From: Burkholderia pyrrocinia
GTDB taxonomy: Bacteria; Pseudomonadota; Gammaproteobacteria; Burkholderiales; Burkholderiaceae
Reading direction: 5' to 3'
Length of the DNA: 64,000 nt
NCBI RefSeq assembly: GCF_018417535.1
Contig: NZ_CP070978.1
Coordinates: 3,038,001 to 3,102,000 of the forward strand
The notes beneath the pieces are model-generated. The model was given only the letters and a program-made list of their open reading frames with translations, did not search any database and was not told the DNA's origin. Made by a program: the position numbers and the translations under genes. Within the stretch, counting starts at the first letter, position 1, and every line of letters begins with the position of its first letter. Below, piece by piece: positions 1 through 64,000 of the stretch.

Positions 1-104
1 AGCCCGTCGGCGACAAGAGCGAAGTGAAGCTGACCGGCGAATTCGAGCGCAAATGGTCGGGCAAGGTGAAGGTCGATGCCGACCACGTCGAAGTGCTGCA
101 CTGA
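1..104 (+). CDS. 3' end of an unidentified protein (partial)
   Basis: An open frame enters from the left edge (complete codons from base 3) and stops with TGA at 102-104. It encodes 33 visible residues ending VKVDADHVEVLH. The fragment is polar and charged with alternating hydrophobics, consistent with a beta strand at the end of a domain. It is too short to assign a family. It runs in the same direction as the MurR/RpiR regulator that follows after 55 nt. Confidence 0.6.
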   Translation, partial: PVGDKSEVKLTGEFERKWSGKVKVDADHVEVLH

Positions 105-159
105 CCGGTGCGCGCGGGGCCGGTGATACCATGAACGACCGGTTCCCGTTCCCACCAAG

Positions 160-1020
160 ATGGCCGCCAATTTCGACGAACTCGCGTCCCGGATCCGGGC
201 GCAATTTTCCGAGCTGAGCCCGCAATTCCAGGCGGGCGCCGCATTCCTGCTCGATCATCCCGACGAAGTCGCCACTTCGTCGATGCGCAAGGTCGCGCAG
301 CGCGCGCAGGTGCAGCCTGCATCGCTCGTGCGGCTCGCGCAGCAATTCGGTTTCCCCGGCTGGAACGAGCTGCGCGACCTGTGCGTCGCGCGCGTTCGCA
401 CGCGCCCCGAGCCGCTTACGCAGCGCGCGCGCTCGCTCGTGCGGCCCGACGCGAAGGCGTCGCTCGCGCACGATCTGCTCGCCGCGCAGCAACACAACCT
501 GTCGACCACCGCCGCGCAGAACGAGCACGCGCTCGCGGACGCGGCCAGGCTGATCCGCAAGGCGTCGCACGTGCATGTCGCGGGGTTCCGCTCGTGCTAT
601 CCGGTCGCGTTCGGGTTCGTGTACGGCTACCGGCTGTTTCGTCCGACCGTGTCGCTGCTCAACGGCGTTGCCGGTTCGCTCGAAATGGAGCTGCGGACGA
701 TCGCGAAGCAGAGCGTGACCGTGGTCATCAGCTTCGCGCCGTATTCGGCGGAAGCGACGCGCGTCGCGCAGGCCGCGAAGGCGCAGGGCAGCCGGATCGT
801 CGCGATCACCGACAGTGCGGTGTCGCCGATCGCGCTGCATGCGGACGCACAGCTGATCTTCACGCACGACAGCCCGTCGTTCTTTCCGTCGCTGGTGGCC
901 GCACATGCGATGGCCGAGGCGCTGGTCGCGCAGTTGCTCGCGCTCGAAGGCAGCGATGCGATCGCGGCGCTCGAGCGCACCGAAGCGGAGCTGCACGCGA
1001 AGGGCGCTTACGTCGTCTGA
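160..1020 (+). CDS. MurR/RpiR family transcriptional regulator
   Basis: A 286-residue protein with the MurR/RpiR two-domain layout. The N-terminal helix-turn-helix domain (about residues 1-80) contains RKVAQRAQVQPASLVRLAQ, a typical recognition-helix region. The C-terminal SIS sugar-phosphate-binding domain (about 125-260) contains ASHVHVAGFRSCYPVAFG and the later VVISFAPYSAEATRVAQAAK. Family members sense phosphosugars or related metabolites and control catabolic genes. The ATG at 160 gives the full HTH domain, but the Shine-Dalgarno sequence is weak. The target cannot be named. The downstream acetyltransferase is 55 nt away and may be co-transcribed. Confidence 0.88.
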   Translation: MAANFDELASRIRAQFSELSPQFQAGAAFLLDHPDEVATSSMRKVAQRAQVQPASLVRLAQQFGFPGWNELRDLCVARVRTRPEPLTQRARSLVRPDAKASLAHDLLAAQQHNLSTTAAQNEHALADAARLIRKASHVHVAGFRSCYPVAFGFVYGYRLFRPTVSLLNGVAGSLEMELRTIAKQSVTVVISFAPYSAEATRVAQAAKAQGSRIVAITDSAVSPIALHADAQLIFTHDSPSFFPSLVAAHAMAEALVAQLLALEGSDAIAALERTEAELHAKGAYVV

Positions 1021-1075
1021 TGCGGCACGTGCGACTGCGGCCGTCCCTCATTCACGATTCAACCCGACGCAACCG

Positions 1076-1501
1076 ATGACGTTCACTTACGAGGTGACCG
1101 ACGCGGGCGACGCGAACGTGCGCAAGCAGATCGTCGCGCCGCTCGTCCGATTCAACGAAAGCCCGGCCGGCCCGAACGACTTTCGTCCGCTGGCCGTGCT
1201 CGTGACCGATGCGCAAGGCGCGGTGGTCGGCGGCTTGTGGGGCGGGACGGCGTTCGGCTGGCTGCACGTCGACCTGCTCGTGGTACCCGAGGAAGCGCGC
1301 GGCCAGGGCACCGGCACGCGCATCATGGATCTGGCCGAAGCGGAGGCCGTCGCGCGCGGCTGCCGCAGCGCATGGCTCGACACGTTCGACTTCCAGGCGC
1401 GGCCCTTCTACGAGAAACGCGGCCATGTCCGCTTCGGCGAGCGGCCGGATTATCCGGTCGGGCACACGCGGATTTTCCTGACGAAGAAGCTCGCGGGTTG
1501 A
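1076..1501 (+). CDS. GNAT family N-acetyltransferase
   Basis: A 141-residue single-domain GNAT enzyme. The acetyl-CoA pyrophosphate-binding loop is visible as VPEEARGQGTGTRIMDLAE (about residues 69-87, the R/QxxGxG motif), and FYEKRGHVRFGE near residue 112 is the usual C-terminal motif B. The ATG at 1076 is chosen because the fold begins there; the frame is open further upstream but overlaps the preceding gene. The substrate is unknown; small GNATs of this type acetylate amines or protein N-termini. Confidence 0.85.
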   Translation: MTFTYEVTDAGDANVRKQIVAPLVRFNESPAGPNDFRPLAVLVTDAQGAVVGGLWGGTAFGWLHVDLLVVPEEARGQGTGTRIMDLAEAEAVARGCRSAWLDTFDFQARPFYEKRGHVRFGERPDYPVGHTRIFLTKKLAG

Positions 1502-1701
1502 GCGGCGGTGCCGCATGCAGGCACCGCGCGGCACGGTTGACGATGCCACCGGCTGTCGCCTAGCATACCGGTCAGCGATGCAGGTCGCTTCCGGGTCCGC
1601 GGAAAGGGTTGAACCCACCTGTCGCAGCAAATCCAGTCTTCCCTCTGTCCTTTGTGCTGGCGGTATTGCGGACCTTCGGCCATTACTGCACAAGGATCCG
1701 C

Positions 1702-3369
1702 ATGAACAAGCTGCCTCCCAAGGCCAATCCCGATCATCTGAAAAAGCAGGCCAAGGCATTGTTGCGCCTGTACCGGCAGGGCGACGCGCAGGCTGTCGCG
1801 CGCTTTGTCCGGTTTCTTCCCGCCGCCGCAAACCGCACGCACGACGAAGCGATCGCGCTCGGGCTGCACCTGCACGACGCGCAGTCGTGCATTGCGCGCG
1901 AGTACGGCTTCGCGTCGTGGGCCGATCTCGGCGTGTTCGTCGAAACGCAGGCGCTCGCGCGGCAACAGCGGTCGCTGCTGATCCGGCGCTGGCTCGGCCT
2001 CGCATACGGCGGCGACGTGACTGGCAGTTTCGACACGGCCCGGCCGCGTGTCGCCGCGCAACTGCTGCGCGACCAGCCCGATCTTGTTTCGGAAGATCTG
2101 ACCATCGCGTGCGCGGCGGGCGATCTCGACGCCGTGAAGGCTGCCCTGGCCGCCGATCCCGGATGGATCGCGCGCGCCGGCGGCGCGCTGAACCTGCCGC
2201 CGCTCGTCGCCGTCACGCATTCGCGGCTCGGGCAGCTGCCCGAGTTTGCCGTGAGGCTGCGCGCCTGCGCGCGCCATCTGCTCGATGCCGGCGCCGATCC
2301 GAACCAGCGGATCGGCAACCGGTTTCCGCCGGCCTCGCTCGCCGCGCCCGACGAGTCGGGCCCGCTGTCGGCGCTGTACGGTGCCGCCGGCGTCAATCGC
2401 GATCCGGTCCTCACGGCCATGCTGCTGGAAGCCGGCGCCGACCCGAACGACGGCGAATCGCTGTATCACTCGCTGGAGAACCCGGCGTGCACGCGCCTGC
2501 TGCTCGAACACGGCGCGCGGGTGGGCGGGACGAATGCGTTGCGGCGGGCGCTCGACATGCGCGACGCGGCCGCGCTCGAATTGCTGCTCGCGCATGGCGG
2601 CGACCCGAACGAACCGGCCGGAGAGGGGCCGACGAACAGGTGGGGCGCGCCGTTGTTGCGGGCGATTGCCGTGCGCTGCTCGGCGAGCCATGTCGCCGCG
2701 CTGCTGGCGGCCGGCGCCGATCCCGGCGCGCGGACGGTAGCGGGCGTCAGTGCGTACCGGCTGGCCATGCAGACCGGGTTGTCCGATGTCGCGGCGTTGT
2801 TGCGCGCGGCCGGCGCGGAAGAGGCGCTCGGCGCGGCAGACGCGTTCGTGGCGGCCTGCGCGCGTGCCGATGCCGACGACGCACGGCGCATCCAGGCGCG
2901 GCATCCCGACTTGCCCGGTGCGTTGCCCGAGGACCGGTTGCGGCTGTTGCCGGACGCCGCCGCCTGGGGCTCGGGCGACGCGGTGAAGGTCATGGTCGAA
3001 CTGGGCTGGCCGGTGGCCGCGCGCGGCGGCGACTGGGACGCGAGCGCGCTGAACCACGCGGTGTTCCGCGGCGATGCCGATCTGCTGACGTTCCTGCTCG
3101 CGCACGGCGCAAGCTGGCGCGAGACGCACGGGTTCGGGAGCGACGCGCTCGGCACGTTGTCGTGGGCGTCCGTCAACGAACCGGAAGGCGTCGGCCATCC
3201 CGACTGGGAAGCCTGCGCACGCGTGCTGATCGCGCACGGCGTGCCGCAAGCGGTGCGCGACCCGTCGAATCCGGACCGCGTGCTGATCGGCGGTCGCGCG
3301 ATGCAGTTCTCCGAGGCCGTCGCCGACGCGTTGCTCGGCATCGACGGCGGGCAGTTCGCATCGACGTGA
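1702..3369 (+). CDS. Ankyrin repeat protein
   Basis: A 555-residue protein built mostly of ankyrin repeats. Several copies of the consensus are visible, for example LLEAGADPNDGESLYHSLEN, LLAHGGDPNEP and LLAAGADPGARTVAG. Ankyrin arrays mediate protein-protein contacts; the partner is unknown. There is no signal peptide or membrane segment, so it is probably cytoplasmic. The ATG at 1702 is preferred over an in-frame TTG at 1609 because AAGGA lies just upstream and the N-terminus MNKLPPKANPDHLKKQAK is the natural start of the globular region. The N-terminal 120 residues are helical and not obviously ankyrin. Confidence 0.85.
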   Translation: MNKLPPKANPDHLKKQAKALLRLYRQGDAQAVARFVRFLPAAANRTHDEAIALGLHLHDAQSCIAREYGFASWADLGVFVETQALARQQRSLLIRRWLGLAYGGDVTGSFDTARPRVAAQLLRDQPDLVSEDLTIACAAGDLDAVKAALAADPGWIARAGGALNLPPLVAVTHSRLGQLPEFAVRLRACARHLLDAGADPNQRIGNRFPPASLAAPDESGPLSALYGAAGVNRDPVLTAMLLEAGADPNDGESLYHSLENPACTRLLLEHGARVGGTNALRRALDMRDAAALELLLAHGGDPNEPAGEGPTNRWGAPLLRAIAVRCSASHVAALLAAGADPGARTVAGVSAYRLAMQTGLSDVAALLRAAGAEEALGAADAFVAACARADADDARRIQARHPDLPGALPEDRLRLLPDAAAWGSGDAVKVMVELGWPVAARGGDWDASALNHAVFRGDADLLTFLLAHGASWRETHGFGSDALGTLSWASVNEPEGVGHPDWEACARVLIAHGVPQAVRDPSNPDRVLIGGRAMQFSEAVADALLGIDGGQFAST

Positions 3370-3532
3370 ACGAAGGCGGGCGGACAGCGGGCGGCGGTGC
3401 CTGCCCGCTCGCTGCCGGCCGCCGGCGCGCCTTCGACTTTTTCCTGTCGCGCGGCGACATTTCGGCCATCGCTGAAACGTCGCGCGCACGACCGGCGTAA
3501 GCTCACCCGTCAACACCTTCCGGGAGTCCGCG

Positions 3533-4393
3533 ATGACCCGCTTCGACCTGCAAGCCCGCCACGCCGAAGTTTTCCGCATGCTGCACACGCGCCCCGGCGC
3601 CTTCATCATCCCGAACCCGTGGGACGCCGGCACCGCCCGCCTGCTCGCGATGGCCGGTTTCGAGGCGCTCGCCACCACGAGTGCCGGCTACGCATTCTCG
3701 AAAGGGCAGCCCGACAACGCGATCGACCGCGACGCGATGCTCGATCACATCGCCGATCTCGTTGCCGCGGGCGGCCTGCCGGTGAGCGCCGATCTCGAGA
3801 ACGGTTTCGGCGACGCGCCCGACACGGTGGCCGAAACGATCCGGCTGGCGGCCGAGGCCGGCGCGGTCGGCGGCTCGATCGAGGATGCGACGGGCCGCGC
3901 CGATGCGCCGATCTACGCGCATGACGCGGCGGTCGAGCGCATCGCGGCGGCGGTCGACGCGGCGCGCGCGCTGCCGTTTCCGTTCACGCTGACCGCGCGC
4001 TGCGAAAACTACCTGCACGGCCGTCGCGACCTCGCCGACACGATCGCGCGGCTCGTTGCCTATCGCGACGCGGGCGCCGACGTGCTGTATGCGCCGGGCA
4101 TCACCGACGCCGACGAGATTGCCGCGGTGACGCGGGCGGTCGGCGCGCCCGTGAACGTCGTGATGGGGTTGCAGGGCGGGTTGCTGAGCCTCGACGAGTT
4201 GGCGGCGCTCGGCGTGAAGCGCGTCAGCGTCGGCGGCGCGCTGGCGCGGGCCGCGCTCGGCGCGTTCCTGCGCGCCGCGACGGAGATGGCGCGCGACGGC
4301 ACGTTTACTTTTTCGCAAGCGGCCGTGCCGGGGCGCGATATCAATCGCTGGTTTGCGTCGCCCGATAATTCACCGGTTTCATTCGGGGAATGA
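3533..4393 (+). CDS. Isocitrate lyase/PEP mutase family protein
   Basis: A 286-residue TIM-barrel protein of the isocitrate lyase/phosphoenolpyruvate mutase superfamily. These enzymes cleave or form C-C or C-P bonds next to a 2-oxo acid (for example 2-methylisocitrate lyase or oxaloacetate decarboxylase). Visible markers are the N-terminal PNPWDAGTARLLAMAGFEA and GLPVSADLENGFGD with the metal-binding acidic cluster, GGSIEDATG, and DVLYAPGITDADEI. It lacks the KKCGH loop of true isocitrate lyase, so the reaction is uncertain. GGGAG just upstream of the ATG at 3533 supports the start. Confidence 0.85.
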   Translation: MTRFDLQARHAEVFRMLHTRPGAFIIPNPWDAGTARLLAMAGFEALATTSAGYAFSKGQPDNAIDRDAMLDHIADLVAAGGLPVSADLENGFGDAPDTVAETIRLAAEAGAVGGSIEDATGRADAPIYAHDAAVERIAAAVDAARALPFPFTLTARCENYLHGRRDLADTIARLVAYRDAGADVLYAPGITDADEIAAVTRAVGAPVNVVMGLQGGLLSLDELAALGVKRVSVGGALARAALGAFLRAATEMARDGTFTFSQAAVPGRDINRWFASPDNSPVSFGE

Positions 4394-4739
4394 TCACAAA
4401 TAAAACGTGGGATCGTTTCCAGTCGAAGCATTGATTGACAATAATCAACCGATTCCGCGTCGGGTTTAAACGCCGATGACGACGCGAAAACCATCGTTTA
4501 TTCTCCGCATTCCGCCGGCTCGACCGGATTCGGCGCGCAGGCCGCGCCGAATCTGGCGGTCAGCCTTCCACGGCGCGCGCCGATACCGCGCATTGTTGCA
4601 TTTTTTCTAATCAGCGAATTTTCGTGCGCGGGAGTTGCTGGTTATTTTTTTGATTGTTAATCTGCGACATATTCAAATGCCCGGTTGTGCGGGCCGCCGG
4701 GAATATCAATATATTCAATATATAAAAACCGAGAGAGCG
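4394..4739. other. AT-rich intergenic region with inverted repeats
   Basis: This 346-base stretch has no convincing gene and is much more AT-rich than its surroundings. It contains an inverted repeat TTGATT/AATCAA (4431-4436 and 4443-4448), a second one GAATAT/ATATTC (4701-4706 and 4711-4716), and an AT run ending at about 4727, directly before the next start codon. The region probably carries promoter and regulator sites for the DUF2158 gene. AT-rich leaders of this kind are also typical H-NS-like silencing targets. The role is inference. Confidence 0.45.
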
Positions 4740-5006
4740 ATGACGATCCGAGAAAATCAGCGTGTCAGGTTTCGCGTCGGCGATGTCGTGACGCTGAAAA
4801 CGGGCGGGCCGCGCATGACCGTTACCTATGCCGGGCCGGTCGTGTTCGACGACGGCGACTGGCTGATCTGCCAGTGGTTCGACGAACACGGCGAGTTCCG
4901 GCAGGAAATGTTCCATCACGACACGGTGGTGCCCGAGCCGCGCGCGATTTCGGCCGGGCGTGTCCGGATGCGCATGCAGTCGCACCGCTACCGGTCGGCT
5001 GCCTGA
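4740..5006 (+). CDS. DUF2158 (YodC-like) small protein
   Basis: An 88-residue protein matching the YodC/DUF2158 pattern: a short beta barrel with VGDVVTLKTGGPRMTV near the N-terminus and DWLICQWFDEHGEFRQEMF in the middle. The family function is unknown. The ATG at 4740 is chosen because the purine-rich GAGAGAG lies just upstream; the frame extends to 4635 but only through the AT-rich leader. The leader suggests tight regulation. The protein has a basic C-terminal tail. Confidence 0.75.
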   Translation: MTIRENQRVRFRVGDVVTLKTGGPRMTVTYAGPVVFDDGDWLICQWFDEHGEFRQEMFHHDTVVPEPRAISAGRVRMRMQSHRYRSAA

Positions 5007-5117
5007 CACCCGCCTGTCGTTGCGATGCGTGCAAGACGTGCAATACGCAGCGCCCGCGCGACGACATTTCACGCGAGCCCGAAACATGCGGCGGCGCACT
5101 GCGCCGATACTGCTCGC

Positions 5118-6302
5118 ATGAACCCGAACCCGACCGATCCCATCGCCGCGGTGACGCACCGCGATCCCTATCCCTACTATGCGGCGCTCGTCGACGGGCC
5201 GCCGCTCGCGTTCGACGCCACGCTCGGCCTGTGGGTCGCGAGCCGCGCGGCGGCCGTGACGGCCGTGACGGCCGTGCTCGGCCATCCGGCCTGCCGCGTG
5301 CGCCCGCTGGATGCGCCGGTGCCGCCCGCGTTGCGCGGCACGACGGCCGGCGCGCTGTTCGGCGAGCTGGTGCGCATGAACGACGGCGCGTTGCGGCACG
5401 ACGTGCCGAAACAGGCGCTGCGCACGGCGTTTGCGCCGGTCGACACGGGCGCGTTGCGTGACCGCGCCGCGCAGCTTGCCGAGCGGCGGTTGCCGGCGCC
5501 GGGAGACGCCGACGCGCTGAATGCGTGGTGCATGACGGTGCCCGTCTGCGCGGTCGCCGATCTGCTCGGCTTCGACGAGACGCAGCTCGACGACATCGCG
5601 GCGCGCGTCGTCGACTTCGTCGCCGCGCTGTCGCCGCTGTCGGACACCGCGGCGCTGGCCCGCGCGAGCGACGGCGCGCGGCAACTGCTCGACCGGATGA
5701 CCGAGCGCGTCGCGCAGACGCACGCGCACGACGGCACGCTCGTCGCCGCGGTGCAGCAGGCGGCCCGTGCGTCGGGCTGGCACGCGAGCGGCGCGCTGGT
5801 CGCGAATCTCGTCGGGTTGCTGTCGCAGACCTGCGAGGCGACGGCCGCGTGGCTCGGCAACACGCTGGTGGCGTGGAACGGGGAAGCGGAGGCCGCGCGC
5901 GTCGCGCCGGACGCCGCCGCGCTCGACGCCTTCGTTGCCGAAGTCGGGCGCTTCGATTCGCCGGTGCAGAACACGCGCCGCTTCGTCGCGTCGCGCACGA
6001 CGATCGACGGCGTGAGCGTCGAAGCCGGCGACGCGATCCTCGTCGTGCTCGCCGCGGCGAATCGCGACCCGGCCGTGCACCGCGACCCGCACCGGTTGAT
6101 GCCCGGCCGCGCCGCCGGACCGAATTTCGGTTTCGGCACGGGGCCGCATGGGTGCCCGGGCGAGCGGATCGCGCGGGCGGTGACGGCGGGGGCGTTCTCG
6201 GCGTGGTTGCGCGCGGGCGGATGGCCGCCGCGCGACGGGCTGACGTGGAATTACCGTGCGTCGACCAACGTCAGGATGCCGACGTTCGACGCGGCGCGGT
6301 GA
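5118..6302 (+). CDS. Cytochrome P450
   Basis: A 394-residue soluble bacterial P450 monooxygenase. The heme-ligand loop FGFGTGPHGCPGERIA places the axial cysteine at about residue 346. The K-helix ExxR pair is in EVGRFDSPVQNTRRF, and the I-helix is in the region of SQTCEATAAWLG, which replaces the usual A-G-x-D/E-T. No ferredoxin or ferredoxin reductase gene is adjacent, so electron partners must come from elsewhere. The N-terminus has a short in-frame repeat (AVTAVTAVL) from three copies of a 9-base unit near 5255. The substrate cannot be predicted. It lies 111 nt after DUF2158 in the same direction. Confidence 0.9.
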   Translation: MNPNPTDPIAAVTHRDPYPYYAALVDGPPLAFDATLGLWVASRAAAVTAVTAVLGHPACRVRPLDAPVPPALRGTTAGALFGELVRMNDGALRHDVPKQALRTAFAPVDTGALRDRAAQLAERRLPAPGDADALNAWCMTVPVCAVADLLGFDETQLDDIAARVVDFVAALSPLSDTAALARASDGARQLLDRMTERVAQTHAHDGTLVAAVQQAARASGWHASGALVANLVGLLSQTCEATAAWLGNTLVAWNGEAEAARVAPDAAALDAFVAEVGRFDSPVQNTRRFVASRTTIDGVSVEAGDAILVVLAAANRDPAVHRDPHRLMPGRAAGPNFGFGTGPHGCPGERIARAVTAGAFSAWLRAGGWPPRDGLTWNYRASTNVRMPTFDAAR

Positions 6303-6317
6303 AGGGGAAAGAGGGAC

Positions 6318-6644
6318 TTAACGGCAGCCTTGCTTCTCCGCCCATTGCTCCTGGGCGGCGACGCGGCGCTGCACGCGTTCGACGAGGCCGGTCGAGAAGG
6401 TCCGCATGCTGATGCCGCGGCGCTTCGCAAGGATCGTCTGCGCGACATCGGTGCGCGGGTTCGGCTGGCACGCCCAGTACAGCGTCATCAGCCAGCCGAT
6501 GCCGGTCCACCCGAACAGCGCGTTGAACATCGCGATCGTCAGCTTGTCGTGCCGGCCGCGCCGGTCGGCAATGACGGCCGGCAGGAAATAGAGCGCGATC
6601 GCGACGACCGAACCGGCCACTTGAATCAGGACTGCATCATTCAT
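6318..6644 (-). CDS. Superinfection immunity family membrane protein
   Basis: A 108-residue small membrane protein with two hydrophobic segments (about residues 5-27 and 37-60). The motif FNALFGWTGIGWLMTLYWAC is characteristic of the superinfection-immunity (T4 Imm-like) family, in which the phage member blocks DNA entry of related phages. Chromosomal copies are common and their role is not established. The ATG at 6644 is used; an upstream in-frame start at 6668 adds only eight residues. No other phage gene is nearby. It converges on the P450 gene, leaving 15 bases between stop codons. Confidence 0.75.
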   Translation of the reverse strand: MNDAVLIQVAGSVVAIALYFLPAVIADRRGRHDKLTIAMFNALFGWTGIGWLMTLYWACQPNPRTDVAQTILAKRRGISMRTFSTGLVERVQRRVAAQEQWAEKQGCR

Positions 6645-6734
6645 GGTGCTGCTCCGTCCGAACTGCAATGTGGCCGATTGTCGCGCTTTTTCCGTTCGTG
6701 TGCCGGCAATTGATTGTTGCGTTTTTAATGACGA

Positions 6735-7154
6735 TCAGCGGGCCTCGGCGGCCACCGGCTGCACATCGTTGCTCAGTGCGAAACCTTCGTCGAGCCAGCC
6801 CGTCACGCCGCCGATCATCAGCTTGACGGGGCGGCCGAGGCGCGCGAGTTCGATCGCCGCGCGCGCGGCGCCGTTGCAGTGCGGGCCCGCGCAGTAGACG
6901 ACGAACAGCGTGTCGGCCGGGTAGCCGGCGAGCTTGCCCGCGACGATCTTGCGACGCGGCAGGTTGCGCGCGCCGGGCACGTGGCCGGCGGCGAACTGGT
7001 CGGGGCCGCGCACGTCGAGCAGCACGAAATCCGGTGCGCCGGACGCGAGCGCGTCATGCACGTCCCAGCAATCGGTCTCGAATCGCAGCGATGCCGCGAA
7101 ATGCGCGAGGGCGGCGGGGCTGTCGGCGGCGGACACGTCGGTGACGAAGGACAT
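6735..7154 (-). CDS. Rhodanese-like domain protein
   Basis: A 139-residue single rhodanese domain. The substrate-cleft motif DFVLLDVRGPDQFAAGHVPG (CH2A/B type) and the active-site loop VVYCAGPHCNGAARA are visible; the first cysteine of the loop is the expected persulfide carrier. Such proteins transfer sulfane sulfur or sense reactive sulfur. AGGAG sits upstream of the ATG at 7154. It is divergent from the FtrA-like regulator at 7269, with a 114-bp shared promoter region, so the regulator likely controls it. Confidence 0.88.
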   Translation of the reverse strand: MSFVTDVSAADSPAALAHFAASLRFETDCWDVHDALASGAPDFVLLDVRGPDQFAAGHVPGARNLPRRKIVAGKLAGYPADTLFVVYCAGPHCNGAARAAIELARLGRPVKLMIGGVTGWLDEGFALSNDVQPVAAEAR

Positions 7155-7268
7155 GGGCAGGCTCTCCTGGATGAACGGGCGCGGAATGCGCCGGGATGGA
7201 GGCCAGTATCGCGGTTCGGCGCGTTTCGCGGCAGTGGCGCGATCGACAAGTTCCGGTAACATTACGCC

Positions 7269-8231
7269 ATGCACAATCATCTCGTCGTCGCGCTCGCCTA
7301 CGATCGCCTCTGCACGTTCGAATTCGGCTGCGTGGTCGAACTGTTCGCACTCGAACGCCCCGAACTCGGGGTCGACTGGTATCGCTTCGCGGTATGCGCG
7401 AGCGAGCCGGGGCCCGTGCGCGCGGCGGGCGGCATCACGGTCGCCGCGCCGTACCGGCTCGCGACGCTCGATCGCGCGGACACCATCGTGATTCCCGGCT
7501 GGCGCGATCCGGACGAACGGCCGCCCGAGCCGCTGCTGAAGAAGCTGCGGGCCGCGCATCGGCGCGGCGCGCGGCTCTGTTCGATCTGTTCGGGCGTGTT
7601 CGTGCTGGCGGCGGCCGGCGTGCTCGACGGGCTCACCGTGACGACGCACTGGCGTTACGCGGAGCGCCTGCAGGCACGTTATCCGGCGCTGCGCGTGAAT
7701 CCCGATGCGCTTTACGTCGACGAAGGGCAGATCGTCACGTCGGCCGGTTCGGCGGCGGGGCTCGACATGCTGCTGCATCTCGTGCGCCGCGATCACGGCG
7801 GCGCCATCGCGAACCGTGTCGCGCAACGCCTCGTGCTGCCGCCGCATCGCGACGGCGGGCAGGCGCAGTTCGTGCCGCGCCCGGTCGCGCCGGGCGGCAG
7901 CGACCGGCTCGCGAAGCTGATCGACTGGATGCGTGCGCACGCGGCCGAGCCGCACACGCTCGCGTCGCTCGCCGCGCAGGCCGCGATGAGCACGCGCACG
8001 CTGCAGCGTCAGTTCGCGGACGCGACGGGGATGTCGCCGCTCGCGTGGCTGATCCGCGAGCGTGTGAATGTTGCGAAGGACATCCTCGAAGCGCAACCCG
8101 CGCTGTCGCTCGCGCAGGTCGCGGCGCGTGCGGGGTTCGGTTCGGAGGAATCGCTGCGCCGGCATTTCCGGCGCGTCGCGGCGACGAGCCCGGCCGCGTA
8201 TCGGCGCGGGATGGATCGCGGCGGAAGATAG
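7269..8231 (+). CDS. ftrA: FtrA-like GlxA/AraC family transcriptional regulator
   Basis: A 320-residue regulator with an N-terminal DJ-1/PfpI-like domain (about residues 5-165, with the ARLCSICSGVFVLAAAG nucleophile-elbow region) and a C-terminal AraC/XylS double HTH (about 215-315, including SLAAQAAMSTRTLQRQFADA and RAGFGSEESLRRHFRRV). This architecture, next to a divergent rhodanese gene, matches proteins annotated FtrA. The N-terminal domain probably senses a small molecule but is not expected to be an active amidase. The symbol is given by family resemblance and context. Confidence 0.85.
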   Translation: MHNHLVVALAYDRLCTFEFGCVVELFALERPELGVDWYRFAVCASEPGPVRAAGGITVAAPYRLATLDRADTIVIPGWRDPDERPPEPLLKKLRAAHRRGARLCSICSGVFVLAAAGVLDGLTVTTHWRYAERLQARYPALRVNPDALYVDEGQIVTSAGSAAGLDMLLHLVRRDHGGAIANRVAQRLVLPPHRDGGQAQFVPRPVAPGGSDRLAKLIDWMRAHAAEPHTLASLAAQAAMSTRTLQRQFADATGMSPLAWLIRERVNVAKDILEAQPALSLAQVAARAGFGSEESLRRHFRRVAATSPAAYRRGMDRGGR

Positions 8232-8281
8232 CGGGCGCCGAACGGGGCCGTTCGTGCACGACAACGAAAAGGAAAACCATC

Positions 8282-9013
8282 ATGGGCTTGCTGGGAAAGC
8301 TGTTCGGAAAGAAACCGCGCGACGAAGCGTCGTCGGCATCTCGGGTGCCTTCGACCGGCGATCAGGATGCGCAGGACGAGCAGAACGGCCCCGACATCGC
8401 GCCCGAACTCGCGCCCGCGCTGGCGGCCTACCAGGCCGGCCGGCACGAGGCCGCGATCGCGGGCGCCGCGCCATACGCCGAGCGTCTCGCCGATGCGGCG
8501 CGGCTATGCGCGCTCGCGTATTCGGCGATGCATCGGTATGCCGAAGCATTTCCGCACTGGCTCGCGCTGTTCGAACGGGAGCCGAGCGCGCACAACGCGG
8601 TGCAGCTCGCGACGACGTCGGTGATGTGCGGTGAGGTCAAGCGCGGCGAAGCGTGGATGCAGAAGGCCGCCGAGATCAATCATGAAACGCGCGAGCAGTC
8701 GGATGTCGCCGCACGCGTGAACTTCATCTCCTCGCTGATGCAAAGCGGCCATCTTCACGAGGCGCTGCCGCATATCGCGTGGATGCGCGACGTGTACGGC
8801 CAGGTGCGCATCACCGATTCGACGTTCCTCTACATGCGCGGCATTCCGTTTTTTTCGTCGTTCCTGGAGAAGAGCCTGGAGATCCTGAAGGCTACGCAGC
8901 CGGCCGATGCGATCGCGCCGTGGTACGGTGCGCTCGACGGCAAGCTCGACGAAGCGGGCGAAGCGCAGCTTGCCGCGTGGGTCGGCCAGTTGCCGGGACA
9001 ACCGGCCGCCTGA
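8282..9013 (+). CDS. Tetratricopeptide-like protein
   Basis: A 243-residue protein beginning MGLLGKLFGKKPRDEA, followed by a polar linker and TPR-like helical pairs: LAAYQAGRHEAAIAGAAPYA, AYSAMHRYAEAFPHWLALF and ISSLMQSGHLHEALPHIAW. No signal peptide is seen; the start resembles an amphipathic membrane-touching helix. A purine-rich AAAGGAAAA precedes the ATG at 8282. The function is unknown. It sits between ftrA and a nitronate monooxygenase in the same direction with gaps of about 50 nt, so co-transcription is possible. Confidence 0.75.
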   Translation: MGLLGKLFGKKPRDEASSASRVPSTGDQDAQDEQNGPDIAPELAPALAAYQAGRHEAAIAGAAPYAERLADAARLCALAYSAMHRYAEAFPHWLALFEREPSAHNAVQLATTSVMCGEVKRGEAWMQKAAEINHETREQSDVAARVNFISSLMQSGHLHEALPHIAWMRDVYGQVRITDSTFLYMRGIPFFSSFLEKSLEILKATQPADAIAPWYGALDGKLDEAGEAQLAAWVGQLPGQPAA

Positions 9014-9061
9014 ACGGCCACCGGCGCGTGCGATGACCGCTCATTCCGAAAAAGGACTCCG

Positions 9062-10132
9062 ATGACGACACTGCCTTCCCGTTTGCCGCTGATCCAGGCC
9101 CCGATGGTCGGTTCGCTGAGCCCGCTCGCGATCGCGGTTTGCGAAGCCGGCGGGCTCGGTTCGCTTGCGTGCGCGGCGCTCGGCCCGCAGCAACTGCGCG
9201 ACGAGATCGCGGCGATCCGGGCGCGCACGCCCGCGCCGTTCAACGTGAACTTCTTCTGCCACACGCCGCCGGCGCCCGACGCCGAGGTCGACGCGCGCTG
9301 GCGCGCGGCGCTCGCCGGCTACTACGCGCAAGCCGGGCTCGATCCGGCCGACGTGAAGGGCGGCCCCGGCCGCGCGCCGTTCGACGATGCGATGTGCGCG
9401 GTCGTCGAGGAGTTGCGGCCGGCCGTCGTGAGCTTCCATTTCGGGCTGCCGGACGACGCGCTGCTCGATCGCGTGCGACGCGCGGGCGCGCTGGTTGTTT
9501 CGTCCGCAACGACCGTCGAGGAAGCGCGCTGGCTCGATGCGCGCGGCGTCGACGCGATCGTCGCGCAGGGCGCGGAGGCCGGCGGCCATCGCGGGATGTT
9601 CCTGACCGACGACATCCACGCGCAACCGGGCCTGTTCGCGTTGCTGCCGCAGATCGTCGATGCGGTGCGCGCGCCGGTGATCGCGGCTGGCGCGATCGCC
9701 GACGGGCGCGGCATTGCAGCGGCGTTCGCGCTCGGCGCGCGTGCGGTGCAGATCGGCACCGGCTACCTGCTGACGCCGCAGGCCGGCCGCTCCGCGCAGC
9801 ATCGCGCGGCGGTGCGCGCCGCGCGCGACGACGGCACGCGCATGACCAACCTGTACACGGGCCGCCCCGCGCGCGGGCTGCTGACGCGCTTCATGCGCGA
9901 GCAGGGGCCGATGAGCGCGCTGGCGCCCGCGTTCCCGCTCGCGACGGCCGCGGTCGATCCGCTGCGCGGCGCGTTCGAGCGGCAGGGCCGCGACGATTTC
10001 TCGCTGCTGTGGTCGGGCGAGGCCGCGGCGCTCGCGCGCGAAGAGGATGCGGGCGAACTGACGCGCCGCCTGTGGGACGACGCGCTGGCGTGCGCGGCGG
10101 GGCTGCGCGACGCGTTCCCGCAGGCTGTCTGA
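9062..10132 (+). CDS. Nitronate monooxygenase / NAD(P)H-dependent flavin oxidoreductase
   Basis: A 356-residue FMN-dependent TIM barrel of the 2-nitropropane dioxygenase family, which oxidises alkyl nitronates such as propionate 3-nitronate. Visible signatures are the N-terminal LIQAPMVGSLSPLAIAVCEA, the FNVNFFCH strand, the phosphate-binding IVAQGAEAGGHRGMF, APVIAAGAIADGRGIAAAF and GARAVQIGTGYL. The length is normal for the class I bacterial enzyme. It is preceded by a purine-rich AAAAAGGA close to the ATG at 9062. Confidence 0.88.
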   Translation: MTTLPSRLPLIQAPMVGSLSPLAIAVCEAGGLGSLACAALGPQQLRDEIAAIRARTPAPFNVNFFCHTPPAPDAEVDARWRAALAGYYAQAGLDPADVKGGPGRAPFDDAMCAVVEELRPAVVSFHFGLPDDALLDRVRRAGALVVSSATTVEEARWLDARGVDAIVAQGAEAGGHRGMFLTDDIHAQPGLFALLPQIVDAVRAPVIAAGAIADGRGIAAAFALGARAVQIGTGYLLTPQAGRSAQHRAAVRAARDDGTRMTNLYTGRPARGLLTRFMREQGPMSALAPAFPLATAAVDPLRGAFERQGRDDFSLLWSGEAAALAREEDAGELTRRLWDDALACAAGLRDAFPQAV

Positions 10133-10213
10133 ACGGCCGAGGAAGGGGGCGCCGACGCGGGAGCATCGGCGTATGATCTGGGTTTTCGTCAGCCCGATCC
10201 AGGCACCCCCACC

Positions 10214-11668
10214 ATGACCTCCGTCGACACTACCCCCGTCCTCGACCATGACAAGCTCGTTACCTTCATCGAGCGCAAGTGGAACGATGAAATCCTCCAC
10301 GCGCTGACCGACTACATCGCGATCCCCGCGAAGAGCCCCGCGTTCGATCCCGACTGGGCGACGCGCGGCTATCTCGAGCGCGTCGTCACCGATGCCGCGC
10401 AGTGGGCCGAACGCCAGCCCGTGAAAGGCCTGAAGCTCGAGATCGTGCGTCTGCCGGGCCGCACGCCGGTGATCTTCTTCGAGTCGCCGGCCACGCGCGC
10501 CGGCAGCACCGACACGATCCTGCTGTACGGCCACCTCGACAAGCAGCCCGAATTCGACGGCTGGCGCGCGGACCTCGGCCCGTGGACGCCGAAGTTCGAG
10601 AACGGCAAGCTGTACGGCCGCGGCGGCGCGGACGACGGCTATGCGATCTACGCGAGCCTCGCGGCGCTCGGCGCGCTCGACGAGCAGGGCATCGAGCGGC
10701 CGCGCTGCGTCGGCCTGATCGAAACCTGCGAGGAATCGGGCAGCTACGACCTGCTGCCGTACGTCGACGCGCTGCGCGACCGGCTTGGCCAGGTGTCGCT
10801 CGTCGTGTGTCTCGATTCGGGCGCCGGCAACTACGACCAGATGTGGCTCACCACGTCGCTGCGCGGGCTCGTGTCCGGCGACCTGCAGGTCGAGGTGCTG
10901 GAAGAAGGCATCCACTCGGGCGTCTACGGCGGCATCGCGCCGTCGAGCTTCCGCGTGATGCGCCAGTTGTTCGAGCGTCTCGAAGACGCGAAGAACGGCA
11001 ACCTGCTGCCGGGCGTGTTCCACTGCGAGATTCCGTCGAGCCGCGTGCGCGAAGCCGACGCGGCTGCCGCGATCCTCGGCGATGCGGTGTGGAAGGGGTT
11101 GCCGTGGGCGTGCGGCGCGGACGGCAAGCCCGTGCTGCCGACCACGACCGATCCACGCGAGGCGCTGCTGAATTCGACGTGGCGCCCGTCGCTGTCGGTG
11201 ACGGGCGCGGCCGGCATGCCGGCGCTCGCCGATGCGGGCAACGTGCTGCGTCCGCGCACCGCGTTCAAGCTGTCGCTGCGCCTGCCGCCGCTCGTCGATG
11301 CCGCGCAGGCCGTGCAGCAACTGAAGGAACTGCTCGAACTCGATCCGCCGTACAACGCGAAGGTCACGTTCAAGCCGGACGCGGGCGCCGCGACCGGCTG
11401 GGCGGCGCCCGATCTCGCGCCGTGGCTCGCATCGTCGCTCGACGCCGCGTCGCGCCGCCACTTCGGCGCGGACTGCGCGTACATGGGCCTCGGCGGCACG
11501 ATCCCGCTGATGAACGTGCTGCAGGAAGGCTTCCCGTCCGCGCAGTTCATGGTGTGCGGCGTGCTCGGGCCGAAGTCGAACGCGCACGGCCCGAACGAGT
11601 TCCTGCACGTGCCGTACGCGAAGAAGCTGACTGCCGCGGTCGCGGACGTAATCGCGTCCGCGCGCTGA
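10214..11668 (+). CDS. M20 family metallopeptidase
   Basis: A 484-residue di-zinc M20 peptidase. The expected ligands and catalytic residues are visible in order: H in LLYGHLDKQPEFDGW (about residue 107), the bridging D in GRGGADDGYAIYAS, the catalytic Glu pair in ETCEESGSYDL, D in VVCLDSGAG, and the last H in GPNEFLHVPYAKKL. The length fits the CNDP-like dipeptidase branch rather than the shorter acetylornithine deacetylases. It precedes an Ldh-family dehydrogenase by 40 nt and is probably co-transcribed with it. Confidence 0.88.
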   Translation: MTSVDTTPVLDHDKLVTFIERKWNDEILHALTDYIAIPAKSPAFDPDWATRGYLERVVTDAAQWAERQPVKGLKLEIVRLPGRTPVIFFESPATRAGSTDTILLYGHLDKQPEFDGWRADLGPWTPKFENGKLYGRGGADDGYAIYASLAALGALDEQGIERPRCVGLIETCEESGSYDLLPYVDALRDRLGQVSLVVCLDSGAGNYDQMWLTTSLRGLVSGDLQVEVLEEGIHSGVYGGIAPSSFRVMRQLFERLEDAKNGNLLPGVFHCEIPSSRVREADAAAAILGDAVWKGLPWACGADGKPVLPTTTDPREALLNSTWRPSLSVTGAAGMPALADAGNVLRPRTAFKLSLRLPPLVDAAQAVQQLKELLELDPPYNAKVTFKPDAGAATGWAAPDLAPWLASSLDAASRRHFGADCAYMGLGGTIPLMNVLQEGFPSAQFMVCGVLGPKSNAHGPNEFLHVPYAKKLTAAVADVIASAR

Positions 11669-11708
11669 TCGCCGCGACTGCCCAACCCGACCTGACGGAA
11701 CCTTGCCG

Positions 11709-12818
11709 ATGCCCGTACTGCCGACGCCCGACACCGAACCGTTGCGCATGCGCGCCGAACCGCTGCATGCATTCGTCGCGGCACTCTGGGAGCGGGCCGG
11801 CAGCAGCGAGCGCGAGGCGCGGCTCGTCGCCGATCACCTGGTCGGCGCGAATCTCGCGGGCCACGATTCGCACGGGATCGGGATGATCCCGAACTACGTT
11901 GCTTCGTGGCGGGAAGGGCAGTTGCAGTTGAACGGGCACGCGTCGATCGTTCGCGACGGCGGCGCGGTGCTGACGCTCGACGGCGGGCGCGGCTTCGGCC
12001 AGGTGATCGCGTTCGAGGCGATGGTCGAAGGGATCGAGCGCGCGCGGCGCATGGGCATCTGCGCGATCGGGCTGCGCGACGTGCATCACCTTGGCCGCAT
12101 CGGGCACTGGGCCGAGCAGTGTGCGCGCTCGGGGCTCGTGTCGTTCCATTTCGTCAACGTGCCGGGCGACCTGCTGGTCGCGCCGCTGCACGGTACCGAT
12201 CCGCGCTTCGGCACGAACCCGTTCTGCGCCGCGTATCCGCGTGCGGGCCGGCCGCCGCTGCTGCTCGATTTCGCGACGAGCGCGATCGCGTACGGCAAGA
12301 CCCGCGTCGCATACAACCAGGGCAAGCGCGTGCCGGCCGGGTCGTTGATCGACCATCGCGGCCAGCCGACCGACGATCCGGCCGTGATGCACGAGCAGCC
12401 GTTCGGCGCGCTGCTGCCGTTCGGGCTGCACAAGGGGTATGCGCTGGCGGCGATGTGCGAGATCTTCGGCGGTGCGCTCGTCGGCGGGCATACGACGTAC
12501 GGCGATACGCTGCAGAAGACGAGCGCGATCGTCAACGGGATGCTGTCGGTGCTGATCGATCCGAAAGCGTTCGACGCGGCCGATGCCGAGCGCGAAGCCG
12601 ATGCGTTCGTCGCGTGGGCGAAGGCGTCGCCGCAAGCCGGCGACGCGCCGGTGCAGGTGCCCGGCGAGCCGGAGGAAACGAGCCGCGCCGCGCGCGGCGC
12701 CGGCGGCATTCCGGTCGACCGCGCGACGTGGCGGCAGATTCGCGACAGCGCGGCGGCCGTCGGCTTCGACGACGCGGCGCTCGATGCGTGGACGCAGCGC
12801 TGTATCGGCGCCGCTTGA
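11709..12818 (+). CDS. Ldh family NAD(P)-dependent oxidoreductase
   Basis: A 369-residue member of the malate/L-lactate dehydrogenase (YlbC/ureidoglycolate dehydrogenase) family, structurally distinct from classical LDH. Signatures include HDSHGIGMIPNYVASWREG near residue 57, GLRDVHHLGRIGHWAEQ, ERC-like NPFCAAYPRAGRPPLLLDFA, and LLPFGLHKGYALAAMCEIF. The enzyme oxidises or reduces a 2-hydroxy or 2-oxo acid; the exact substrate is not predictable. The ATG at 11709 is used, and a TTG two codons earlier is less likely. The gene lies directly after the M20 peptidase, suggesting a joint role in degrading a peptide-like or acylated amino acid. Confidence 0.85.
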   Translation: MPVLPTPDTEPLRMRAEPLHAFVAALWERAGSSEREARLVADHLVGANLAGHDSHGIGMIPNYVASWREGQLQLNGHASIVRDGGAVLTLDGGRGFGQVIAFEAMVEGIERARRMGICAIGLRDVHHLGRIGHWAEQCARSGLVSFHFVNVPGDLLVAPLHGTDPRFGTNPFCAAYPRAGRPPLLLDFATSAIAYGKTRVAYNQGKRVPAGSLIDHRGQPTDDPAVMHEQPFGALLPFGLHKGYALAAMCEIFGGALVGGHTTYGDTLQKTSAIVNGMLSVLIDPKAFDAADAEREADAFVAWAKASPQAGDAPVQVPGEPEETSRAARGAGGIPVDRATWRQIRDSAAAVGFDDAALDAWTQRCIGAA

Positions 12819-12834
12819 CCGACAAGGGCGGCCG

Positions 12835-13458
12835 ATGAGCTGGCAGGCGGACAAGGCGCACGGCGAGGAGATCGCGTACCAGATCGCGAGCCTCGGCCAT
12901 CTCGAAGTCACGCGGTTCTTCAGCGGCGCCGCGATGCGGCTCGACGGCGTGATGTTCGGCTTCCTGGCGCGCGGGTCGCTGTTCCTGCGTGTCGACGACG
13001 TGAACCGCCCGGCGTTCGTCGCGGCGGGGATGGGGCCGTTCTCGTATTCGGGGCGCACGCGTACCGTCGCGCTCGAGGGCTACTACGAGACGCCGGCCGA
13101 CGTGCTCGAGGATGCAGGCGCGCTGTTCGACTGGTGTCGCGGTGCGTATCGTGCGGCGCTGCTGGCGGGGCCGCCGAAGCGCAAGGCGAGGGCGGCGCCG
13201 AAGACGGCATCCGGGACGGCGTCGAAGCCCGCGCCGAAACCGGCATCGAAGGCGGCGCCAAAACCCGCGTCGAAGCCTGCGCCGAAACCCGCGTCGAAGC
13301 CTGCGCCGAAACCCGCGCCAAAACCCGCGTCGAAGCCTGCGCCGAAACCGACGGCGGGGCAAAAATCGAAGCCGGCATCGAAACGGACTGCAAAGCCATC
13401 TCCCGAAACGGCACCCAAATTGGCTTCGAAATCGTCATCGACACGTAAGAAAGCCTAG
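12835..13458 (+). CDS. TfoX N-terminal domain protein with Lys/Pro/Ala-rich tail
   Basis: A 207-residue protein. Residues 1-105 form a TfoX/Sxy N-terminal domain (SLGHLEVTRFFSGAAMRLDG, LFLRVDDVNRPAF, LEGYYETPADVLED). From about residue 113 the protein becomes a low-complexity tail of KPAPKPAS repeats ending SSTRKKA, which resembles histone H1 C-termini and bacterial H1-like proteins. TfoX-N proteins are linked to competence regulation in gammaproteobacteria, but stand-alone forms are uncharacterised. The basic tail suggests nucleic-acid binding (inference). The start lies 16 nt after the dehydrogenase stop. Confidence 0.8.
   Translation: MSWQADKAHGEEIAYQIASLGHLEVTRFFSGAAMRLDGVMFGFLARGSLFLRVDDVNRPAFVAAGMGPFSYSGRTRTVALEGYYETPADVLEDAGALFDWCRGAYRAALLAGPPKRKARAAPKTASGTASKPAPKPASKAAPKPASKPAPKPASKPAPKPAPKPASKPAPKPTAGQKSKPASKRTAKPSPETAPKLASKSSSTRKKA
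13261..13344 (+). repeat. 24-bp tandem repeats inside the TfoX-domain gene
   Basis: A 24-base unit is perfectly repeated at 13261-13284 and 13285-13308, followed by a half unit with one change (13309-13320) and another full copy at 13321-13344. Each unit encodes KPASKPAP. The perfect conservation at DNA level indicates recent slippage, so tail length probably varies between strains. Confidence 0.9.
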
Positions 13459-13467
13459 TGTCGATCG

Positions 13468-13495
13468 CGCGAAGCAACGGCTTCGCGATTTCCGT
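13468..13495 (+). terminator. Hairpin after the TfoX-domain gene
   Basis: An 8-bp inverted repeat CGCGAAGC/GCTTCGCG (13468-13475 and 13480-13487) with a four-base loop lies 10 nt after the stop codon and is followed by a pyrimidine-rich tract with several T runs. It is a reasonable intrinsic terminator although the T tract is interrupted. Confidence 0.55.
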
Positions 13496-13569
13496 TCTCC
13501 TTTCTTTCCGACTACTCGGTCGCCGGGCGATTCGCGCGACGCGCAGCGGCCGCCGTACGCTCGCGCGGA

Positions 13570-13767
13570 TCATCGACGCATGGTTGGGGCAAGCCTGAGC
13601 CAGTCAATCTGGTTGACCGGCGATGGGCGTGCTTGCCGGCACCGGCCATGTCGCTCCCACGCCACGGCGTTGAATACCGAGGCCGCAGGGGCATCGGCGG
13701 CGAACGTGAGGGTAGCGGGGTAGCCGCAGATCGGACACGCAAAAGCGCAACGCTTGCCGCACCGCAC
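13570..13767 (-). CDS. Possible small zinc-ribbon-like protein (doubtful)
   Basis: Within the 470-base gap 13459-13928 the only candidate gene is this 65-codon frame with a GTG start. It encodes CGKRCAFACPICGYPATLTF near the N-terminus, with CxxxC and CxxC spacings that could bind zinc, then a basic C-terminus. It has no clear ribosome-binding site, and overlapping frames are also open, as is common in GC-rich DNA. The rest of the gap holds the TfoX terminator and the promoter area of the NnrU gene. Confidence 0.25.
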   Translation of the reverse strand: MRCGKRCAFACPICGYPATLTFAADAPAASVFNAVAWERHGRCRQARPSPVNQIDWLRLAPTMRR

Positions 13768-13928
13768 ATTCCGGATGCTTCACAACCGCGGCCCCGGCGT
13801 TTATGATCGGCGCGGATCGTGCCCGTGCCTGGCGCGGCCGGTGCCGGCCTCGCCGCCGGCTCCGCGAACGGCGCATCGTACGCCGCGCGCAACGCTTCCA
13901 CACTCATCATTCCAGACGGAGACAGCCG

Positions 13929-14507
13929 ATGCTCGTCCTGATTCTCGGTTTAGCGATCTTCCTCGGTGTGCACTCGATCCGGATCGTCGCCGACGGTTGG
14001 CGCTCCGCGATGATCGCGCGAATCGGCGAGAAAGGCTGGAAGGCCGGCTATGCGATCGCGTCGATCGTCGGCTTCGTGCTGATTGTTCTAGGTTACGGAA
14101 TCGCGCGCGAAGGCGCGGCGCTGCTGTGGGTGTCGCCCGTCGGCGTGCGCCACCTCACCGGCATGCTGACCGCGGTCGCGTTCGTGCTGATCGCCGCGGC
14201 CTACGTGCCCGCGAACCGCATCAAGGCGCTCGTCGGGCATCCGATGCTGGCCGGCGTGATGGTCTGGGCGGTTGCGCACCTGCTCATGAACGGCACGGTG
14301 CACGCGGTCGTGCTGTTCGGCGCGTTCTTCGTGTGGTCGCTCGTCGATTTCGTCGTGTCGCGTACGCGCGATCGCCGCGACGGCGTCCGCTATCCGGCCG
14401 GCAAGCTGTCGGGCGACGCGGTTGCGATCGTGGTCGGGCTCGTCGTGTGGGGCGTCTTCGCGGGGTTCCTGCATGGCCCGCTGATCGGCGTGCGGCCGTT
14501 TGGTTGA
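13929..14507 (+). CDS. NnrU family membrane protein
   Basis: A 192-residue integral membrane protein with five to six predicted hydrophobic segments. The start LVLILGLAIFLGVHSIRIV and the middle MVWAVAHLLMNGTVHAVVLFG carry the conserved histidines of the NnrU family. NnrU was first linked to nitric-oxide/nitrite reduction and is related to isoprenoid-desaturase-like Z-ISO proteins that may bind heme. No denitrification gene is adjacent here, so the role is open. Confidence 0.85.
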   Translation: MLVLILGLAIFLGVHSIRIVADGWRSAMIARIGEKGWKAGYAIASIVGFVLIVLGYGIAREGAALLWVSPVGVRHLTGMLTAVAFVLIAAAYVPANRIKALVGHPMLAGVMVWAVAHLLMNGTVHAVVLFGAFFVWSLVDFVVSRTRDRRDGVRYPAGKLSGDAVAIVVGLVVWGVFAGFLHGPLIGVRPFG

Positions 14508-14640
14508 ACGCCCGCGCCGGCCCAGACCGGCAGCCACGGCAGGAAATTGTCGAGGACCGCAGCGAGCAGGATCGCTTTGTGCCGGGCCGCTGGCGTTGAA
14601 TCGGAATGACTGCCGCGGTGGCGGCAACGATGTGCGTGCA

Positions 14641-15378
14641 TCAGATCGGCTTGACGAACAACCCGACGGTCAGCACCGCGCCGATGCAGACGATCCCGAT
14701 CCGCAGCACGCGTTCGTTTACGCGCTGCAGCGCCCACGTGCCGAGCAGCCCGCCGACGATCGCGCCGCCGCCGAGCGCGAGCGCGGCGCCCCAGTGCAGG
14801 TGCGGCGACGTCAGGAACAGCACGACGGCCGACGCGTTCATCACGCCGGCAAGCGCGTTCTTCGTCGACATCGCGTGACGCGGCGACAGGCCGGCCATCG
14901 TCAGCGTGGCCATCATCAGGAAGCCGAGCCCGCCGCCGAAGTAGCCGCCGTAGATCGCGATCATGAACTGCGAGATCGCGGCGGGCACGGCGCCGAGGTG
15001 CGCCGTGCCTTCGCCCGGCTTGCGGAAAAAGCTGCCCCACGCGAATACGATCGTCGCAAACAGCACGAGCCACGGTACGAGGCGCGAGAAGATCGACGAC
15101 GGCGTCTTCAGCAACAGCAGCCCGCCGAGCGCGCCGCCGACGACGCTGATCGCGAACAGCGCGCGAAACGACAGCTTGCCCGCGCCGCGCACCATGTGTC
15201 GGCTCGCCCAGCCGGTCGTGACCTGCGCGGGAAACAGCGCGACCGTCGACGTGATGTTCGCCGCGAGCGGCGACATGCCCGACACGATCAGCGCCGGCAG
15301 CGTGATGAACGAGCCGCCGCCCGCGAGGGTGTTCTGCAGGCCGGCCCAGAGGCCGGCGAGGATGACGAGGGCGAGCAT
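14641..15378 (-). CDS. TauE/SafE (TSUP) family membrane permease
   Basis: A 245-residue protein with about eight transmembrane segments and the typical internal duplication of the sulfite exporter TauE/SafE family: LWAGLQNTLAGGGSFITLPA in the first half and YGGYFGGGLGFLMMATLTMA in the second. These proteins move sulfite, organosulfonates or other small anions. The ATG at 15378 starts directly with the first membrane helix. It converges on NnrU with a 133-bp gap. No sulfur gene is adjacent, so the substrate is not inferable. Confidence 0.85.
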   Translation of the reverse strand: MLALVILAGLWAGLQNTLAGGGSFITLPALIVSGMSPLAANITSTVALFPAQVTTGWASRHMVRGAGKLSFRALFAISVVGGALGGLLLLKTPSSIFSRLVPWLVLFATIVFAWGSFFRKPGEGTAHLGAVPAAISQFMIAIYGGYFGGGLGFLMMATLTMAGLSPRHAMSTKNALAGVMNASAVVLFLTSPHLHWGAALALGGGAIVGGLLGTWALQRVNERVLRIGIVCIGAVLTVGLFVKPI

Positions 15379-15639
15379 CGGCGCGGGAGCGGGGAGGTGG
15401 CAGGGCTCGCCTGCCGGAAGCGGGCAGGCGCGGCGGACGCACGATGGTAATGCAGGATCGCGGGCGCGGGAAGGCGGTGCGGCGCGTGCGTGCATGGCCG
15501 TGGCGTGTGCCGGACATGGGTTCGCAAAAGGCCGGCTCCGGCCAGGAAAACGCCCGATTTAACGCTTCATTACGATGGGCTTTCCGGAAAGGTGCTAAAT
15601 TCGCCCATCGATATCTCATAAAGCGGAAAGGGCAGACAG

Positions 15640-16077
15640 ATGCTGAAGAAATTGGCCGGGATGGCAGTGGTGGTCGGTGCGACGGCGGTGGCATCGCTGC
15701 CTGCCGTGGCAAGCGACACGAGCAACGCACTGGGCGGCGCGCTGGGTGGCGTCGCCGGCGCGGCGGTCGGCAACGCGGTTGGCGGAAGCACGGGTGCCAT
15801 CATCGGTGGTGCTGTGGGCGGTGGCGCGGGCGGTGCGGTGACGTCGAACAAACACGAACGCACGGGCGCTGTCGTCGGCGGCGCGCTGGGCGGCGGCGCA
15901 GGCGCCGCTGCGGGCAACGCGATGGGCGGCACGACCGGCAGCCTCGTCGGTGCCGCTGTGGGCGGCGGCGCGGGTGCGGCGCTCGGCGGCCACGTGTCGC
16001 GCAACAACTCGCGTTCCAACGATCATTACCGCGGCAACAAGCACAAGAACAAGAAGCGCTACAAGCAGAACGACTGA
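15640..16077 (+). CDS. Secreted glycine-zipper protein
   Basis: A 145-residue protein. Residues 1-25 form a signal peptide ending LPAVAS. Residues 28-125 are three tandem glycine-zipper blocks (GGALGGVAGAAVGNAVGG, IIGGAVGGGAGGAV, GGALGGGAGAAAGNAMGG), and the tail from about 127 is basic and Asn/Lys-rich (RGNKHKNKKRYKQND). Glycine zippers pack as membrane-inserting helices, so it is probably an outer-membrane or periplasmic structural protein. It stands alone with its own GAAAGGG ribosome-binding site. Confidence 0.8.
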   Translation: MLKKLAGMAVVVGATAVASLPAVASDTSNALGGALGGVAGAAVGNAVGGSTGAIIGGAVGGGAGGAVTSNKHERTGAVVGGALGGGAGAAAGNAMGGTTGSLVGAAVGGGAGAALGGHVSRNNSRSNDHYRGNKHKNKKRYKQND

Positions 16078-16149
16078 CCGGCGGTTCCCCGGCGCGTGTT
16101 GATGGCGCCGGGATACCGTGCATGAATGGCGACGGAGGCGGTCAAGCGG

Positions 16150-16830
16150 TCAATCCGTCTTTCCGTCTCCGACGATCAGCGCGTTGAGCACCAGATCCGA
16201 GATGGTGCGGTAAGCCGCGTCGAAATCGTCGCTTCCCAGCGCGCGCTTGCCGAGCACCAGCAGCATCTGCGGGGCGAAATCGGCATACGCCTGCGTGGCT
16301 GCCCAGATCAGGAAGAACAGGTGCTCCGCATCGACCTGCCTGACCTTGCCTGCCTCGATCCAGCGTTCGAGGACCCGGATGTCGTCGCGCAACACCGGAA
16401 TCAGTTGTTTGCGAATTTCCTTTCCGTAGGTCTTGGCCCCGCCGATGATCTCCAGCGCAAAAACCCGCGATCCATGCGGGCGATTTCTGGAGAATTCGAG
16501 TTTGGCCCGGATATAGGCCGACATGGCTTCCGCGGGCTCGCGATCGGGCGCCGCAAACTCCCGCATCCTGCCGAGCCAGTCCCGCAATACGTCGTCCAGC
16601 ACGCGTTGGTAGAGCGCCAGCTTCGTGGGGAAGTAGTACATCAGGTTCTGCTTCGACAAGCCGGCGGCCGCCGCGATTGTCGCAACGGAACTCCCCTCGA
16701 ATCCGTAAGTGGAAAACGATGCTTCGGCAGCGGCGAGAATGGCTGCCTCGAGATTGTCGCGCAGCGCTTCGCGCCGGCCGTGAGGCCGGACGGGCGTTCC
16801 CGCGGTCGGCTCGGCCGGGTTCATCGCCAT
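16150..16830 (-). CDS. RutR-like TetR family regulator
   Basis: A 226-residue TetR regulator. The N-terminal HTH (about residues 20-70) contains VATIAAAAGLSKQNLMYYFP. The C-terminal part LGRMREFAAPDREPAEAMSA and LEFSRNRPHGSRVFALEIIG closely follows the RutR pattern, a regulator that binds uracil or thymine. The start at 16830 is chosen because GGAAG lies five bases upstream; an earlier ATG at 16860 is possible. It is the last gene after codB and codA, which fits pyrimidine-responsive control of that operon. Confidence 0.82.
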   Translation of the reverse strand: MAMNPAEPTAGTPVRPHGRREALRDNLEAAILAAAEASFSTYGFEGSSVATIAAAAGLSKQNLMYYFPTKLALYQRVLDDVLRDWLGRMREFAAPDREPAEAMSAYIRAKLEFSRNRPHGSRVFALEIIGGAKTYGKEIRKQLIPVLRDDIRVLERWIEAGKVRQVDAEHLFFLIWAATQAYADFAPQMLLVLGKRALGSDDFDAAYRTISDLVLNALIVGDGKTD

Positions 16831-16867
16831 GCTTCTTCCAGCATGTCGGACCAGCGTCATCGCCCGC

Positions 16868-18121
16868 TCAACGCGTGCCCGCTTCAGGATAGGTGATGCG
16901 TTCAGGCGCGCGCTGCATGATGACCTTCCCGGCGCGCAGCGACAATTGCACCTTGGCCTGTTTGCGAACCACTTCATAGTCGCAATCCGCATCGAGGATC
17001 AGCAGATTGGCCGGCCGCCCGACGGCGATGCCATAACGATCGCCCAGGGACATCGCATGTGCGCTGTGCTCCGTCACGAAGTCGAGGCATCGCTGCAGGT
17101 CTTCATAGCCGAGCATGTGGCACACGTGCAGGCCGACGTCGAGGATGCGCAGGATGTTTCCGTTGCCGATGGGATACCACGGATCCTTGATCGAATCCTG
17201 TCCGAAGCACACGTTGATGCCGGCGCGATCGAGTTCCGCCACACGCGTAATGCCGCGCCGTTTCGGGAAAGTGTCGAAACGCCCCTGCAGGTGGATGCTT
17301 TCGGTCGGACACGAAACAAAATGGATTTCCGACCGCTTCAGCAAGCGGAACAGCTTCGAACAGTAGGCGTTGTCGTAGGAACCCATCGCGGTCGTGTGGC
17401 TGGCGGTGACGCGCGTGCCCATCCCGCGAACCCGCGCTTCCTCGGCGAGCACTTCCAGGAAGCGTGAATGCGGATCGTCGGTTTCGTCGCAATGGACATC
17501 GACGAGGCAGCCCTTGCGTTCCGCGAGCTCCATCAGGAACTTGATGGAGCTCACGCCCTGGTCGCGCGTGTTCTCGAAATGCGGGATGCCGCCGACGACG
17601 TCGGCGCCCATTTCGATCGCGCGCTCCATCAGCGCCCGTCCGTTCTCGAACGACTCGATGCCCTCCTGAGGGAAGGCGACGATCTGCAGGTCGATGAGAT
17701 CGCGCGCTTCGTCCCTGACCTCGAGCATCGCCTTCAATGCGGCAAGCGAGTGATCGGTGACGTCCACATGCGTGCGCACGTGCTGGATGCCGTTGTCGCG
17801 CAACATCCCGATCGTGGTGTGGGCGCGGGCTTTCGTATCGTCATGCGTAATGGTGGCCTTGCGCTGGCCCCACCGCTCGATGCCTTCGAACAGCGTGCCG
17901 CTCATGTTCCATTCGGGTTCGCCCGCGGTCAGCGTCGCATCCAGGTGGATATGCGGTTCGACCAGCGGCGGGATGACGAGATTGCTGCCTGCATCGATGA
18001 CGTCGCCACCTTGTGGCGTCAGCGGCGACGGCTGGAGGTCGATGCCGCGAATCATGTCCGCGTCGATGTCTATCGTGAAGAGGCCGCTACGGCCGCGCAA
18101 TCTGGCGTTGATGATTTTCAT
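16868..18121 (-). CDS. codA: Cytosine deaminase
   Basis: A 417-residue amidohydrolase that converts cytosine to uracil and ammonia. The metal and catalytic residues of CodA are visible in order: HxH in VEPHIHLDATL, H and E in VDVHCDETDD, H in VTASHTTAMGS, and D in CFGQDSIKDPWYPIGNG. The start at 18121 (MKIINA) has AGGA six bases upstream. It is 44 nt after the codB stop and 37 nt before the TetR regulator. Related amidohydrolases can act on isoguanine or creatinine, but the codB neighbour favours cytosine. Confidence 0.9.
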   Translation of the reverse strand: MKIINARLRGRSGLFTIDIDADMIRGIDLQPSPLTPQGGDVIDAGSNLVIPPLVEPHIHLDATLTAGEPEWNMSGTLFEGIERWGQRKATITHDDTKARAHTTIGMLRDNGIQHVRTHVDVTDHSLAALKAMLEVRDEARDLIDLQIVAFPQEGIESFENGRALMERAIEMGADVVGGIPHFENTRDQGVSSIKFLMELAERKGCLVDVHCDETDDPHSRFLEVLAEEARVRGMGTRVTASHTTAMGSYDNAYCSKLFRLLKRSEIHFVSCPTESIHLQGRFDTFPKRRGITRVAELDRAGINVCFGQDSIKDPWYPIGNGNILRILDVGLHVCHMLGYEDLQRCLDFVTEHSAHAMSLGDRYGIAVGRPANLLILDADCDYEVVRKQAKVQLSLRAGKVIMQRAPERITYPEAGTR

Positions 18122-18165
18122 GAGCATTCCTGTGGTTCGGGGGAGCGGGAGGGCGCGCAGCGGAA

Positions 18166-19461
18166 TCATTCACCCTGGACGGACGGTTCGCGCGAGAACG
18201 CGCGGGCAACCTGCAGCAGCACGATGTAGGCTGCGGCGGACGCCGCAATGCCGACGATCGGCGCGATCCACGGCGATGTATAGGCGAGTCCGGCGCCGAT
18301 TGCATACGCGGCCAGACCGACCAGATTGAAGCGCGGAAGGCGGGCGGTGGCAAGCGACGGGTATTGCCCGCGATGGCGGTACCAGTAGTCCGCCATGATC
18401 ACGCCGCCGACGGGAGGAATGATCGAGCCGAGCAGCACCAGGAACGGAATCAGCAACTCGTACATCCCGCCGACCGCGAGCACGATGCCGATCGCCGCGC
18501 CCACGAGTACGAGCGTGCGGCGCCGTTCGGTGCGCAGCAGATGGCATCCGGCGGCCGCCACGTTGTACATCGTCGGCCCCTGGATGGTCCAGAGATTGAC
18601 GCACAGCATCACGACCGCTGCGATCGACAGGCCCTGCAGCATCATCACCTCGACGATGTCGGCTTGCTGATAGACGATCGCGCAGTACGCGCCCGCGATG
18701 ATCATCAGGCCGTTGCCCGCGAAGAATCCGATCATGCTGGCCGAGACGGCGCTGCGCGCGCTGCGTGCGAGGCGCGTCCAGTTGGTTGCCTGGGTGGCGC
18801 CGCTGGCAAAGGTGCCGATGACCATGGTCACGGCCGCCGAGAACTGCATCGGATGAGACGGCGCGATGTGCGTGAGGCCGGCCCATCCGCCGATATCGCG
18901 GGTGGCGATCCACATCGATGTCATCAGGAGAACGAACATCAACGGCACGGAGACGCGCGACAGCACATCCATGCCGCGATAGCCGATGATGGCCGTGATG
19001 GAGAATCCGAAGCCGAACAGGATCATCAACGGCGTGGTAACGGAGGCCGGCCAACCCAGCAGCTTGACCAATACGATCGCCACCGTCGCGGTTCCCCATG
19101 CGTACCAGCCGAGTTCGGCGAAGCCGAGCAGGAAATCGGACAGCTTGCTGCCGACTTCCCCGAAGCAGAATCGCCCCATCAGCACCGCATTCAGGCCGCT
19201 GCGGGCGGCAATCAGCGCAAGCGACGCCGCATAGGCGGCGAGCAACAGGTTTCCGATCACAGCGATCTGGATCATGCTGACGACGTCGAAGGCGACACCG
19301 ATCTTGCCGCCGGCAAACATCGTTCCCGTGAAGAACGTGAAACTCAACAACACCATCGTGATGGACAGGAATCCGGTGCGTTTCCCGAGCGGGACTTCGC
19401 TCAGCGGGAATTCTCCGTGATCCGATTCGTCCATCGGGCTTGCATCCCGGTTCGTGGGCAT
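18166..19461 (-). CDS. codB: Cytosine permease (NCS1 family)
   Basis: A 431-residue membrane transporter with about twelve helices. The N-terminal LGKRTGFLSITMVLLSFTFF and GLNAVLMGRFCFGEVGSKLS are typical of the CodB branch of nucleobase:cation symporter-1. GGGAG precedes the ATG at 19461. As first gene of the codB-codA-tetR unit it supplies the deaminase with cytosine. Confidence 0.88.
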   Translation of the reverse strand: MPTNRDASPMDESDHGEFPLSEVPLGKRTGFLSITMVLLSFTFFTGTMFAGGKIGVAFDVVSMIQIAVIGNLLLAAYAASLALIAARSGLNAVLMGRFCFGEVGSKLSDFLLGFAELGWYAWGTATVAIVLVKLLGWPASVTTPLMILFGFGFSITAIIGYRGMDVLSRVSVPLMFVLLMTSMWIATRDIGGWAGLTHIAPSHPMQFSAAVTMVIGTFASGATQATNWTRLARSARSAVSASMIGFFAGNGLMIIAGAYCAIVYQQADIVEVMMLQGLSIAAVVMLCVNLWTIQGPTMYNVAAAGCHLLRTERRRTLVLVGAAIGIVLAVGGMYELLIPFLVLLGSIIPPVGGVIMADYWYRHRGQYPSLATARLPRFNLVGLAAYAIGAGLAYTSPWIAPIVGIAASAAAYIVLLQVARAFSREPSVQGE

Positions 19462-19526
19462 CTTGTCTCCCGTCAGCGATTGGGTTGGGTCTGAGAGGGG
19501 TTACGGGGGCCGTGCTTGGATGGGTG

Positions 19527-19545
19527 ACGCGCTGTTTCAGCGCGT
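19527..19545. terminator. Hairpin in the codB leader region
   Basis: A perfect 8-bp inverted repeat ACGCGCTG/CAGCGCGT with a three-base loop lies 66 nt upstream of codB and is followed on the plus strand by TATTTTCTC. It could terminate plus-strand transcription or act as a leader element for codB. The direction of action is undetermined. Confidence 0.4.
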
Positions 19546-19563
19546 TATTTTCTCAGTTCAAAA

Positions 19564-19581
19564 TTTTTACTAGGGTAAAAA
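19564..19581 (-). promoter_or_regulatory. Candidate operator upstream of codB
   Basis: An inverted repeat TTTTTAC/GTAAAAA (19564-19570 and 19575-19581) is set in a locally AT-rich patch about 100 bp upstream of codB. The size and symmetry suit a TetR-family dimer, and the RutR-like regulator ends this operon. It does not match the E. coli RutR site closely. Confidence 0.45.
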
Positions 19582-19955
19582 CTTGGGCCGGGCGGATGGC
19601 GGGGGAAATCACCGGATTTGTGCAGCGCACCCGTGAGGCGTCACGTGTATCGGCCGATCCGTCGATACGGTTCATCGGAGTCCGGGCGGACGAAAACAGC
19701 GGAAACACGACTGTTGCCGCGCCAAGTCCATGCCGAAACGACACGGGATTGTCGGGGGCCGGGAACGAGCAGGCACAAGCGGCAGGTGTTTTGTCCGGTT
19801 CGCTGCCGGCAGCGGTGCGAGGAATCGCTAAAGATGGCCCGCCAGAGTCCGATGAACTAGAGTTGCTGCATTCCGGGCTGGGGCTAGAGGCCGACGCGAC
19901 AGATTCTTGGGAGTTGTCCCTGGTATGGGGCAGGTAAATTTACTTCCGAAATAAT

Positions 19956-20000
19956 GGAACTAAAGTTTCGCCAATGTCGCCGAGTGAACTAAAGTTGCGC
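19956..20000 (+). repeat. Two direct repeats, left end of accessory islet
   Basis: Two related copies lie 28 bp apart: GGAACTAAAGTTTCGCC at 19956-19972 and GTGAACTAAAGTTGCGC at 19984-20000. The first 15 bases of the second copy (19984-19998) recur as a perfect inverted copy at 28880-28894. Paired internal repeats near a terminus recall insertion-sequence ends such as those of IS21-type elements, but no transposase gene remains. The whole 811-base gap 19462-20272 holds only the codB control region, these repeats and a doubtful 65-codon frame from 20102. Confidence 0.65.
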
Positions 20001-20272
20001 GATTCCAGCGTTTCGTGCGTCCGAAAGTGGGCTAGACGACGGATGATGCCGATGGCGTATGCCATTTGCGTTCTTCAAAAGCTACAATTCCGGGCCGCTC
20101 CATGTCACGACATCCGTTCACCGGAATGACCACCGCGTCCGTCGTCGCGTGGCTCGGCACGCCATCGGCTCATGCCGGCTGGTTCAGCTGCGATGAAAAA
20201 CGGCTGACCATCGATGCCGATCGTTACGTCGAGGACCAGTCACCCGCGAGGCGGTTGGCCGATCCAGGGCAG

Positions 20273-21496
20273 CTATTCGGCATCGGCGGAGATCACTGAG
20301 GCGACTACAGCCGGTTGCGTCGAATCGTCGAGCTTTGGCAGCCAGACGAAGGCGATCGTCACAAGCGTAACGCCAACGACAAGCATCGGCACCACCATCG
20401 GCCAAGCGCCTAATTGATGGTGCGGGTCGACGAAGGTTGCCGCCGTTTGGCCAACGCAGAAAGCGAACAACATCATGATGAAGCCTGACCATGACACGGC
20501 ACGACCTGCAAGGTGCGGCAGACCGCTCACTGCGCCTGCCTGTCCGCAAGGTTGGTGGATCCCGTGGCCGAGACAATACACCCCGTGTCCCAATAGCAGA
20601 GGCCACGCACTCCAGGGAAGCAGCAAGCAGCCGAGCGCCTGGATCACGGCGCCAGAGAGGCTCAGCGTCGCGCCTTGCCGCACGGTGCGAAGCATGCTCT
20701 GGCGGTTTAGCAGTCGTCGGCATCCATACGTGCTCGCAACGTAGACCAAGGTGCCGCAGGCGGGTATCCAGCCGTATAGCGGAGGCGATATGCCGAGATA
20801 TCCGATGTAGATCGCCGGCGAGAGCAACAGAAAGCAGAACATGCCGGTATAGGTCGAGGCGGCCACGAGTGCCCACACCCTGAATGTCGCGCTGGAGAAG
20901 ATTTCACGTACGTCGCCGGCTGGTCGCTGGCCCGCATCTCCCTGCTGACGGGATTCTTCAAAACCGCGCCAGCACATCGCAAGCAGCACGGAAGCATACA
21001 GGCTCATGCCCGCAAGGACCCACCGCCAACCTGCGTGTTGGGTAACATATGCGCCCAGGATCGGCGCGACACACGCCATCATCCCCATCCCCGTGAATCC
21101 GCGCGCCATCACATGTGGCCCATCGTCGACCGGATATCGATCGCGCACCGTCGCACGCGCGCATACCAGGATCGCGGCCATCGCAAAACCCTGAAACGCG
21201 CGTGTCACAGTCAACATCGCAGCGGTCGCAGCGAGCGCGGCACCCAGCGCAGCGACCGCGTAAAGTGCGAGGCCAGTCAACAGCACCGGCCGACGGCCGA
21301 AGCGATCGGACAGACTGCCCATCGGCAACTGTCCAATGCCGAATGCCAACGCAAAAACCGTGAGGCTGATGCTGGCCGAGCCCAGGGTTGCGGCGATTTC
21401 GGGCAGCGCCGGCAGGTAACTGTCAGTCGCTACCGGCTGCGCCGCAAGCAAAAGCGGTAGCAACAGTGCAAAGTCAATGGGAGCGCGGCGGATCAT
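20273..21496 (-). CDS. Bcr/CflA-type MFS drug exporter
   Basis: A 407-residue transporter with twelve predicted helices. The start LLPLLLAAQPVATDSYLPAL is the hallmark of the Bcr/CflA subfamily of 12-TMS drug:proton antiporters, followed by the motif-A region GSLSDRFGRRPVLL. Members export chloramphenicol-type drugs, sulfonamides or bicyclomycin; the substrate here is unknown. The ATG at 21496 (MIRRAPID) begins just before the first helix. It lies inside the accessory islet, downstream of a 14-bp palindrome that looks like a repressor site. Confidence 0.85.
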   Translation of the reverse strand: MIRRAPIDFALLLPLLLAAQPVATDSYLPALPEIAATLGSASISLTVFALAFGIGQLPMGSLSDRFGRRPVLLTGLALYAVAALGAALAATAAMLTVTRAFQGFAMAAILVCARATVRDRYPVDDGPHVMARGFTGMGMMACVAPILGAYVTQHAGWRWVLAGMSLYASVLLAMCWRGFEESRQQGDAGQRPAGDVREIFSSATFRVWALVAASTYTGMFCFLLLSPAIYIGYLGISPPLYGWIPACGTLVYVASTYGCRRLLNRQSMLRTVRQGATLSLSGAVIQALGCLLLPWSAWPLLLGHGVYCLGHGIHQPCGQAGAVSGLPHLAGRAVSWSGFIMMLFAFCVGQTAATFVDPHHQLGAWPMVVPMLVVGVTLVTIAFVWLPKLDDSTQPAVVASVISADAE

Positions 21497-21651
21497 TTGA
21501 GCAGTTCCGGGAAAGAACCTTTCCTGAATGGATTTGCGGTAGCTATGCCGCCAGCGCAATAGGGCGCAGGTACGTCGAGGCTGACCATTGCGGTCGCAAT
21601 TGTTTTCCGGATGGTTCCGGGCATGGATACGACGTCAGGCAGAATGATACC

Positions 21652-21665
21652 TGTCCGATCGGACA
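21652..21665. promoter_or_regulatory. 14-bp palindrome, candidate TetR-type operator
   Basis: A perfect palindrome TGTCCGATCGGACA lies 156 bp upstream of the exporter start. Exporters of this type are commonly controlled by a divergent TetR-family repressor. On the plus strand an ATG at 21671 opens a frame that stops after five codons, so a divergent repressor gene, if once present, is now missing. Confidence 0.5.
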
Positions 21666-21741
21666 AGTTTCATGCGTACGCGCCTGTGACGATGAACGGC
21701 GCCGACAGCGACGGCGCCGAAGCAGTTCGACACAACCGCGA

Positions 21742-23166
21742 CTAGCCTTGAAGGGACCTTGATCCTCGCTCATCCGACGTGCTGTCCGGTTGAATTGCCT
21801 GTGCACGCAGGCGATCGTATTCGGCCTTGTCGACCGGCTGCGCATTCGGCTGTCCCAGATCGTTCATGTGAATGCGATAGGTTTCTCGAGCGCTCAACGC
21901 GGCAATCGATGCAATCACGGTGGCGCCGAACGTGATTGCACCCACGATCAACCAGACATTGGCAGCCCCGGGCGGAGCCACAGCCGTAAAGAGCGCCGGG
22001 AGCATCGCGGTGGCAGCGGTGCCGAGGTTCTGCGCGATTGCCATGGCCGAGACACGGGTGCGGGTCGGGAAAAGTTCGGGGTAGAAACTCGGGAACACCG
22101 CGTTGTAGCCCTGATAGACAACGCCCCACATCAGCAGCGACATCGCGAAAGCTAGCGGTACGCTCTTGATGCTGATCGCATAGAGGTAGGCGAACGCGAG
22201 CAGGCCCGACAGCAGCGCACCGAAAATGATGGGCGGTTTGCGGCCGATCTTGTCCGACAGGTTGCCGACGTACGGAATCACCAGCACCGCGACGACGTTG
22301 CCCACCACCGGAATCCAGAGGTAGACGTCCTTTGCGAAGCCGATGCCGTAGGCCGGCTGCACCGCGTAGGCCGCGCCGAAGATGGTGGCCACCACCGGAA
22401 TCACGTTCATCAGCGCCATGCATACCACACGCAGCATGTCCGTCCAGCTGTACTTGAAAGCGTCGATTACCGGTGAACGAGGGCGGGACTGCTGCCGGAT
22501 TTCCGCTGTGAAGGCTGGCGTCTCGTCCACCTTGCGGCGGATGATCCAGGCCGCGATGATGACCACGAAGCTGAGCAGGAACGGAATGCGCCAGCCCCAG
22601 CTGTTGAATTGCTCGGCCGGCAAGTAGTGTGCGAGTGGCAGGAACACGGCAGCCGCCAGTACCTGACCGGCCTGCACGCCCTGCAGCGTGAAACTCGCGA
22701 AAAAGCCGCGGCGTCCGAAGGGCGCGTGCTCCAGGATCATGGAACTGGCGCCCGAGATCTCGCCGGCCACCGCAAAGCCCTGTGCCAGGCGCAGGATCAC
22801 CAGCAGTACCGGCGCCAGCAGCCCGGCCTGCTCATAGGTCGGCAGCAGGCCCACCGCGATGGTCGAGAAGCCCATCAGGAACATGCACCAGAGCAGCACG
22901 GTCTTCCGCCCATGCGTGTCGCCGAGATGACCGAGCACGAAGGCGCCGATCGGCCGCGATACATAACCCACGCCGTAGGTGGCCAGTGACGCGATGATGG
23001 CGGTAGTCGCATTGCCCTTCGGGAAGAAGATCTGCGGAAAGATCAACGCCGATGCGGTGGCGTAGATGAAAAAATCGTAGTACTCGAGCACCGACCCGAT
23101 CCAGCCGCTGGCGGCGGCCTTCTTCGACTGATGCTTGCCTCGAGGCTCCTGTGATGTGGCTTCCAT
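21742..23166 (-). CDS. MHS-type MFS metabolite:proton symporter
   Basis: A 474-residue transporter of the metabolite:H+ symporter branch (ShiA, KgtP, ProP relatives). Markers are the start GWIGSVLEYYDFFIYATAS, motif A in LGHLGDTHGRKTVLLWCMF, the central repeat GNLSDKIGRKPPIIFG and PELFPTRTRVSAMAIAQNLG. MHS carriers take up shikimate, oxoacids and aromatic acids, in keeping with the dehydroquinase and AroE-like genes just upstream. The start at 23166 has GGAG six bases upstream. It is the last gene of the islet operon, 156 nt after aroQ. Confidence 0.87.
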   Translation of the reverse strand: MEATSQEPRGKHQSKKAAASGWIGSVLEYYDFFIYATASALIFPQIFFPKGNATTAIIASLATYGVGYVSRPIGAFVLGHLGDTHGRKTVLLWCMFLMGFSTIAVGLLPTYEQAGLLAPVLLVILRLAQGFAVAGEISGASSMILEHAPFGRRGFFASFTLQGVQAGQVLAAAVFLPLAHYLPAEQFNSWGWRIPFLLSFVVIIAAWIIRRKVDETPAFTAEIRQQSRPRSPVIDAFKYSWTDMLRVVCMALMNVIPVVATIFGAAYAVQPAYGIGFAKDVYLWIPVVGNVVAVLVIPYVGNLSDKIGRKPPIIFGALLSGLLAFAYLYAISIKSVPLAFAMSLLMWGVVYQGYNAVFPSFYPELFPTRTRVSAMAIAQNLGTAATAMLPALFTAVAPPGAANVWLIVGAITFGATVIASIAALSARETYRIHMNDLGQPNAQPVDKAEYDRLRAQAIQPDSTSDERGSRSLQG

Positions 23167-23322
23167 GCTTGTCTCCATATATTGATATCGAGGGCAGATG
23201 GCAACGCGCCTGCGAGGAACCGGCTCCTGCCCGAAGCTTCAGTTCCTTTTCGCACGACTGGTGCAACCGTCGCGGCCCAGCCTATGTTGGCCTTCGGCAG
23301 ATCTGCTCTTGTGCAGCGTCAC

Positions 23323-23766
23323 TCACGCTCGATCGATCGCCGAGGCGGCCGCCCGCAGGGCCAGCAGATAGCTATGAACACCGAAGCCGCATATCTGCCC
23401 GCTGACGATGTCGGCGAAAACGGAGTGATGCCGGAACGGTTCCCTGGCATGTATGTTGGACATGTGCACTTCGACGATGGGGCATGTGAGGATGGCCAGC
23501 GCATCACGGATGCCGTAGCTGTAGTGGGTCCAGGCGCCGGCATTGATCAGCACGGCGTCCTGACGCTCTTCGAATGCGCGATGAATACGCTCGCACATCA
23601 ATGTTTCGCTGTTCGTCTGGAACGATTCCACCTGCGCGCCCAGCTCTGTCGCGAGCCCTTGCAATTGCGCGTCGATCTCCGCCAGCGTGATGGTCCCGTA
23701 CTGCGCCGGATCGCGTTTGCCGAACATGTTGTGATTGATGCCGTGCAGCATGAGGATCTTTTTCAT
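23323..23766 (-). CDS. aroQ: Type II 3-dehydroquinate dehydratase
   Basis: A 147-residue type II dehydroquinase, which interconverts 3-dehydroquinate and 3-dehydroshikimate. The catalytic set is present: N11 in HGINHN, R18 and Y23 in GKRDPAQYGTITL, INAGAWTHYSYGIRDAL, H101 in VEVHMSNIHAREPFRHHS, and ICGFGVHSYLLAL. The usual NGPN start is changed to HGIN and the proline of INPGA is alanine. These are deviations from biosynthetic enzymes and hint at a catabolic or altered substrate. It follows the AroE-like gene by 19 nt, with GGAG upstream of the ATG. Confidence 0.9.
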   Translation of the reverse strand: MKKILMLHGINHNMFGKRDPAQYGTITLAEIDAQLQGLATELGAQVESFQTNSETLMCERIHRAFEERQDAVLINAGAWTHYSYGIRDALAILTCPIVEVHMSNIHAREPFRHHSVFADIVSGQICGFGVHSYLLALRAAASAIDRA

Positions 23767-23785
23767 CGGGGTCTCCATCGCACAT

Positions 23786-24619
23786 TCAGTCAAAAGGCAC
23801 CGCAAGCCGATCGATCACCGAGCTGGTCTCGGGACGTACGCCACGCCACCAGGCGAACGCTTCGGCTGCCTGCTCGACCAACATGCCGACACCATCCGCG
23901 ATCCCGTGCACTCCCGCATTTTTTGCGAGTCGGAGAAAAGGCGTCAGACGCTTGCCGTAGGCGAGCTCGTAGGCCGTGCCGTCCGGACTGAACACGCTCG
24001 GCGGAACAGGCGGCAGGTCACCGGTCAGACTGGCCGACGTTGCATTGACCACCAAGTCGAAACGTCCCATCCGAGCCAGGTTCGCGTAGCTGCTGGCAAC
24101 GACCGGACCGCGTCCGGCGACCTGCGCGGCCAGTGCGCGCGCCTTGTCGACGTCGCGATTCGCGATGACCATCTCGGCCGGTACGGCGTCGAGGAAAGGC
24201 AGCAGTGCACCGCGGGCTGCGCCGCCCGCGCCGAGCAGCAGCACGCGTTTGCCGGCCATCGGGAGGCCGAGGTTGACTTCGATGTCGCGGACCAGCCCGA
24301 TACCGTCGAAGTTGTCGGCCAGGATGCGGCCGCCTTCGAACTTGAGCGCATTAGCCGCTCCCGCCAGTTCCGCGCGCTCGCTTCGTTCGTCCGACATCGC
24401 GAAAGCGTCGAGCTTGAACGGGGCAGTGATGTTGATGCCCTTGCCGCCGCTCGCGGCGAATGCCCGAACCACGCCGGCAAAGGCGCCGTCCAGCTCGACC
24501 GGTCCCTCGATGGCCGCATAGCTGATGTCCTGCCGCGTTGCTTGCGCGAAGAGGCCGTGAATCAGCGGAGATTTCGTGTGTCCGATCGGATTGCCGATCA
24601 CTGCGTACTGGTCGGTCAT
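23786..24619 (-). CDS. Shikimate/quinate dehydrogenase-like protein
   Basis: A 277-residue AroE-family NADP/NAD dehydrogenase. The substrate domain keeps the catalytic Lys69 in GINITAPFK and Asp105 in ADNFDGIGL, and the Rossmann domain carries VLLLGAGGAARGALLPFL. The usual HSxSP substrate motif reads HTKSP, so one shikimate-contact serine is threonine; this may shift specificity. Its ATG overlaps the stop of the CoA-transferase gene (ATGA at 24619-24616), so translation is coupled. The operon setting indicates a catabolic rather than biosynthetic enzyme. Confidence 0.87.
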   Translation of the reverse strand: MTDQYAVIGNPIGHTKSPLIHGLFAQATRQDISYAAIEGPVELDGAFAGVVRAFAASGGKGINITAPFKLDAFAMSDERSERAELAGAANALKFEGGRILADNFDGIGLVRDIEVNLGLPMAGKRVLLLGAGGAARGALLPFLDAVPAEMVIANRDVDKARALAAQVAGRGPVVASSYANLARMGRFDLVVNATSASLTGDLPPVPPSVFSPDGTAYELAYGKRLTPFLRLAKNAGVHGIADGVGMLVEQAAEAFAWWRGVRPETSSVIDRLAVPFD

Positions 24620-25839
24620 CGCTGGCTCGCTTTTGAATAGAGGACGCCGTCGGCCTGCATCGCGTCGATTTCGGCCGGATCGAATCCGAGCGAATGCGCG
24701 ACTTCGGCGTTGTGCTGCCCGAGATCGGGTGCGGTATCGCGAATCGTCGTATCGCAATCGGAGAACCGGAACGGCAGGTTAGGCAGGCGCAGCGTCCCAT
24801 AGCGCGGATGCTGCTGCTCGACGACCATGCCTCTTGCCTGGATCTGCGGATCGGCCAGCACCTCGTCGATGCGCTGCACCTTCGCGCAGGGAACGTCGAT
24901 GTGATCCAGCAGTTCGAGTACCGACGCGACGGAACGGGCGGCCACCCACGGCTCGACCACCGAAAGAATCTCCGAGCGGTGCGCGTTGCGCCCGACACTG
25001 TCGTGAAATCGTGTGTCGGCACCGAAGCCCGGCGGGCCGCCTTGTGCTTCGATCAGCATAGCGAAGCGTTTCCACGCGTCGTCGACTTGAGCGGCGATCA
25101 CGAGATCGCCGTCCGCGGCACGGAACACGCCATAGAGCGTCGAGGTCGGCATGTCGTGCCCGGTCTGCTCGGGCAGCACGCCTTGCAGCGTATAGCACTG
25201 CACCGCGTATTCGTGCATCGACACCAGCGTGTCGTACAGCGCCATGTCGATGTGCTGCCCGCGATTGCTCTTCACGCGCCCCAGCAGCGCGGCATTGATG
25301 GCCGCCACCGCATGAATGCCGGTGTACATGTCGCCCAGCGAGATGCGTAGCAGCGGTGGCCGCTCGCCCGGCGTGCCGACCATCTGCATGATGCCGCTCT
25401 TGGCCTCGGCGATCAGCCCGAAACCGGCACGATGCGCGTCCGGTCCGGTGTGGCCGTACGCCGAAATCGAGCAGTAGACGAGGCCCGGATTGCGCGCCGA
25501 CAGTTCGGCATAACCCAGCCCGAGTTTGTCCAGCGCGCCCGGTCGGTAATTCTCGATGAACACGTCCGCCGAGTCGCACAGTCGCTGCATGAATGCCTTG
25601 CCGCGTGCGTCCTTCATGTTGACGCTCACGCCGCGCTTGCCCATGTTGAGCTGCAGGAAATAACCGCTTTGCTGATCGTCGAGCACGGTCGCGTGCTGGC
25701 GTCCGGCGTCACCGGTGCCGGGACGCTCGACCTTGATCACTTCCGCGCCGAGTGCCGCGAGGCACCGCCCGACATAGGGGCCGGCGAGGAAATGACTGTA
25801 GTCGACGACGCGAATGCCTTCGAGTGGACGGGCTTGCAT
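24616..25839 (-). CDS. CaiB/BaiF family CoA-transferase
   Basis: A 407-residue class III CoA-transferase, which moves CoA between carboxylic acids. Characteristic parts are GIRVVDYSHFLAGPYVGRCL, LGAEVIKVERPGTGD, FLQLNMGKRGVSVNMKD, ADVFIENYRPGALDKLGLGY, and the catalytic aspartate at about residue 170 in ISLGDMYTGIHA. It probably activates the carboxylate handled by this operon. Its ATG shares one base with the stop of the MaoC gene (25839), so the two are translationally coupled. Confidence 0.9.
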   Translation of the reverse strand: MQARPLEGIRVVDYSHFLAGPYVGRCLAALGAEVIKVERPGTGDAGRQHATVLDDQQSGYFLQLNMGKRGVSVNMKDARGKAFMQRLCDSADVFIENYRPGALDKLGLGYAELSARNPGLVYCSISAYGHTGPDAHRAGFGLIAEAKSGIMQMVGTPGERPPLLRISLGDMYTGIHAVAAINAALLGRVKSNRGQHIDMALYDTLVSMHEYAVQCYTLQGVLPEQTGHDMPTSTLYGVFRAADGDLVIAAQVDDAWKRFAMLIEAQGGPPGFGADTRFHDSVGRNAHRSEILSVVEPWVAARSVASVLELLDHIDVPCAKVQRIDEVLADPQIQARGMVVEQQHPRYGTLRLPNLPFRFSDCDTTIRDTAPDLGQHNAEVAHSLGFDPAEIDAMQADGVLYSKASQR

Positions 25840-26297
25840 CAGATCGCTCCCGGACGGCGCGGCACCATCAGGCGGTGTTCGCCGCGTTGAACGACCTGGC
25901 CGTCCTGATTGACCAGCTCCGACGGCAGCACGACGATGCCCCAGCCCGGGCGGCTCTTGCTCGCCCGCATCGCGCCGACGCGGAACGTCACGTGCAGCAC
26001 GTCGTTGACCTTGATGGGCAGCACGAAATCCCACGTCCAGCCGAGCGACATACCCGGCAGAAAGCGGTAATCGCTCTGTGTCTTCAGGCCGTCGGCGATG
26101 GACAGGCCGAATAGCCCGTGCGCGACGAGGCAGCCGAAGTGGCTGGCATTCGCGTAGTCCTCGTCCACGTGGACGGGCGTATGGTCGCCGGTGAGAGTGG
26201 CGTAGGCGAGAATGCGCTCCTTCGTCACCGTATAGTTCGGACTCACGCATTCGTCGCCCTCACGGGCGTCGTCCCAGTATTTCTCGACGATCGTCAT
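25839..26297 (-). CDS. MaoC family dehydratase/hydratase
   Basis: A 152-residue single hot-dog domain with the R-hydratase signature GDHTPVHVDEDYAN (D38 and H43 as catalytic pair) and VAHGLFGLSIADGLKTQ. MaoC enzymes add water to, or remove it from, enoyl- or mesaconyl-type CoA thioesters. It sits directly upstream of the CoA-transferase, which would supply its CoA substrate. GGAGG precedes the ATG at 26297, and the VOC stop is only 2 nt upstream of the start. Confidence 0.9.
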   Translation of the reverse strand: MTIVEKYWDDAREGDECVSPNYTVTKERILAYATLTGDHTPVHVDEDYANASHFGCLVAHGLFGLSIADGLKTQSDYRFLPGMSLGWTWDFVLPIKVNDVLHVTFRVGAMRASKSRPGWGIVVLPSELVNQDGQVVQRGEHRLMVPRRPGAI

Positions 26298-26299
26298 GG

Positions 26300-26692
26300 T
26301 CACGCCTCCGCGCGCGGGTTGATTGCCAGTGCCTGCGCGACGCATGAAGCCGGGCTGGCCTGGATCAGTTCGACGGCGAGCCCGTCGGGCAAGCGAAGCC
26401 AGTTGCGTCCCTGCGGCATCTCCGTTACGCCGAATCGTTGTGCCGCGGCCAGCGCGGCCTCCAGGTCTTCGCACATCACGCCGAGATGGGCGAGCCGGCC
26501 TTCCGGGCCGTCATGTTCCGGCGCGTGGATGAACTGCAGGCCGCCGAGCGTCCAATACTGCCGGGGCGCGTCGAGCGTTCCGTCCACTTCGCGCAGGCTC
26601 ATGCCGAGGACTTCCTCGAAGAAGCGGATGTGCCAGCGGATGTCCTTCACCCAGATCGCAACGTGTTCCAGATAGGCTTTCGGGGCATTCAT
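26300..26692 (-). CDS. VOC (glyoxalase/dioxygenase superfamily) protein
   Basis: A 130-residue two-module VOC protein. LEHVAIWVKDIRWHIRFFEE gives the first metal histidine and LAHLGVMCEDLEAAL the second, with a likely ligand glutamate in GLAVELIQASP. VOC enzymes act as epimerases, lyases or ring-cleaving dioxygenases. Given the MaoC and CoA-transferase neighbours, an epimerase-like or isomerase role on a CoA ester or oxoacid is plausible but unproven. Its ATG overlaps the stop of the reductase gene (ATGA at 26692-26689). Confidence 0.82.
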   Translation of the reverse strand: MNAPKAYLEHVAIWVKDIRWHIRFFEEVLGMSLREVDGTLDAPRQYWTLGGLQFIHAPEHDGPEGRLAHLGVMCEDLEAALAAAQRFGVTEMPQGRNWLRLPDGLAVELIQASPASCVAQALAINPRAEA

Positions 26693-27639
26693 GCGTCGAC
26701 CTCCTCGCGTTGACGATCGGCCATCGCGCGCTCGAGCCCCTTGATGCAGGCGACGAGCGTCGCATTGACCGGGGTCGGCACGCCGTAGCGCTGCCCCCAC
26801 CGAACGACTGAACCATTGATGAAGTCGATCTCGGTGATCGAGCCCTTCTCCAGGCTTTGCAGCATCGAGGTCTTGAAGGTCGCGGGCAGCCCCTCGGCGG
26901 CGAGCGTCCATGCCTGTTCGGGATCGGTCATCGACAGCTTCACGCCGGCTGCCTGCGCCGCCGCGATCGCCTCGGCCACGGCCGCGAGCGACGTTGCCTT
27001 CAGCAGCGGCTCATCGTAGAGCTGCCCATAGGTCAGACCGGTAACGCCGGTCAGCGCGCCCGTCGCGACGTTCACCAGCAGCTTGTCCCACATGGTGCCG
27101 ACAATGTTGTCGCTGATCGTCGTGGCAAGGCCGGCGGTATTGAACGCGTCGGCGATCGCCTGTACACGCGGCGTGATGCGGCCGTCGAGCTCACCGATAT
27201 AGGTGTACTTGCCGACCACGCCGGACTCGATATGACCCGCGCCGCGCAGTACGCCGCCGACATAGGTCTTGCCGGCGAGCACGCGCTCGCGGCCGACGAC
27301 GTCGGCCAGCAGGTCCTCGTGACCGAGACCGTTCTGCAGCGACAGCACGTGCGTATCCGGCCCCACCAGCGCTTGCGCGCCGCGCATGGCCGTCTCGGTA
27401 TGGAACGACTTGACCAGCACGACCACCAGATCGGCTGCACCGACTTCGGCCGCCTGCGTCGTCGCATGGACGCGCACTTGCCGGGAGCCGCCAGTGTCGT
27501 CGACCCGCAGGCCGTCGCGGCGCATCGCTTCGACGTGTGCGGGAGAGCGGTCGATCAGCCAGGTCTCGTGACCGCCTTCGGTGAGGGTGGCACCGATCGC
27601 GCAGCCCAGTGCGCCGGCGCCCAGAACCGCAATCTTCAT
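26689..27639 (-). CDS. Ketopantoate reductase (PanE/ApbA) family protein
   Basis: A 316-residue NAD(P)-dependent 2-hydroxyacid dehydrogenase of the PanE/ApbA type. The Rossmann start MKIAVLGAGALGCAIGATL is clear, and the catalytic lysine lies in MWDKLLVNVATGALTG. The active-site region near GLPATFKTSMLQSLEKGS is also typical of the family. PanE-like proteins in catabolic operons often oxidise other branched 2-hydroxy acids rather than making pantoate. It is the first gene of the minus-strand operon, with AGGAG upstream of the ATG, and is divergent from the LysR regulator. Confidence 0.87.
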   Translation of the reverse strand: MKIAVLGAGALGCAIGATLTEGGHETWLIDRSPAHVEAMRRDGLRVDDTGGSRQVRVHATTQAAEVGAADLVVVLVKSFHTETAMRGAQALVGPDTHVLSLQNGLGHEDLLADVVGRERVLAGKTYVGGVLRGAGHIESGVVGKYTYIGELDGRITPRVQAIADAFNTAGLATTISDNIVGTMWDKLLVNVATGALTGVTGLTYGQLYDEPLLKATSLAAVAEAIAAAQAAGVKLSMTDPEQAWTLAAEGLPATFKTSMLQSLEKGSITEIDFINGSVVRWGQRYGVPTPVNATLVACIKGLERAMADRQREEVDA

Positions 27640-27684
27640 TGTTTTCTCCTGTCGACCAGAGTTAACGCCATGTCGGCCGGAGCT

Positions 27685-27698
27685 AGTGCTTCAGCACT
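27685..27698. promoter_or_regulatory. Candidate LysR-type operator, islet operon
   Basis: An inverted repeat AGTGCT/AGCACT (arms at 27685-27690 and 27693-27698) fits a T-N11-A LysR box (T27684 to A27696). It lies 46 bp upstream of the reductase start, in the 150-bp gap between the operon and its divergent LysR gene. Confidence 0.5.
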
Positions 27699-27773
27699 TA
27701 CTTCGGTCCCGTGCAAAGCTGACGAATGGCTGCACGATAGGATTCGGCGCTCACGCTGGCAATGCAATGACTA

Positions 27774-27787
27774 CAATGACATCATTG
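27774..27787. promoter_or_regulatory. Inverted repeat at the LysR start
   Basis: CAATGA and TCATTG (27774-27779 and 27782-27787) form a symmetrical site ending two bases before the first ATG of the LysR gene. Binding there would block its own expression, which is common autoregulation in this family. Confidence 0.45.
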
Positions 27788-27789
27788 CC

Positions 27790-28710
27790 ATGGACAATAA
27801 TGCGATGACGTCGACCGACCTTCCCGACCTGAAGCTGCTCCAGCTCTTCGATCTTCTGTACGACGTGCGAAGTGTCACGCGCGTGGCCGAGCAGCTCGGT
27901 CAGAGCCAGCCGACGGTCAGCATCTGGCTCGGGCACTTGCGGGAATACCTGCACGATCCATTGTTCATTCGAACGCCGGGCGGAATGGCGCCGACGCCGC
28001 AGGCCGATGCGCTCATCGGGCCGTGCAGGGAAATCCTCGAGTCGCTGAGACGGTTCACCGCATGGGAGATCGCATTCGATCCCGCCACGGCGCAGCGGCG
28101 ATTTCGCATCTGCATGACCGACGCGAGCCACGTCACACTGCTTCCTCAGCTGCTGGCGCATGTCCACGCGGCGGCGCCCGGCATCCGGCTGGAAGCCGCG
28201 CGGATCGACGGCAACACGGAACGCGCGCTCGAATCCGGCGAGGCCGATCTCGCGATAGGCTATGTCCCGTGGCTCGGCGGCAGCATTTATCAGCAGCAGT
28301 TGTACGAGCAGGACTGGGTGTGCCTTGCCAACCGTCGCCACCCCAGGATCCGTACCCGACTCGGGGTGAAGCAATATTGTGCGGAGGGACACGTGGTCAT
28401 CACGGCGGGCACCGGCGCGCAACTCCTCGAGCAGGCGCTGATGCGGGAACGCATCGACCGTCAGGTCGTGCTGGAGTTGCCGGGATTCTTGGGGCTGGGT
28501 GCCATCATCCAGAGCACCGATCTGATCACGACGCTGCCACGTCACATCGGCGAGACGTTGGCTCGGGCCAATGACCTGGTGGTTCACTCATGCCCGATCC
28601 CGGTGGAAGGCTTTGCAGTCCGGCAGCACTGGCACGGCCGGTATCACCACGAAGCGGGGAATCGCTGGCTGCGTAGCGTGGTGATTCAGTTATTTGGCGG
28701 TTCGCGCTGA
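27790..28710 (+). CDS. LysR family transcriptional regulator
   Basis: A 306-residue LysR regulator. The winged HTH covers about residues 10-68 (LFDLLYDVRSVTRVAEQLG, SQPTVSIWLGHLREYLHDP), followed by a substrate-binding domain with ALESGEADLAIGYVPWL and a hydrophobic core at LGLGAIIQSTDLITTLP. The HTH resembles the NahR/NodD-like group (LKLLQLFDLLYD start, DPLFIRTPGGMAPTPQA). It is divergent from the seven-gene catabolic operon and is its probable activator. Starts at 27790 or 27805 are both possible. Confidence 0.87.
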   Translation: MDNNAMTSTDLPDLKLLQLFDLLYDVRSVTRVAEQLGQSQPTVSIWLGHLREYLHDPLFIRTPGGMAPTPQADALIGPCREILESLRRFTAWEIAFDPATAQRRFRICMTDASHVTLLPQLLAHVHAAAPGIRLEAARIDGNTERALESGEADLAIGYVPWLGGSIYQQQLYEQDWVCLANRRHPRIRTRLGVKQYCAEGHVVITAGTGAQLLEQALMRERIDRQVVLELPGFLGLGAIIQSTDLITTLPRHIGETLARANDLVVHSCPIPVEGFAVRQHWHGRYHHEAGNRWLRSVVIQLFGGSR

Positions 28711-28879
28711 CGCAATGCGAGCGTCGGTTGACTCGGGAGATGTCTCGAGCGCTCTACATTGAGTCCGACGATTCTCCGCGATGGGATGCCCGCTTGATGG
28801 GCCGGCCAGGGTGAATGACTCCAAAAGTTGCGCCACTTCTGCAAATTGTAAGATTGTGCCGGAGATGGCCAAAAAGGGA

Positions 28880-28894
28880 GCAACTTTAGTTCAC
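28880..28894 (-). repeat. Inverted terminal-type repeat, right end of accessory islet
   Basis: GCAACTTTAGTTCAC is the exact reverse complement of 19984-19998, 8.9 kb away. It overlaps a local inverted repeat TTTAGT/ACTAAA (28885-28890 and 28898-28903). The 312-base gap 28711-29022 contains this repeat and the puuB operator region but no convincing gene. Confidence 0.65.
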
Positions 28895-28960
28895 CGGACT
28901 AAATCTCTACAGATTCCGCGTCAGGCCCGTCAATGCGCCGCTTTTCCCGCACGCTTGCCT

Positions 28961-29014
28961 CCGTGAAATTGTCGTGCTAATTTTTCATGAAAATTCATGA
29001 CGTAAATTTCACGG
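28961..29014. promoter_or_regulatory. Nested palindromes upstream of the puuB-like gene
   Basis: A perfect 10-bp inverted repeat CCGTGAAATT (28961-28970) and AATTTCACGG (29005-29014) encloses a 12-bp palindrome TTTTCATGAAAA (28982-28993) and two TCATGA boxes (28985-28990 and 28995-29000). The outer right arm runs into the ribosome-binding site. The AT-rich symmetrical design suits repressor binding, probably by the cupin-XRE regulator encoded two genes downstream (inference). Confidence 0.6.
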
Positions 29015-29022
29015 GAGTCCGC

Positions 29023-30312
29023 ATGTTCGTGCAGTCCGACCGTCACGTCGCAAGCTACTACGCCGGCACCTACCCGGCGCCGATCCCGCATCGTCCGGAA
29101 CTGGACGAGCGCATCGACGCCGACGTGCTGGTTGTCGGCGCGGGCTTCAGCGGGCTGCATACGGCATTGCGCCTCGCGCTCGCCGGCAAGCGCGTCGTCG
29201 TACTGGAGGCGAGCCGCGTCGCGTGGGCCGCGTCGGGCCGCAACGGCGGGCAGGCGCTGCTCGGCTGGTCGTGCGACATGCAGCCGCTCGAGGATTCGCT
29301 CGGCCGCGACGGCGCGCGCCTGCTGTGGGACAGCATGCGCTGGGCCGCGGCCGAGGTGCGCGAACTGCCGGAGCGGCACGGTTTCGACATCGACTACCGG
29401 CCCGGCAGCCTGTGGGCCGCGGTGCGGCCGCGCCGTGTCGCGCTGCTCGCACAGGCCCGCGACGAGGCAGCCGAGCGCTGGGGCTACGACCGGTTGCGTG
29501 TGATCGGGCGTGATGAGCTGCCCGAATGGATCGGCGGCACGCGCTATCTCGCGGCGCTCCACGATCCGGAAGCCGGCCACCTGAATCCGCTGAAACTCGC
29601 GCTCGGCCTCGCGCAGACGATCGAGCGCGCGGGCGGCCGCATCTTCGAACAGAGCCGCGTGCTCGACTGCCGCGAGACGGCCGGCGGCCACATCGCCCGC
29701 ACGGCACGCGGCGAAGTGCGCGCGGACGTGCTGGTGCTCGCGTGCAACGCGTACGTCGACCGGCTCGATCGCGACCTCGCGCGCCGGCTGCTGCCGGTCG
29801 GCACGTACCAGGTCGCGACCGCGCCGCTCGAGCCCGACGTCGTGCGTGCGCTGCTGCCGCAGAACAGTTGCGTGATCGACAACCAGTTCGTGCCCGACTA
29901 CTTCCGCCTGAGCCCCGACAACCGGCTGCTGTTCGGCGGCGGCTGCACGTATCTCGGCGGTATCCCGGCCGATATCGCGGCGGCGACGCGCCCGCGCCTC
30001 GAACGCGCATTCCCGCAACTGGCCGGCGTGCCGCTCGATTACGCGTGGGGCGGCCATATCGACATCAGCATGCGCCGCACGCCGGACGTCGGGCGCCACG
30101 GGCAGCGTTTCTGGCTGCAGGGCTTCTCGGGGCACGGCGTGCTGCCGACGCTCGCCGGTGCGCGCGCGGTCGCCGACGCCGTGCTCGGCGACGAGCGCCT
30201 GCTCGCGCAGTACCAGCGCATCCGCAACCCGCGCTTTCCCGGCGGCGACCGGCTCGCCGCGCCGCTGGAAGCGCTCGGCAAGGTTTGGTACCGTTTGCGC
30301 GATACCGTCTGA
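29023..30312 (+). CDS. puuB: PuuB-like FAD-dependent oxidoreductase
   Basis: A 429-residue DAO-type flavoenzyme. The FAD-binding ADVLVVGAGFSGLHTALRLA lies at about residues 33-52, and the C-terminal FWLQGFSGHGVLPTLAGARA is characteristic of the gamma-glutamylputrescine oxidase (PuuB/OrdL) group. These enzymes oxidise a gamma-glutamylated amine to the aldehyde. The start at 29023 has GGGAG five bases upstream; an earlier ATG at 28987 lies inside the operator palindromes. It forms a cluster with a cupin-XRE regulator (17-nt gap) and a glutamine-synthetase-like ligase. The symbol rests on family and context; the amine may differ. Confidence 0.82.
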   Translation: MFVQSDRHVASYYAGTYPAPIPHRPELDERIDADVLVVGAGFSGLHTALRLALAGKRVVVLEASRVAWAASGRNGGQALLGWSCDMQPLEDSLGRDGARLLWDSMRWAAAEVRELPERHGFDIDYRPGSLWAAVRPRRVALLAQARDEAAERWGYDRLRVIGRDELPEWIGGTRYLAALHDPEAGHLNPLKLALGLAQTIERAGGRIFEQSRVLDCRETAGGHIARTARGEVRADVLVLACNAYVDRLDRDLARRLLPVGTYQVATAPLEPDVVRALLPQNSCVIDNQFVPDYFRLSPDNRLLFGGGCTYLGGIPADIAAATRPRLERAFPQLAGVPLDYAWGGHIDISMRRTPDVGRHGQRFWLQGFSGHGVLPTLAGARAVADAVLGDERLLAQYQRIRNPRFPGGDRLAAPLEALGKVWYRLRDTV

Positions 30313-30329
30313 CCGTATCGGAACCCATC

Positions 30330-30887
30330 ATGAACGAACAGGAAGAGATAGAAAGTCTGGCGATCCTGATCCGCGACCTGCGCAAGCATCGCAAGGTCAC
30401 GCTGAACGACCTCGCCGAGCGGATCGGCCGCTCGGTCGGCTTTCTGTCGCAGGTCGAGCGCGGGCTGTCGCGCCCGACGGTCGCGGATCTGACCGCGATC
30501 GGCGAGGCGCTCGGCGTGCCGACCACGTATTTCTACAGCCTGAGCAAGCCGCGCAGCGTGCCGTGGGTCACGCGGCCCGACGAACGGCGCACCGTGTATT
30601 ACGCGGCCGGCATCACCGACATCCTCGTGTCGCCGAACATGCGCTCGCGCTTCTCGGTCCTCGAAAGCCATCTCGCGCCGGGCGCGAGCAGCGGCGAGCG
30701 GCCCGTCGACGACAGCGACGAGCAGGGCGGCTTCGTGCTCGAAGGAGAACTGACGATCTGGATCGACGGCGACGACACGCCCGTCACGCTCGGCCCGAAC
30801 GATGCGTTCCAGTTGCCCGCGCACAAGCGGTTCCGATATGCCAACCTGACCGACGCGCCGACGCGCGTGATCTGGGTATTCACCTGA
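30330..30887 (+). CDS. XRE family regulator with cupin sensor domain
   Basis: A 185-residue two-domain regulator. The HTH_3 domain (about residues 10-65) includes VTLNDLAERIGRSVGFLSQV and LSRPTVADLTAIGEALG. The cupin_2 domain (about 105-185) includes GGFVLEGELTIWIDGDD and LGPNDAFQLPAHKRFRYANL. This is the PuuR/SinR-like arrangement that controls polyamine and amine catabolism. It lies between the PuuB-like and PuuA-like genes. Confidence 0.87.
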   Translation: MNEQEEIESLAILIRDLRKHRKVTLNDLAERIGRSVGFLSQVERGLSRPTVADLTAIGEALGVPTTYFYSLSKPRSVPWVTRPDERRTVYYAAGITDILVSPNMRSRFSVLESHLAPGASSGERPVDDSDEQGGFVLEGELTIWIDGDDTPVTLGPNDAFQLPAHKRFRYANLTDAPTRVIWVFT

Positions 30888-30954
30888 GTTGTCGGCGGGG
30901 CGGGCGGCGTTGCAGGCCGCCGCGCCACGCAGCCTGTTTGCAGTACTGATTTAA

Positions 30955-30984
30955 ATGCGGCATGCGTTGTCCGCTGTGCCGCAT
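30955..30984. promoter_or_regulatory. Inverted repeat before the PuuA-like gene
   Basis: ATGCGGCA (30955-30962) and TGCCGCAT (30977-30984) form an 8-bp inverted repeat 55 bases upstream of the ligase start, in the 152-bp gap after the regulator. It may be a second operator or a leader hairpin. Confidence 0.4.
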
Positions 30985-31039
30985 GAATCCGGTTCGCCGC
31001 GCTGCGGCACCGCCATACAAGACATGGAAAGGATGAGAC

Positions 31040-32386
31040 ATGGCTGACGTCGTTCCCGCGCTGGTCGGTGAAGTCCGCGCATTCCGGCAGGCGCACCCCG
31101 AGATTCGTTATGTCGACCTGATCTGCCTCGACCTGCCCGGGCATTTCTACGGCAAGCGCTACCCGATCGATGCGCTCGAGAAGGTCGCGTCGGGCTCGCT
31201 GCTGAAGCTGCCGCAGAACTGCGTGCTGCTCGGCACGCAGGGCGGCCTGTACAAGATCGGCGACTACTGCTTCAACGACGGCGACCCCGACGCGCCGCGC
31301 CGCCTGATCCCCGGCACGCTGAAGCCCGTGCGCTGGGAGCGGCAGCCGCTCGCGCAAATGCTGATCAGCTCCGACGGCACGGATGCGCCGATCGAGTTCG
31401 AGCCGCGCGAGGTGCTCGCGCGTGTGCTGCGGCGCTTCGCGGCGCGCGGGATCCGGCCGGTCGTCGCGTTCGAGCTCGAGTTCTACCTGTTCGCCGCGCA
31501 GCTCGCGGACGGGATGCCGCAGTATCCGCGCGACCGCCTGAGCGATGACCGCGACGATCAGCCGAACATGCATATCGAGCGCCTGTCGCGCTTTTCCGAC
31601 GTGCTGCACGAGATGGTCGAGGCCGCGCGCGAGCAGGGCGTCGACGCGACGGTGATCACGGCCGAGCTGGGGCCCGGCCAGTTCGAGATCAATTTCGGCC
31701 ACACCGACGACGGGTTGCGCGCGGCCGACTGGTCGGCGCTGTTCTGCCGCAGCACGCGCGGCGTCGCGCTGCAGCACGGCTATCGCGCGAGCTTCATGGG
31801 CAAGCCTTACCTGCATGCGCCGGGCAGCGGGATGCATGTGCACGTGAGCCTGTACGACGACGCGGGGCGCAACCTGCTCGCGGCCGACGGGCAGCGGCCG
31901 CTGCGGCACGCGGTGGCTGGGTGTCTCGCCCTGCTGCCGCATTGCATGCCCGTGTTTGCGCCGAATCACAACGCGTTCCGGCGCTACGGGTCGATGGTGA
32001 ACGCGGCGAGCCGCGCAAGCTGGGGTTTCGAGGATCGCGATGCGTGCATCCGGATTCCCGAGTCGGATGCGCGCAACCTGCGGATCGAGCACCGGCTCGC
32101 GAGCGCAGACGCGAATCCGTACCTGGTGCTCGCGGCGATCCTCGCCGGGATGGAGCACGGGCTCGATGCGCGGATCGAACCGATCGCGCCGCTCAACGAG
32201 GATCGCGGCAGCGGGATCGATTTTCCGAAGGAGATGCTGTCGTCGGTTGCAGCGATGCAGGATCATCCGGCCGTGCGCGAAGGGCTCGGCAGCGAGTTCG
32301 TGATGGTGTATTGCGAGAACAAGCGGCAGGAGGAGCTGGATTTTCGTAACGAGATTGGGGCGCGGGAGTATCGGTGGTTTCTGTGA
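31040..32386 (+). CDS. puuA: PuuA-like glutamine synthetase family ligase
   Basis: A 448-residue protein of the glutamine synthetase fold, probably gamma-glutamylputrescine synthetase or a related gamma-glutamylamide ligase. Visible features are the metal/ATP motifs FELEFYLFAAQLADG and ITAELGPGQFEINFGHTDDG, LHAPGSGMHVHVSLYDDAG, and NHNAFRRYGSMVNAASRASW. It lacks the adenylylation loop of classical GlnA. AAGGA precedes the ATG at 31040. With the adjacent PuuB-like oxidase it would start the glutamylation route of amine breakdown. Confidence 0.83.
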   Translation: MADVVPALVGEVRAFRQAHPEIRYVDLICLDLPGHFYGKRYPIDALEKVASGSLLKLPQNCVLLGTQGGLYKIGDYCFNDGDPDAPRRLIPGTLKPVRWERQPLAQMLISSDGTDAPIEFEPREVLARVLRRFAARGIRPVVAFELEFYLFAAQLADGMPQYPRDRLSDDRDDQPNMHIERLSRFSDVLHEMVEAAREQGVDATVITAELGPGQFEINFGHTDDGLRAADWSALFCRSTRGVALQHGYRASFMGKPYLHAPGSGMHVHVSLYDDAGRNLLAADGQRPLRHAVAGCLALLPHCMPVFAPNHNAFRRYGSMVNAASRASWGFEDRDACIRIPESDARNLRIEHRLASADANPYLVLAAILAGMEHGLDARIEPIAPLNEDRGSGIDFPKEMLSSVAAMQDHPAVREGLGSEFVMVYCENKRQEELDFRNEIGAREYRWFL

Positions 32387-32411
32387 TTACCGCGCGTGCC
32401 GTTGAAGCCAA

Positions 32412-32939
32412 CTAGGAAAGCGCGCGCCAATAACGCACTTCTTCGATTGGCGCGCCGTCGATCTCGAAGGTCTTGATGTCGTTTTCGGCGACGAAGCCCT
32501 CGCGTTCATAGAACGTCCTTGCACGACGGTTCTCGACCAGTACCCAGAGCGATACCCACGCATGGCCCGCGTCGCGCAGCGCTCGGCATGCATGGTCGAC
32601 CAGCGCCGCGCCGATTCCTTGCCCGCAATGCGACGGATGCAGATAGATCGCTTCGATCTCGCCCCACGCGCGATCCTTGTCGGTGTCGCGCGTCGGACCA
32701 TAGGCGATCCAGCCCGCCGTGTCGTGTCCCGCGAATGCGAGCGCGACGCGCGGTCGGCCGGCATCGAGCGCATAGCGCCAGGCGGCCGTGCGTTTTTCGA
32801 CCGACAGACCGGCGAGGAACGGAGCCGGCATGATGTCCGTGTAGGTCGCTTGCCACGACGCGACATGGATGTTGGCGATGGCCGCGGCATCGGCGGACGT
32901 GGCAGCGCGGATGTCGATCGTTGTCGTATTCGGTGTCAT
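32412..32939 (-). CDS. GNAT family N-acetyltransferase
   Basis: A 175-residue GNAT enzyme with IYLHPSHCGQGIGAALVDHA as acetyl-CoA loop and VLVENRRARTFYEREGF as the C-terminal motif. The N-terminal IRAATSADAAAIANIHVASW is typical of the RimI-like or phosphinothricin-acetyltransferase-like group. GGAG lies six bases upstream of the ATG at 32939. The substrate is unknown. It converges on the puuA-like gene. Confidence 0.85.
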   Translation of the reverse strand: MTPNTTTIDIRAATSADAAAIANIHVASWQATYTDIMPAPFLAGLSVEKRTAAWRYALDAGRPRVALAFAGHDTAGWIAYGPTRDTDKDRAWGEIEAIYLHPSHCGQGIGAALVDHACRALRDAGHAWVSLWVLVENRRARTFYEREGFVAENDIKTFEIDGAPIEEVRYWRALS

Positions 32940-33034
32940 GCGTGCTCCGCTTGATTCGTTGAGGACTTCGGAGAATTCATGTCGCATCGCCGTTCCTTTC
33001 GCGGTGCCGAAGCGGGTGGATCGCAAGTGCACGC

Positions 33035-33060
33035 CGTGCCGCGAAGCGCTTCGCGGTACG
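33035..33060. repeat. REP-like long palindrome
   Basis: CCGCGAAGC/GCTTCGCGG (33039-33056) is a perfect 18-bp palindrome, extended to 33035-33060 with one mismatch. It lies just after the LprI-like gene stop. There is no following T run on either strand, so it is more like a repetitive extragenic palindrome than an intrinsic terminator. Fragments of the same sequence recur around 32997-33012 and 33065-33080. Confidence 0.5.
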
Positions 33061-33075
33061 GCACCTTCGAAGCGC

Positions 33076-33465
33076 TTACTCGCCGAGCTTCGACGCCACG
33101 CACCCCGTGCTCGTGCATTCACGCTCGCGCTCGCGCAGGAACGACAGCCGCGACGCCGTCATGTCGGTCGCGCACTGGAGATCCACGAGGTAGCCGTTGT
33201 TGCGGGTTTCGCTGCACTGCGCGTCGCGCTGCTTCAGCCACGCGAGCTGGCCGGCCTTCAGCGTCGCCTGCTGGTCGCCGCTCAGTTGCTTGCGCAGGCG
33301 GCCGTATTCGTCGTTGAGTTCGCGGTCGGTTTGCGAGAACTGCGTGCTGCTGCAGTACACCTGGTCGAACGCGCTGTGCGGCTTCGCACAGCCGGCCGCG
33401 TGCGCGGCGAACGGAAAGGCAAGCGCGAGCAGCGCGCAGGATGCGAACAGATTCTTCTTTTTCAT
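33076..33465 (-). CDS. LprI/DUF1311-type secreted protein
   Basis: A 129-residue exported protein. Residues 1-23 form a signal peptide ending PFAAHAA. The mature part has the DUF1311 pattern of paired cysteines and charged helices: QVYCSSTQFSQTDRELNDEY, LKQRDAQCSETRNNGYLVD and LQCATDMTASRLSFLRER. Related LprI proteins inhibit lysozyme. AGGAG precedes the ATG. It follows a periplasmic amidase gene (33516-34271) in the same direction, so both act in the envelope. Confidence 0.8.
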   Translation of the reverse strand: MKKKNLFASCALLALAFPFAAHAAGCAKPHSAFDQVYCSSTQFSQTDRELNDEYGRLRKQLSGDQQATLKAGQLAWLKQRDAQCSETRNNGYLVDLQCATDMTASRLSFLRERERECTSTGCVASKLGE

Positions 33466-33515
33466 GGTGATGCTCCTGACTGGGTGAAAACCGTTGAGCC
33501 CGATGGGCGGTGCCG

Positions 33516-34271
33516 TTACTTCGGCGCCGTGCATGCGTCGATCCCGCCCGCGATCGCGGTGGACAGGCGCTGGATCGTCTCGCGCCGCGCGAGCCGCGCT
33601 TCTTCGTCGGGATTGACGATCACGCCGGCCTCGACGAGCACGGCCGGAATCGGCGCGGTGCGCAGCACGACGAGATCGTCGAAGCGGTGGATGCCGAGTT
33701 GCGGGTCGATCAGCGGGCGATTCTCGCCGCGGATCGGCTGCGCGTGATACAGCGATGGCCGTTCGCCGGCCGCGACCAGCCGCTCGGCGATCGCCTTCGC
33801 GCAACGCAGGCTTTCCGCATAGTGCGGATTGCGCTCCGACACGAACACCGAGAAGCCGCGGAATTCGCGTTGCCGGCCCGCGTCGATGAATTGTTGCTGC
33901 ATCGAGTCGTGATGGATCGACACGAACAGGTTTGCGTCGGGCGCCTGCGTCGAGCGCTGGTCGAGTGCGATCTCGCGGCCGTCGGCCGACGTGCGCAGCA
34001 CGCGGTCGCCGTGCGCGGCGAGCTTTTCGGCGACCGCTGCGGACAGGTCCAGGTTGTACAGGTATTCGACGCGGCCGCTCGCGCCGGTGGAGCCCGGGTG
34101 CGCCGGCGTATGACCGGTGTCGACGACGATGTAGCGCCCGGATGCGGGCTCGGCGCCGGTGCTGTCTGCCGCATGCAGCGCCGGCGGCGCGCCGAGCAGC
34201 GGGGCGCAGGCGAGCACGCGTGCGGCGGCGCGCACGAGCGGGCGAAGGCTTCGGATGGTTCGGTTCGTCAT
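33516..34271 (-). CDS. N-acetylmuramoyl-L-alanine amidase (Amidase_3)
   Basis: A 251-residue exported peptidoglycan amidase. Residues 1-33 are a basic, hydrophobic signal sequence ending LLGAPPALHAAD. The zinc ligands are visible: H in YIVVDTGHTPAHPGSTG, E in GRVEYLYNLDLS, and H in NLFVSIHHDSMQQQ, with the catalytic E in IPAVLVEAGVIVN. It cleaves the amide between N-acetylmuramic acid and the stem peptide. Start codons at 34271 or 34292 are possible; neither has a strong ribosome-binding site. Confidence 0.85.
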   Translation of the reverse strand: MTNRTIRSLRPLVRAAARVLACAPLLGAPPALHAADSTGAEPASGRYIVVDTGHTPAHPGSTGASGRVEYLYNLDLSAAVAEKLAAHGDRVLRTSADGREIALDQRSTQAPDANLFVSIHHDSMQQQFIDAGRQREFRGFSVFVSERNPHYAESLRCAKAIAERLVAAGERPSLYHAQPIRGENRPLIDPQLGIHRFDDLVVLRTAPIPAVLVEAGVIVNPDEEARLARRETIQRLSTAIAGGIDACTAPK

Positions 34272-34397
34272 TGTTGTTGTCGAGGAGGGCATACGGCGCG
34301 TCGAATCGCGCGGCACCGTCGGCCTGCTCAATGCAGTCGGAATGTCGCGCGATTATAGCGGGTGGCGGTTACGCCGCAATGACGAATCGGCTGCCGC

Positions 34398-34420
34398 AGC
34401 GCCGGCTGGAAGCCGGCGCT
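34398..34420 (-). terminator. Hairpin at the end of the FAD oxidoreductase gene
   Basis: A perfect 10-bp inverted repeat AGCGCCGGCT/AGCCGGCGCT with a three-base loop begins at the last base of the stop codon. There is no long T run afterwards, so termination may be partial or Rho-aided. Confidence 0.45.
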
Positions 34421-36039
34421 CAGGCGAGCACGCGCCGGGCCGCGAGCATGCCCCAGTACGACGCTTCCTCGAACAGCGACAGCCCGGACAGGTCCGCATG
34501 CGCGAACACGACGGGGCCGTCGGCATCGCGCAGCGCGAGCAGCCCCGGCCGGCCGAGGAAGCCGACGTCGGGCGTCGCCATCGCATGGCCGCGCACGGTG
34601 ATCTCGAGCGCCGTCGCGTGCTTCCACAGCTCGCGTCCATAGGCAGCTTGCAGGTCGATCGCCGCCTGTTCTCGCAACGCGTCGGGCTTCGCCTGCGCGA
34701 GCCAGCGGCGCGTGTCGTCCGGCGCTTGCGTGCTCAACGCCTGATATGCGGAGAACACCGAACGCGTTGGCGGCGACATCCGGATCAACTGGTGGGTCGA
34801 CACGACATAACCGAGCCCCGCGCCGTCGTAGACGACGTTGTCCCACGCGAGCGGCACGCCGGCTTCCTCGGCCGGCATGCCGTCGAGCAGGAAGTTGGAC
34901 ACGAGCCACGGCGCGCGCGGCGGCAGGTCGCGCGCGGGCTCGAAGCCGTATGCGGAAAGCTGCGGAAACACGCGCGCCGCGACGAACAGCGGCATCGCGC
35001 ACACGACGCGTCGCGCCTTCAGCGTGAACGTCGACAGCACGCCGTCGTCGCCGATGCGCGCACACAGCACGTCGACACCGCCCGCGCGTTCGGTCGCCCG
35101 CACGGCGAAACCGTCCCGCGACCACGCGTTCGAGCCGGTGCGCGCGGTGATCGAATCGGTCAGCTTCGTCACCATCGTGTGCAGCCCGTCGGGCCAGGTC
35201 AATACCGCGCCGTCGCCCGCATCGCCTGCGTGGCCGCCGCGCGACGAGAAATAGTGCAGGCCGGCCCACGCGGACACGTGCTCGTATCCCGCACCGTAGT
35301 CGTCGCGACAGCAATAGTTCAGGTACCAGTGCAGCGCTTTCGCGGTGTAGCCCTCGTCGAGCAGCCACTGGCGGAACGAGCGCCGGTCGAGTGCGCGCCA
35401 GCGCGGGTCGCGCGACGATTCCGCGATCGGGATGCAGAACACCTTGCGGCCGTCGGCGCCGCGTGCGGTGCGCAGCCCGTCCGTGTACGCGAAGAAGCGT
35501 GCCTGTTGCGCGAGTTCGTCGGCGCCGACGCCGGCCGTCGGCACGATGCCGTCCTGCCACTGCCCGGCGATGAAGAGCCGTTCGTCGGGCGCATGGACGA
35601 GCGCGCGCTCGTCGTACACGGGGCGTGCGGAGAACGGCGCGGATTCGATCACGCCGAGATCGGCGAGCATGTCGCGCAGATGCGCGGATTCGAGCGACGG
35701 CAGCGGCAGGTAGTGCGCGCCTTTCGGATAACCGAGATCGCCGAAGCGGCCGCCGGCCGCATTGCCGCCGAATTCGGGGCCTGCGAGCACCGCGAAGCGC
35801 GTGTGGCCCGCGCGTGCGAGCTGCCATGCGCACGACAGCCCGGCCGCGCCCGCGCCGAGGATCGCGATGTCCGTCTCGATCGTGCCGGAAGGCGGCGGCA
35901 GCGCGGCATGGTCGCGCAGCGCATGGCCTTCGCGCATGCCGGGGTAACCGACGCGCGGCGTCGTCTCGATCCAGCCGGTGCGGCCGCACGCGGCCAGCGA
36001 CGCGGCCGCCGACGCGACGAGGAACGTGCGACGGTCCAT
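34420..36039 (-). CDS. Tat-exported FAD-dependent oxidoreductase (amine-oxidase-like)
   Basis: A 539-residue flavoprotein. The N-terminus MDRRTFLVASAAASLAACG combines a twin-arginine motif with a lipobox-like LAAC, so it is probably exported folded with its FAD and may be lipid-anchored. The dinucleotide fold is at about residues 58-75 (DIAILGAGAAGLSCAWQL), with a C-terminal flavin segment around GFLGRPGLLALRDADGPV. It resembles flavin amine oxidases. Its ATG shares a base with the stop of the membrane-fused spermidine synthase gene, implying coupled translation and a linked, perhaps polyamine-related, role outside the cytoplasm (inference). Confidence 0.8.
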   Translation of the reverse strand: MDRRTFLVASAAASLAACGRTGWIETTPRVGYPGMREGHALRDHAALPPPSGTIETDIAILGAGAAGLSCAWQLARAGHTRFAVLAGPEFGGNAAGGRFGDLGYPKGAHYLPLPSLESAHLRDMLADLGVIESAPFSARPVYDERALVHAPDERLFIAGQWQDGIVPTAGVGADELAQQARFFAYTDGLRTARGADGRKVFCIPIAESSRDPRWRALDRRSFRQWLLDEGYTAKALHWYLNYCCRDDYGAGYEHVSAWAGLHYFSSRGGHAGDAGDGAVLTWPDGLHTMVTKLTDSITARTGSNAWSRDGFAVRATERAGGVDVLCARIGDDGVLSTFTLKARRVVCAMPLFVAARVFPQLSAYGFEPARDLPPRAPWLVSNFLLDGMPAEEAGVPLAWDNVVYDGAGLGYVVSTHQLIRMSPPTRSVFSAYQALSTQAPDDTRRWLAQAKPDALREQAAIDLQAAYGRELWKHATALEITVRGHAMATPDVGFLGRPGLLALRDADGPVVFAHADLSGLSLFEEASYWGMLAARRVLA

Positions 36040-37553
36040 CAGCGCAGCACGTGTTTCCAGTCGTCGTCGAAGCGGCGCACGAGCGGCTGGTCGTTGAGTT
36101 CGTTCGGCGACATCGGCAGCGCCGGCATGTCGGCCGGGAAGTGGAACATCTCGGTGGCTGTCTGCGCGTCGAGCCAGCGCGTCGGTACCGAGTAGCGCGT
36201 CGGCACCGTGAAGTCGCGGCGCTTGCCGGCGATCACGAAGCCCCAGTCGCCGAACGACGGCACGTAGCAGTGGTACGGCCACGTGTTGAGCCCGGCTTCG
36301 TGCAGCGTCGCGATGATGGTCCAGTACGCGTGCGGCGCGAAATACGGCGACGTCGACTGGATCACCGCATAGCCGTTCTCCGACAGGTGGCGCGCGAGCA
36401 GCCGGAACACCGGCACCGAATACAGGCGGCCGAGCCCGAAGTTGGTCGGATCGGGAAAGTCGACGACGATCGCGTCGTACACGTCCGCGTTCGATTCGAG
36501 CCAGCGCACCGCATCGTCGTTGATCACGTGCACGCGCGGATCCTTCAGCGAACCCTGGTTCAGCTTGACGAGCGGCACGGACGTCGAGAACAGCTTCGTC
36601 ATCGCGGGATCGAGATCGACCAGCGTGATCTGTTCGAGGTTGCGGTGCTTGAGCAGCTCGCGCACCGCGAGGCCGTCGCCGCCGCCGAGCACGAGCACGC
36701 GCTTGGCCCACGGCAGCGCGTCGATCGTCGGGTGGATCAGCGCCTCGTGATAACGATGCTCGTCGCGCGACGAGAACTGCAGGTTGCCGTTCAGGTACAG
36801 CCGCATGTCGTCGTGCCATTGCGTGAGCACGATGCGCTGGTACGGCGTCGTTTCCGAATAGATCGTCTCGTCGCCGTACACGCCATGTTCGGCCCAGTGC
36901 GTGATGCGGTCCGACAGCGCGAACCCGGCGACGAGCAGCCCGATCACGAGCGCCGCGCGCATCAGCTTGCCGCGCACGTTGCGGATCTCGTCGCGGAACA
37001 GGTGGGTCGTCCACAACGCGACGAATGCGTTCAGGAGCCCGAACAGGAAGCTCGTGCGCAGCAGGCCGAGACGCGGCGCGAGCACGAGCGGGAAGATCAG
37101 CGACACGGCGAGCGAGCCGAGATAGTCGAAGGTCAGCACTTCGCTGACGGTATGGCGGAACGCCTGGCGCCGCTGCTGGAACGCGCGCATCACGAGCGGG
37201 ATCTCCATCCCGATCAGCAGGCCGAGCGCGAGCACCAGCGCGTAGAGCGCCGCGCGGAACGGCGCGGCGAGCCACGCGAACACCGCGAACAGCAGCGCGG
37301 CCGATACCCCGCCGAGCAGGCCGACGAGCAGCTCGATGTCGACGAAGCGGTCGAGCACGTCGTCGTCCTCGACGAACTTCGCGAGCCACGAGCCGATCCC
37401 CATCGCGAACAGGTAGCTGCCGATCACCGACGAGAACTGCAGGATCGAATCGCCGAGCAGGTAGCTCGCCAGCGCGCTGCTGATCAGTTCGTAGCCGAGC
37501 CCGCACGACGCGAGCACGAGGATCGACAGGACGAGCGCACGCTTATGCAGCAT
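36039..37553 (-). CDS. Membrane-fused spermidine synthase-like aminopropyltransferase
   Basis: A 504-residue fusion. Residues 1-210 hold about seven hydrophobic helices (LVLSILVLASCGLGYELISS onward). Residues 230-480 are a spermidine synthase domain with DEHRYHEALIHPTI, the decarboxy-SAM binding VLVLGGGDGLAVRELLKH, ITLVDLDPAMTKLF, and the catalytic-type VVDFPDPTNFGLGRLYSVP. SpeE enzymes transfer an aminopropyl group from decarboxylated SAM to an amine. The membrane fusion suggests the product is made at or passed to the membrane. Decarboxylated SAM could come from the SpeD encoded on the divergent arm. Confidence 0.87.
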   Translation of the reverse strand: MLHKRALVLSILVLASCGLGYELISSALASYLLGDSILQFSSVIGSYLFAMGIGSWLAKFVEDDDVLDRFVDIELLVGLLGGVSAALLFAVFAWLAAPFRAALYALVLALGLLIGMEIPLVMRAFQQRRQAFRHTVSEVLTFDYLGSLAVSLIFPLVLAPRLGLLRTSFLFGLLNAFVALWTTHLFRDEIRNVRGKLMRAALVIGLLVAGFALSDRITHWAEHGVYGDETIYSETTPYQRIVLTQWHDDMRLYLNGNLQFSSRDEHRYHEALIHPTIDALPWAKRVLVLGGGDGLAVRELLKHRNLEQITLVDLDPAMTKLFSTSVPLVKLNQGSLKDPRVHVINDDAVRWLESNADVYDAIVVDFPDPTNFGLGRLYSVPVFRLLARHLSENGYAVIQSTSPYFAPHAYWTIIATLHEAGLNTWPYHCYVPSFGDWGFVIAGKRRDFTVPTRYSVPTRWLDAQTATEMFHFPADMPALPMSPNELNDQPLVRRFDDDWKHVLR

Positions 37554-37563
37554 GGGACGTCCG

Positions 37564-37593
37564 TTGTGCAGCGGTCGGCAATGTGGATATACT
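37564..37593 (+). promoter_or_regulatory. Candidate sigma-70 promoter of the DUF350-speD operon
   Basis: TTGTGC (37564-37569) and TATACT (37588-37593) are spaced by 18 bp in the 121-bp divergent gap. The -10 is close to consensus; the -35 keeps only TTG and one further match. It would give a leader of about 75 nt before the DUF350 start. Confidence 0.45.
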
Positions 37594-37674
37594 GGCGCGG
37601 ATTTTCGTGGGGCGGCCATTGACGGGCCGGCCGGCGACGGGGCGGCGAACCGAGCACAAAATCCGAGGGAAAGA

Positions 37675-38061
37675 ATGAATAGTGCCTATCTTTATGCGGT
37701 TCATTTACTGTCGGCGTTCGTGCTGCTTCTTGTGTTCGCGGCAGTGTACCTGAAGGTCACTCCGTTCGACGAACTGGCGCTGATCCGCGACGGCAATGCG
37801 GCCGCGACGCTGTCGTTCGGCGGCGCGCTGATCGGTTTCTGCCTGACGCTCGCGTCCAGCATTGCGCACAACTCGACGCTCGGCGAAGTCGTGATCTGGG
37901 CCGTCGGCGCGATGATCGTGCAACTGATCACCTATGCGGCGCTGACGCGCCTGATACCCGGCATGAATCATGCGATCGAGGATCGCAACGTCGCGATGGG
38001 CGGCCTGATGGGCACCGCGTCGCTCGTCGTCGGCATCATCAATGCCGCCTGCCTGACCTGA
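37675..38061 (+). CDS. DUF350 family inner-membrane protein
   Basis: A 128-residue protein with four hydrophobic segments, matching the DUF350 (YjfL/UPF0719) pattern with LSFGGALIGFCLTLASSIAH and the C-terminal MGGLMGTASLVVGIINAACL. The family function is unknown. In E. coli the relative YjfL is encoded near a glutathionylspermidine-synthetase-like gene, which echoes the polyamine link here. GAGGGA precedes the ATG. It starts the plus-strand arm of the module. Confidence 0.82.
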   Translation: MNSAYLYAVHLLSAFVLLLVFAAVYLKVTPFDELALIRDGNAAATLSFGGALIGFCLTLASSIAHNSTLGEVVIWAVGAMIVQLITYAALTRLIPGMNHAIEDRNVAMGGLMGTASLVVGIINAACLT

Positions 38062-38087
38062 CGCGCCACGCGTCCGAGGAGACCGAC

Positions 38088-39131
38088 ATGAGTCTGGGTT
38101 CATTCATTCGCAAGCAGTTCATCGACGTCCTGCAATGGACGGAAGACACCGACGGCGTGCTGGCCTGGCGCTATCCGATGGAAGACCAGGAGATCCAGTA
38201 CGGCGGCAAGCTGACCGTGCGCGAAACGCAGGTCGCGATCTTCGTCAACGAAGGCAAGGTCGCCGACGTGTTCCAGCCGGGGCTGTATACGCTGGAAACG
38301 AACACGCTGCCGGTGCTCACGTACCTGCAGAACTGGGACAAACTCTTTCAGTCGCCTTTCAAGTCGGACGTCTATTTCTTCAGCACGCGGCTGCAGCTCG
38401 GCCGGCGCTGGGGCACCGCGCAGCCGGTGACGATCCGCGACCGCGAATTCGGCTTCGTGCAGGTGCGCGCGTTCGGCATCTACTCGTACCGGATCGTCGA
38501 CGCGGCCGCGTTCCACCGCGAGGTCAGCGGCACACGGGCGGAATACACGGTCGACGATCTCGAACAGCAACTGCGCAACCTGGTCGTCACCGCGCTGAGC
38601 ACGACGTTCGGCTCGGCCGACGTGCCGTTCGTCGACATGGCCGCGAACCAGTCGCTGCTGTCGCAGCGCGTCGCCGACGCGCTGGTGCCGGTGTTCACGC
38701 GCTACGGCCTCGCGCTCGACGCGTTCGCGGTCGAGAGCGTGTCGCTGCCGGCCGAGTTGCAGAAGGCGCTCGACCTGCGGATCGGCGCGGGGATGGCCGG
38801 CGATCTCGCGCGCGCCACGCAATACCAGACCGCGCAGGCGATTCCGCTGGCCGCGCAGAACCCGGGCGGCATCGCCGGTATCGGCGCGGGGCTCGCCGCG
38901 GGCGCGGCGATCGGGCAGGCGATGGCCGGCCAGATCGCGGGCGCCGCGCAACCGGCGCCGGCCGCGCAGCCTGCAGCGCCGGTGGCTGCCGCCCAGTCGG
39001 CCGCGCCGGCCGACGGCACCGATTACGTGCAGCGGCTCGAACAGTTGAAGGCGCTGTTCGACAAGGGCCTCGTGACCGAAGACGAATATTCGCGCGCGAA
39101 GGCCGAGATCCTCGCGAAGCTCACGCGGTAA
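38088..39131 (+). CDS. SPFH/band-7 domain protein with C-terminal SHOCT segment
   Basis: A 347-residue protein. Residues 40-230 form an SPFH-like domain (QVAIFVNEGKVADVFQPGLY, REFGFVQVRAFGIYSYRIVD, ADVPFVDMAANQSLLSQRVA). Residues 260-310 are a Gly/Ala/Pro-rich linker. The C-terminus YVQRLEQLKALFDKGLVTED is a SHOCT motif. There is no obvious N-terminal membrane helix, so membrane association may be peripheral or through the linker. SPFH proteins organise membrane microdomains and are linked to envelope stress. GAGGAG precedes the ATG at 38088. Confidence 0.85.
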   Translation: MSLGSFIRKQFIDVLQWTEDTDGVLAWRYPMEDQEIQYGGKLTVRETQVAIFVNEGKVADVFQPGLYTLETNTLPVLTYLQNWDKLFQSPFKSDVYFFSTRLQLGRRWGTAQPVTIRDREFGFVQVRAFGIYSYRIVDAAAFHREVSGTRAEYTVDDLEQQLRNLVVTALSTTFGSADVPFVDMAANQSLLSQRVADALVPVFTRYGLALDAFAVESVSLPAELQKALDLRIGAGMAGDLARATQYQTAQAIPLAAQNPGGIAGIGAGLAAGAAIGQAMAGQIAGAAQPAPAAQPAAPVAAAQSAAPADGTDYVQRLEQLKALFDKGLVTEDEYSRAKAEILAKLTR

Positions 39132-39140
39132 GCGTCGCGC

Positions 39141-40649
39141 ATGTTCAGCACTTCGTGCCCCCAGTGCGGCGCGCCGGTCGAGTTTCGCTCGGCGGCGGCG
39201 GTGATGGCCGTCTGCGCGTTCTGCCGCAGCACGCTGCTCAAGCGCGGCACCGACGTCGAGCGCATCGGCGAGCTGGCCACGGTGCTCGACGATGCGTCGC
39301 CGATCCAGATCGGCACGGCCGGCCGCTACGGCAAGCGCACGTTCACGGTGCTCGGCCGCATCCAGATGACCTACGACGCCGGCGCGTGGAGCGAGTGGTA
39401 TGTCGTGTTCGACGACGGCGCGTTCGGCTGGCTGTCGGATGCGTCGGGCCAGTACGCGGTCACGGTGCGCGAGCCCGACGATGTATCGGGCGGCGCGTGG
39501 CCCGCGTTCGGCACGCTCGAACCGGGCATGCGGATCGACCACGGCGGCCGCGCGTATCTCGTGTCCGACGTGCGTACCGCGCGCTGCACGGGCGGCGACG
39601 GCGAACTGCCGTTCCGCGTCGATGCCGGCTGGGAGGCGCGCGTCGTCGACCTGCGGACCGGCAACGCGTTCGCGACCTACGACTATTCCGACGCCGCTTC
39701 GAACGGCGGGAGCCCGGCCATCTATTCGGGCGAGGCGCTGGAATTCGACGCGCTCGCATTCACGGGGCTGCGCGATACGCAAGCCGATACGCGCGAGAAG
39801 CGCGGCGCGGAGATGGTGCCGTTCGCGTGCCCGAGCTGCGGCGCGCCGCTGTCGTATGCGCCGAACGTGGCCGACTACGTCGTGTGCGGCAGTTGTCACG
39901 CGGGCGTGCGGTGCACGGCCGAGCAGCAGACCGTGTTCGCGGCGCAGCGCAAGCTCGAAGCGGTGAAGGGCGCGCTGGAACTCGGCGCGATCGGCACGTT
40001 CGACGGCGTGAAGTACACGGTGATCGGCATGATGCGATGCCGCGTACCGGGCGACGACGAGACGTGGGACGAATACCTGCTGCTGAACCCGAAGCGTGGC
40101 TTCCTGTGGCTCGTGCAGAGCGAAGGGCGGTGGGAACGCGTGCAGGTGCTCGACCATTGGCCGACGATCGGCAGCGAATCCGATGTGACCGACGGCGGCA
40201 AGACCTACCGCCTGCGCGAGGAATACGAATCGGAGGTCGTCTATGTGGTCGGTGCGTTCAACTGGCGCGTACAGGTGGGCGATCGCACGTCGATCATCGA
40301 CTACGGCTGGCAGAAGGACAAGCTGACGCGCGAGCGCAGCGCCGCGGAGATCGTGTGGTCGCGCGCGCGGCCGCTGTCGGGCAGCGCGCTCGCCGAACGC
40401 TTCGGCACGCCGGCGCTCGCGGCGGCCGCCGCAACGGGTGCCACCACGTCGACGGGCCTGTTCGGCGGCAAACATCCGCACAGTTTCGGGCCGCTGCCGT
40501 GGGTGTTCAGCGCGCTGCTCGTGATCTTCAACATGGGCTCGCTGTTCTCGTTCAGCGGCCGCTCCGTCTACGTGCTGGTCGGCCTGCTGGTGCTGTGGCT
40601 GCCTGAATGGTTGTGGAAGGGCTTCGCATCGGACGGGGGCAACGCGTGA
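39141..40649 (+). CDS. DUF4178 zinc-ribbon membrane protein
   Basis: A 502-residue protein with two zinc-ribbon/DUF4178 units. CPQCGAPVEF with CAFCRSTLL opens the first (residues 6-30), and FACPSCGAPLSY with VVCGSCHAG the second (about 229-255). Each is followed by a beta-rich DUF4178 domain (for example VLGRIQMTYDAGAWSEWYVV and YTVIGMMRCRVPGDDETWDE). The C-terminus has two short hydrophobic helices (LPWVFSALLVIFNMGSLFSF and VYVLVGLLVLWLPEWLW). The function is unknown; this family often occurs with DUF350 and SpeD-type genes. Its stop overlaps the next start (GTGA). Confidence 0.85.
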   Translation: MFSTSCPQCGAPVEFRSAAAVMAVCAFCRSTLLKRGTDVERIGELATVLDDASPIQIGTAGRYGKRTFTVLGRIQMTYDAGAWSEWYVVFDDGAFGWLSDASGQYAVTVREPDDVSGGAWPAFGTLEPGMRIDHGGRAYLVSDVRTARCTGGDGELPFRVDAGWEARVVDLRTGNAFATYDYSDAASNGGSPAIYSGEALEFDALAFTGLRDTQADTREKRGAEMVPFACPSCGAPLSYAPNVADYVVCGSCHAGVRCTAEQQTVFAAQRKLEAVKGALELGAIGTFDGVKYTVIGMMRCRVPGDDETWDEYLLLNPKRGFLWLVQSEGRWERVQVLDHWPTIGSESDVTDGGKTYRLREEYESEVVYVVGAFNWRVQVGDRTSIIDYGWQKDKLTRERSAAEIVWSRARPLSGSALAERFGTPALAAAAATGATTSTGLFGGKHPHSFGPLPWVFSALLVIFNMGSLFSFSGRSVYVLVGLLVLWLPEWLWKGFASDGGNA

Positions 40650-40795
40650 TCCGGTTCATCCTCTACGGCCTCTACGGCCTGATCGTCGTTACGCTGTTCA
40701 GTTGCGCATCGATCGGCGGCAGCGGTTCGGGCGGCGGCGGCTGGGGCAGTTCGTCGGCACGCAGCGGCTACTCGTCGTACGGGTCGCACAAGTGA
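40646..40795 (+). CDS. 49-residue Gly/Ser-rich membrane peptide
   Basis: A short frame starting with GTG that overlaps the DUF4178 stop by four bases and whose own stop overlaps the speD start by four bases, so both junctions are GTGA. It encodes a hydrophobic N-terminal helix IRFILYGLYGLIVVTLFSCA with a lipobox-like cysteine, then a Gly/Ser-rich tail ending YSSYGSHK. The double overlap strongly supports translation. It may be a small lipoprotein or membrane anchor of the module. Confidence 0.72.
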   Translation: MIRFILYGLYGLIVVTLFSCASIGGSGSGGGGWGSSSARSGYSSYGSHK

Positions 40796-41175
40796 CCGCA
40801 CGCGACGGGATCGCGCCGCCGCGCGCGACGCTCGGCTCGCACGTGCTGGCCGACCTGGCCGGCATCGATGCGGCGCTGCTGCGCGACGCCGCGCGGCTCG
40901 AGGCGATCCTCACCGAAGCGGCGCAACAGGCTGGCGCGCGCGTGATCGGCGCGCACTTCCATCATTTCGGCGGCGAGCATGGCGTGACGGGCGTCGTGCT
41001 GCTCGCCGAATCGCACATCACGATCCATACGTGGCCGGAGCATCGCTTCGCGGCCGTCGACGCGTTCATGTGCGGCGCGGCGCGTGCGGCCGATGCGGTC
41101 GATGCGATCGCCGCTGCGTTCGGCACGCAGGCGCAGGTCCGGCAGCAAGTGGCGCGTGGCGGCGCATTGACCTGA
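40792..41175 (+). CDS. speD: S-adenosylmethionine decarboxylase proenzyme
   Basis: A 127-residue class 1B SpeD. The self-cleavage site is visible in LLAESHITIHTWPEHRFAAV; cleavage before Ser74 creates the pyruvoyl group. VIGAHFHHFGGEHGVTGVVL and VDAFMCGAA are also family motifs. The enzyme makes decarboxylated SAM, the aminopropyl donor for spermidine synthases such as the divergent membrane-fused one. The GTG at 40792 overlaps the previous stop and begins the protein at a normal length. Confidence 0.92.
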   Translation: MTARDGIAPPRATLGSHVLADLAGIDAALLRDAARLEAILTEAAQQAGARVIGAHFHHFGGEHGVTGVVLLAESHITIHTWPEHRFAAVDAFMCGAARAADAVDAIAAAFGTQAQVRQQVARGGALT

Positions 41176-41201
41176 GCGAGCGTTGCGGACCTGTTACCGA
41201 T

Positions 41202-41588
41202 ATGCGTAAAAGAGCAGGAATCACCGCATTGCTCGGCTTTGCGTTCTTCGCCGGCAACGTTGCTGCGGAGTTGCCGCCGAAGCCGCCCGGGCCCGTCGTG
41301 ATGATCCACTTCGACTACGACGAGAAGGACCGGGCACGGCTTCATGCACTGGAACGCCGGCTGGATCGCGCAGTGAGGCAGGCAGGGGCGGGCGAGCTCG
41401 GCGAGACCGAATTGCATCGCGACGGCAACGACGGCTATCTGTACCTGTATGGCAGCAGCGCCGATCGGCTGTACGTAGTGGCACGCCCGATCCTGAAATC
41501 GTCAGGATGGCTGACCGGTACGGAAGTCACGTTGCGCCGCGATTCCGGTGCGGAAACGTTCTCGATGGGCCGGGGCGAAGCACGTTAG
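41202..41588 (+). CDS. Secreted protein of unknown function
   Basis: A 128-residue protein with a clear signal peptide (MRKRAGITALLGFAFFAGNV, cleavage after VAA) and a mature part of mixed alpha/beta character (VVMIHFDYDEKDRARLHALE, DGYLYLYGSSADRLYVVARP). It is not a recognised family. It follows speD by 26 nt and probably belongs to the same transcription unit. The remaining 190 bases before 41780 hold inverted repeats likely used for termination. Confidence 0.65.
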   Translation: MRKRAGITALLGFAFFAGNVAAELPPKPPGPVVMIHFDYDEKDRARLHALERRLDRAVRQAGAGELGETELHRDGNDGYLYLYGSSADRLYVVARPILKSSGWLTGTEVTLRRDSGAETFSMGRGEAR

Positions 41589-41779
41589 CGTGAGGGCCGT
41601 CCGAACGCCGCAGGGCGTGCGGCGGGCGGCCGGTGCGACGCCTTCATGCGCCGGGCGTCGTGGATCGGGGCGGAACGTGCGCTGCTGTCATTTACGTAGC
41701 CGTCATGCGCCACCGCGGCGCGCGCGGTTTGCAAAGCTTCGAACCTGCGCGCCGTGCATCCGGGTGCGATACGGCGCAA

Positions 41780-42667
41780 TCAGCGATTGATTTCGTCCGC
41801 CGAGATCAGCTCGGCCACCAGCACCTGCGCGGGCCCCTGCAGGTAATACTCGTGCTCGAGCGGTTCCCGCAGCTTCATGAAGGTATCCGAACCGACCTGC
41901 ATCGTCTCGCCCGCATGCATGCGCGCACCGCTTTCCAGCAAGTAGTGCATCACGTTGTTGAAGATGCCCGAATAGCGTTCGCCTTCGTGATGGCCTTCCG
42001 CGAGCGCGGCGAAATCGGGCAGGCCGAACACGTCGGCGCCATAGGTGCGCATCCACACGCCTTCGACGCCTTCGACCTCGTATTTCACGAAGCCGCAGAA
42101 GAACAGGTTCAGCGGGATCTCGCGCAGCACGTCGAGGCTTTCCTTGCCGAGTTTCTTCGCATCGAAGACGCTGGCCGGCAGCGACGTGTGCGCGTGTTCG
42201 TTCAGCACCGCGAGGCCGTTCTGCTCGGCCAGCGCGCCGGCGACGGCCGCCAGCGCGACATACTGGTCGAGCGGATCCGCTTCGTGTCCGGCGTAGTAGA
42301 GGATCACGTGGCTGCGGCTCGCGCGTACCTGCTGCTTCAGGTCCTGCCCATAGTGGGCGGGCGCGACGCATGCTTCCAGCGATTCGGACGGATAGGGCGC
42401 ATCGAAGCCGACCAGCCGGACGACGTGGTTGCCCCAGCCGGCGAGCCCGAATACCTGCTCCAGCGTCGGCTCGGTTTCGACGCGCGCCTGCTTCATGCTC
42501 GGATGGTAGGCGCGCAGCGCGGCCGTCAGCGCCGCGATATCGACCTGCAGCGGGCCGTCGAAGACGACCGTCACGCTCAGCGGATGCTCGACGTCGGACG
42601 CCGCGACCAGTGCGGCAGGGCTTTCGGGTGCTTCTTTGCGGCCAAAGAATCGGGATATCAGGCTCAT
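41780..42667 (-). CDS. DUF4261 domain protein
   Basis: A 295-residue cytoplasmic protein. LSVTVVFDGPLQVDIAALTA and RSHVILYYAGHEADPLDQYV in the first half, and the C-terminal PLEHEYYLQGPAQVLVAELI, fit DUF4261 proteins. The family function is unknown; members occur near membrane and contact-dependent systems. It begins MSLISRFFGRKEAPE, an amphipathic start. It converges on the polyamine-module operon. Confidence 0.7.
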   Translation of the reverse strand: MSLISRFFGRKEAPESPAALVAASDVEHPLSVTVVFDGPLQVDIAALTAALRAYHPSMKQARVETEPTLEQVFGLAGWGNHVVRLVGFDAPYPSESLEACVAPAHYGQDLKQQVRASRSHVILYYAGHEADPLDQYVALAAVAGALAEQNGLAVLNEHAHTSLPASVFDAKKLGKESLDVLREIPLNLFFCGFVKYEVEGVEGVWMRTYGADVFGLPDFAALAEGHHEGERYSGIFNNVMHYLLESGARMHAGETMQVGSDTFMKLREPLEHEYYLQGPAQVLVAELISADEINR

Positions 42668-42861
42668 CGGATTATTTGTGTCGACGCCGTTTCAGGGAGG
42701 AGTGCCCTGTTCTCTCGGTCAGGGCTGGCCGTCAGGGTGACGGCCGCCCGTAGTTTCCCCGGGTTCGGCGAATCTGGCAAATACCCGAGGGTGCGGCCGT
42801 GGCGCGTTCGAATGCATCCGGATGGAGATGGCGCTGACACGCCGGGCCACGCGGGTGCGTG

Positions 42862-43314
42862 TCAGCGCGGCAGCGCTTCGGCTTCGGCCCAGCGCTTGAA
42901 GGAATCGAGACGCCGGCGCGTCTGCACGAGATAGAACGCGCCGATCAGCGGTTCGAGCAGCCAGCGCAGCCAGGACGGCTGGACGCGGAAGTTGTACGTG
43001 AACTTCACTTCGGTCGAACCCGGCGTGTGTTCGGTGAAGTTCCAGCTGCCGCTGAAGCGTTCGAGCACCTTCGGCCCTTCGACCATTTCGACGGCGGCGA
43101 CTTGCGGCGGGCGATACGAGATGTAGCGCGACACCATCGTCGCGCCCGACTGGCTGCGGCAGAACGCGTCGACGCCGACGTCGGCCGTCGTCTCGTCGAG
43201 CAGATAGGCGTCGATGAGGAAGCTGTCCCACACGAGCCGCCGCGCGTAGTCCTGCGACCACGTGAAGAGGCGTCTGCGATCGACGCCGACGGTCCGGCTG
43301 ACTGAGATCCTCAT
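42862..43314 (-). CDS. SRPBCC family protein
   Basis: A 150-residue START-like (SRPBCC) fold. The start MRISVSRTVGVDRRRLFTWS, with VAAVEMVEGPKVLERFSGSW, SWNFTEHTPGSTEVKFTYNF and a C-terminal helix ending RRRLDSFKRWAEAEALPR, fits a lipid- or polyketide-binding domain. The ligand is unknown. The ATG at 43314 starts at the conserved first strand; an upstream ATG at 43329 is possible. Neither has a strong ribosome-binding site. Confidence 0.78.
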   Translation of the reverse strand: MRISVSRTVGVDRRRLFTWSQDYARRLVWDSFLIDAYLLDETTADVGVDAFCRSQSGATMVSRYISYRPPQVAAVEMVEGPKVLERFSGSWNFTEHTPGSTEVKFTYNFRVQPSWLRWLLEPLIGAFYLVQTRRRLDSFKRWAEAEALPR

Positions 43315-43411
43315 GATGGCGGGCGCCATGGCGCGGATTGGGATGAAATCGAGTGTAACCCGCCAATGCCGCGCATTTCGTCAGACTTGGTCAAGTCGAG
43401 CGTGTGCTCGA

Positions 43412-43440
43412 TTGACGCACCCCGGGATTTCCCCTAGGAT
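43412..43440 (+). promoter_or_regulatory. Sigma-70-type promoter of the nadM-nadV operon
   Basis: TTGACG (43412-43417) and TAGGAT (43435-43440) are separated by exactly 17 bp. The predicted transcript starts near 43447, giving a leader of about 50 nt. Confidence 0.6.
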
Positions 43441-43451
43441 TCAATCCAACC

Positions 43452-43470
43452 CTTCGGGAAAGACCCGAAG
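43452..43470 (+). promoter_or_regulatory. Leader hairpin upstream of nadM
   Basis: CTTCGGG (43452-43458) and CCCGAAG (43464-43470) form a seven-bp stem with a five-base loop inside the short predicted leader. It could be a regulatory RNA element or a repressor site; it matches no riboswitch I can name. Confidence 0.4.
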
Positions 43471-43495
43471 CGTTTCAATCTCTTGAGGGAGCCTC

Positions 43496-44536
43496 ATGAG
43501 TACGCAACAGAACCGGCGCTTCGACGCGCTCGTTTTCATTGGTCGTTTCCAGCCTCCGCATCGTGGTCACCTGAACGTGCTGAAGTCGGCACTGAGCCGG
43601 GCCGAACGCGTGTGCGTGCTGGTCGGGTCGACCGACAAGCCCCGCACCATCAAGGATCCGTTCTCGTTCGACGAGCGCCGCCAGATGCTGGCTTCGCTGC
43701 TCGACGCGTCCGAGCGCGACCGCGTGACGATCGCGCCGTTGCAGGATTCGACGTACAACGACGGCGACTGGGTGCGCTGGGTGCAGGAGGCCGTCGCGTC
43801 CACGCTCGGCGATGTCGCGCAGCGCAAGGTCGGGCTGATCGGTCACGAGAAGGACGCCACGTCGTATTACCTGCGGATGTTCCCGCAATGGGAGCTCGTC
43901 GACGTCGATGCGACCGAAGACATTTCCGCCACCGAGATTCGCGACCAGTATTTCGCCGAACGCACCAACAGCTTCGTGCAGTGGGCCGTGCCGGAACCCG
44001 TGTTCGGCTGGCTCGAGCGTTTCCGCACGCAGCCGGAATTCGCGCAACTGAAGTCGGAAGCCGAATTCATCGCCGCATATCGCAAGGCGTGGGCGGCCGC
44101 GCCGTATCCCGTCACGTTCGTGACCGTCGACGCGGTGGTCGTGCACTCGGGCCATATCCTGCTCGTGCGCCGCCGCAGCGAACCGGGCCGCGGCCTGTGG
44201 GCGCTGCCGGGCGGGTTCGTGAACCAGGACGAGCGGCTCGACGTGGCCTGCATCCGCGAGCTGCGCGAGGAAACCGGCCTGAAGCTGCCGGAGCCCGTGC
44301 TGCGCGGCTCGATCAAGGATCGCCAGGTGTTCGATCACCCGTCCCGCTCGCTGCGCGGCCGCACGATCACGCACGCGTGCCTGTTCAACTTCCCGACCGG
44401 CGAGCTGCCGCGCGTGAAGGGCAGCGACGACGCCGACAAGGCGCGCTGGGTGCCGCTCAACGAATTCGCGCAGATGCGCAACGTGATGTTCGAGGATCAC
44501 TTCGACATCGCGTATCACTTCCTGGGGAAGCTGTGA
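43496..44536 (+). CDS. nadM: Bifunctional NMN adenylyltransferase/Nudix hydrolase
   Basis: A 346-residue fusion. The N-terminal nucleotidyltransferase domain (about residues 8-180) has ALVFIGRFQPPHRGHLNVLK with the HxGH motif and the DISATEIRDQYF signature. The C-terminal Nudix domain (about 200-346) has GGFVNQDERLDVACIRELRE and EETGLKLP of the Nudix box. It makes NAD from nicotinamide mononucleotide and may hydrolyse a nucleotide such as ADP-ribose. GGGAG precedes the ATG. It is followed 74 nt later by nadV. Confidence 0.92.
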   Translation: MSTQQNRRFDALVFIGRFQPPHRGHLNVLKSALSRAERVCVLVGSTDKPRTIKDPFSFDERRQMLASLLDASERDRVTIAPLQDSTYNDGDWVRWVQEAVASTLGDVAQRKVGLIGHEKDATSYYLRMFPQWELVDVDATEDISATEIRDQYFAERTNSFVQWAVPEPVFGWLERFRTQPEFAQLKSEAEFIAAYRKAWAAAPYPVTFVTVDAVVVHSGHILLVRRRSEPGRGLWALPGGFVNQDERLDVACIRELREETGLKLPEPVLRGSIKDRQVFDHPSRSLRGRTITHACLFNFPTGELPRVKGSDDADKARWVPLNEFAQMRNVMFEDHFDIAYHFLGKL

Positions 44537-44610
44537 TCCGCTGATTCCCCGCATTCCGGTCCGCTGCGACAGACGCGGCGGCACTTCAACGGCCTAGAGG
44601 AGCTCTAGCC

Positions 44611-46044
44611 ATGCAAAACGATCCCGGCGGCTTTGCCGCGGTTCTCGCCAATCCGATCCTCAACACGGATTCGTACAAGGCTTCCCACTTCCTGCAATAT
44701 CCGCCCGACGCGTCGGCGATGTTCTCGTACGTCGAATCGCGCGGCGGCCGCTACGACCGCACGTTGTTCTTCGGCCTGCAGATGCTGCTGAAGGAATATC
44801 TGTGCAAGCCGGTCACGCACGCGATGATCGACGACGCGCGCGATTTCTTCACGGTGCACGGCGAGCCGTTCAACGAATCGGGGTGGCGCCATATCGTCGA
44901 ACGCTACGACGGCTATCTGCCGGTGAAGATCCGCGCGGTGCCGGAGGGTTCGGTCGTGCCGGTGCACAACGTGCTGATGACCGTCGAATGCGACGATCCG
45001 AAGGTGTTCTGGCTCGCGTCGTATCTCGAGACGATGCTGCTGCGCGTCTGGTATCCGGTGACGGTCGCGACGCGAAGCTGGCACCTGCGGCAGACGATCC
45101 GCCGCTTCCTCGAAAAGACCGACGACGATCTCGCGCAACTGCCGTTCAAGCTGCACGATTTCGGCGCGCGCGGTGTGTCGAGCGCGGAGTCGGCCGCGAT
45201 CGGCGGCGCGGCGCACCTCGTGAACTTCATGGGTTCGGACACGGTGCTCGGCGTGCTGGCCGCGAACCGCTTTTATCGCGAGCCGATGGCCGCATACTCG
45301 GTGCCGGCGGCCGAACACAGCACGATCACGTCGTGGGGGCGCGAGCGAGAGGTCGATGCATACCGGAACATGATCGAGCGTTTCGGGCTGCCAGGTGCGA
45401 TCGTATCGGTCGTGTCGGACTCCTACGATCTGTTCGCCGCGCTCGATCTGTGGGGCGGCGAACTGCGGCAGGCCGTGATCGATTCGGGCGCGACGCTCGT
45501 CGTGCGTCCCGATTCGGGCGACCCCGTGACGATCGTGATGCAGACCGTGCGCGCACTCGACGCGTCGTTCGGCTCGACCGTGAACGGCAAGGGGCGGCGC
45601 GTGTTGAACCGCGTGCGCGTGATCCAGGGCGATGGAGTCGACGAGCTGTCGATCGACGCGATTCTTTCCGAACTCGACGACGCGGGTTATGCGGCCGGCA
45701 ATGTCGTGTTCGGCATGGGCGGCGCGTTGCTGCAGCAGGTGAACCGCGATACGCAGCGCTTCGCGATGAAGTGCTCGGCGATCCGGCGCGGCGGCGTGTG
45801 GCACGACGTCCGCAAGGATCCGGTCACCGATCAGGGCAAGCGCTCGAAGAAGGGGCGGCTCACGCTGCTGCGCAATCGCCGCACCGGCGAGTATCGGACG
45901 ACGACGCTGCCCGTTGCGTGGGACGATCGTGCGCTGGAAGGCGAGTGGGGCGAGGCGCTCGAGACGGTGTTCGATACGGGGCGGCTGCTGGTCGATACGT
46001 CGTTTGCCGAAGTGCGGGCGAGGGCGCACGCGGGGGAGGTTTGA
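44611..46044 (+). CDS. nadV: Nicotinamide phosphoribosyltransferase
   Basis: A 477-residue NAMPT-type enzyme that forms NMN from nicotinamide and PRPP. Key parts are LNTDSYKASHFLQYPPDASA, FKLHDFGARGVSSAESAAIG, and VVRPDSGDPVTIVMQTVRAL for PRPP binding. It matches the bacterial NadV/eukaryotic NAMPT branch rather than PncB. AGGAG lies upstream of the ATG at 44611. Together with NadM it forms the two-step nicotinamide-to-NAD salvage route. Confidence 0.92.
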   Translation: MQNDPGGFAAVLANPILNTDSYKASHFLQYPPDASAMFSYVESRGGRYDRTLFFGLQMLLKEYLCKPVTHAMIDDARDFFTVHGEPFNESGWRHIVERYDGYLPVKIRAVPEGSVVPVHNVLMTVECDDPKVFWLASYLETMLLRVWYPVTVATRSWHLRQTIRRFLEKTDDDLAQLPFKLHDFGARGVSSAESAAIGGAAHLVNFMGSDTVLGVLAANRFYREPMAAYSVPAAEHSTITSWGREREVDAYRNMIERFGLPGAIVSVVSDSYDLFAALDLWGGELRQAVIDSGATLVVRPDSGDPVTIVMQTVRALDASFGSTVNGKGRRVLNRVRVIQGDGVDELSIDAILSELDDAGYAAGNVVFGMGGALLQQVNRDTQRFAMKCSAIRRGGVWHDVRKDPVTDQGKRSKKGRLTLLRNRRTGEYRTTTLPVAWDDRALEGEWGEALETVFDTGRLLVDTSFAEVRARAHAGEV

Positions 46045-46057
46045 GGTAGGGGGCGGA

Positions 46058-46080
46058 GTGACGCGCGGTGTTCGCGTCAC
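46058..46080. terminator. Hairpin between convergent nadV and the 46130 gene
   Basis: GTGACGCG (46058-46065) and CGCGTCAC (46073-46080) form a perfect 8-bp stem extended by GGCGG/CCGCC-type pairing on both sides. No T run follows on either strand, so it is a weak or bidirectional terminator candidate. Confidence 0.45.
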
Positions 46081-46129
46081 CCCGCCGCCAGCGATGTTCG
46101 ATGGCGGCTTCGTCGAAAGGAGATCGCTG

Positions 46130-46606
46130 TCAACGGATGGCTCTGGATGTCGGTGTGATGCGAGGATCGTCGCAAAGATGCCGGCATCCGTCCGTGCACA
46201 GCGGAACCAGGGTCAGTCCGATCTGAAGATAACCCTCGTAGCCGGCGCTGTCTTTCGGATACGGTTTCGAGATCATGTGCGTGTCCGACCATATGTTCTC
46301 GTCCTTGATACCGAGCTGGACGAGGTATTCCCTCAGACTGGCCGCTCGACGCAGCGCAAGCACTTGTGGGTCCTTTTCACCGATATACGCACCGGCAGAG
46401 ATGATGCCGCGAATGTCCGCATCAGGCCACTGACGGGCACGGATAACCATGTCCGCGATCTTGACTCGATCCTCATTCGGGATGTCGGAAGAGTTGAGCG
46501 GGACACTGTCCAGCATGTCTTCGGAAACGGTACATGCCGCGAGCGGCGGCGAAAACGCCAGGCATAACCCGAGCGCGATGCTCGTCAGATGCGCGAGAGA
46601 TCTCAC
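46130..46606 (-). CDS. Secreted OmpA-like-fold protein, possible immunity partner
   Basis: A 158-residue exported protein. The signal peptide is residues 1-24 (SIALGLCLAFSPPLAACT, possibly a lipobox at LAAC). The mature part resembles an OmpA C-terminal-like fold (VKIADMVIRARQWPDADIRG, LRRAASLREYLVQLGIKDEN). It starts at a GTG that overlaps the stop of the M35 protease gene (GTGA at 46606-46603), so the two are translationally coupled. A periplasmic immunity or adaptor role for the protease is a hypothesis from the coupling. Confidence 0.6.
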   Translation of the reverse strand: MRSLAHLTSIALGLCLAFSPPLAACTVSEDMLDSVPLNSSDIPNEDRVKIADMVIRARQWPDADIRGIISAGAYIGEKDPQVLALRRAASLREYLVQLGIKDENIWSDTHMISKPYPKDSAGYEGYLQIGLTLVPLCTDGCRHLCDDPRITPTSRAIR

Positions 46607-47304
46607 CACAGAACCCTGTCGTCAAAGAATGAAATATAGCAAGCGAGGCTGTCGGCGTTATTGATCGCCAGATCCCGATGATCTCGCGCCCAGTATTTCA
46701 GGCCGGTCCCGAATCCGTAGATTTCGTCATTCGAGTCGAAGGTATCGACGTAGTGCGTACACTCGTGAATCAGGACCTTCAACTTGCAATTGGAAGAGAG
46801 TCGAGCGTCGGGAAGCGTGCAGAAGTGTGGATAGATTGCAATGACTCGCTTGTCCGAATCGGGTTTACATACGGCGGCATCGGTGATTCCGTTGTCGGGA
46901 AATACGGTACACGTGATGTTTCGCTGTTTCTGCGCGTCCCACCGGATGACATTTTCCGGTTTCAATTCCTGCATAACGCGCAGAAGCTTCGGTAACCCGG
47001 TCCGTGGGTGGTGTCGAATTGCGTCATCGGATCGTCCGAACCAGGTCTGAACGCGTTCCTGTTCTCCTTGCTCCCAATGTGCAATACCGTGAATCCGATC
47101 CTGAATCAACGAAATCGCCGCGTCACGCAACCGCACGATCAGTTTCCGGAATGCCTTGTTCGACATGTTCTCGCAGATCGGTGTCAGGTCGAGGTCGATA
47201 ACATGAACGGATCCTGGCGTCGTGTTCGTGTAGGCGGTGCCGACGAAAACCCATTCGTCGTCTTCGTCTTCTGCAGCGTCGTGTGAATTCGAAATCCCGT
47301 TCAT
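46603..47304 (-). CDS. M35-type aspzincin metalloprotease-like protein
   Basis: A 233-residue protein with no signal peptide. It carries the zinc motif HECTH at residues 180-184 and a downstream DEIYG (D193) that fits the third aspzincin ligand, followed by NNADSLACYISFF. This matches the lysine-specific metallo-endopeptidase (M35) family, several bacterial members of which are linked to type VI secretion. Its base composition is clearly less GC-rich than the neighbourhood, a sign of transfer. It is coupled to the secreted protein downstream. No secretion gene is adjacent in the window. Confidence 0.72.
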   Translation of the reverse strand: MNGISNSHDAAEDEDDEWVFVGTAYTNTTPGSVHVIDLDLTPICENMSNKAFRKLIVRLRDAAISLIQDRIHGIAHWEQGEQERVQTWFGRSDDAIRHHPRTGLPKLLRVMQELKPENVIRWDAQKQRNITCTVFPDNGITDAAVCKPDSDKRVIAIYPHFCTLPDARLSSNCKLKVLIHECTHYVDTFDSNDEIYGFGTGLKYWARDHRDLAINNADSLACYISFFDDRVLW

Positions 47305-47482
47305 TGGCTCGATAGATCCCGGTAAAAAAGTCGGGAAACTATCGGTTGTCGGGAGCGCGCTCGTCTATGGGATGAGTACGATTTTGCGACCCATCGACCA
47401 CGAGCGCGAAAGATGACGCCGCGGGTGAAGGAAAAAACGGATTACGGAACCATCCGATAACTGTTTGTGCCTTCGCCCGTTC

Positions 47483-48961
47483 TCACGGCTCTCCGGCCAG
47501 CACGCGCCCCTCCGCATCGTCCTGCGCGCCCGTGCGCTTCGCCGTCCGCGTCGCCTCCATCGCCCGCGCAAGCGCATCGAACACCGCCGGCCCCTTGCAG
47601 CGCGACACGTTGAAGCGCAGGTACGACGTCGCGCTGCGCGACGCGCTGAACACGTTGCCGGGCGCGAGCACGACGTCGCGGTCCAGCGCATGGCGTGCGA
47701 CGCGCGCGGCATCGAGCCCGTCGGGCAGTTGCGCCCACACGAACAGGCCGCCGCGCGGCTCCGTCCAGATTCCGAGCCCCGCGCGTGCGAGGCGCCGGAT
47801 CGTCTCGCCCATTGCATCCGCGAGACGCGCGCGCAGGCTGTCGAGATGGCGCCGGTACGTGCCGTCGACGAGTAGCCGGTGCACGACGTTCGCGCCGATC
47901 TGCGCATTGCCGAACGACGTCGCGAGCTTCAGGTCGACGAGCGCGTCGATCCATTCCGGGCGCGCGGCGACGTAGCCGCAGCGGATCGCGGCCGACAGCG
48001 TCTTCGAGAAGCTGCCGATCGATATGACGCGCGACAGCCCGTCGAATGCCGCGAGGCGCGGCGCGGGCGTGCTTTCGAAATCCGCAAAGATGTCGTCCTC
48101 GACGATCAGCAGGCCGTGCTCGGCCGCGAGCGTCAGCAACCGGTGCGCGACGGGCGGCGCGAGCGTCGCGCCGGTCGGATTGTGCAGCGCCGCGTTGGTG
48201 ATGTACAGGCGCGGCCGGTGTTCGGCAAGCACCTGTTCGAACCGTGCGAGATCGGGCCCGTTCGGCGTGTACGGGACGCTGACGATCCGCGCGCGGTGCG
48301 CGCGCAGCAGCGCCTGGAAGTTGAAGTAGCACGGATCGTCGAGCACGACCGTGTCGCCCGGCTCCAGCAGCAGGCGACACACGAGGTCGAGCGCATGCGT
48401 GCCGCCGTCGGTCAGCATGATCTGCGCGGGTTCCGCGTGGATGCCGTGCTGCGCGAGCCGCCATGCGAGCTGCTGGCGCAGCGCGGGCAGGCCGAGCGGC
48501 GTCGCGTAGTCGGTCAGCGCGTCGGATTCGTCGCGCGACACGGCGCGCAGCGCGCGGCGCAGGCTCTCGTCCGGCAGCCACGACGACGGCAGCCATCCGC
48601 AGCCGGGCTTCACGGTCGTCGGCGCGGCCTCGAGCGACTGGCGCGACAGCCACAGCGGATCGAGCTCGCGATCGAGGCGCGGGCCGAGATCGGCGAGCGC
48701 GAGCGGCGGCGCGTGCCCCGACACATAGAAGCCCGAACCGCGCCGCGCGACGAGCACGCCTTCGCTCGCAAGCCGCTCGTACGCATCGACGACCGTCGAT
48801 TTCGACACGCCCAGCCCGTCGGCCATCATCCGGATCGACGGTACACGCGCGCCGGGCATCAGCGCGCGGCTCGCGATCCGCGCGCGCAAGGTATCCATCA
48901 CGGTTTCCACGCGCGTGCGTGACGGGGCGGGCGGAACGGGAATCGGGGCGGAATGGCTCAT
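47483..48961 (-). CDS. MocR-type GntR/aminotransferase regulator
   Basis: A 492-residue MocR regulator. Residues 15-85 form a GntR winged HTH (RIASRALMPGARVPSIRMMA, LGVSKSTVVDAYERLASEGV). Residues 120-470 are a fold-type I aminotransferase domain with the PLP lysine in SIGSFSKTLSAAIRCGY and LHNPTGATLAPP. MocR proteins use PLP as an effector-sensing group. It is divergent from an EamA exporter, with operator-like repeats between them, so it probably controls the exporter. Confidence 0.9.
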   Translation of the reverse strand: MSHSAPIPVPPAPSRTRVETVMDTLRARIASRALMPGARVPSIRMMADGLGVSKSTVVDAYERLASEGVLVARRGSGFYVSGHAPPLALADLGPRLDRELDPLWLSRQSLEAAPTTVKPGCGWLPSSWLPDESLRRALRAVSRDESDALTDYATPLGLPALRQQLAWRLAQHGIHAEPAQIMLTDGGTHALDLVCRLLLEPGDTVVLDDPCYFNFQALLRAHRARIVSVPYTPNGPDLARFEQVLAEHRPRLYITNAALHNPTGATLAPPVAHRLLTLAAEHGLLIVEDDIFADFESTPAPRLAAFDGLSRVISIGSFSKTLSAAIRCGYVAARPEWIDALVDLKLATSFGNAQIGANVVHRLLVDGTYRRHLDSLRARLADAMGETIRRLARAGLGIWTEPRGGLFVWAQLPDGLDAARVARHALDRDVVLAPGNVFSASRSATSYLRFNVSRCKGPAVFDALARAMEATRTAKRTGAQDDAEGRVLAGEP

Positions 48962-48973
48962 GGTGAAGAATGA

Positions 48974-49013
48974 ACTGTACGGCCAGTTGTCCAGTACAGT
49001 TTGTCCAGATTGT
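48974..49013. promoter_or_regulatory. Operator cluster between the MocR and EamA genes
   Basis: ACTGTAC (48974-48980) and GTACAGT (48994-49000) form an inverted repeat with 13-bp spacing. TTGTCCAGTACAG (48988-49000) is directly repeated as TTGTCCAGATTGT (49001-49013). Combined direct and inverted repeats are typical of MocR binding sites, where HTH heads are widely spaced. Confidence 0.6.
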
Positions 49014-49087
49014 ATTGGGCTGTAGCTTACGCGCTTTCCGCGGGCGGCGGATCATCGGTCATCCACTTTCCCCGTTCAGGATTTCCC

Positions 49088-49975
49088 GTGCAAAAGACGA
49101 CCGACGGATGGCTCAGCGGCCTGCTGGGCGTGATCATCTTCAGTGGCTCGCTGCCTGCGACGCGTGTCGCGGTGCAGGGGCTCGACCCGCTGTTCCTCAC
49201 GTTCGCGCGTGCGACGATCGCCGGCGCGCTCGGCCTGCTGCTGCTGGTCGTACTGAAGCAGAAGCGGCCGACGCGGGCCGAGGCCGTGTCGCTGGCGATC
49301 GTCGCGCTCGGGGTGGTGGTCGGTTTCCCGTTGCTGACGGCGCTTGCGCTGAAGCACGTGACGTCCGCGCACGCGATCGTGTTCGTCGGGCTGTTGCCGC
49401 TCGCGACCGCGCTGTTCGGCGTGTGGCGCGGCGGCGAACGGCCGCGGCTGCCGTTCTGGATCTTCTCGATCGTCGGCAGTTGCGCGGTCGCCGCGTTTGC
49501 GTTGCGCAACGGCGGCCAGGCATCGGTGGTCGGCGATGCGCTGATGCTGGCCGCGATCGTCGCATGCGGGCTCGGCTACGCGGAAGGCGCGCGCCTGTCG
49601 CGCGATCTCGGCGGCTGGCAGGTGATCTCGTGGGCGCTCGTGCTGTCGCTGCCGCTGATGCTGCCGCTTACGTGGCTCACGTGGCCCGCGTCGTTCGACG
49701 GGGTCGATGCCGCCGCGCTGTGGGGGCTCGCGTACGTGTCGCTGTTCAGCATGCTGATCGGCTTCGTGTTCTGGTATCGCGGGCTCGCGCTCGGCGGGAT
49801 CGCGGGCGTCGGCCAGTTGCAGTTGCTGCAGCCGTTCTTCGGTTTCCTGCTGGCGGCCGGGCTACTGCACGAGACGGTGCCGCCGTCGATGGTCGTCGTG
49901 ACGGTCATCGTGGTCGGCTGCGTGGCGGGCGCGAAGTACTTCTCGAAAATGGCGCCCGTGCAGCGTGCGGGGTGA
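49088..49975 (+). CDS. EamA/DMT family transporter
   Basis: A 295-residue membrane protein with ten predicted helices in two EamA repeats (GWLSGLLGVIIFSGSLPATR at the start; WGLAYVSLFSMLIGFVFWYR in the second). Drug/metabolite transporters of this type often export amino acids or toxic metabolites. The GTG start at 49088 is supported by AGGA seven bases upstream. It is divergent from the MocR regulator. Confidence 0.87.
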   Translation: MQKTTDGWLSGLLGVIIFSGSLPATRVAVQGLDPLFLTFARATIAGALGLLLLVVLKQKRPTRAEAVSLAIVALGVVVGFPLLTALALKHVTSAHAIVFVGLLPLATALFGVWRGGERPRLPFWIFSIVGSCAVAAFALRNGGQASVVGDALMLAAIVACGLGYAEGARLSRDLGGWQVISWALVLSLPLMLPLTWLTWPASFDGVDAAALWGLAYVSLFSMLIGFVFWYRGLALGGIAGVGQLQLLQPFFGFLLAAGLLHETVPPSMVVVTVIVVGCVAGAKYFSKMAPVQRAG

Positions 49976-50017
49976 CGCGCGTTCCGTGCCGTCGCTCGAC
50001 GGCACGGAACGGTGTGC

Positions 50018-50362
50018 TTACGCGACGTGCGCCACGTCGTATTGCGAAGACAGATACCGCCGGATATCGGCCGGTGAATCGATGAAGCGCCGGCCGTTGT
50101 GTTCCCGAATCGCGAGTGCGCTGTCGTTCGGCGCGCGTCCGTCGCCGAGTACGAGCACGGGCGCCGACTGGTTGTCTGCGCCGATCAGTGCGACGATCGG
50201 CTGGCGCGGCCGAGGCGCGTCGATGTATTCGACGTCGACCGCGTCGCGAAGCTGCGGGTAGAAGCTCAGCAACCCTTCGACGGAAACGGAATCGCCACAG
50301 TAGAACGGACCTTCGGAGTCCTTGAAAAAGCCGGGGCGAAGAATGAACAGGGTATCTTTCAT
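50018..50362 (-). CDS. DUF3088 family protein
   Basis: A 114-residue protein with the DUF3088 pattern: KDTLFILRPGFFKDSEGPFY with a cysteine at FYCGD, FYPQLRDAVDVEYIDAPRPR, and IVALIGADNQSAPVLVLGDG. It looks like a thioredoxin/glutaredoxin-type fold with a single cysteine rather than CxxC. The function is unknown. It is the last gene of the minus-strand cystine-related unit, 76 nt after the cystathionine beta-lyase-like gene. Confidence 0.75.
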   Translation of the reverse strand: MKDTLFILRPGFFKDSEGPFYCGDSVSVEGLLSFYPQLRDAVDVEYIDAPRPRQPIVALIGADNQSAPVLVLGDGRAPNDSALAIREHNGRRFIDSPADIRRYLSSQYDVAHVA

Positions 50363-50438
50363 GATTGTCTCGCTATGAGAGTGGGACGAACGTTGAAGAA
50401 AACGTGACGCCGGGCGGCGTGTACTACGTCGCGGAAAT

Positions 50439-51620
50439 TCATGCTTCCGCGAGTGCAGCGGTGCGCATTCTTGCGAAACCGGCGGAGAGGTCGGCGATCA
50501 TGTCGTCGGGATGCTCGAGCCCCGCATGAATCCGCAGCAGCGGGCCGGCCGCCGCCCATTGCGTCGCGGTACGTTGGCGCGACGGATTGGACGGGATGAT
50601 CAGGCTTTCGAAGCCGCCCCAGCTATATCCCATGCCGAAGCACGTCATACCGTCGAGCAGCGCGCGCACCGCATCGTCGGGCTGCGGATGCAGCACCACG
50701 CCGAACAGCCCGCACGCGCCGGTGAAATCGCGTTGCCACAGCGCATGGCCGGGGTCGCCGGGCCGCGCCGGATACAGGATCTGCGCGACTTCCGGCTGTT
50801 TCGCGAGCCATTCTGTCAGCGCGTGCGCGTTGCGCTGGTGCCGCTCGAGGCGGACCGACAGCGTGCGCAGGCCGCGCAGCGCGAGATACGCGTCGTCGCC
50901 GCTGACGGTCATCCCGAGTTGCCGGTAGAAGCGCGTGATCTTCGGCGCGAGCGCCTCGGTCGTCAGGATCGCACCCATCAGCACGTCGGAGTGTCCGGCG
51001 ATGTATTTGGTGGCGGCATGGATCGACACGTCGACGCCATGGGCGAACGAGCGGAAATTCAGCGGCGTGCCCCACGTGTTGTCGAGCAGCACGACCGCGC
51101 CGTGCCGGTGCGCGACGCGGCTGATGGCCGGGATGTCCTGCACTTCGAAGGTCAGCGAGCCCGGCGATTCGGCAAATACCGCACGCGTGTTCGGCCGCAT
51201 CAGCGACGCGATGCCTGCGCCGATCGACGGATCGTAGTACGTCGTCTCGATGCCGAGGCGCGCGAGCGTCTCGCCGCAGAACGAGCGGGTCGGGTCGTAC
51301 ACGGAATCGGCCATCAGCAGATGGTCGCCGGGATTCAGCACCGCGAGCAGCGCGGTCGTGATCGCGCTGAGGCCGCTCGGCGTCAGCAGCGCGGCGTGCG
51401 CGCCTTCGAGACGCGCGAGCGCTTGCTCGAGCGCGCGGGTGGTCGGGCTGCCGTGGCGCCCGTACGCGAGCGGCGTGCCGCGCACCGCGTCGAGCGCGTC
51501 GGTGCCGTGAAAGAGCAGTGTCGACTGGCGGTACACGGGCGGGTTCACGGGCGAACCGGGCTGGCCGTGCGAGCGGCCTTCGTGGGCGAGAATGGTGTCG
51601 GTCGAATGCAGGTGGTTCAA
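50439..51620 (-). CDS. metC: Cystathionine beta-lyase-like PLP enzyme
   Basis: A 393-residue Cys/Met-metabolism PLP enzyme. LEGAHAALLTPSGLSAITTA, VVLLDNTWGTPLNFRSFAHG and the PLP-lysine motif DVSIHAATKYIAGHSDVLMG are visible; the tyrosine/arginine pair of the active site is in YRQSTLLFHGTD and AYGRHGSPTT. The start is a TTG at 51620, chosen because AAGGA lies seven bases upstream; a TTG at 51650 has no such site. It follows a cystine-type ABC importer, so it may cleave cystine or cystathionine. The symbol is given for the family. Confidence 0.85.
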   Translation of the reverse strand: MNHLHSTDTILAHEGRSHGQPGSPVNPPVYRQSTLLFHGTDALDAVRGTPLAYGRHGSPTTRALEQALARLEGAHAALLTPSGLSAITTALLAVLNPGDHLLMADSVYDPTRSFCGETLARLGIETTYYDPSIGAGIASLMRPNTRAVFAESPGSLTFEVQDIPAISRVAHRHGAVVLLDNTWGTPLNFRSFAHGVDVSIHAATKYIAGHSDVLMGAILTTEALAPKITRFYRQLGMTVSGDDAYLALRGLRTLSVRLERHQRNAHALTEWLAKQPEVAQILYPARPGDPGHALWQRDFTGACGLFGVVLHPQPDDAVRALLDGMTCFGMGYSWGGFESLIIPSNPSRQRTATQWAAAGPLLRIHAGLEHPDDMIADLSAGFARMRTAALAEA

Positions 51621-51680
51621 GATGTCGTCCTTTGAGGGGCAATCAGTCAATCGAAGCGAGGCGAGGCGGCCGCCGAGCGG

Positions 51681-52406
<726 letters not shown>

Positions 52407-52449
52407 GTTCTGTCCGTCGTTGAGGTCGGGTTGAGTGGGCGGCACGCGC

Positions 52450-53109
52450 TCAATGCGTGGACGGCAGCGCAAGGCGCGTCTCGACGCGGCCCTGAAGCCG
52501 CGTGAGCAGCGTGCTCAGCACCCAGTAGATCGCGGCGGCGGAGAGATAGAGCGGCAGCGGCTGGAACGTCGCGGCGATCACTTCCTGCGTCGAGCGCAGC
52601 AATTCGGTGACGGTGATCACCGAGACCAGCGACGTGTCCTTGATCAGGCTGATCAGTGTGTTGCCGAGGCTCGGCACCGCGAGGCGCAGCGCTTGCGGGC
52701 AGACGATATAGCGCAGCGTCTGCACGTGCGTGAGGCCGAGGCTGTGCGCGGCCGCCCATTGCCCGCGGCCGATGCCGAGGATCGCGCCGCGCATGCTCTC
52801 CGACAGATAGGCGCCGGCGTTGAGCGTCAGCGTGAAGATGCCGGCCGTCGTCGGATCGAGCGTGATGCCGAGATCGGGCAGCCCGTAGTAGACGACGAAC
52901 ATCTGCACGAGCAGCGGCGTGCCGCGCATCAGGCTGACGTAGCCCTGCGCAAGCCCGGCCGCGAGCCGGTTGCTGCCGATGCGCATGATCGCGATCACGA
53001 GCCCGACGACGAGGCCGAGCGCCATCGACGCCACCGCGAACTTCAGCGTGAGCACCGCGCCTTTGACCATCACGGGCAGGGTATGAACGACCAGTTCGAG
53101 TGCTTCCAT
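52450..53109 (-). CDS. Polar amino acid ABC transporter permease
   Basis: A 219-residue permease with about five transmembrane helices. The HisM/GlnP start VKGAVLTLKFAVASMALGLV and the EAA loop with GIGRGQWAAAHSLGLTHVQT are visible. AGGAGACACGTG precedes the ATG at 53109. A single permease implies a homodimeric channel. It is the second gene of the importer operon. Confidence 0.9.
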   Translation of the reverse strand: MEALELVVHTLPVMVKGAVLTLKFAVASMALGLVVGLVIAIMRIGSNRLAAGLAQGYVSLMRGTPLLVQMFVVYYGLPDLGITLDPTTAGIFTLTLNAGAYLSESMRGAILGIGRGQWAAAHSLGLTHVQTLRYIVCPQALRLAVPSLGNTLISLIKDTSLVSVITVTELLRSTQEVIAATFQPLPLYLSAAAIYWVLSTLLTRLQGRVETRLALPSTH

Positions 53110-53176
53110 CACGTGTCTCCTGATTGTGTGCCGGACGGCCCGCGCGTTCGTGCGCGCGGGCTCGGGGCGGGCTGCG

Positions 53177-53977
53177 TTATTGCGTCACCGGCTTGGTCGT
53201 GTCCGTGCCGAACCACTGCATCGAGATCTTCTTCAGCGTGCCGTCCTGCTGCAGCGATGCGACCGCATCGTCGATCGCCTTCGCGAACTTCGGGTTGCCC
53301 TTGCGGAACGGGATGCCCATCCGGTCCTCGCCGCCCGGCAGCACGGAACCGGGGCGCAGCGGCAGGTGCGAGTTCTTGATCAGGTAGTTGAGCATCAGGC
53401 GATCGTTGACCGCCGCGTCGATGCGGCCCGCCGCGAGGTCGCGCAGGTTTTCCGGCGTGCCCGGGTAGACCTGCAGGTCGACCGCGGGCACGGTCTTGAC
53501 GAGATCGACGTAGTTGCTGCCCATCGTCACGCCGACCTTCTTGCCCTTCAGTTCGTCGAGCGACTTGAACGCGCGCGTGTCGTTCTGTCGTTGCAGCAGT
53601 TGCGCGGACGAATACACATACGGTGCACTGAAGTCGAGCGCCTGCTGGCGCGACGGCGTGATCGCGACCTGGTTGACGATCACGTCGAATTTGCCAGCCT
53701 GCAGGCCGGCGAGGATCCCGCTCCATTCGGTCGTGACGAACTGCGGCTTCACGCCGAGGCGCGCGGCGACCGCCTTCGCGACGTCGACGTCGAAGCCTTC
53801 GAGCTGGCCGTCGGCATTGCGGTAGTCGAACGGCGGATAGGTACCTTCCAGTGCGATCTTCAACACGCCGGCCTGCTTGACGGTGTCGAGCAGGTCCGCC
53901 GCGTGCGACGTGGCGGCCGCGATGCAGAGGAGCGCGGCGGCGATGCCTTGCTTGAGCGTCGGGGTGAAGTGCTTCAT
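53177..53977 (-). CDS. Amino acid ABC transporter substrate-binding protein, probably cystine
   Basis: A 266-residue periplasmic binding protein with a signal peptide (residues 1-26, ending ATSHAA). The SBP_bac_3 fold is shown by GVLKIALEGTYPPFDYRNAD, LEGFDVDVAKAVAARLGVKP, and VIVNQVAITPSRQQALDFSA. The pattern is closest to cystine-binding FliY/TcyJ-type proteins. It is the first gene of the operon: binding protein, permease, ATPase, beta-lyase, DUF3088. Confidence 0.87.
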   Translation of the reverse strand: MKHFTPTLKQGIAAALLCIAAATSHAADLLDTVKQAGVLKIALEGTYPPFDYRNADGQLEGFDVDVAKAVAARLGVKPQFVTTEWSGILAGLQAGKFDVIVNQVAITPSRQQALDFSAPYVYSSAQLLQRQNDTRAFKSLDELKGKKVGVTMGSNYVDLVKTVPAVDLQVYPGTPENLRDLAAGRIDAAVNDRLMLNYLIKNSHLPLRPGSVLPGGEDRMGIPFRKGNPKFAKAIDDAVASLQQDGTLKKISMQWFGTDTTKPVTQ

Positions 53978-54371
53978 GGTTGTCTCCGTGGTTGTTGTCG
54001 AAAATTCAGGGTGTGCGAAGCCGCGGCGACGGGCGGCGTCGCCGTGGGCGGGAAGTCGGTGCGGCGGGTGGCGGCGCGAGTCGATCGCCGCCGTGCGTGA
54101 TGCGGTGCGTTACCGCATGCGTTCGCGCGCGATGGTGGATCGGCGCGCGTGCGGATGAAGGCGTGAGAAGCGCGAGCGGTCGCAGCGTGACGCGTGAGCG
54201 GGCCGCACGGCATACGTGTCTAACGTGTTCCGGTGTGCGGCGAAGAGTTCAAGCATGTGGTTCATGATTGCCCGTGCGGCTTTGCGAGAGTGGTGGACCG
54301 GGTGCATCGTCGATACGCATCCGGCGACACGAATGCTGAGCGACTGAGGGCAATCTTAGGTTTATCAAAAA

Positions 54372-54415
54372 GGAAAGTGTTTCCAAAGATGCGCGCACTT
54401 TCCACGCGCCGTGGA
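54372..54415. promoter_or_regulatory. Cluster of inverted repeats upstream of the cystine-type operon
   Basis: GGAAAGTG (54372-54379) and CACTTTCC (54396-54403) form an 8-bp repeat. GGAAA/TTTCC (54372-54384) and TCCACG/CGTGGA (54401-54415) nest with it. The AT-rich setting suggests a regulator site, about 400 bp from the binding-protein start. The 638-base gap 53978-54615 otherwise holds only the lysA terminator and no convincing gene. Confidence 0.4.
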
Positions 54416-54553
54416 ATGTTTTTCTCTGCGGGCGGAAGGTTGCGCAAACAATCTGTTGCGGTTGCGCGCGATGTGAGGCATCAGGTGCTACGGTGCGGCC
54501 GGGCGGTTGCTCCGAATCGCGACCGGGTGAACCGGCGGCGCGCCGAAAAGCAA

Positions 54554-54591
54554 AACGGCCAGGCTTGCCGGTAGCGGCAAGCCTGGCCGTT
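54554..54591 (-). terminator. Intrinsic terminator of lysA
   Basis: A perfect 16-bp stem (54554-54569 with 54576-54591) and six-base loop lies 24 nt after the lysA stop on the minus strand and is followed in that direction by TTTTGCTTTT. This is a strong Rho-independent terminator. Confidence 0.9.
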
Positions 54592-54615
54592 GGCCATCGT
54601 CACGCCGAAAGCGCG

Positions 54616-55854
54616 TTACTCGAACGTTTCGAGCGCGAGCAATTCGTCGATCGTCTGCCGGCGGCGGATCAAGCGCGGCGTGCCGCGATCGACGAGCACT
54701 TCCGGCGCGAGCGGCCGGCTGTTGTAGTTCGAGGACATCGACGCACCGTACGCGCCCGCGTCGTGCAGGAACAGCAGGTCGCCGATCTGCGGCTGCGCGA
54801 GCTTGCGGTGCGTGACCACACCGCCCGCGTCCTGCGTGAACACGTCGCCCGATTCGCACAGCGGCCCCGCGATCGCGAGATCGACGAGTGGCCGGCCAGC
54901 GGGCAATTCGCCGCCGTGCGTGTGCACGGACACCGCGTGGTAGCTGCCGTACATCGACGGGCGCATCAGGTCGTTGAAGCCCGCGTCGATCAGCACGAAA
55001 TCGTGCTTCGGCCGGCGGTTGACGGCCTGCACTTCGGTGACGAGCGTGCCGGCTTCGGCGACGAGGAAGCGGCCCGGTTCGATCTCGATGCGCACCGGAT
55101 GGCCGAGATGCCGTTCGATCCGCTTGCGTGCGGCGTCCCACTGGCTGAAGTAGTGGCCGACGTCGACGCGCGGCTCGCTGTCGCGATACGGGATCGACAG
55201 GCCGCCGCCGGCCGAGATCGCGTCGATGTCGTGGCCGAGCGACGTGACGAGGTCGACCATCGCATCGCACACCTGCGACAGGTGGCCGTAATCGACGCCC
55301 GAACCGATGTGCATGTGGATGCCGACGAGCTTGAGCCCGTACTGGCGCACGATCTCGATCGCGCGCGGCACGTCGTCGATCCAGATGCCGTGCTTGCTTT
55401 GCGGGCCGCCGGTGTTGGTCTTGTTGCTGTGGCCGTGGCCGAAACCGGGGTTGACGCGCAGCCACACGCGGTGGCCCGGTGCGTGCTCGCCGATGCGCGC
55501 GAGCATGTCGAGCGAACCCGCGTTCACGGTCACGCCATGCTTCAGCACGGCCGCGAGCGTCGGGCGGTCGATCAGGTCGGCCGTGAACACGACACCCTCC
55601 GGCTCGCCTGCCGGACTGAACCCGGCCGCGAGGCTGCGCTCGATCTCGCCGAGCGACACGGCATCGACGCACGCGCCTTCTTCGCGCATCAGCTTCAGGA
55701 TATGGACGTTCGAGTTCGCCTTCTGCGCGTAGCGGATCACGTCGAACTGGCGCAGTTGGGCGATGCGGTCGCGGATGACGTCGGCGTCGTACACCCACAG
55801 CGGGGTGCCGTATTGCTGCGCGAGCGTCGCGAGCTGGCGGGAATCGAGGGACAT
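54616..55854 (-). CDS. lysA: Diaminopimelate decarboxylase
   Basis: A 412-residue PLP-dependent alanine-racemase-fold decarboxylase catalysing the last step of lysine synthesis. The PLP lysine is in IRYAQKANSNVHILKLMREE, the phosphate-binding glycines in ISAGGGLSIPY, EPGRFLVAEAG is typical, and the second-subunit cysteine lies in GPLCESGDVFTQD. The ATG at 55854 gives the normal N-terminus. It is divergent from a LysR gene, the classic lysA-lysR arrangement. The sequence looks like the type paired with LysR rather than the dapF-linked copy. Confidence 0.92.
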   Translation of the reverse strand: MSLDSRQLATLAQQYGTPLWVYDADVIRDRIAQLRQFDVIRYAQKANSNVHILKLMREEGACVDAVSLGEIERSLAAGFSPAGEPEGVVFTADLIDRPTLAAVLKHGVTVNAGSLDMLARIGEHAPGHRVWLRVNPGFGHGHSNKTNTGGPQSKHGIWIDDVPRAIEIVRQYGLKLVGIHMHIGSGVDYGHLSQVCDAMVDLVTSLGHDIDAISAGGGLSIPYRDSEPRVDVGHYFSQWDAARKRIERHLGHPVRIEIEPGRFLVAEAGTLVTEVQAVNRRPKHDFVLIDAGFNDLMRPSMYGSYHAVSVHTHGGELPAGRPLVDLAIAGPLCESGDVFTQDAGGVVTHRKLAQPQIGDLLFLHDAGAYGASMSSNYNSRPLAPEVLVDRGTPRLIRRRQTIDELLALETFE

Positions 55855-55963
55855 GGCGGATGAATCGGGTCGAATGAACGGATAGCGTGGATGATGCGCC
55901 TGATCGGCTATACAGTAAAATGCCTGTTTATCGACATTCGATTCATTCCTGATATAGAAGACC

Positions 55964-56878
55964 ATGCTCACGCACCGTCATATCGAGGTCTTTCGTGCGC
56001 TGATGGTGACCGGCAGCACGACGCGCGCGGCCGAGATGCTCTACACGTCGCAGCCGACGATCAGCCGCGAGCTCGCGCGGATGGAGCAGGTCGTCGGCTT
56101 CGCGCTGTTCGAGCGCACGCACGGCCGGCTGCGGCCGACGATGGCCGCGCTCACGTTATTCGACGACGTGCGGCTCGCCTATGTGGGGCTCGAGCGCGTT
56201 GCGGCGACGGCCGCGCGCTTGCGCGAGTTTCGCGACGGCCAGTTGTCGGTGATCGCGCTGCCGGCGTTCTCGCACGCGATCCTGCCCGGTGCGTGCCGGC
56301 GTTTTCACGCGGCCCACGCGGGCGTCAGCGTGTCGATCGCGACGCAGGAGTCGCCGGTGCTCGAGGAGTGGCTGACCGCGCAGCGTTACGACCTCGGGCT
56401 GACCGAGCACGACGTAGCGCCGGCCGGCACCGTGCTCACGCCGCTGCTCGAAGTCGACGAAGTGTGCGTGCTGCCCGACGGCCATCCGCTGCTCGCGCAG
56501 GACGCGATCGACCTGCTGGATCTCGCCGATCGCCCGTTCGTGAGCCTGTCGCTGAACGATCCGTACCGCATCCTGATCGACGAGGCGTTTGCGCAGCTCG
56601 GTGTCGCGCCGCGCTCGGTGGTAGACACGCCGTCGGCCGTGTCGGTGTGCGCGTTCGTGCGGCAGGGGCTCGGCGCCGCGATCGTCAATCCGCTGACGGC
56701 GCTCGATTTCGTCGGGCGCGACCTGCACGTGCGGCCGCTCACGCGCTCGTTCCCGTACCGGGTCAGCATGATCGTGCCCGAGCACCGGCCGAAGAACCTG
56801 CTCGTCGATGCGTTCGCCGATGCGCTGCGCGGCGAGGCGAAGGCGATCCGCCGCCGGCTGGCCGCGCACCTCGGCTAA
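55964..56878 (+). CDS. lysR: LysR family regulator of lysA
   Basis: A 304-residue LysR protein with the HTH at residues 1-60 (HIEVFRALMVTGSTTRAAEM, YTSQPTISRELARMEQVVGF) and an effector domain including VDTPSAVSVCAFVRQGLGAA. The divergent position next to lysA, with a 109-bp shared promoter, matches the LysR that activates lysA in response to diaminopimelate and lysine. The specific assignment is by context. Confidence 0.85.
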   Translation: MLTHRHIEVFRALMVTGSTTRAAEMLYTSQPTISRELARMEQVVGFALFERTHGRLRPTMAALTLFDDVRLAYVGLERVAATAARLREFRDGQLSVIALPAFSHAILPGACRRFHAAHAGVSVSIATQESPVLEEWLTAQRYDLGLTEHDVAPAGTVLTPLLEVDEVCVLPDGHPLLAQDAIDLLDLADRPFVSLSLNDPYRILIDEAFAQLGVAPRSVVDTPSAVSVCAFVRQGLGAAIVNPLTALDFVGRDLHVRPLTRSFPYRVSMIVPEHRPKNLLVDAFADALRGEAKAIRRRLAAHLG

Positions 56879-56934
56879 CGTGGCCGTATGATGGCCGTTT
56901 CGCCGCCATCGTCCTTACTTTCCGGAACCTCGTC

Positions 56935-57534
56935 ATGACCGACGCTTCATCTTCCGTCGAACAACCGATCCTCACCGGCGAGCGCGTCGAACTGCGGCCG
57001 CTCGAAGCATCCGACCGGCAGGCGCTGCTCGATGCCGCCGCGGACGGCCAGTTGTGGAGCCTGAAGGTCACGGTCGTGCCGGGTGCGGACACGATCGACG
57101 CGTATATCGACACGGCATTGCAGGGGCGCGCGGCCGGTACCGTGATGCCGTTCGTGATCGTCGATCGCGCATTGGGCCGCGTGATCGGCAGCACGCGTTT
57201 CTGGAAGATCGATCGCAAGAATCGCAAGCTCGAGATCGGCCATACGTGGCTGGGCGAATCGGCGCAGCGCACGCGTGCGAATACCGAAGCGAAGTGGCTG
57301 TTGCTGGCGTACGCGTTCGACGCGCTGCATTGCGTGCGCGTGCAGTTCACGACCGACGAGCTGAACGAGAAATCGCGCGCGGCGATTCTGCGGCTCGGCG
57401 CGAAACAGGAAGGGATCGTGCGTCACGAACGGATCATGCCGGATGGTCGCAAGCGCAATTCGGTGCGCTTCAGCATCATCGACGAAGAATGGCCGGACGT
57501 GCGTGCGCGGCTGATGGCGAAGCTCGCGACGTAA
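56935..57534 (+). CDS. RimJ/RimL-type GNAT acetyltransferase
   Basis: A 199-residue acetyltransferase. RVELRPLEASDRQALLDAAA is the usual RimL start, IGHTWLGESAQRTRANTEAK replaces the standard acetyl-CoA loop, and VQFTTDELNEKSRAAILRLG with KQEGIVRHERIMPDGRKRNS completes the pattern. The family acetylates N-terminal alpha-amino groups or small amines. The ATG at 56935 follows the LysR stop by 56 nt. Confidence 0.85.
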   Translation: MTDASSSVEQPILTGERVELRPLEASDRQALLDAAADGQLWSLKVTVVPGADTIDAYIDTALQGRAAGTVMPFVIVDRALGRVIGSTRFWKIDRKNRKLEIGHTWLGESAQRTRANTEAKWLLLAYAFDALHCVRVQFTTDELNEKSRAAILRLGAKQEGIVRHERIMPDGRKRNSVRFSIIDEEWPDVRARLMAKLAT

Positions 57535-57679
57535 CGTGTCACGCGTGACGTGCGGCGCGCGTGTGCGCGTGTTTGCGGATCCGACCGTCGGACGTGCGTC
57601 GCGCAGCCGACAGGGGGAGGCGGTAGCGCGACGACCGGGGAAGCGGTGCGCCGCGCACGAGGCGCGGCGCTGCATCGCG

Positions 57680-58249
57680 TTATTGCGCCGATGCGAGGTG
57701 GTGACGCTCCGCGAGTTTTTGCGCGTCCGCGTAGTGCTTCTGCAGGATCGGCAGCGCCTGGCGTGCGACTTCCTTCAGCTTCGTGTCGCGGCCGGCTGCG
57801 ATTTCTGCCTGGAAGGCCGAGATCGCCTTCTGCTCGCCGGCGAGCGCGACCTGCTCGATATACGCCTTGTCGAACTCGGCGCCGCGCAGGCTCTTGATGC
57901 CGTTCAGCACGCTCGTATCGGGGTCGTTGGCCGGCACGTCGACGCCACGCGGGCTTGCCGCGCGCATCGCCTGGATGATCTTTTCATCGTCGGTCGACAC
58001 GCGTTGCGCGAAGGCCTTTACCTGGCTGTCCGACGTGCGCGAATCGGCGATGCGTGCCGCGTCGTGCTGCGTCGACACGGTTTTCGTGCCGTCCGTGATG
58101 AAGGCCTGGTCGGCTTCGTGAATGCGCGTCGCGGCAGCGGCCGGCGCGGCGGGTGCAGGTTGCGCGGTTTGTGCGGTCGCCGTCACGGCGACGAGAAGCA
58201 GGCCAGCGGCAGACAAGGCAAGGCGCGAGATGTGGGGAAAGCGGTTCAT
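57680..58249 (-). CDS. DUF4142 exported protein
   Basis: A 189-residue periplasmic protein. The signal peptide ends near ATAQTAQ, followed by a Pro/Ala linker (APAAPAAAATR) and a helical DUF4142 domain (ARIADSRTSDSQVKAFAQRV, FDKAYIEQVALAGEQKAISA). The ferritin-like bundle has no confirmed function. The gene is single and minus-strand, with AGGAGG upstream of the ATG. Confidence 0.8.
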   Translation of the reverse strand: MNRFPHISRLALSAAGLLLVAVTATAQTAQPAPAAPAAAATRIHEADQAFITDGTKTVSTQHDAARIADSRTSDSQVKAFAQRVSTDDEKIIQAMRAASPRGVDVPANDPDTSVLNGIKSLRGAEFDKAYIEQVALAGEQKAISAFQAEIAAGRDTKLKEVARQALPILQKHYADAQKLAERHHLASAQ

Positions 58250-58571
58250 GGGACCTCCTTTCGATCGGGGCTCTGGTTAAAAAACGGATGACGTGATCCG
58301 TAGCTGTGCGAGAGACCGGGCGCGCCCGGGCCGGATTCGACCACCGCTCTGCCGCGGCGCCGGTCGAAGTGTGTCCCGGCCCGACTGATTCTAGGAGAGC
58401 GGTCGGGTAGCAGGTGCAACCGTGCTGTGGTTTGTGTAACGGTTGGTAAGACGAATCGATGAGCGGGTACGTGTGCCGGTATTGCGTACCGGGTGCACGC
58501 GCGGCGGCGGCAATTTTTGCGCGCGCGAGGTGTGAGAGATGCACGTGCGTGTCATCCGCATTTCATCGTCG

Positions 58572-58604
<33 letters not shown>

Positions 58605-58657
58605 GTCGTGCGCGTCGAACGACGTGCGGACTCGAGCGTGCAATGCGCTTGAAAGCG

Positions 58658-59281
58658 TCACACGCGATCGAGCAGCGCATCGAGGCGCGGCAGCAGCGGC
58701 GTCGCGCAATGCGCCTGCAATGCGTCAGGTGCGGTGTAGCCCCACGCGACACCCTGGAAGGCGATATGCGCGCGTCGTGCCGCGTCGGCGTCGCGGATTT
58801 CGTCGCCGACATACAGCACTTCATCGGCGCGCACACCGGCCTCGCGAACGAGCGCGCGCAGGCGACGTGCCTTGCCGAACAGCGGAATGCCGCACGCGAA
58901 GGTGTCGACGCGGCCGCTGGCACGCGGGCCGAGCCGGTCGCGCACGATGTCCTCGGTATTCGATGTCGCGATCGCGATGCGGATGCCGCGCGCGGCGAGC
59001 GCGTCGAACGTTGCGTCGACGCCGGGGAACAGCGTCACTTGCGCGACGCGCGGCCGCATCAGGCGGCGCATGTCGATCGTTACGCGCGGCACTTTCCACA
59101 TCGGCACGTCGAGCGCACGGATGATGTCGCGCGCCGACATGCCGCGCAGCGCCGGGCGCAACTCCGGCGTGGCGTCGCGAAAGCCGTGCAGGCGCGACGC
59201 TTCCGACAGCGCCGCGAGAAAACTGTCGAGCGAATCGGCGAGCGTGCCGTCGAAGTCGAATGCGATGAGGCGATAGGGCAT
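58658..59281 (-). CDS. HAD family hydrolase (phosphoglycolate phosphatase-like)
   Basis: A 207-residue HAD phosphatase. Motif I is FDFDGTLADS, motif II IAIATSNTED, motif III lysine FGKARRLRALV, and motif IV VLYVGDEIRDADAARRA. The helical cap between residues 20 and 85 is of the Gph type. The substrate is a small phosphate ester. The ATG at 59281 lies 17 nt after the stop of the ModA-like gene, so they may be co-transcribed. Confidence 0.85.
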   Translation of the reverse strand: MPYRLIAFDFDGTLADSLDSFLAALSEASRLHGFRDATPELRPALRGMSARDIIRALDVPMWKVPRVTIDMRRLMRPRVAQVTLFPGVDATFDALAARGIRIAIATSNTEDIVRDRLGPRASGRVDTFACGIPLFGKARRLRALVREAGVRADEVLYVGDEIRDADAARRAHIAFQGVAWGYTAPDALQAHCATPLLPRLDALLDRV

Positions 59282-59298
59282 GAAGCGAGGTGGCAGGT

Positions 59299-60128
59299 TT
59301 ATTGGCCGGGCGACATTGTCACCGAATCGAGGCCCGTTGCCTGCACGACCGGCTGCGCCTGCGGCGACGCGAGATAGTCGAGCAGCTTCTTCGCGTCGTC
59401 CGGATGAGCGGCGCCGACCGGAATGCCGCTCGCGAAGCGCGTGACCGACTGCACGGACTCGGGCACCTTGCCTGCATACGTGACGCCCGGCACCGGCAGC
59501 AATTCGCTGACCTGCTGGAAGCCGATTTCGTAGTCGCCGTTCGCGACGACCGATGCGACCGGGATGCGCGGCACCATCGTCGCCTTCGGCTTCACCTGAT
59601 CCTCGACGCCGAGCTTCCGGAACATTGCCTTTTCGATGTAGATGCCGCTCGCGCTGTCCGAATGCGCGACCGATTTCGCATGCAGCAGCACGTCCTTCAA
59701 CCGGTCGACGGTGCCGATGTCGGGCTTCGGCGCGCCGGCGCGCACGACCATGCCGATCCGAGAATCGGCGAGCTCGACGCGCGATGCGGGAATCACCTTG
59801 CCTTCCTTGATCAGCCGGTCGAGCGCGTAGCCGACCATGATCAGCACGTCGGCTTTCTCGCCGTGCGCGAGGCGGTTCGGAATCGCTTCCTTCGACTGAC
59901 CCATCGACGGGCCGGAGATCGTGTCGAGCGTGTCGCCGGACGCGGCCGTGAAGCCGGGGCCGAGCTGCTTGTACGCGGCCGTGAAGCCGCCGGAGATCAT
60001 CACGCGCAGCTCGGTCGCTTCGGCCGGCAGCGCGGCGGCCGAAGCGCGACGGCGGCGAGCCAGAACGCGGCGTGGCGGGGGAAGGTACGACGGGTGGCAG
60101 AGGCGGTGAGTGCAGCACGGTTGCGCAT
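59299..60128 (-). pseudogene. ModA-like substrate-binding protein with frameshifted signal peptide
   Basis: The mature part of a type II periplasmic binding protein is intact up to the stop at 59299 (ELRVMISGGFTAAYKQLG, GPSMGQSKEAIPNRLAHGEK, ASGIYIEKAMFRKLGVED, AHPDDAKKLLDYLASPQAQP). The signal peptide, starting at 60128 (ALTASATRRTFPRHAAFWLA), is in another frame and ends at a stop near 60003. Adding one base near 60042 would join LAAVAL to SAAALPAEATELRVMISG. So the gene has a one-base deletion, or the assembly has an error there. A downstream GTG at 60003 would give a protein without export signal. Confidence 0.72.
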
Positions 60129-60401
60129 CGAGGTGTCTCCTTCCTTCCTGTCTGTCGTTGGCAGCGTGCGCGGTTGCAAAAGGCCGGCACGGGCTACATC
60201 ATCCACCGAAATGCGTGTGCGGGTAAGCGGGCGAGTGCAGCGAGCGTTTCCGGTGTGCGGATATCCGGTGGCAAGCACGCGCGTGTTGCTCGCTGCGCCC
60301 GCGTTGCCCGCTGGCGCGCGACGAGCGAAAGAAAGCTCGGTATGCTGTTTGCCGTCCGCGGTAGCGGTTTTCCGATGCGTCTTCCTGTTCGAATCAATCA
60401 A

Positions 60402-60782
60402 ATGAAAATCGCTCGTGCTCGTATTGCGATGTGGGTTCTTGGCGCGGCCTTCACATTGACGGCCGCGACGGAGGCCGCCGCCGCTCCGGAAAAACGCTGC
60501 GGATGGCTCGAGAATCCGACGCCGGCCAACTGGTGGCTGGTCGACAAGGACGATAGCTGGACGCTGTCGACCATGGGCAACCCGCCGGTGCCGGGCCTCG
60601 ACGAGATGCCCGACATGTCGACAAAGGGCTGGGTCGTTACCAACGCCGGGATGCACGGCTACGGTTGCGCATGCCTCGATCTGGAAATCGACCCGCACAC
60701 GCGCGAGGTGACGCGGATCGTGGCTGCCAGGCCGCTTCCGCTGAAGCGTTGCAAGGCCGACCGGGCGTTGCCGGCGCCGTGA
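60402..60782 (+). CDS. DUF4087 secreted protein
   Basis: A 126-residue exported protein with a signal peptide (residues 1-27, ending ATEAAAAP) and a DUF4087 pattern: KRCGWLENPTPANWWLVDKD near the start and the paired cysteines of GYGCACLDLEIDP. The function is unknown. It lies alone between the ModA-like gene and a GNAT gene. Confidence 0.78.
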   Translation: MKIARARIAMWVLGAAFTLTAATEAAAAPEKRCGWLENPTPANWWLVDKDDSWTLSTMGNPPVPGLDEMPDMSTKGWVVTNAGMHGYGCACLDLEIDPHTREVTRIVAARPLPLKRCKADRALPAP

Positions 60783-60899
60783 CGCGGAGAGGGGAGGATC
60801 CCGTCCGTCGGGCCGCAGCCGGCAGGTGCCGCTTGTAGCCCGCCGCGCAGCGCGGTATCGTCGATGCTCCGCCTTCCGCCCTCTAACCGGAGAACAGAC

Positions 60900-61343
60900 G
60901 TGCCCGCAGCCACCCCCGCCACGCTGAGATTTTCCACCGACAAGCGCGAACTCGACATCGACGCGATCTTCGACTTCCTGCATCGCGACGCATACTGGTC
61001 GCAGGGTATTCCGCGCGATGTGGTCGAGCGTGCGATCGATGGTTCGCTGTGCTTCGGTGCGTATGTCGGCGACCGGCTCGTCGGGTTCGCGCGGCTCGTC
61101 ACCGATCACGCGACGTTTGCGTACCTGTGCGACGTGTTCGTGCTGCCGGCCGAACGCGGCAACGGCTACGGCCGCGCGCTGATCGATCACGTGTTCGCGC
61201 AGGAGATGGTGCAGCGCCTGCGCCGCATCATGCTCGTGACGACCGACGCGCACGCGCTGTACCGGCCGGTCGGCTTCGAGCCGTCCGCGAATCCCGAGCG
61301 GCTGATGGAGATCCGCCGCCCCGACATCTACGCGAAACGCTGA
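60900..61343 (+). CDS. GNAT family N-acetyltransferase
   Basis: A 147-residue GNAT enzyme with VFVLPAERGNGYGRALIDHV as the acetyl-CoA loop and LVTTDAHALYRPVGFEPSAN in the C-terminal part. The aromatic-rich FDFLHRDAYWSQGIPRDVVE and AYVGDRLVGFARLVTDHATF are typical of a widespread uncharacterised group. The GTG at 60900 is chosen because GGAG lies eight bases upstream. Confidence 0.85.
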   Translation: MPAATPATLRFSTDKRELDIDAIFDFLHRDAYWSQGIPRDVVERAIDGSLCFGAYVGDRLVGFARLVTDHATFAYLCDVFVLPAERGNGYGRALIDHVFAQEMVQRLRRIMLVTTDAHALYRPVGFEPSANPERLMEIRRPDIYAKR

Positions 61344-61400
61344 CGCGCGGCGCAGCGCATACAATACGCGCTTTCCGTTTTTGCCGAAGAGAAGCCCATC

Positions 61401-61619
61401 ATGACCGAACAGGAAGCCGAACAGCTCGCGACGCATCGCCACTACAAGGGCGGGCTGTACCGCTACATCGGCGTCGCCCGCCATTCCGAAACCGAGGAAT
61501 CGGTGGTCGTGTACGAGCATCTGTGGCCGCATGCGCGCGGGCTATGGGTGCGGCCGGAAGCGATGTTCAACGGCAATCTCGAGGACGGCACGCCGCGTTT
61601 TCGCAAGCTGCGCGATTGA
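61401..61619 (+). CDS. DUF1653 small protein
   Basis: A 72-residue protein with the DUF1653 pattern HYKGGLYRYIGVARHSETEE, VVVYEHLWPHARGLWVRPEA, and MFNGNLEDGTPRFRKL. The fold is a small beta barrel with no known role. It lies 57 nt after the GNAT gene and may be co-transcribed. Confidence 0.85.
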   Translation: MTEQEAEQLATHRHYKGGLYRYIGVARHSETEESVVVYEHLWPHARGLWVRPEAMFNGNLEDGTPRFRKLRD

Positions 61620-61668
61620 TCCGCATCCGGCGGCGTGCGCGCTGCTGTGCGAGCCGGCTGCGTGAACG

Positions 61669-62880
61669 TCATGCGCCGGCCAGCGCCTTCGCCAGCTCGG
61701 GCGGCGCGTGCGCGACCGTGACCTCCGGCGTGCCGTGCCACGCCGCGAGTTTCTTCACCGCCTTCGCGACGTCGGCCGCGAGCCCCGTGCCGAACCGCAC
61801 GCCCGGCTCGACATGCACGGCCTTCAACTCGAACGTGCCGAGCGTGCGATGCGCTTTCGCGTCGACGCGGCCGACCAGCCGGCCGCGATGCAGCACGGGC
61901 AGGCAGAAATAGCCGTAGCGCCGCTTGTGCTCGGGCGTATAGCACTCGATCGTGTAATCGAAACCGAACAGCGTCGATGCGCGCCGGCGATCCCACACGA
62001 CCGGGTCGAACGGCGACAGCAGCGTCGTGACCGTCGAGCGCAGCGTATCGGCAGCGGCCGCCGGCAGCAGCGCGTCGAGCGAGCGATGCACGTAGGCCGG
62101 CTCCTTCCAGTCGCCGATCTCCACCGGGATCAGGTCGCCCGCTTCCGCGAGCCGCTCGAGTTCCGCGCGATACGAACGGCGCGGCAGCCGGTAGTAGTCG
62201 GCGACCCAGTCCGCGCGGACCACCCCGAGCGCGCGACACGTGTAGTCGAGCAGCGCGGGCAGTACGGCGTCGCGCGGCGGCAGGTCGCGCGCGTCGTCCC
62301 AGGCGGGCAGCACGCGCTCGCGCACGTCGTACACACGCTGGAAATTGCGGCGTTCCGACACCATCAGGTCGCCCGTCGTGAACAGCACTTCCAGGTGACG
62401 CTTCTCGGGCTTGCGATCCCACCATCCGTTGCCTTTCGCGCCGTCCTCGCGGACGAAGTCCGCAGACCGCACCGGGCCGTCGTCGCGAATCCGCGCGAGC
62501 AGCCGCTCGATCTCGTCGCGATTCTGCGCGTGCCACTCGGCCGCGTATTTCCAGCCCATCCCCGACGGATCGAGCATCTTGTAGCGCATCAGGCCGAACT
62601 GCTCGACCGGCAGGAAACACGCTTCGTGCGACCAGTATTCGAACAGGCGCGCCTCGGCGAGATGTTCGTCGAGCCACTGCGGCGAGAAATCGCCGAGACG
62701 GCTGAACAGCACGAGATACGGGCTGCGCGCGACGACGTGAATGGTGTCGATCTGCAACTGCGCCATCCGGCGGATCGAGTCGAGCACGTCGGCCTTGGTT
62801 GCCTTGCGGCGGGGCGGCGTCAGCAGGCCCTGTGCGGCGAGATGCAGCGCGCGGGCGGCGGCGGGCGAGAGCGTAAGCAT
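61669..62880 (-). CDS. YcaQ/AlkZ-type DNA glycosylase
   Basis: A 403-residue protein of the HTH_42 family, which unhooks DNA interstrand crosslinks or removes bulky alkylated bases. The catalytic QxD-type motif is in MAQLQIDTIHVVARSPYLVL, followed by FSPQWLDEHLAEARLFEYWS, EACFLPVEQFGLMRY, LLSPFDPVVWDRRRASTLFG, and KRRYGYFCLPVLHRGRLVGR. The length is close to E. coli YcaQ. It is a stand-alone gene. Confidence 0.88.
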   Translation of the reverse strand: MLTLSPAAARALHLAAQGLLTPPRRKATKADVLDSIRRMAQLQIDTIHVVARSPYLVLFSRLGDFSPQWLDEHLAEARLFEYWSHEACFLPVEQFGLMRYKMLDPSGMGWKYAAEWHAQNRDEIERLLARIRDDGPVRSADFVREDGAKGNGWWDRKPEKRHLEVLFTTGDLMVSERRNFQRVYDVRERVLPAWDDARDLPPRDAVLPALLDYTCRALGVVRADWVADYYRLPRRSYRAELERLAEAGDLIPVEIGDWKEPAYVHRSLDALLPAAAADTLRSTVTTLLSPFDPVVWDRRRASTLFGFDYTIECYTPEHKRRYGYFCLPVLHRGRLVGRVDAKAHRTLGTFELKAVHVEPGVRFGTGLAADVAKAVKKLAAWHGTPEVTVAHAPPELAKALAGA

Positions 62881-62972
62881 CGGAATGGCGGTCGAGGATG
62901 ACGATCGGCGACCACTTTAGCGCGAAAGCGGCACGCGCGTGCGACGCGCCCATGCAACGCGTCTGACAATGC

Positions 62973-63005
62973 TTGACAGATGCATTTCGCAAGTTTCCCT
63001 ATAGT
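62973..63005 (+). promoter_or_regulatory. Candidate promoter of a small RNA
   Basis: TTGACA (62973-62978) matches the -35 consensus and TATAGT (63000-63005) is one base from the -10 consensus. The spacing of 21 bp is longer than usual, so the true -35 may be weaker. Transcription would begin near 63012. Confidence 0.4.
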
Positions 63006-63011
63006 GCAGAG

Positions 63012-63186
63012 CATGGCGCGACGATAAGTGCGCGCAACGATTCCGCTTCCGACGCACATATGTCAATGGCACGCAGGAAGCGAATCCGGGATTCTCAACC
63101 CCCATCGGGAGACCCGGAGCCCTGAGCGGACATCCATGCGGCTGTGCACCGGCCCCGTGTGGATGTCCGCTGATTTTTTTGTTTTT
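63012..63186 (+). ncRNA. Candidate structured small RNA
   Basis: About 175 bases with a promoter-like sequence before it and a strong terminator at its end, in a 422-base gap with no open reading frame of quality and no plus-strand gene downstream. Paired segments include CGCTTCC with GGAAGCG (starting near 63046 and 63079) and CCGGG with CCCGG (near 63089 and 63112). The family is not recognised. The start is approximate. Confidence 0.55.
63125..63186 (+). terminator. Strong intrinsic terminator
   Basis: A perfect 12-bp stem (63125-63136 with 63160-63171) encloses a GC-rich 23-base loop and is followed by seven T residues (63174-63180), a G, and five more T. The polarity is plus strand only. 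No plus-strand gene ends nearby, so it most likely ends the small RNA. Confidence 0.88.
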
Positions 63187-63302
63187 CCGGTTTGTCGCCT
63201 GCCGCGGCGCGTCATGTTGCGGCACGCGTTTCCCCAAGGCGCAGCGCACGGGACAGGTCGCAGTGTTATTGCCGCGCCGTCACGCGGCGAACTGCTTGCC
63301 GC

Positions 63303-64000
63303 TTATTGCCGCTTGCCGCGCGCGACTTCATCGCCGGCGCCGGGCGGCAGCCGCCGCGTGATCGGAATCGACGCGAACGAGCACAGCCCGACCACGACGA
63401 ACGCGGGCCAGAAATCCGACCACACCATCGTCTGGTGGCCCTGCAGCCAATGCGACACGTGCAGCACGATGCCGGCGACCGTCACGCCGAGCCCGAGCGA
63501 CATCTGCTGTACGACGCTGCCGAGGCTGGTCGCGCGGCCCGCGTCGCGCGGCGAGATGTCCGCGTAGATCATCGAGTTCAGGCTCGTGAACTGCAGCGCG
63601 GGGAAGATGCCGCCGACGAGCACGATCAGCCAGATCGCCCAGGTCGCCATACCGGGATGGAACACGCCGTACGCGGCGATCGCGAGCCCCGCGAACGCCG
63701 CGTTGTAGATCAGCACCGTCCGAAAGCCGAAGCGGCGCAGCGTATGCGTGGCCGTCGAGCGGCTGACCGCGCCGCCGAGTGCGGACGCGCACGTGATGAG
63801 CCCCGAATGGAACGCGCTCATGCCGAGCCCTTCCTGCAGCGCGAGCGGCAGCAGGAACGGCACCGCGCCGAGGCCGATGCGGAACAGCGACCCGCCGACG
63901 ACGCTCGCGTGGTAGGTCGGGATCTTCAGGAAGCTGAGGTCGAGCACCGGGCGTTCCTTGCGGCGCGCGTACGGGACGTAAAGTGCGAGCAGCACGGCGC
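63303..64000 (-). CDS. MFS transporter, C-terminal part (DHA2-like; partial)
   Basis: The C-terminal 230 or so residues of a drug:proton antiporter-2-type MFS protein; the gene continues past the right edge. Six to seven hydrophobic helices are visible, with VLDLSFLKIPTYHASVVGGS, YNAAFAGLAIAAYGVFHPGM, SMIYADISPRDAGRATSLGS and GLCSFASIPITRRLPPGAG near the end. DHA2 exporters such as EmrB have fourteen helices. Its stop at 63303 faces the small-RNA terminator from the other side. Confidence 0.85.
   Translation of the reverse strand, partial: AVLLALYVPYARRKERPVLDLSFLKIPTYHASVVGGSLFRIGLGAVPFLLPLALQEGLGMSAFHSGLITCASALGGAVSRSTATHTLRRFGFRTVLIYNAAFAGLAIAAYGVFHPGMATWAIWLIVLVGGIFPALQFTSLNSMIYADISPRDAGRATSLGSVVQQMSLGLGVTVAGIVLHVSHWLQGHQTMVWSDFWPAFVVVGLCSFASIPITRRLPPGAGDEVARGKRQ

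Follow-up and report, generated by a model that had tools for sequence, protein, structure and literature searches.

The best explanation for a divergent cluster of polyamine and membrane protein genes in Burkholderia pyrrocinia, favoured here with somewhat better than even confidence, is that it would make and modify a membrane-anchored peptide tail, with a membrane-fused spermidine synthase (TM-SpeE) aminopropylating the C-terminal lysine. The evidence comes from gene content, tail conservation, catalytic residues and co-occurrence, each read from the sequences themselves. The cluster lies in the window, a 64,000 nucleotide stretch of DNA, in which it has the following features.

34420 to 36039, minus strand: flavin amine-oxidase-like protein with a twin arginine and a lipobox-like LAAC (Pfam Amino_oxidase and NAD_binding_8 above cut-off)
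36039 to 37553, minus strand: TM-SpeE, a seven-helix membrane domain and an aminopropyltransferase domain in one protein (NF002956, AlphaFold2 model, fold matches, catalytic residues)
37554 to 37674, no strand: divergent intergenic region of 121 bp (coordinates)
37675 to 38061, plus strand: DUF350 (YjfL-like) membrane protein (Pfam PF03994, 115 bits)
38088 to 39131, plus strand: SPFH (Band_7_1) protein with SHOCT at its C-terminus (Pfam Band_7_1 254.6 bits, SHOCT 33.1)
39141 to 40649, plus strand: DUF4178 protein carrying the domain in two stretches, with CxxC pairs and membrane helices at the C-terminus (Pfam PF13785 106.8 bits; AlphaFold2 pLDDT 86.2)
40646 to 40795, plus strand: membrane-anchored peptide of 49 aa, the proposed TM-SpeE substrate (kept in 23 of 23 Burkholderia loci)
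40739 to 40792, plus strand: codons for the final 18 residues of the peptide, GWGSSSARSGYSSYGSHK, the last lysine being the proposed modified residue
40792 to 41175, plus strand: SpeD, S-adenosylmethionine decarboxylase (AdoMet_dc 119.6 bits; TIGR03330)
41202 to 41588, plus strand: secreted-looking protein, probably outside the module (no match in Pfam or NCBIfam; 12 of 23 Burkholderia loci)

The coordinates and Pfam matches confirm the two divergent arms, gene overlaps and domain content described in the first-pass annotation. The TM-SpeE and flavoprotein genes have one base in common on the minus arm. On the plus arm, the GTG start of the peptide overlaps the stop of the DUF4178 gene in a 4-base GTGA, and the GTG start of SpeD overlaps the stop of the peptide in a second. 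The final secreted gene had also been listed with the plus-strand operon, but is not core, being carried by only the 12 Burkholderia loci listed above. No Pfam family matched the 49-residue peptide. The DUF4178 model had no credible fold match among the 50 matches listed, with TM-scores of 0.06–0.12 apart from a few up to 0.17.

Of 24 Burkholderia loci, 23 have exactly the same tail, across 13 different DNA sequences that carry silent changes. A sequence search with the peptide reached six proteins, all of them Burkholderia relatives except for one unnamed protein, and the tail was therefore traced by gene position. Outside Burkholderia, a lysine-ended anchored protein is present in 48 of 51 further TM-SpeE loci, where the carrier is often an unrelated protein or the end of DUF4178 itself. 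Lysine ends the tail in 27/27 DUF4178 regions and 7/7 plasmid loci, both subsets of the 51, and in 14 of 17 TM-SpeE loci without DUF4178, for which it had been predicted before looking. In L107 and L108 the surroundings of TM-SpeE showed no lysine tail, and L095 is interrupted by a contig end.

When one tail per locus (n = 51) was picked blind to its last residue, lysine was found at the end of 35 of 37 Gly/Ser-rich tails (Gly+Ser at least 0.35, a limit set by the analyst) versus 32 of 452 other genes, these controls coming from a permissive gene caller and including spurious frames. The two without lysine were wrong picks (L077 and L081), with lysine-ended peptides elsewhere in those loci. 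Over all 51 picks 41 were lysine-ended, but one of these, in L107, is TM-SpeE itself, and a lysine-ended protein that was otherwise detected was overlooked in L088, L094, L097, L098, L103 and L106. Once the last 20 residues are removed, the tail carriers fall in 10 groups; the 49 tails in this grouping were chosen as lysine-ended, so that 49/49 there is no test of the rule. In a weak charge test of orientation, 13 of 20 short peptides were more positive before the helix than after it. The first-pass annotation gave the 49-residue peptide no role. Its proposed product was an aminopropylated amine; the acceptor is probably the C-terminal lysine of the peptide, and not a small amine.

TM-SpeE scores 704.5 bits against NCBIfam NF002956 (polyamine aminopropyltransferase PRK03612, cut-off 472) and 113.6 bits against Pfam Spermine_synth. 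Its AlphaFold2 model has seven long helices ahead of the catalytic domain, in agreement with the membrane-fused SpeE of about seven helices described earlier, and solved spermidine synthases were matched in a fold search. The catalytic residues D365, D368 and Q399 and the GxGDG motif, aligned with E. coli SpeE, are kept in 52 of 52 TM-SpeE sequences. On profile and catalytic residues, TM-SpeE is a predicted aminopropyltransferase. The acceptor-side loop is altered, from IPTYYGG in E. coli SpeE to PSFGxWG. In the membrane domain of the same 52 sequences E117, D143 and N175 are invariant, and E22 is present in 51. The charge pattern favours an outward catalytic domain in 52/52, in an analysis read from stop to stop in which the N-terminal segment may include untranslated codons; without this segment the loop sums are 8.7 versus 1.2. 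On this pattern the catalytic domain is predicted to face outside the membrane, which depends on helix 7 spanning the membrane, where the 17-residue hydrophobicity is as low as 1.53.

The flavoprotein matches Pfam Amino_oxidase at 33.9 bits (cut-off 19.8), and its relatives keep the twin arginine (17 of 17, with a lipobox-like motif in 15 of 17; L079 and L088 left out), as expected of the Tat-signal FAD oxidoreductase first proposed. A hydrophobic stretch accompanies the twin arginine in the relatives too. The position of the lipobox-like LAAC after the twin arginine suggests that the protein is probably a Tat lipoprotein. No named oxidase equivalog in NCBIfam reached its cut-off for this protein, and a PDB sequence search returned three weak matches. 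The flavoprotein is present in 15 of 44 TM-SpeE genomes and the tail ends in HK in 15/15 of these, a link that also follows SPFH-type modules and related lineages. One genome (G074), an assembly of 230 contigs, has an HK tail without the flavoprotein.

In the mechanism proposed here, SpeD would make decarboxylated SAM (dcSAM) in the cytoplasm, the membrane domain of TM-SpeE, with its invariant acidic residues, would bring this to the membrane's outer face, where TM-SpeE would move the aminopropyl group onto the amine in the side chain of the peptide's last lysine. Because this side chain, like putrescine, has its amine on a four-carbon chain, the modified end would resemble spermidine. The exported flavoprotein may oxidise or otherwise process the decorated His-Lys end, and SPFH-SHOCT, DUF350 and DUF4178 may assemble the complex at the membrane. 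The parts that we infer are the acceptor, the crossing of the membrane by dcSAM, the oxidation and the function in the cell, which may lie in envelope stress. We know of no precedent for dcSAM transport, and among the papers listed by searches of an open-licence library none says in its title or abstract that a membrane spermidine synthase aminopropylates a C-terminal lysine.

Tail conservation and co-occurrence would look the same if the lysine tail were a pseudo-substrate, remaining unmodified in the acceptor pocket of TM-SpeE and sensing or regulating free polyamine synthesis. This would fit the resemblance of the lysine side chain to putrescine and the retention of all catalytic residues, but is considered unlikely, since it leaves unexplained the link between the flavoprotein and the tail histidine, as well as the Gly-Gly ends of DUF1190 tails (55 of 74 DUF1190 proteins), the counterparts found next to a peptide-spermidine ligase. 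It is quite unlikely that the C-terminal lysine is instead an anchor, joined to peptidoglycan by an L,D-transpeptidase while TM-SpeE makes a separate small polyamine. Such a use is suggested by the small size, anchoring and C-terminal lysine of these envelope proteins, with Braun lipoprotein as the precedent; however, the lysine rule tracks TM-SpeE through otherwise unrelated carriers, and a lysine end is absent from the DUF1190 proteins (0 of 74).

The flavoprotein, TM-SpeE, DUF350, SPFH, DUF4178, peptide and SpeD genes are all present in 23 of 23 Burkholderia loci found with the DUF4178 query. SPFH is split across two frames in one of these (L012). TM-SpeE is above cut-off in 28 of 28 DUF4178-positive genomes among 397 scanned, and the two arms, earlier taken to form one module, do co-occur, although the loci are not independent. 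The genome scan behind the 23 loci used a single DUF4178 sequence and found Burkholderia only; the distant loci are from a further genome search and plasmid records. L092 (Rhodovulum, with a truncated SpeE) and plasmid matches H17 and H19 were left out of the locus counts. SpeD and TM-SpeE always occur together, in 34 of 61 Burkholderia genomes, and a soluble SpeE-like gene is present in 61/61, which makes bulk spermidine supply unlikely and upholds the earlier view of a membrane polyamine module distinct from it. Because the 27 genomes with neither SpeD nor TM-SpeE still keep the soluble SpeE-like gene, SpeD is tied to the module. Bulk spermidine synthesis was set aside on these grounds, SpeD tracking TM-SpeE and not the soluble gene. 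That SpeD and TM-SpeE are there just to provide the membrane with free spermidine or a similar polyamine, with the tail as a structural subunit, is very unlikely, for while the NCBIfam family name (polyamine aminopropyltransferase), the kept catalytic residues and the module SpeD being the sole match in the source genome agree with it, the 27 genomes speak against it, and it accounts for neither the fixed tail nor the outward topology nor the exported flavoprotein.

If the C-terminal lysine is indeed aminopropylated, this would be a protein modification of a new type, a polyamine fragment on a C-terminal lysine outside the membrane, and would locate aminopropyl transfer outside the cytoplasm. 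To our knowledge, no such protein modification has been described in bacteria. It would also explain the recurrent polyamine genes beside PspA, SPFH and DUF350 as providing the polyamine part of a membrane protein tail, rather than a free metabolite, and would give operons of open function a substrate and a searchable mass shift. Short unannotated open reading frames would then be the key to the system.

The system was initially regarded as poorly described, but PSP-linked polyamine operons closely related to this neighbourhood are already present in Ravi et al. 2024 (PMC11237479). One group in their operon descriptions has CesT/Tir-PspA, a 7TM-spermidine synthase fusion, DUF350, DUF4178 and a small lipoprotein. 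A variant of another group has a band-7/SHOCT protein, in which two membrane helices separate band-7 from SHOCT, together with an AdoMet decarboxylase, a polyamine oxidase and an ATP-grasp ligase related to glutathionylspermidine synthetase. The present locus unites parts of both: 7TM-SpeE, DUF350, DUF4178 and a small anchored protein are shared with the first, and Band-7 with SHOCT, AdoMet decarboxylase and Amino_oxidase with the second. The dyad of the first is missing among the operon genes, with no CesT/Tir-PspA Pfam match in the eight genes of the cluster and two flanking genes, as is the ligase of the second, with no GSP_synth (ATP-grasp ligase) match among the ten proteins scanned. Relative to those operon descriptions, the C-terminal lysine, the predicted outward topology and the proposed role of the tail as substrate are additions, and the new element seems to be the role of the 49-residue peptide.

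Soluble spermidine synthase SpeE has the fold and catalytic residues of TM-SpeE, but lacks its membrane domain of seven helices, its PSFGxWG loop and the predicted outward position of its catalytic domain. Polyamine-derived groups are carried on protein lysine side chains in deoxyhypusine of eIF5A and in silaffins, where other enzymes and internal lysines are used, whereas the present proposal has the lysine at the C-terminus and dcSAM as the direct donor. Braun lipoprotein is likewise a small anchored envelope protein, with its C-terminal lysine joined to peptidoglycan, but there is no polyamine enzyme there.

In E. coli, YgiB-YgiC and YjfM-YjfC (DUF1190 and peptide--spermidine ligase by their RefSeq names) also place a Gly/Ser-rich anchored or secreted tail protein beside a polyamine enzyme, and the YjfM neighbourhood has DUF350 and a PspA-family protein as well. 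Of 76 DUF1190 loci, 30 were examined for an adjacent ligase, and 29 of these have one. Those pairs combine a Gly-Gly tail with an ATP-grasp ligase, whereas here a lysine tail is found with an aminopropyltransferase; the source genome has no DUF1190 match and its peptide ends in HK instead. Tentatively, and at rather less than even confidence, these modules may form a class of envelope systems in which an outward-facing seven-helix aminopropyltransferase, receiving dcSAM via its own membrane domain, modifies the C-terminal lysine of an anchored tail, with a His-Lys branch oxidised by a Tat-exported flavoprotein, as the amine-side counterpart of Gly-Gly peptide-spermidine ligation.

The coordinates, overlaps and domain names of the first-pass annotation are correct on rechecking of the genes and comparison with Pfam and NCBIfam profiles. 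The window is on contig C2 of an 8.54 Mb genome in three contigs, whose closest relatives point to a Burkholderia. Among the genes of the module are:

34420..36039, minus strand, predicted Tat-exported, amine-oxidase-like flavoprotein
36039..37553, minus strand, TM-SpeE, a spermidine synthase domain fused to membrane helices
40646..40795, plus strand, 49-residue peptide (hydrophobic anchor, then Gly/Ser linker, then short tail)
40792..41175, plus strand, SpeD, the source of decarboxylated SAM (dcSAM)

The plus arm also encodes DUF350, SPFH-SHOCT and DUF4178 proteins. The module is flanked by genes for an N-acetylmuramoyl-L-alanine amidase (Amidase_3, 33516-34271) and a DUF4261 protein (41780-42667).

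DUF4178 is present in 28 of 397 genomes of the phylum (E <= 0.001; 27 exceed the family cut-off), and all 28 are among the 44 with TM-SpeE above cut-off. Within Burkholderia, SpeD is found in 34 of 61 genomes, the identical 34 that have TM-SpeE above cut-off, whereas a soluble SpeE-like match is found in all 61, including 27 without any SpeD match. SpeD thus goes with the membrane module and not with bulk spermidine, and neither of the outcomes that would have counted against the first-pass annotation (arms that do not co-occur, SpeD and SpeE as a plain bulk supply) is seen. The soluble paralogue in the window's genome (L003, C1:2467035-2467823) has DLTPP at the position of DCTDP in E. coli SpeE; it retains neither the second Asp of the DxxDP motif nor the Gln.

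The last 18 residues of the peptide are GWGSSSARSGYSSYGSHK in 23 of 24 Burkholderia loci (the window and 23 others), with a single S-to-A change in the remaining one. These tails are encoded by 13 different DNA sequences, and the preceding portion of the peptide is more variable. One copy, P0006, often has Leu for Ser, Cys for Arg and Tyr for His, as if its DNA had undergone many C-to-T changes. A Novosphingobium plasmid carries the whole gene set as one operon, with a 48-residue peptide of different sequence that ends SGYTGPSHK. A Lys-ended protein is found in all 27 regions from other DUF4178-bearing genomes, either as a separate short peptide (for example GGGGHK, YGPTHK, FGRVK or LRGGK), as a longer lipoprotein or as the C-terminus of DUF4178 itself, past its membrane helix (GGYSSGGGHK). 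At locus L071, TM-SpeE is about 10 kb away (L110), just beyond the fetched region. The Lys-ended tail is also present at 7 of 7 plasmid loci. In the module on an Alteromonas mediterranea plasmid (L091), a TelA-like 'toxic anion resistance' gene is located between SpeD and DUF4178. The DUF4178 protein frequently has an acidic C-terminal stretch when the Lys tail is encoded as its own peptide (for example GSDWTDED and DSADEDDD; L060, L062, L069, L077, L080, L081 and L084), a stretch that the window's protein lacks.

A Lys-ended anchored partner was predicted, and the prediction recorded before the result, for 17 held-out TM-SpeE loci from 16 genomes without DUF4178. It was found at 14; there is none at L107 or L108, and L095 ends at a contig edge. 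Outside Burkholderia the total is 48 of 51 loci, these and the other counts for the rule coming from phylogenetically non-independent loci. When one gene per locus was picked blind to its last residue, as that with a hydrophobic stretch and the highest Gly+Ser content at positions -21 to -2, Lys was last in 41 of 51 (one being TM-SpeE itself, at L107) and in 35 of the 37 picks with Gly+Ser >= 0.35, compared with 32 of 452 other called genes in the same regions. Without their last 20 residues, 49 tail proteins form 10 groups with no detectable similarity between them, although the short ones may be distantly related.

D365, D368 and Q399 are invariant across 52 aligned TM-SpeE sequences. The loop IPTYYGG of E. 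coli SpeE is instead PSFGxWG (Ser in 51/52, other positions in 52/52). An AlphaFold2 model (mean pLDDT 84.0) has seven long helices followed by the catalytic domain, which matches solved spermidine synthases. In all 52 sequences Lys+Arg is abundant in the N-terminal segment together with loops 2-3, 4-5 and 6-7 (mean 11.3, minimum 8) and scarce in loops 1-2, 3-4 and 5-6 (mean 1.2, maximum 4). The catalytic domain is therefore predicted to be outside the membrane, provided that all seven helices span it. Helix 7 is the weak point of this argument; it is hydrophobic in every TM-SpeE (17-residue Kyte-Doolittle mean 1.53 to 3.14, median 2.22). A weak charge test on the short peptides found 13 of 20 more positive ahead of the helix than behind. 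Conservation of E22 (51/52) and of E117, D143 and N175 (52/52) in the membrane helices suggests that a cation, for instance dcSAM, may be bound or conducted there. A 234-residue TM-SpeE fragment on a Rhodovulum plasmid (L092, 7944-8648), without membrane domain or partners, is probably a remnant.

The flavoprotein N-terminus, MDRRTFLVASAAASLAAC, has a twin arginine and, after it, a lipobox-like motif; judged by eye in 17 usable relatives of 19, these occur in 17 and 15. The flavoprotein is present as a single copy in 15 of the 44 TM-SpeE genomes, all 15 with a tail ending HK, and at four plasmid loci with tails ending HK or HGK. Among the 29 genomes without it, the tail is known in 26 and ends HK in one (G074). 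Since this association tracks SPFH-type modules and related lineages, it is no more than suggestive. The DUF4178 protein of the window gave a confident model (mean pLDDT 86.2), but a Foldseek comparison with solved structures yielded no credible relative.

The gene sets, the tail rule, the catalytic residues and the co-occurrence are read directly from sequence, and the topology is predicted. We infer that dcSAM would pass via the membrane and that the C-terminal lysine of the tail, whose four-carbon amine resembles putrescine, would receive the aminopropyl group. Oxidation may follow, and the module may have a role in membrane stress. That the tail is the substrate of the module is somewhat favoured. 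It is unlikely that the tail is instead a pseudo-substrate sensor, and a little less likely that it is a peptidoglycan anchor. Supply of free polyamine, against which the distribution of SpeD argues, is very improbable.

The term DUF4178 matched only Ravi et al. 2024 (PMC11237479) in the open-licence literature searched. That paper describes operons in which a 7TM-fused spermidine synthase is combined with DUF350, DUF4178, a lipoprotein and CesT/Tir-PspA. A different group there includes a variant that has AdoMet decarboxylase and polyamine oxidase together with a band-7/SHOCT protein. Its authors suggest a role for these systems in sensing polyamines, or in sensing aminopropylation of other substrates. 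The neighbourhood is thus already known in outline; the window differs in uniting parts that the paper places in separate groups.

A different tail accompanies another enzyme. In E. coli the DUF1190 proteins YgiB and YjfM, which end SRSMGG and ARGHWGG, adjoin YgiC and YjfC, named peptide--spermidine ligase in RefSeq. The 397 genomes contain 76 DUF1190 matches, several of the weakest resembling poor members, and a YgiC-like neighbour is present at 29 of the best 30. None of the 74 with a readable frame ends in Lys; 55 end in -GG, and 12 of the remaining 19 in Gly or Ser. The terminal residue therefore follows the type of enzyme, Lys at TM-SpeE versus -GG at the ligase. On these sequences, the tail end would offer an amine for extension by TM-SpeE, and in the E. 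coli proteins, as putative ligase substrates, a carboxylate for ligation.
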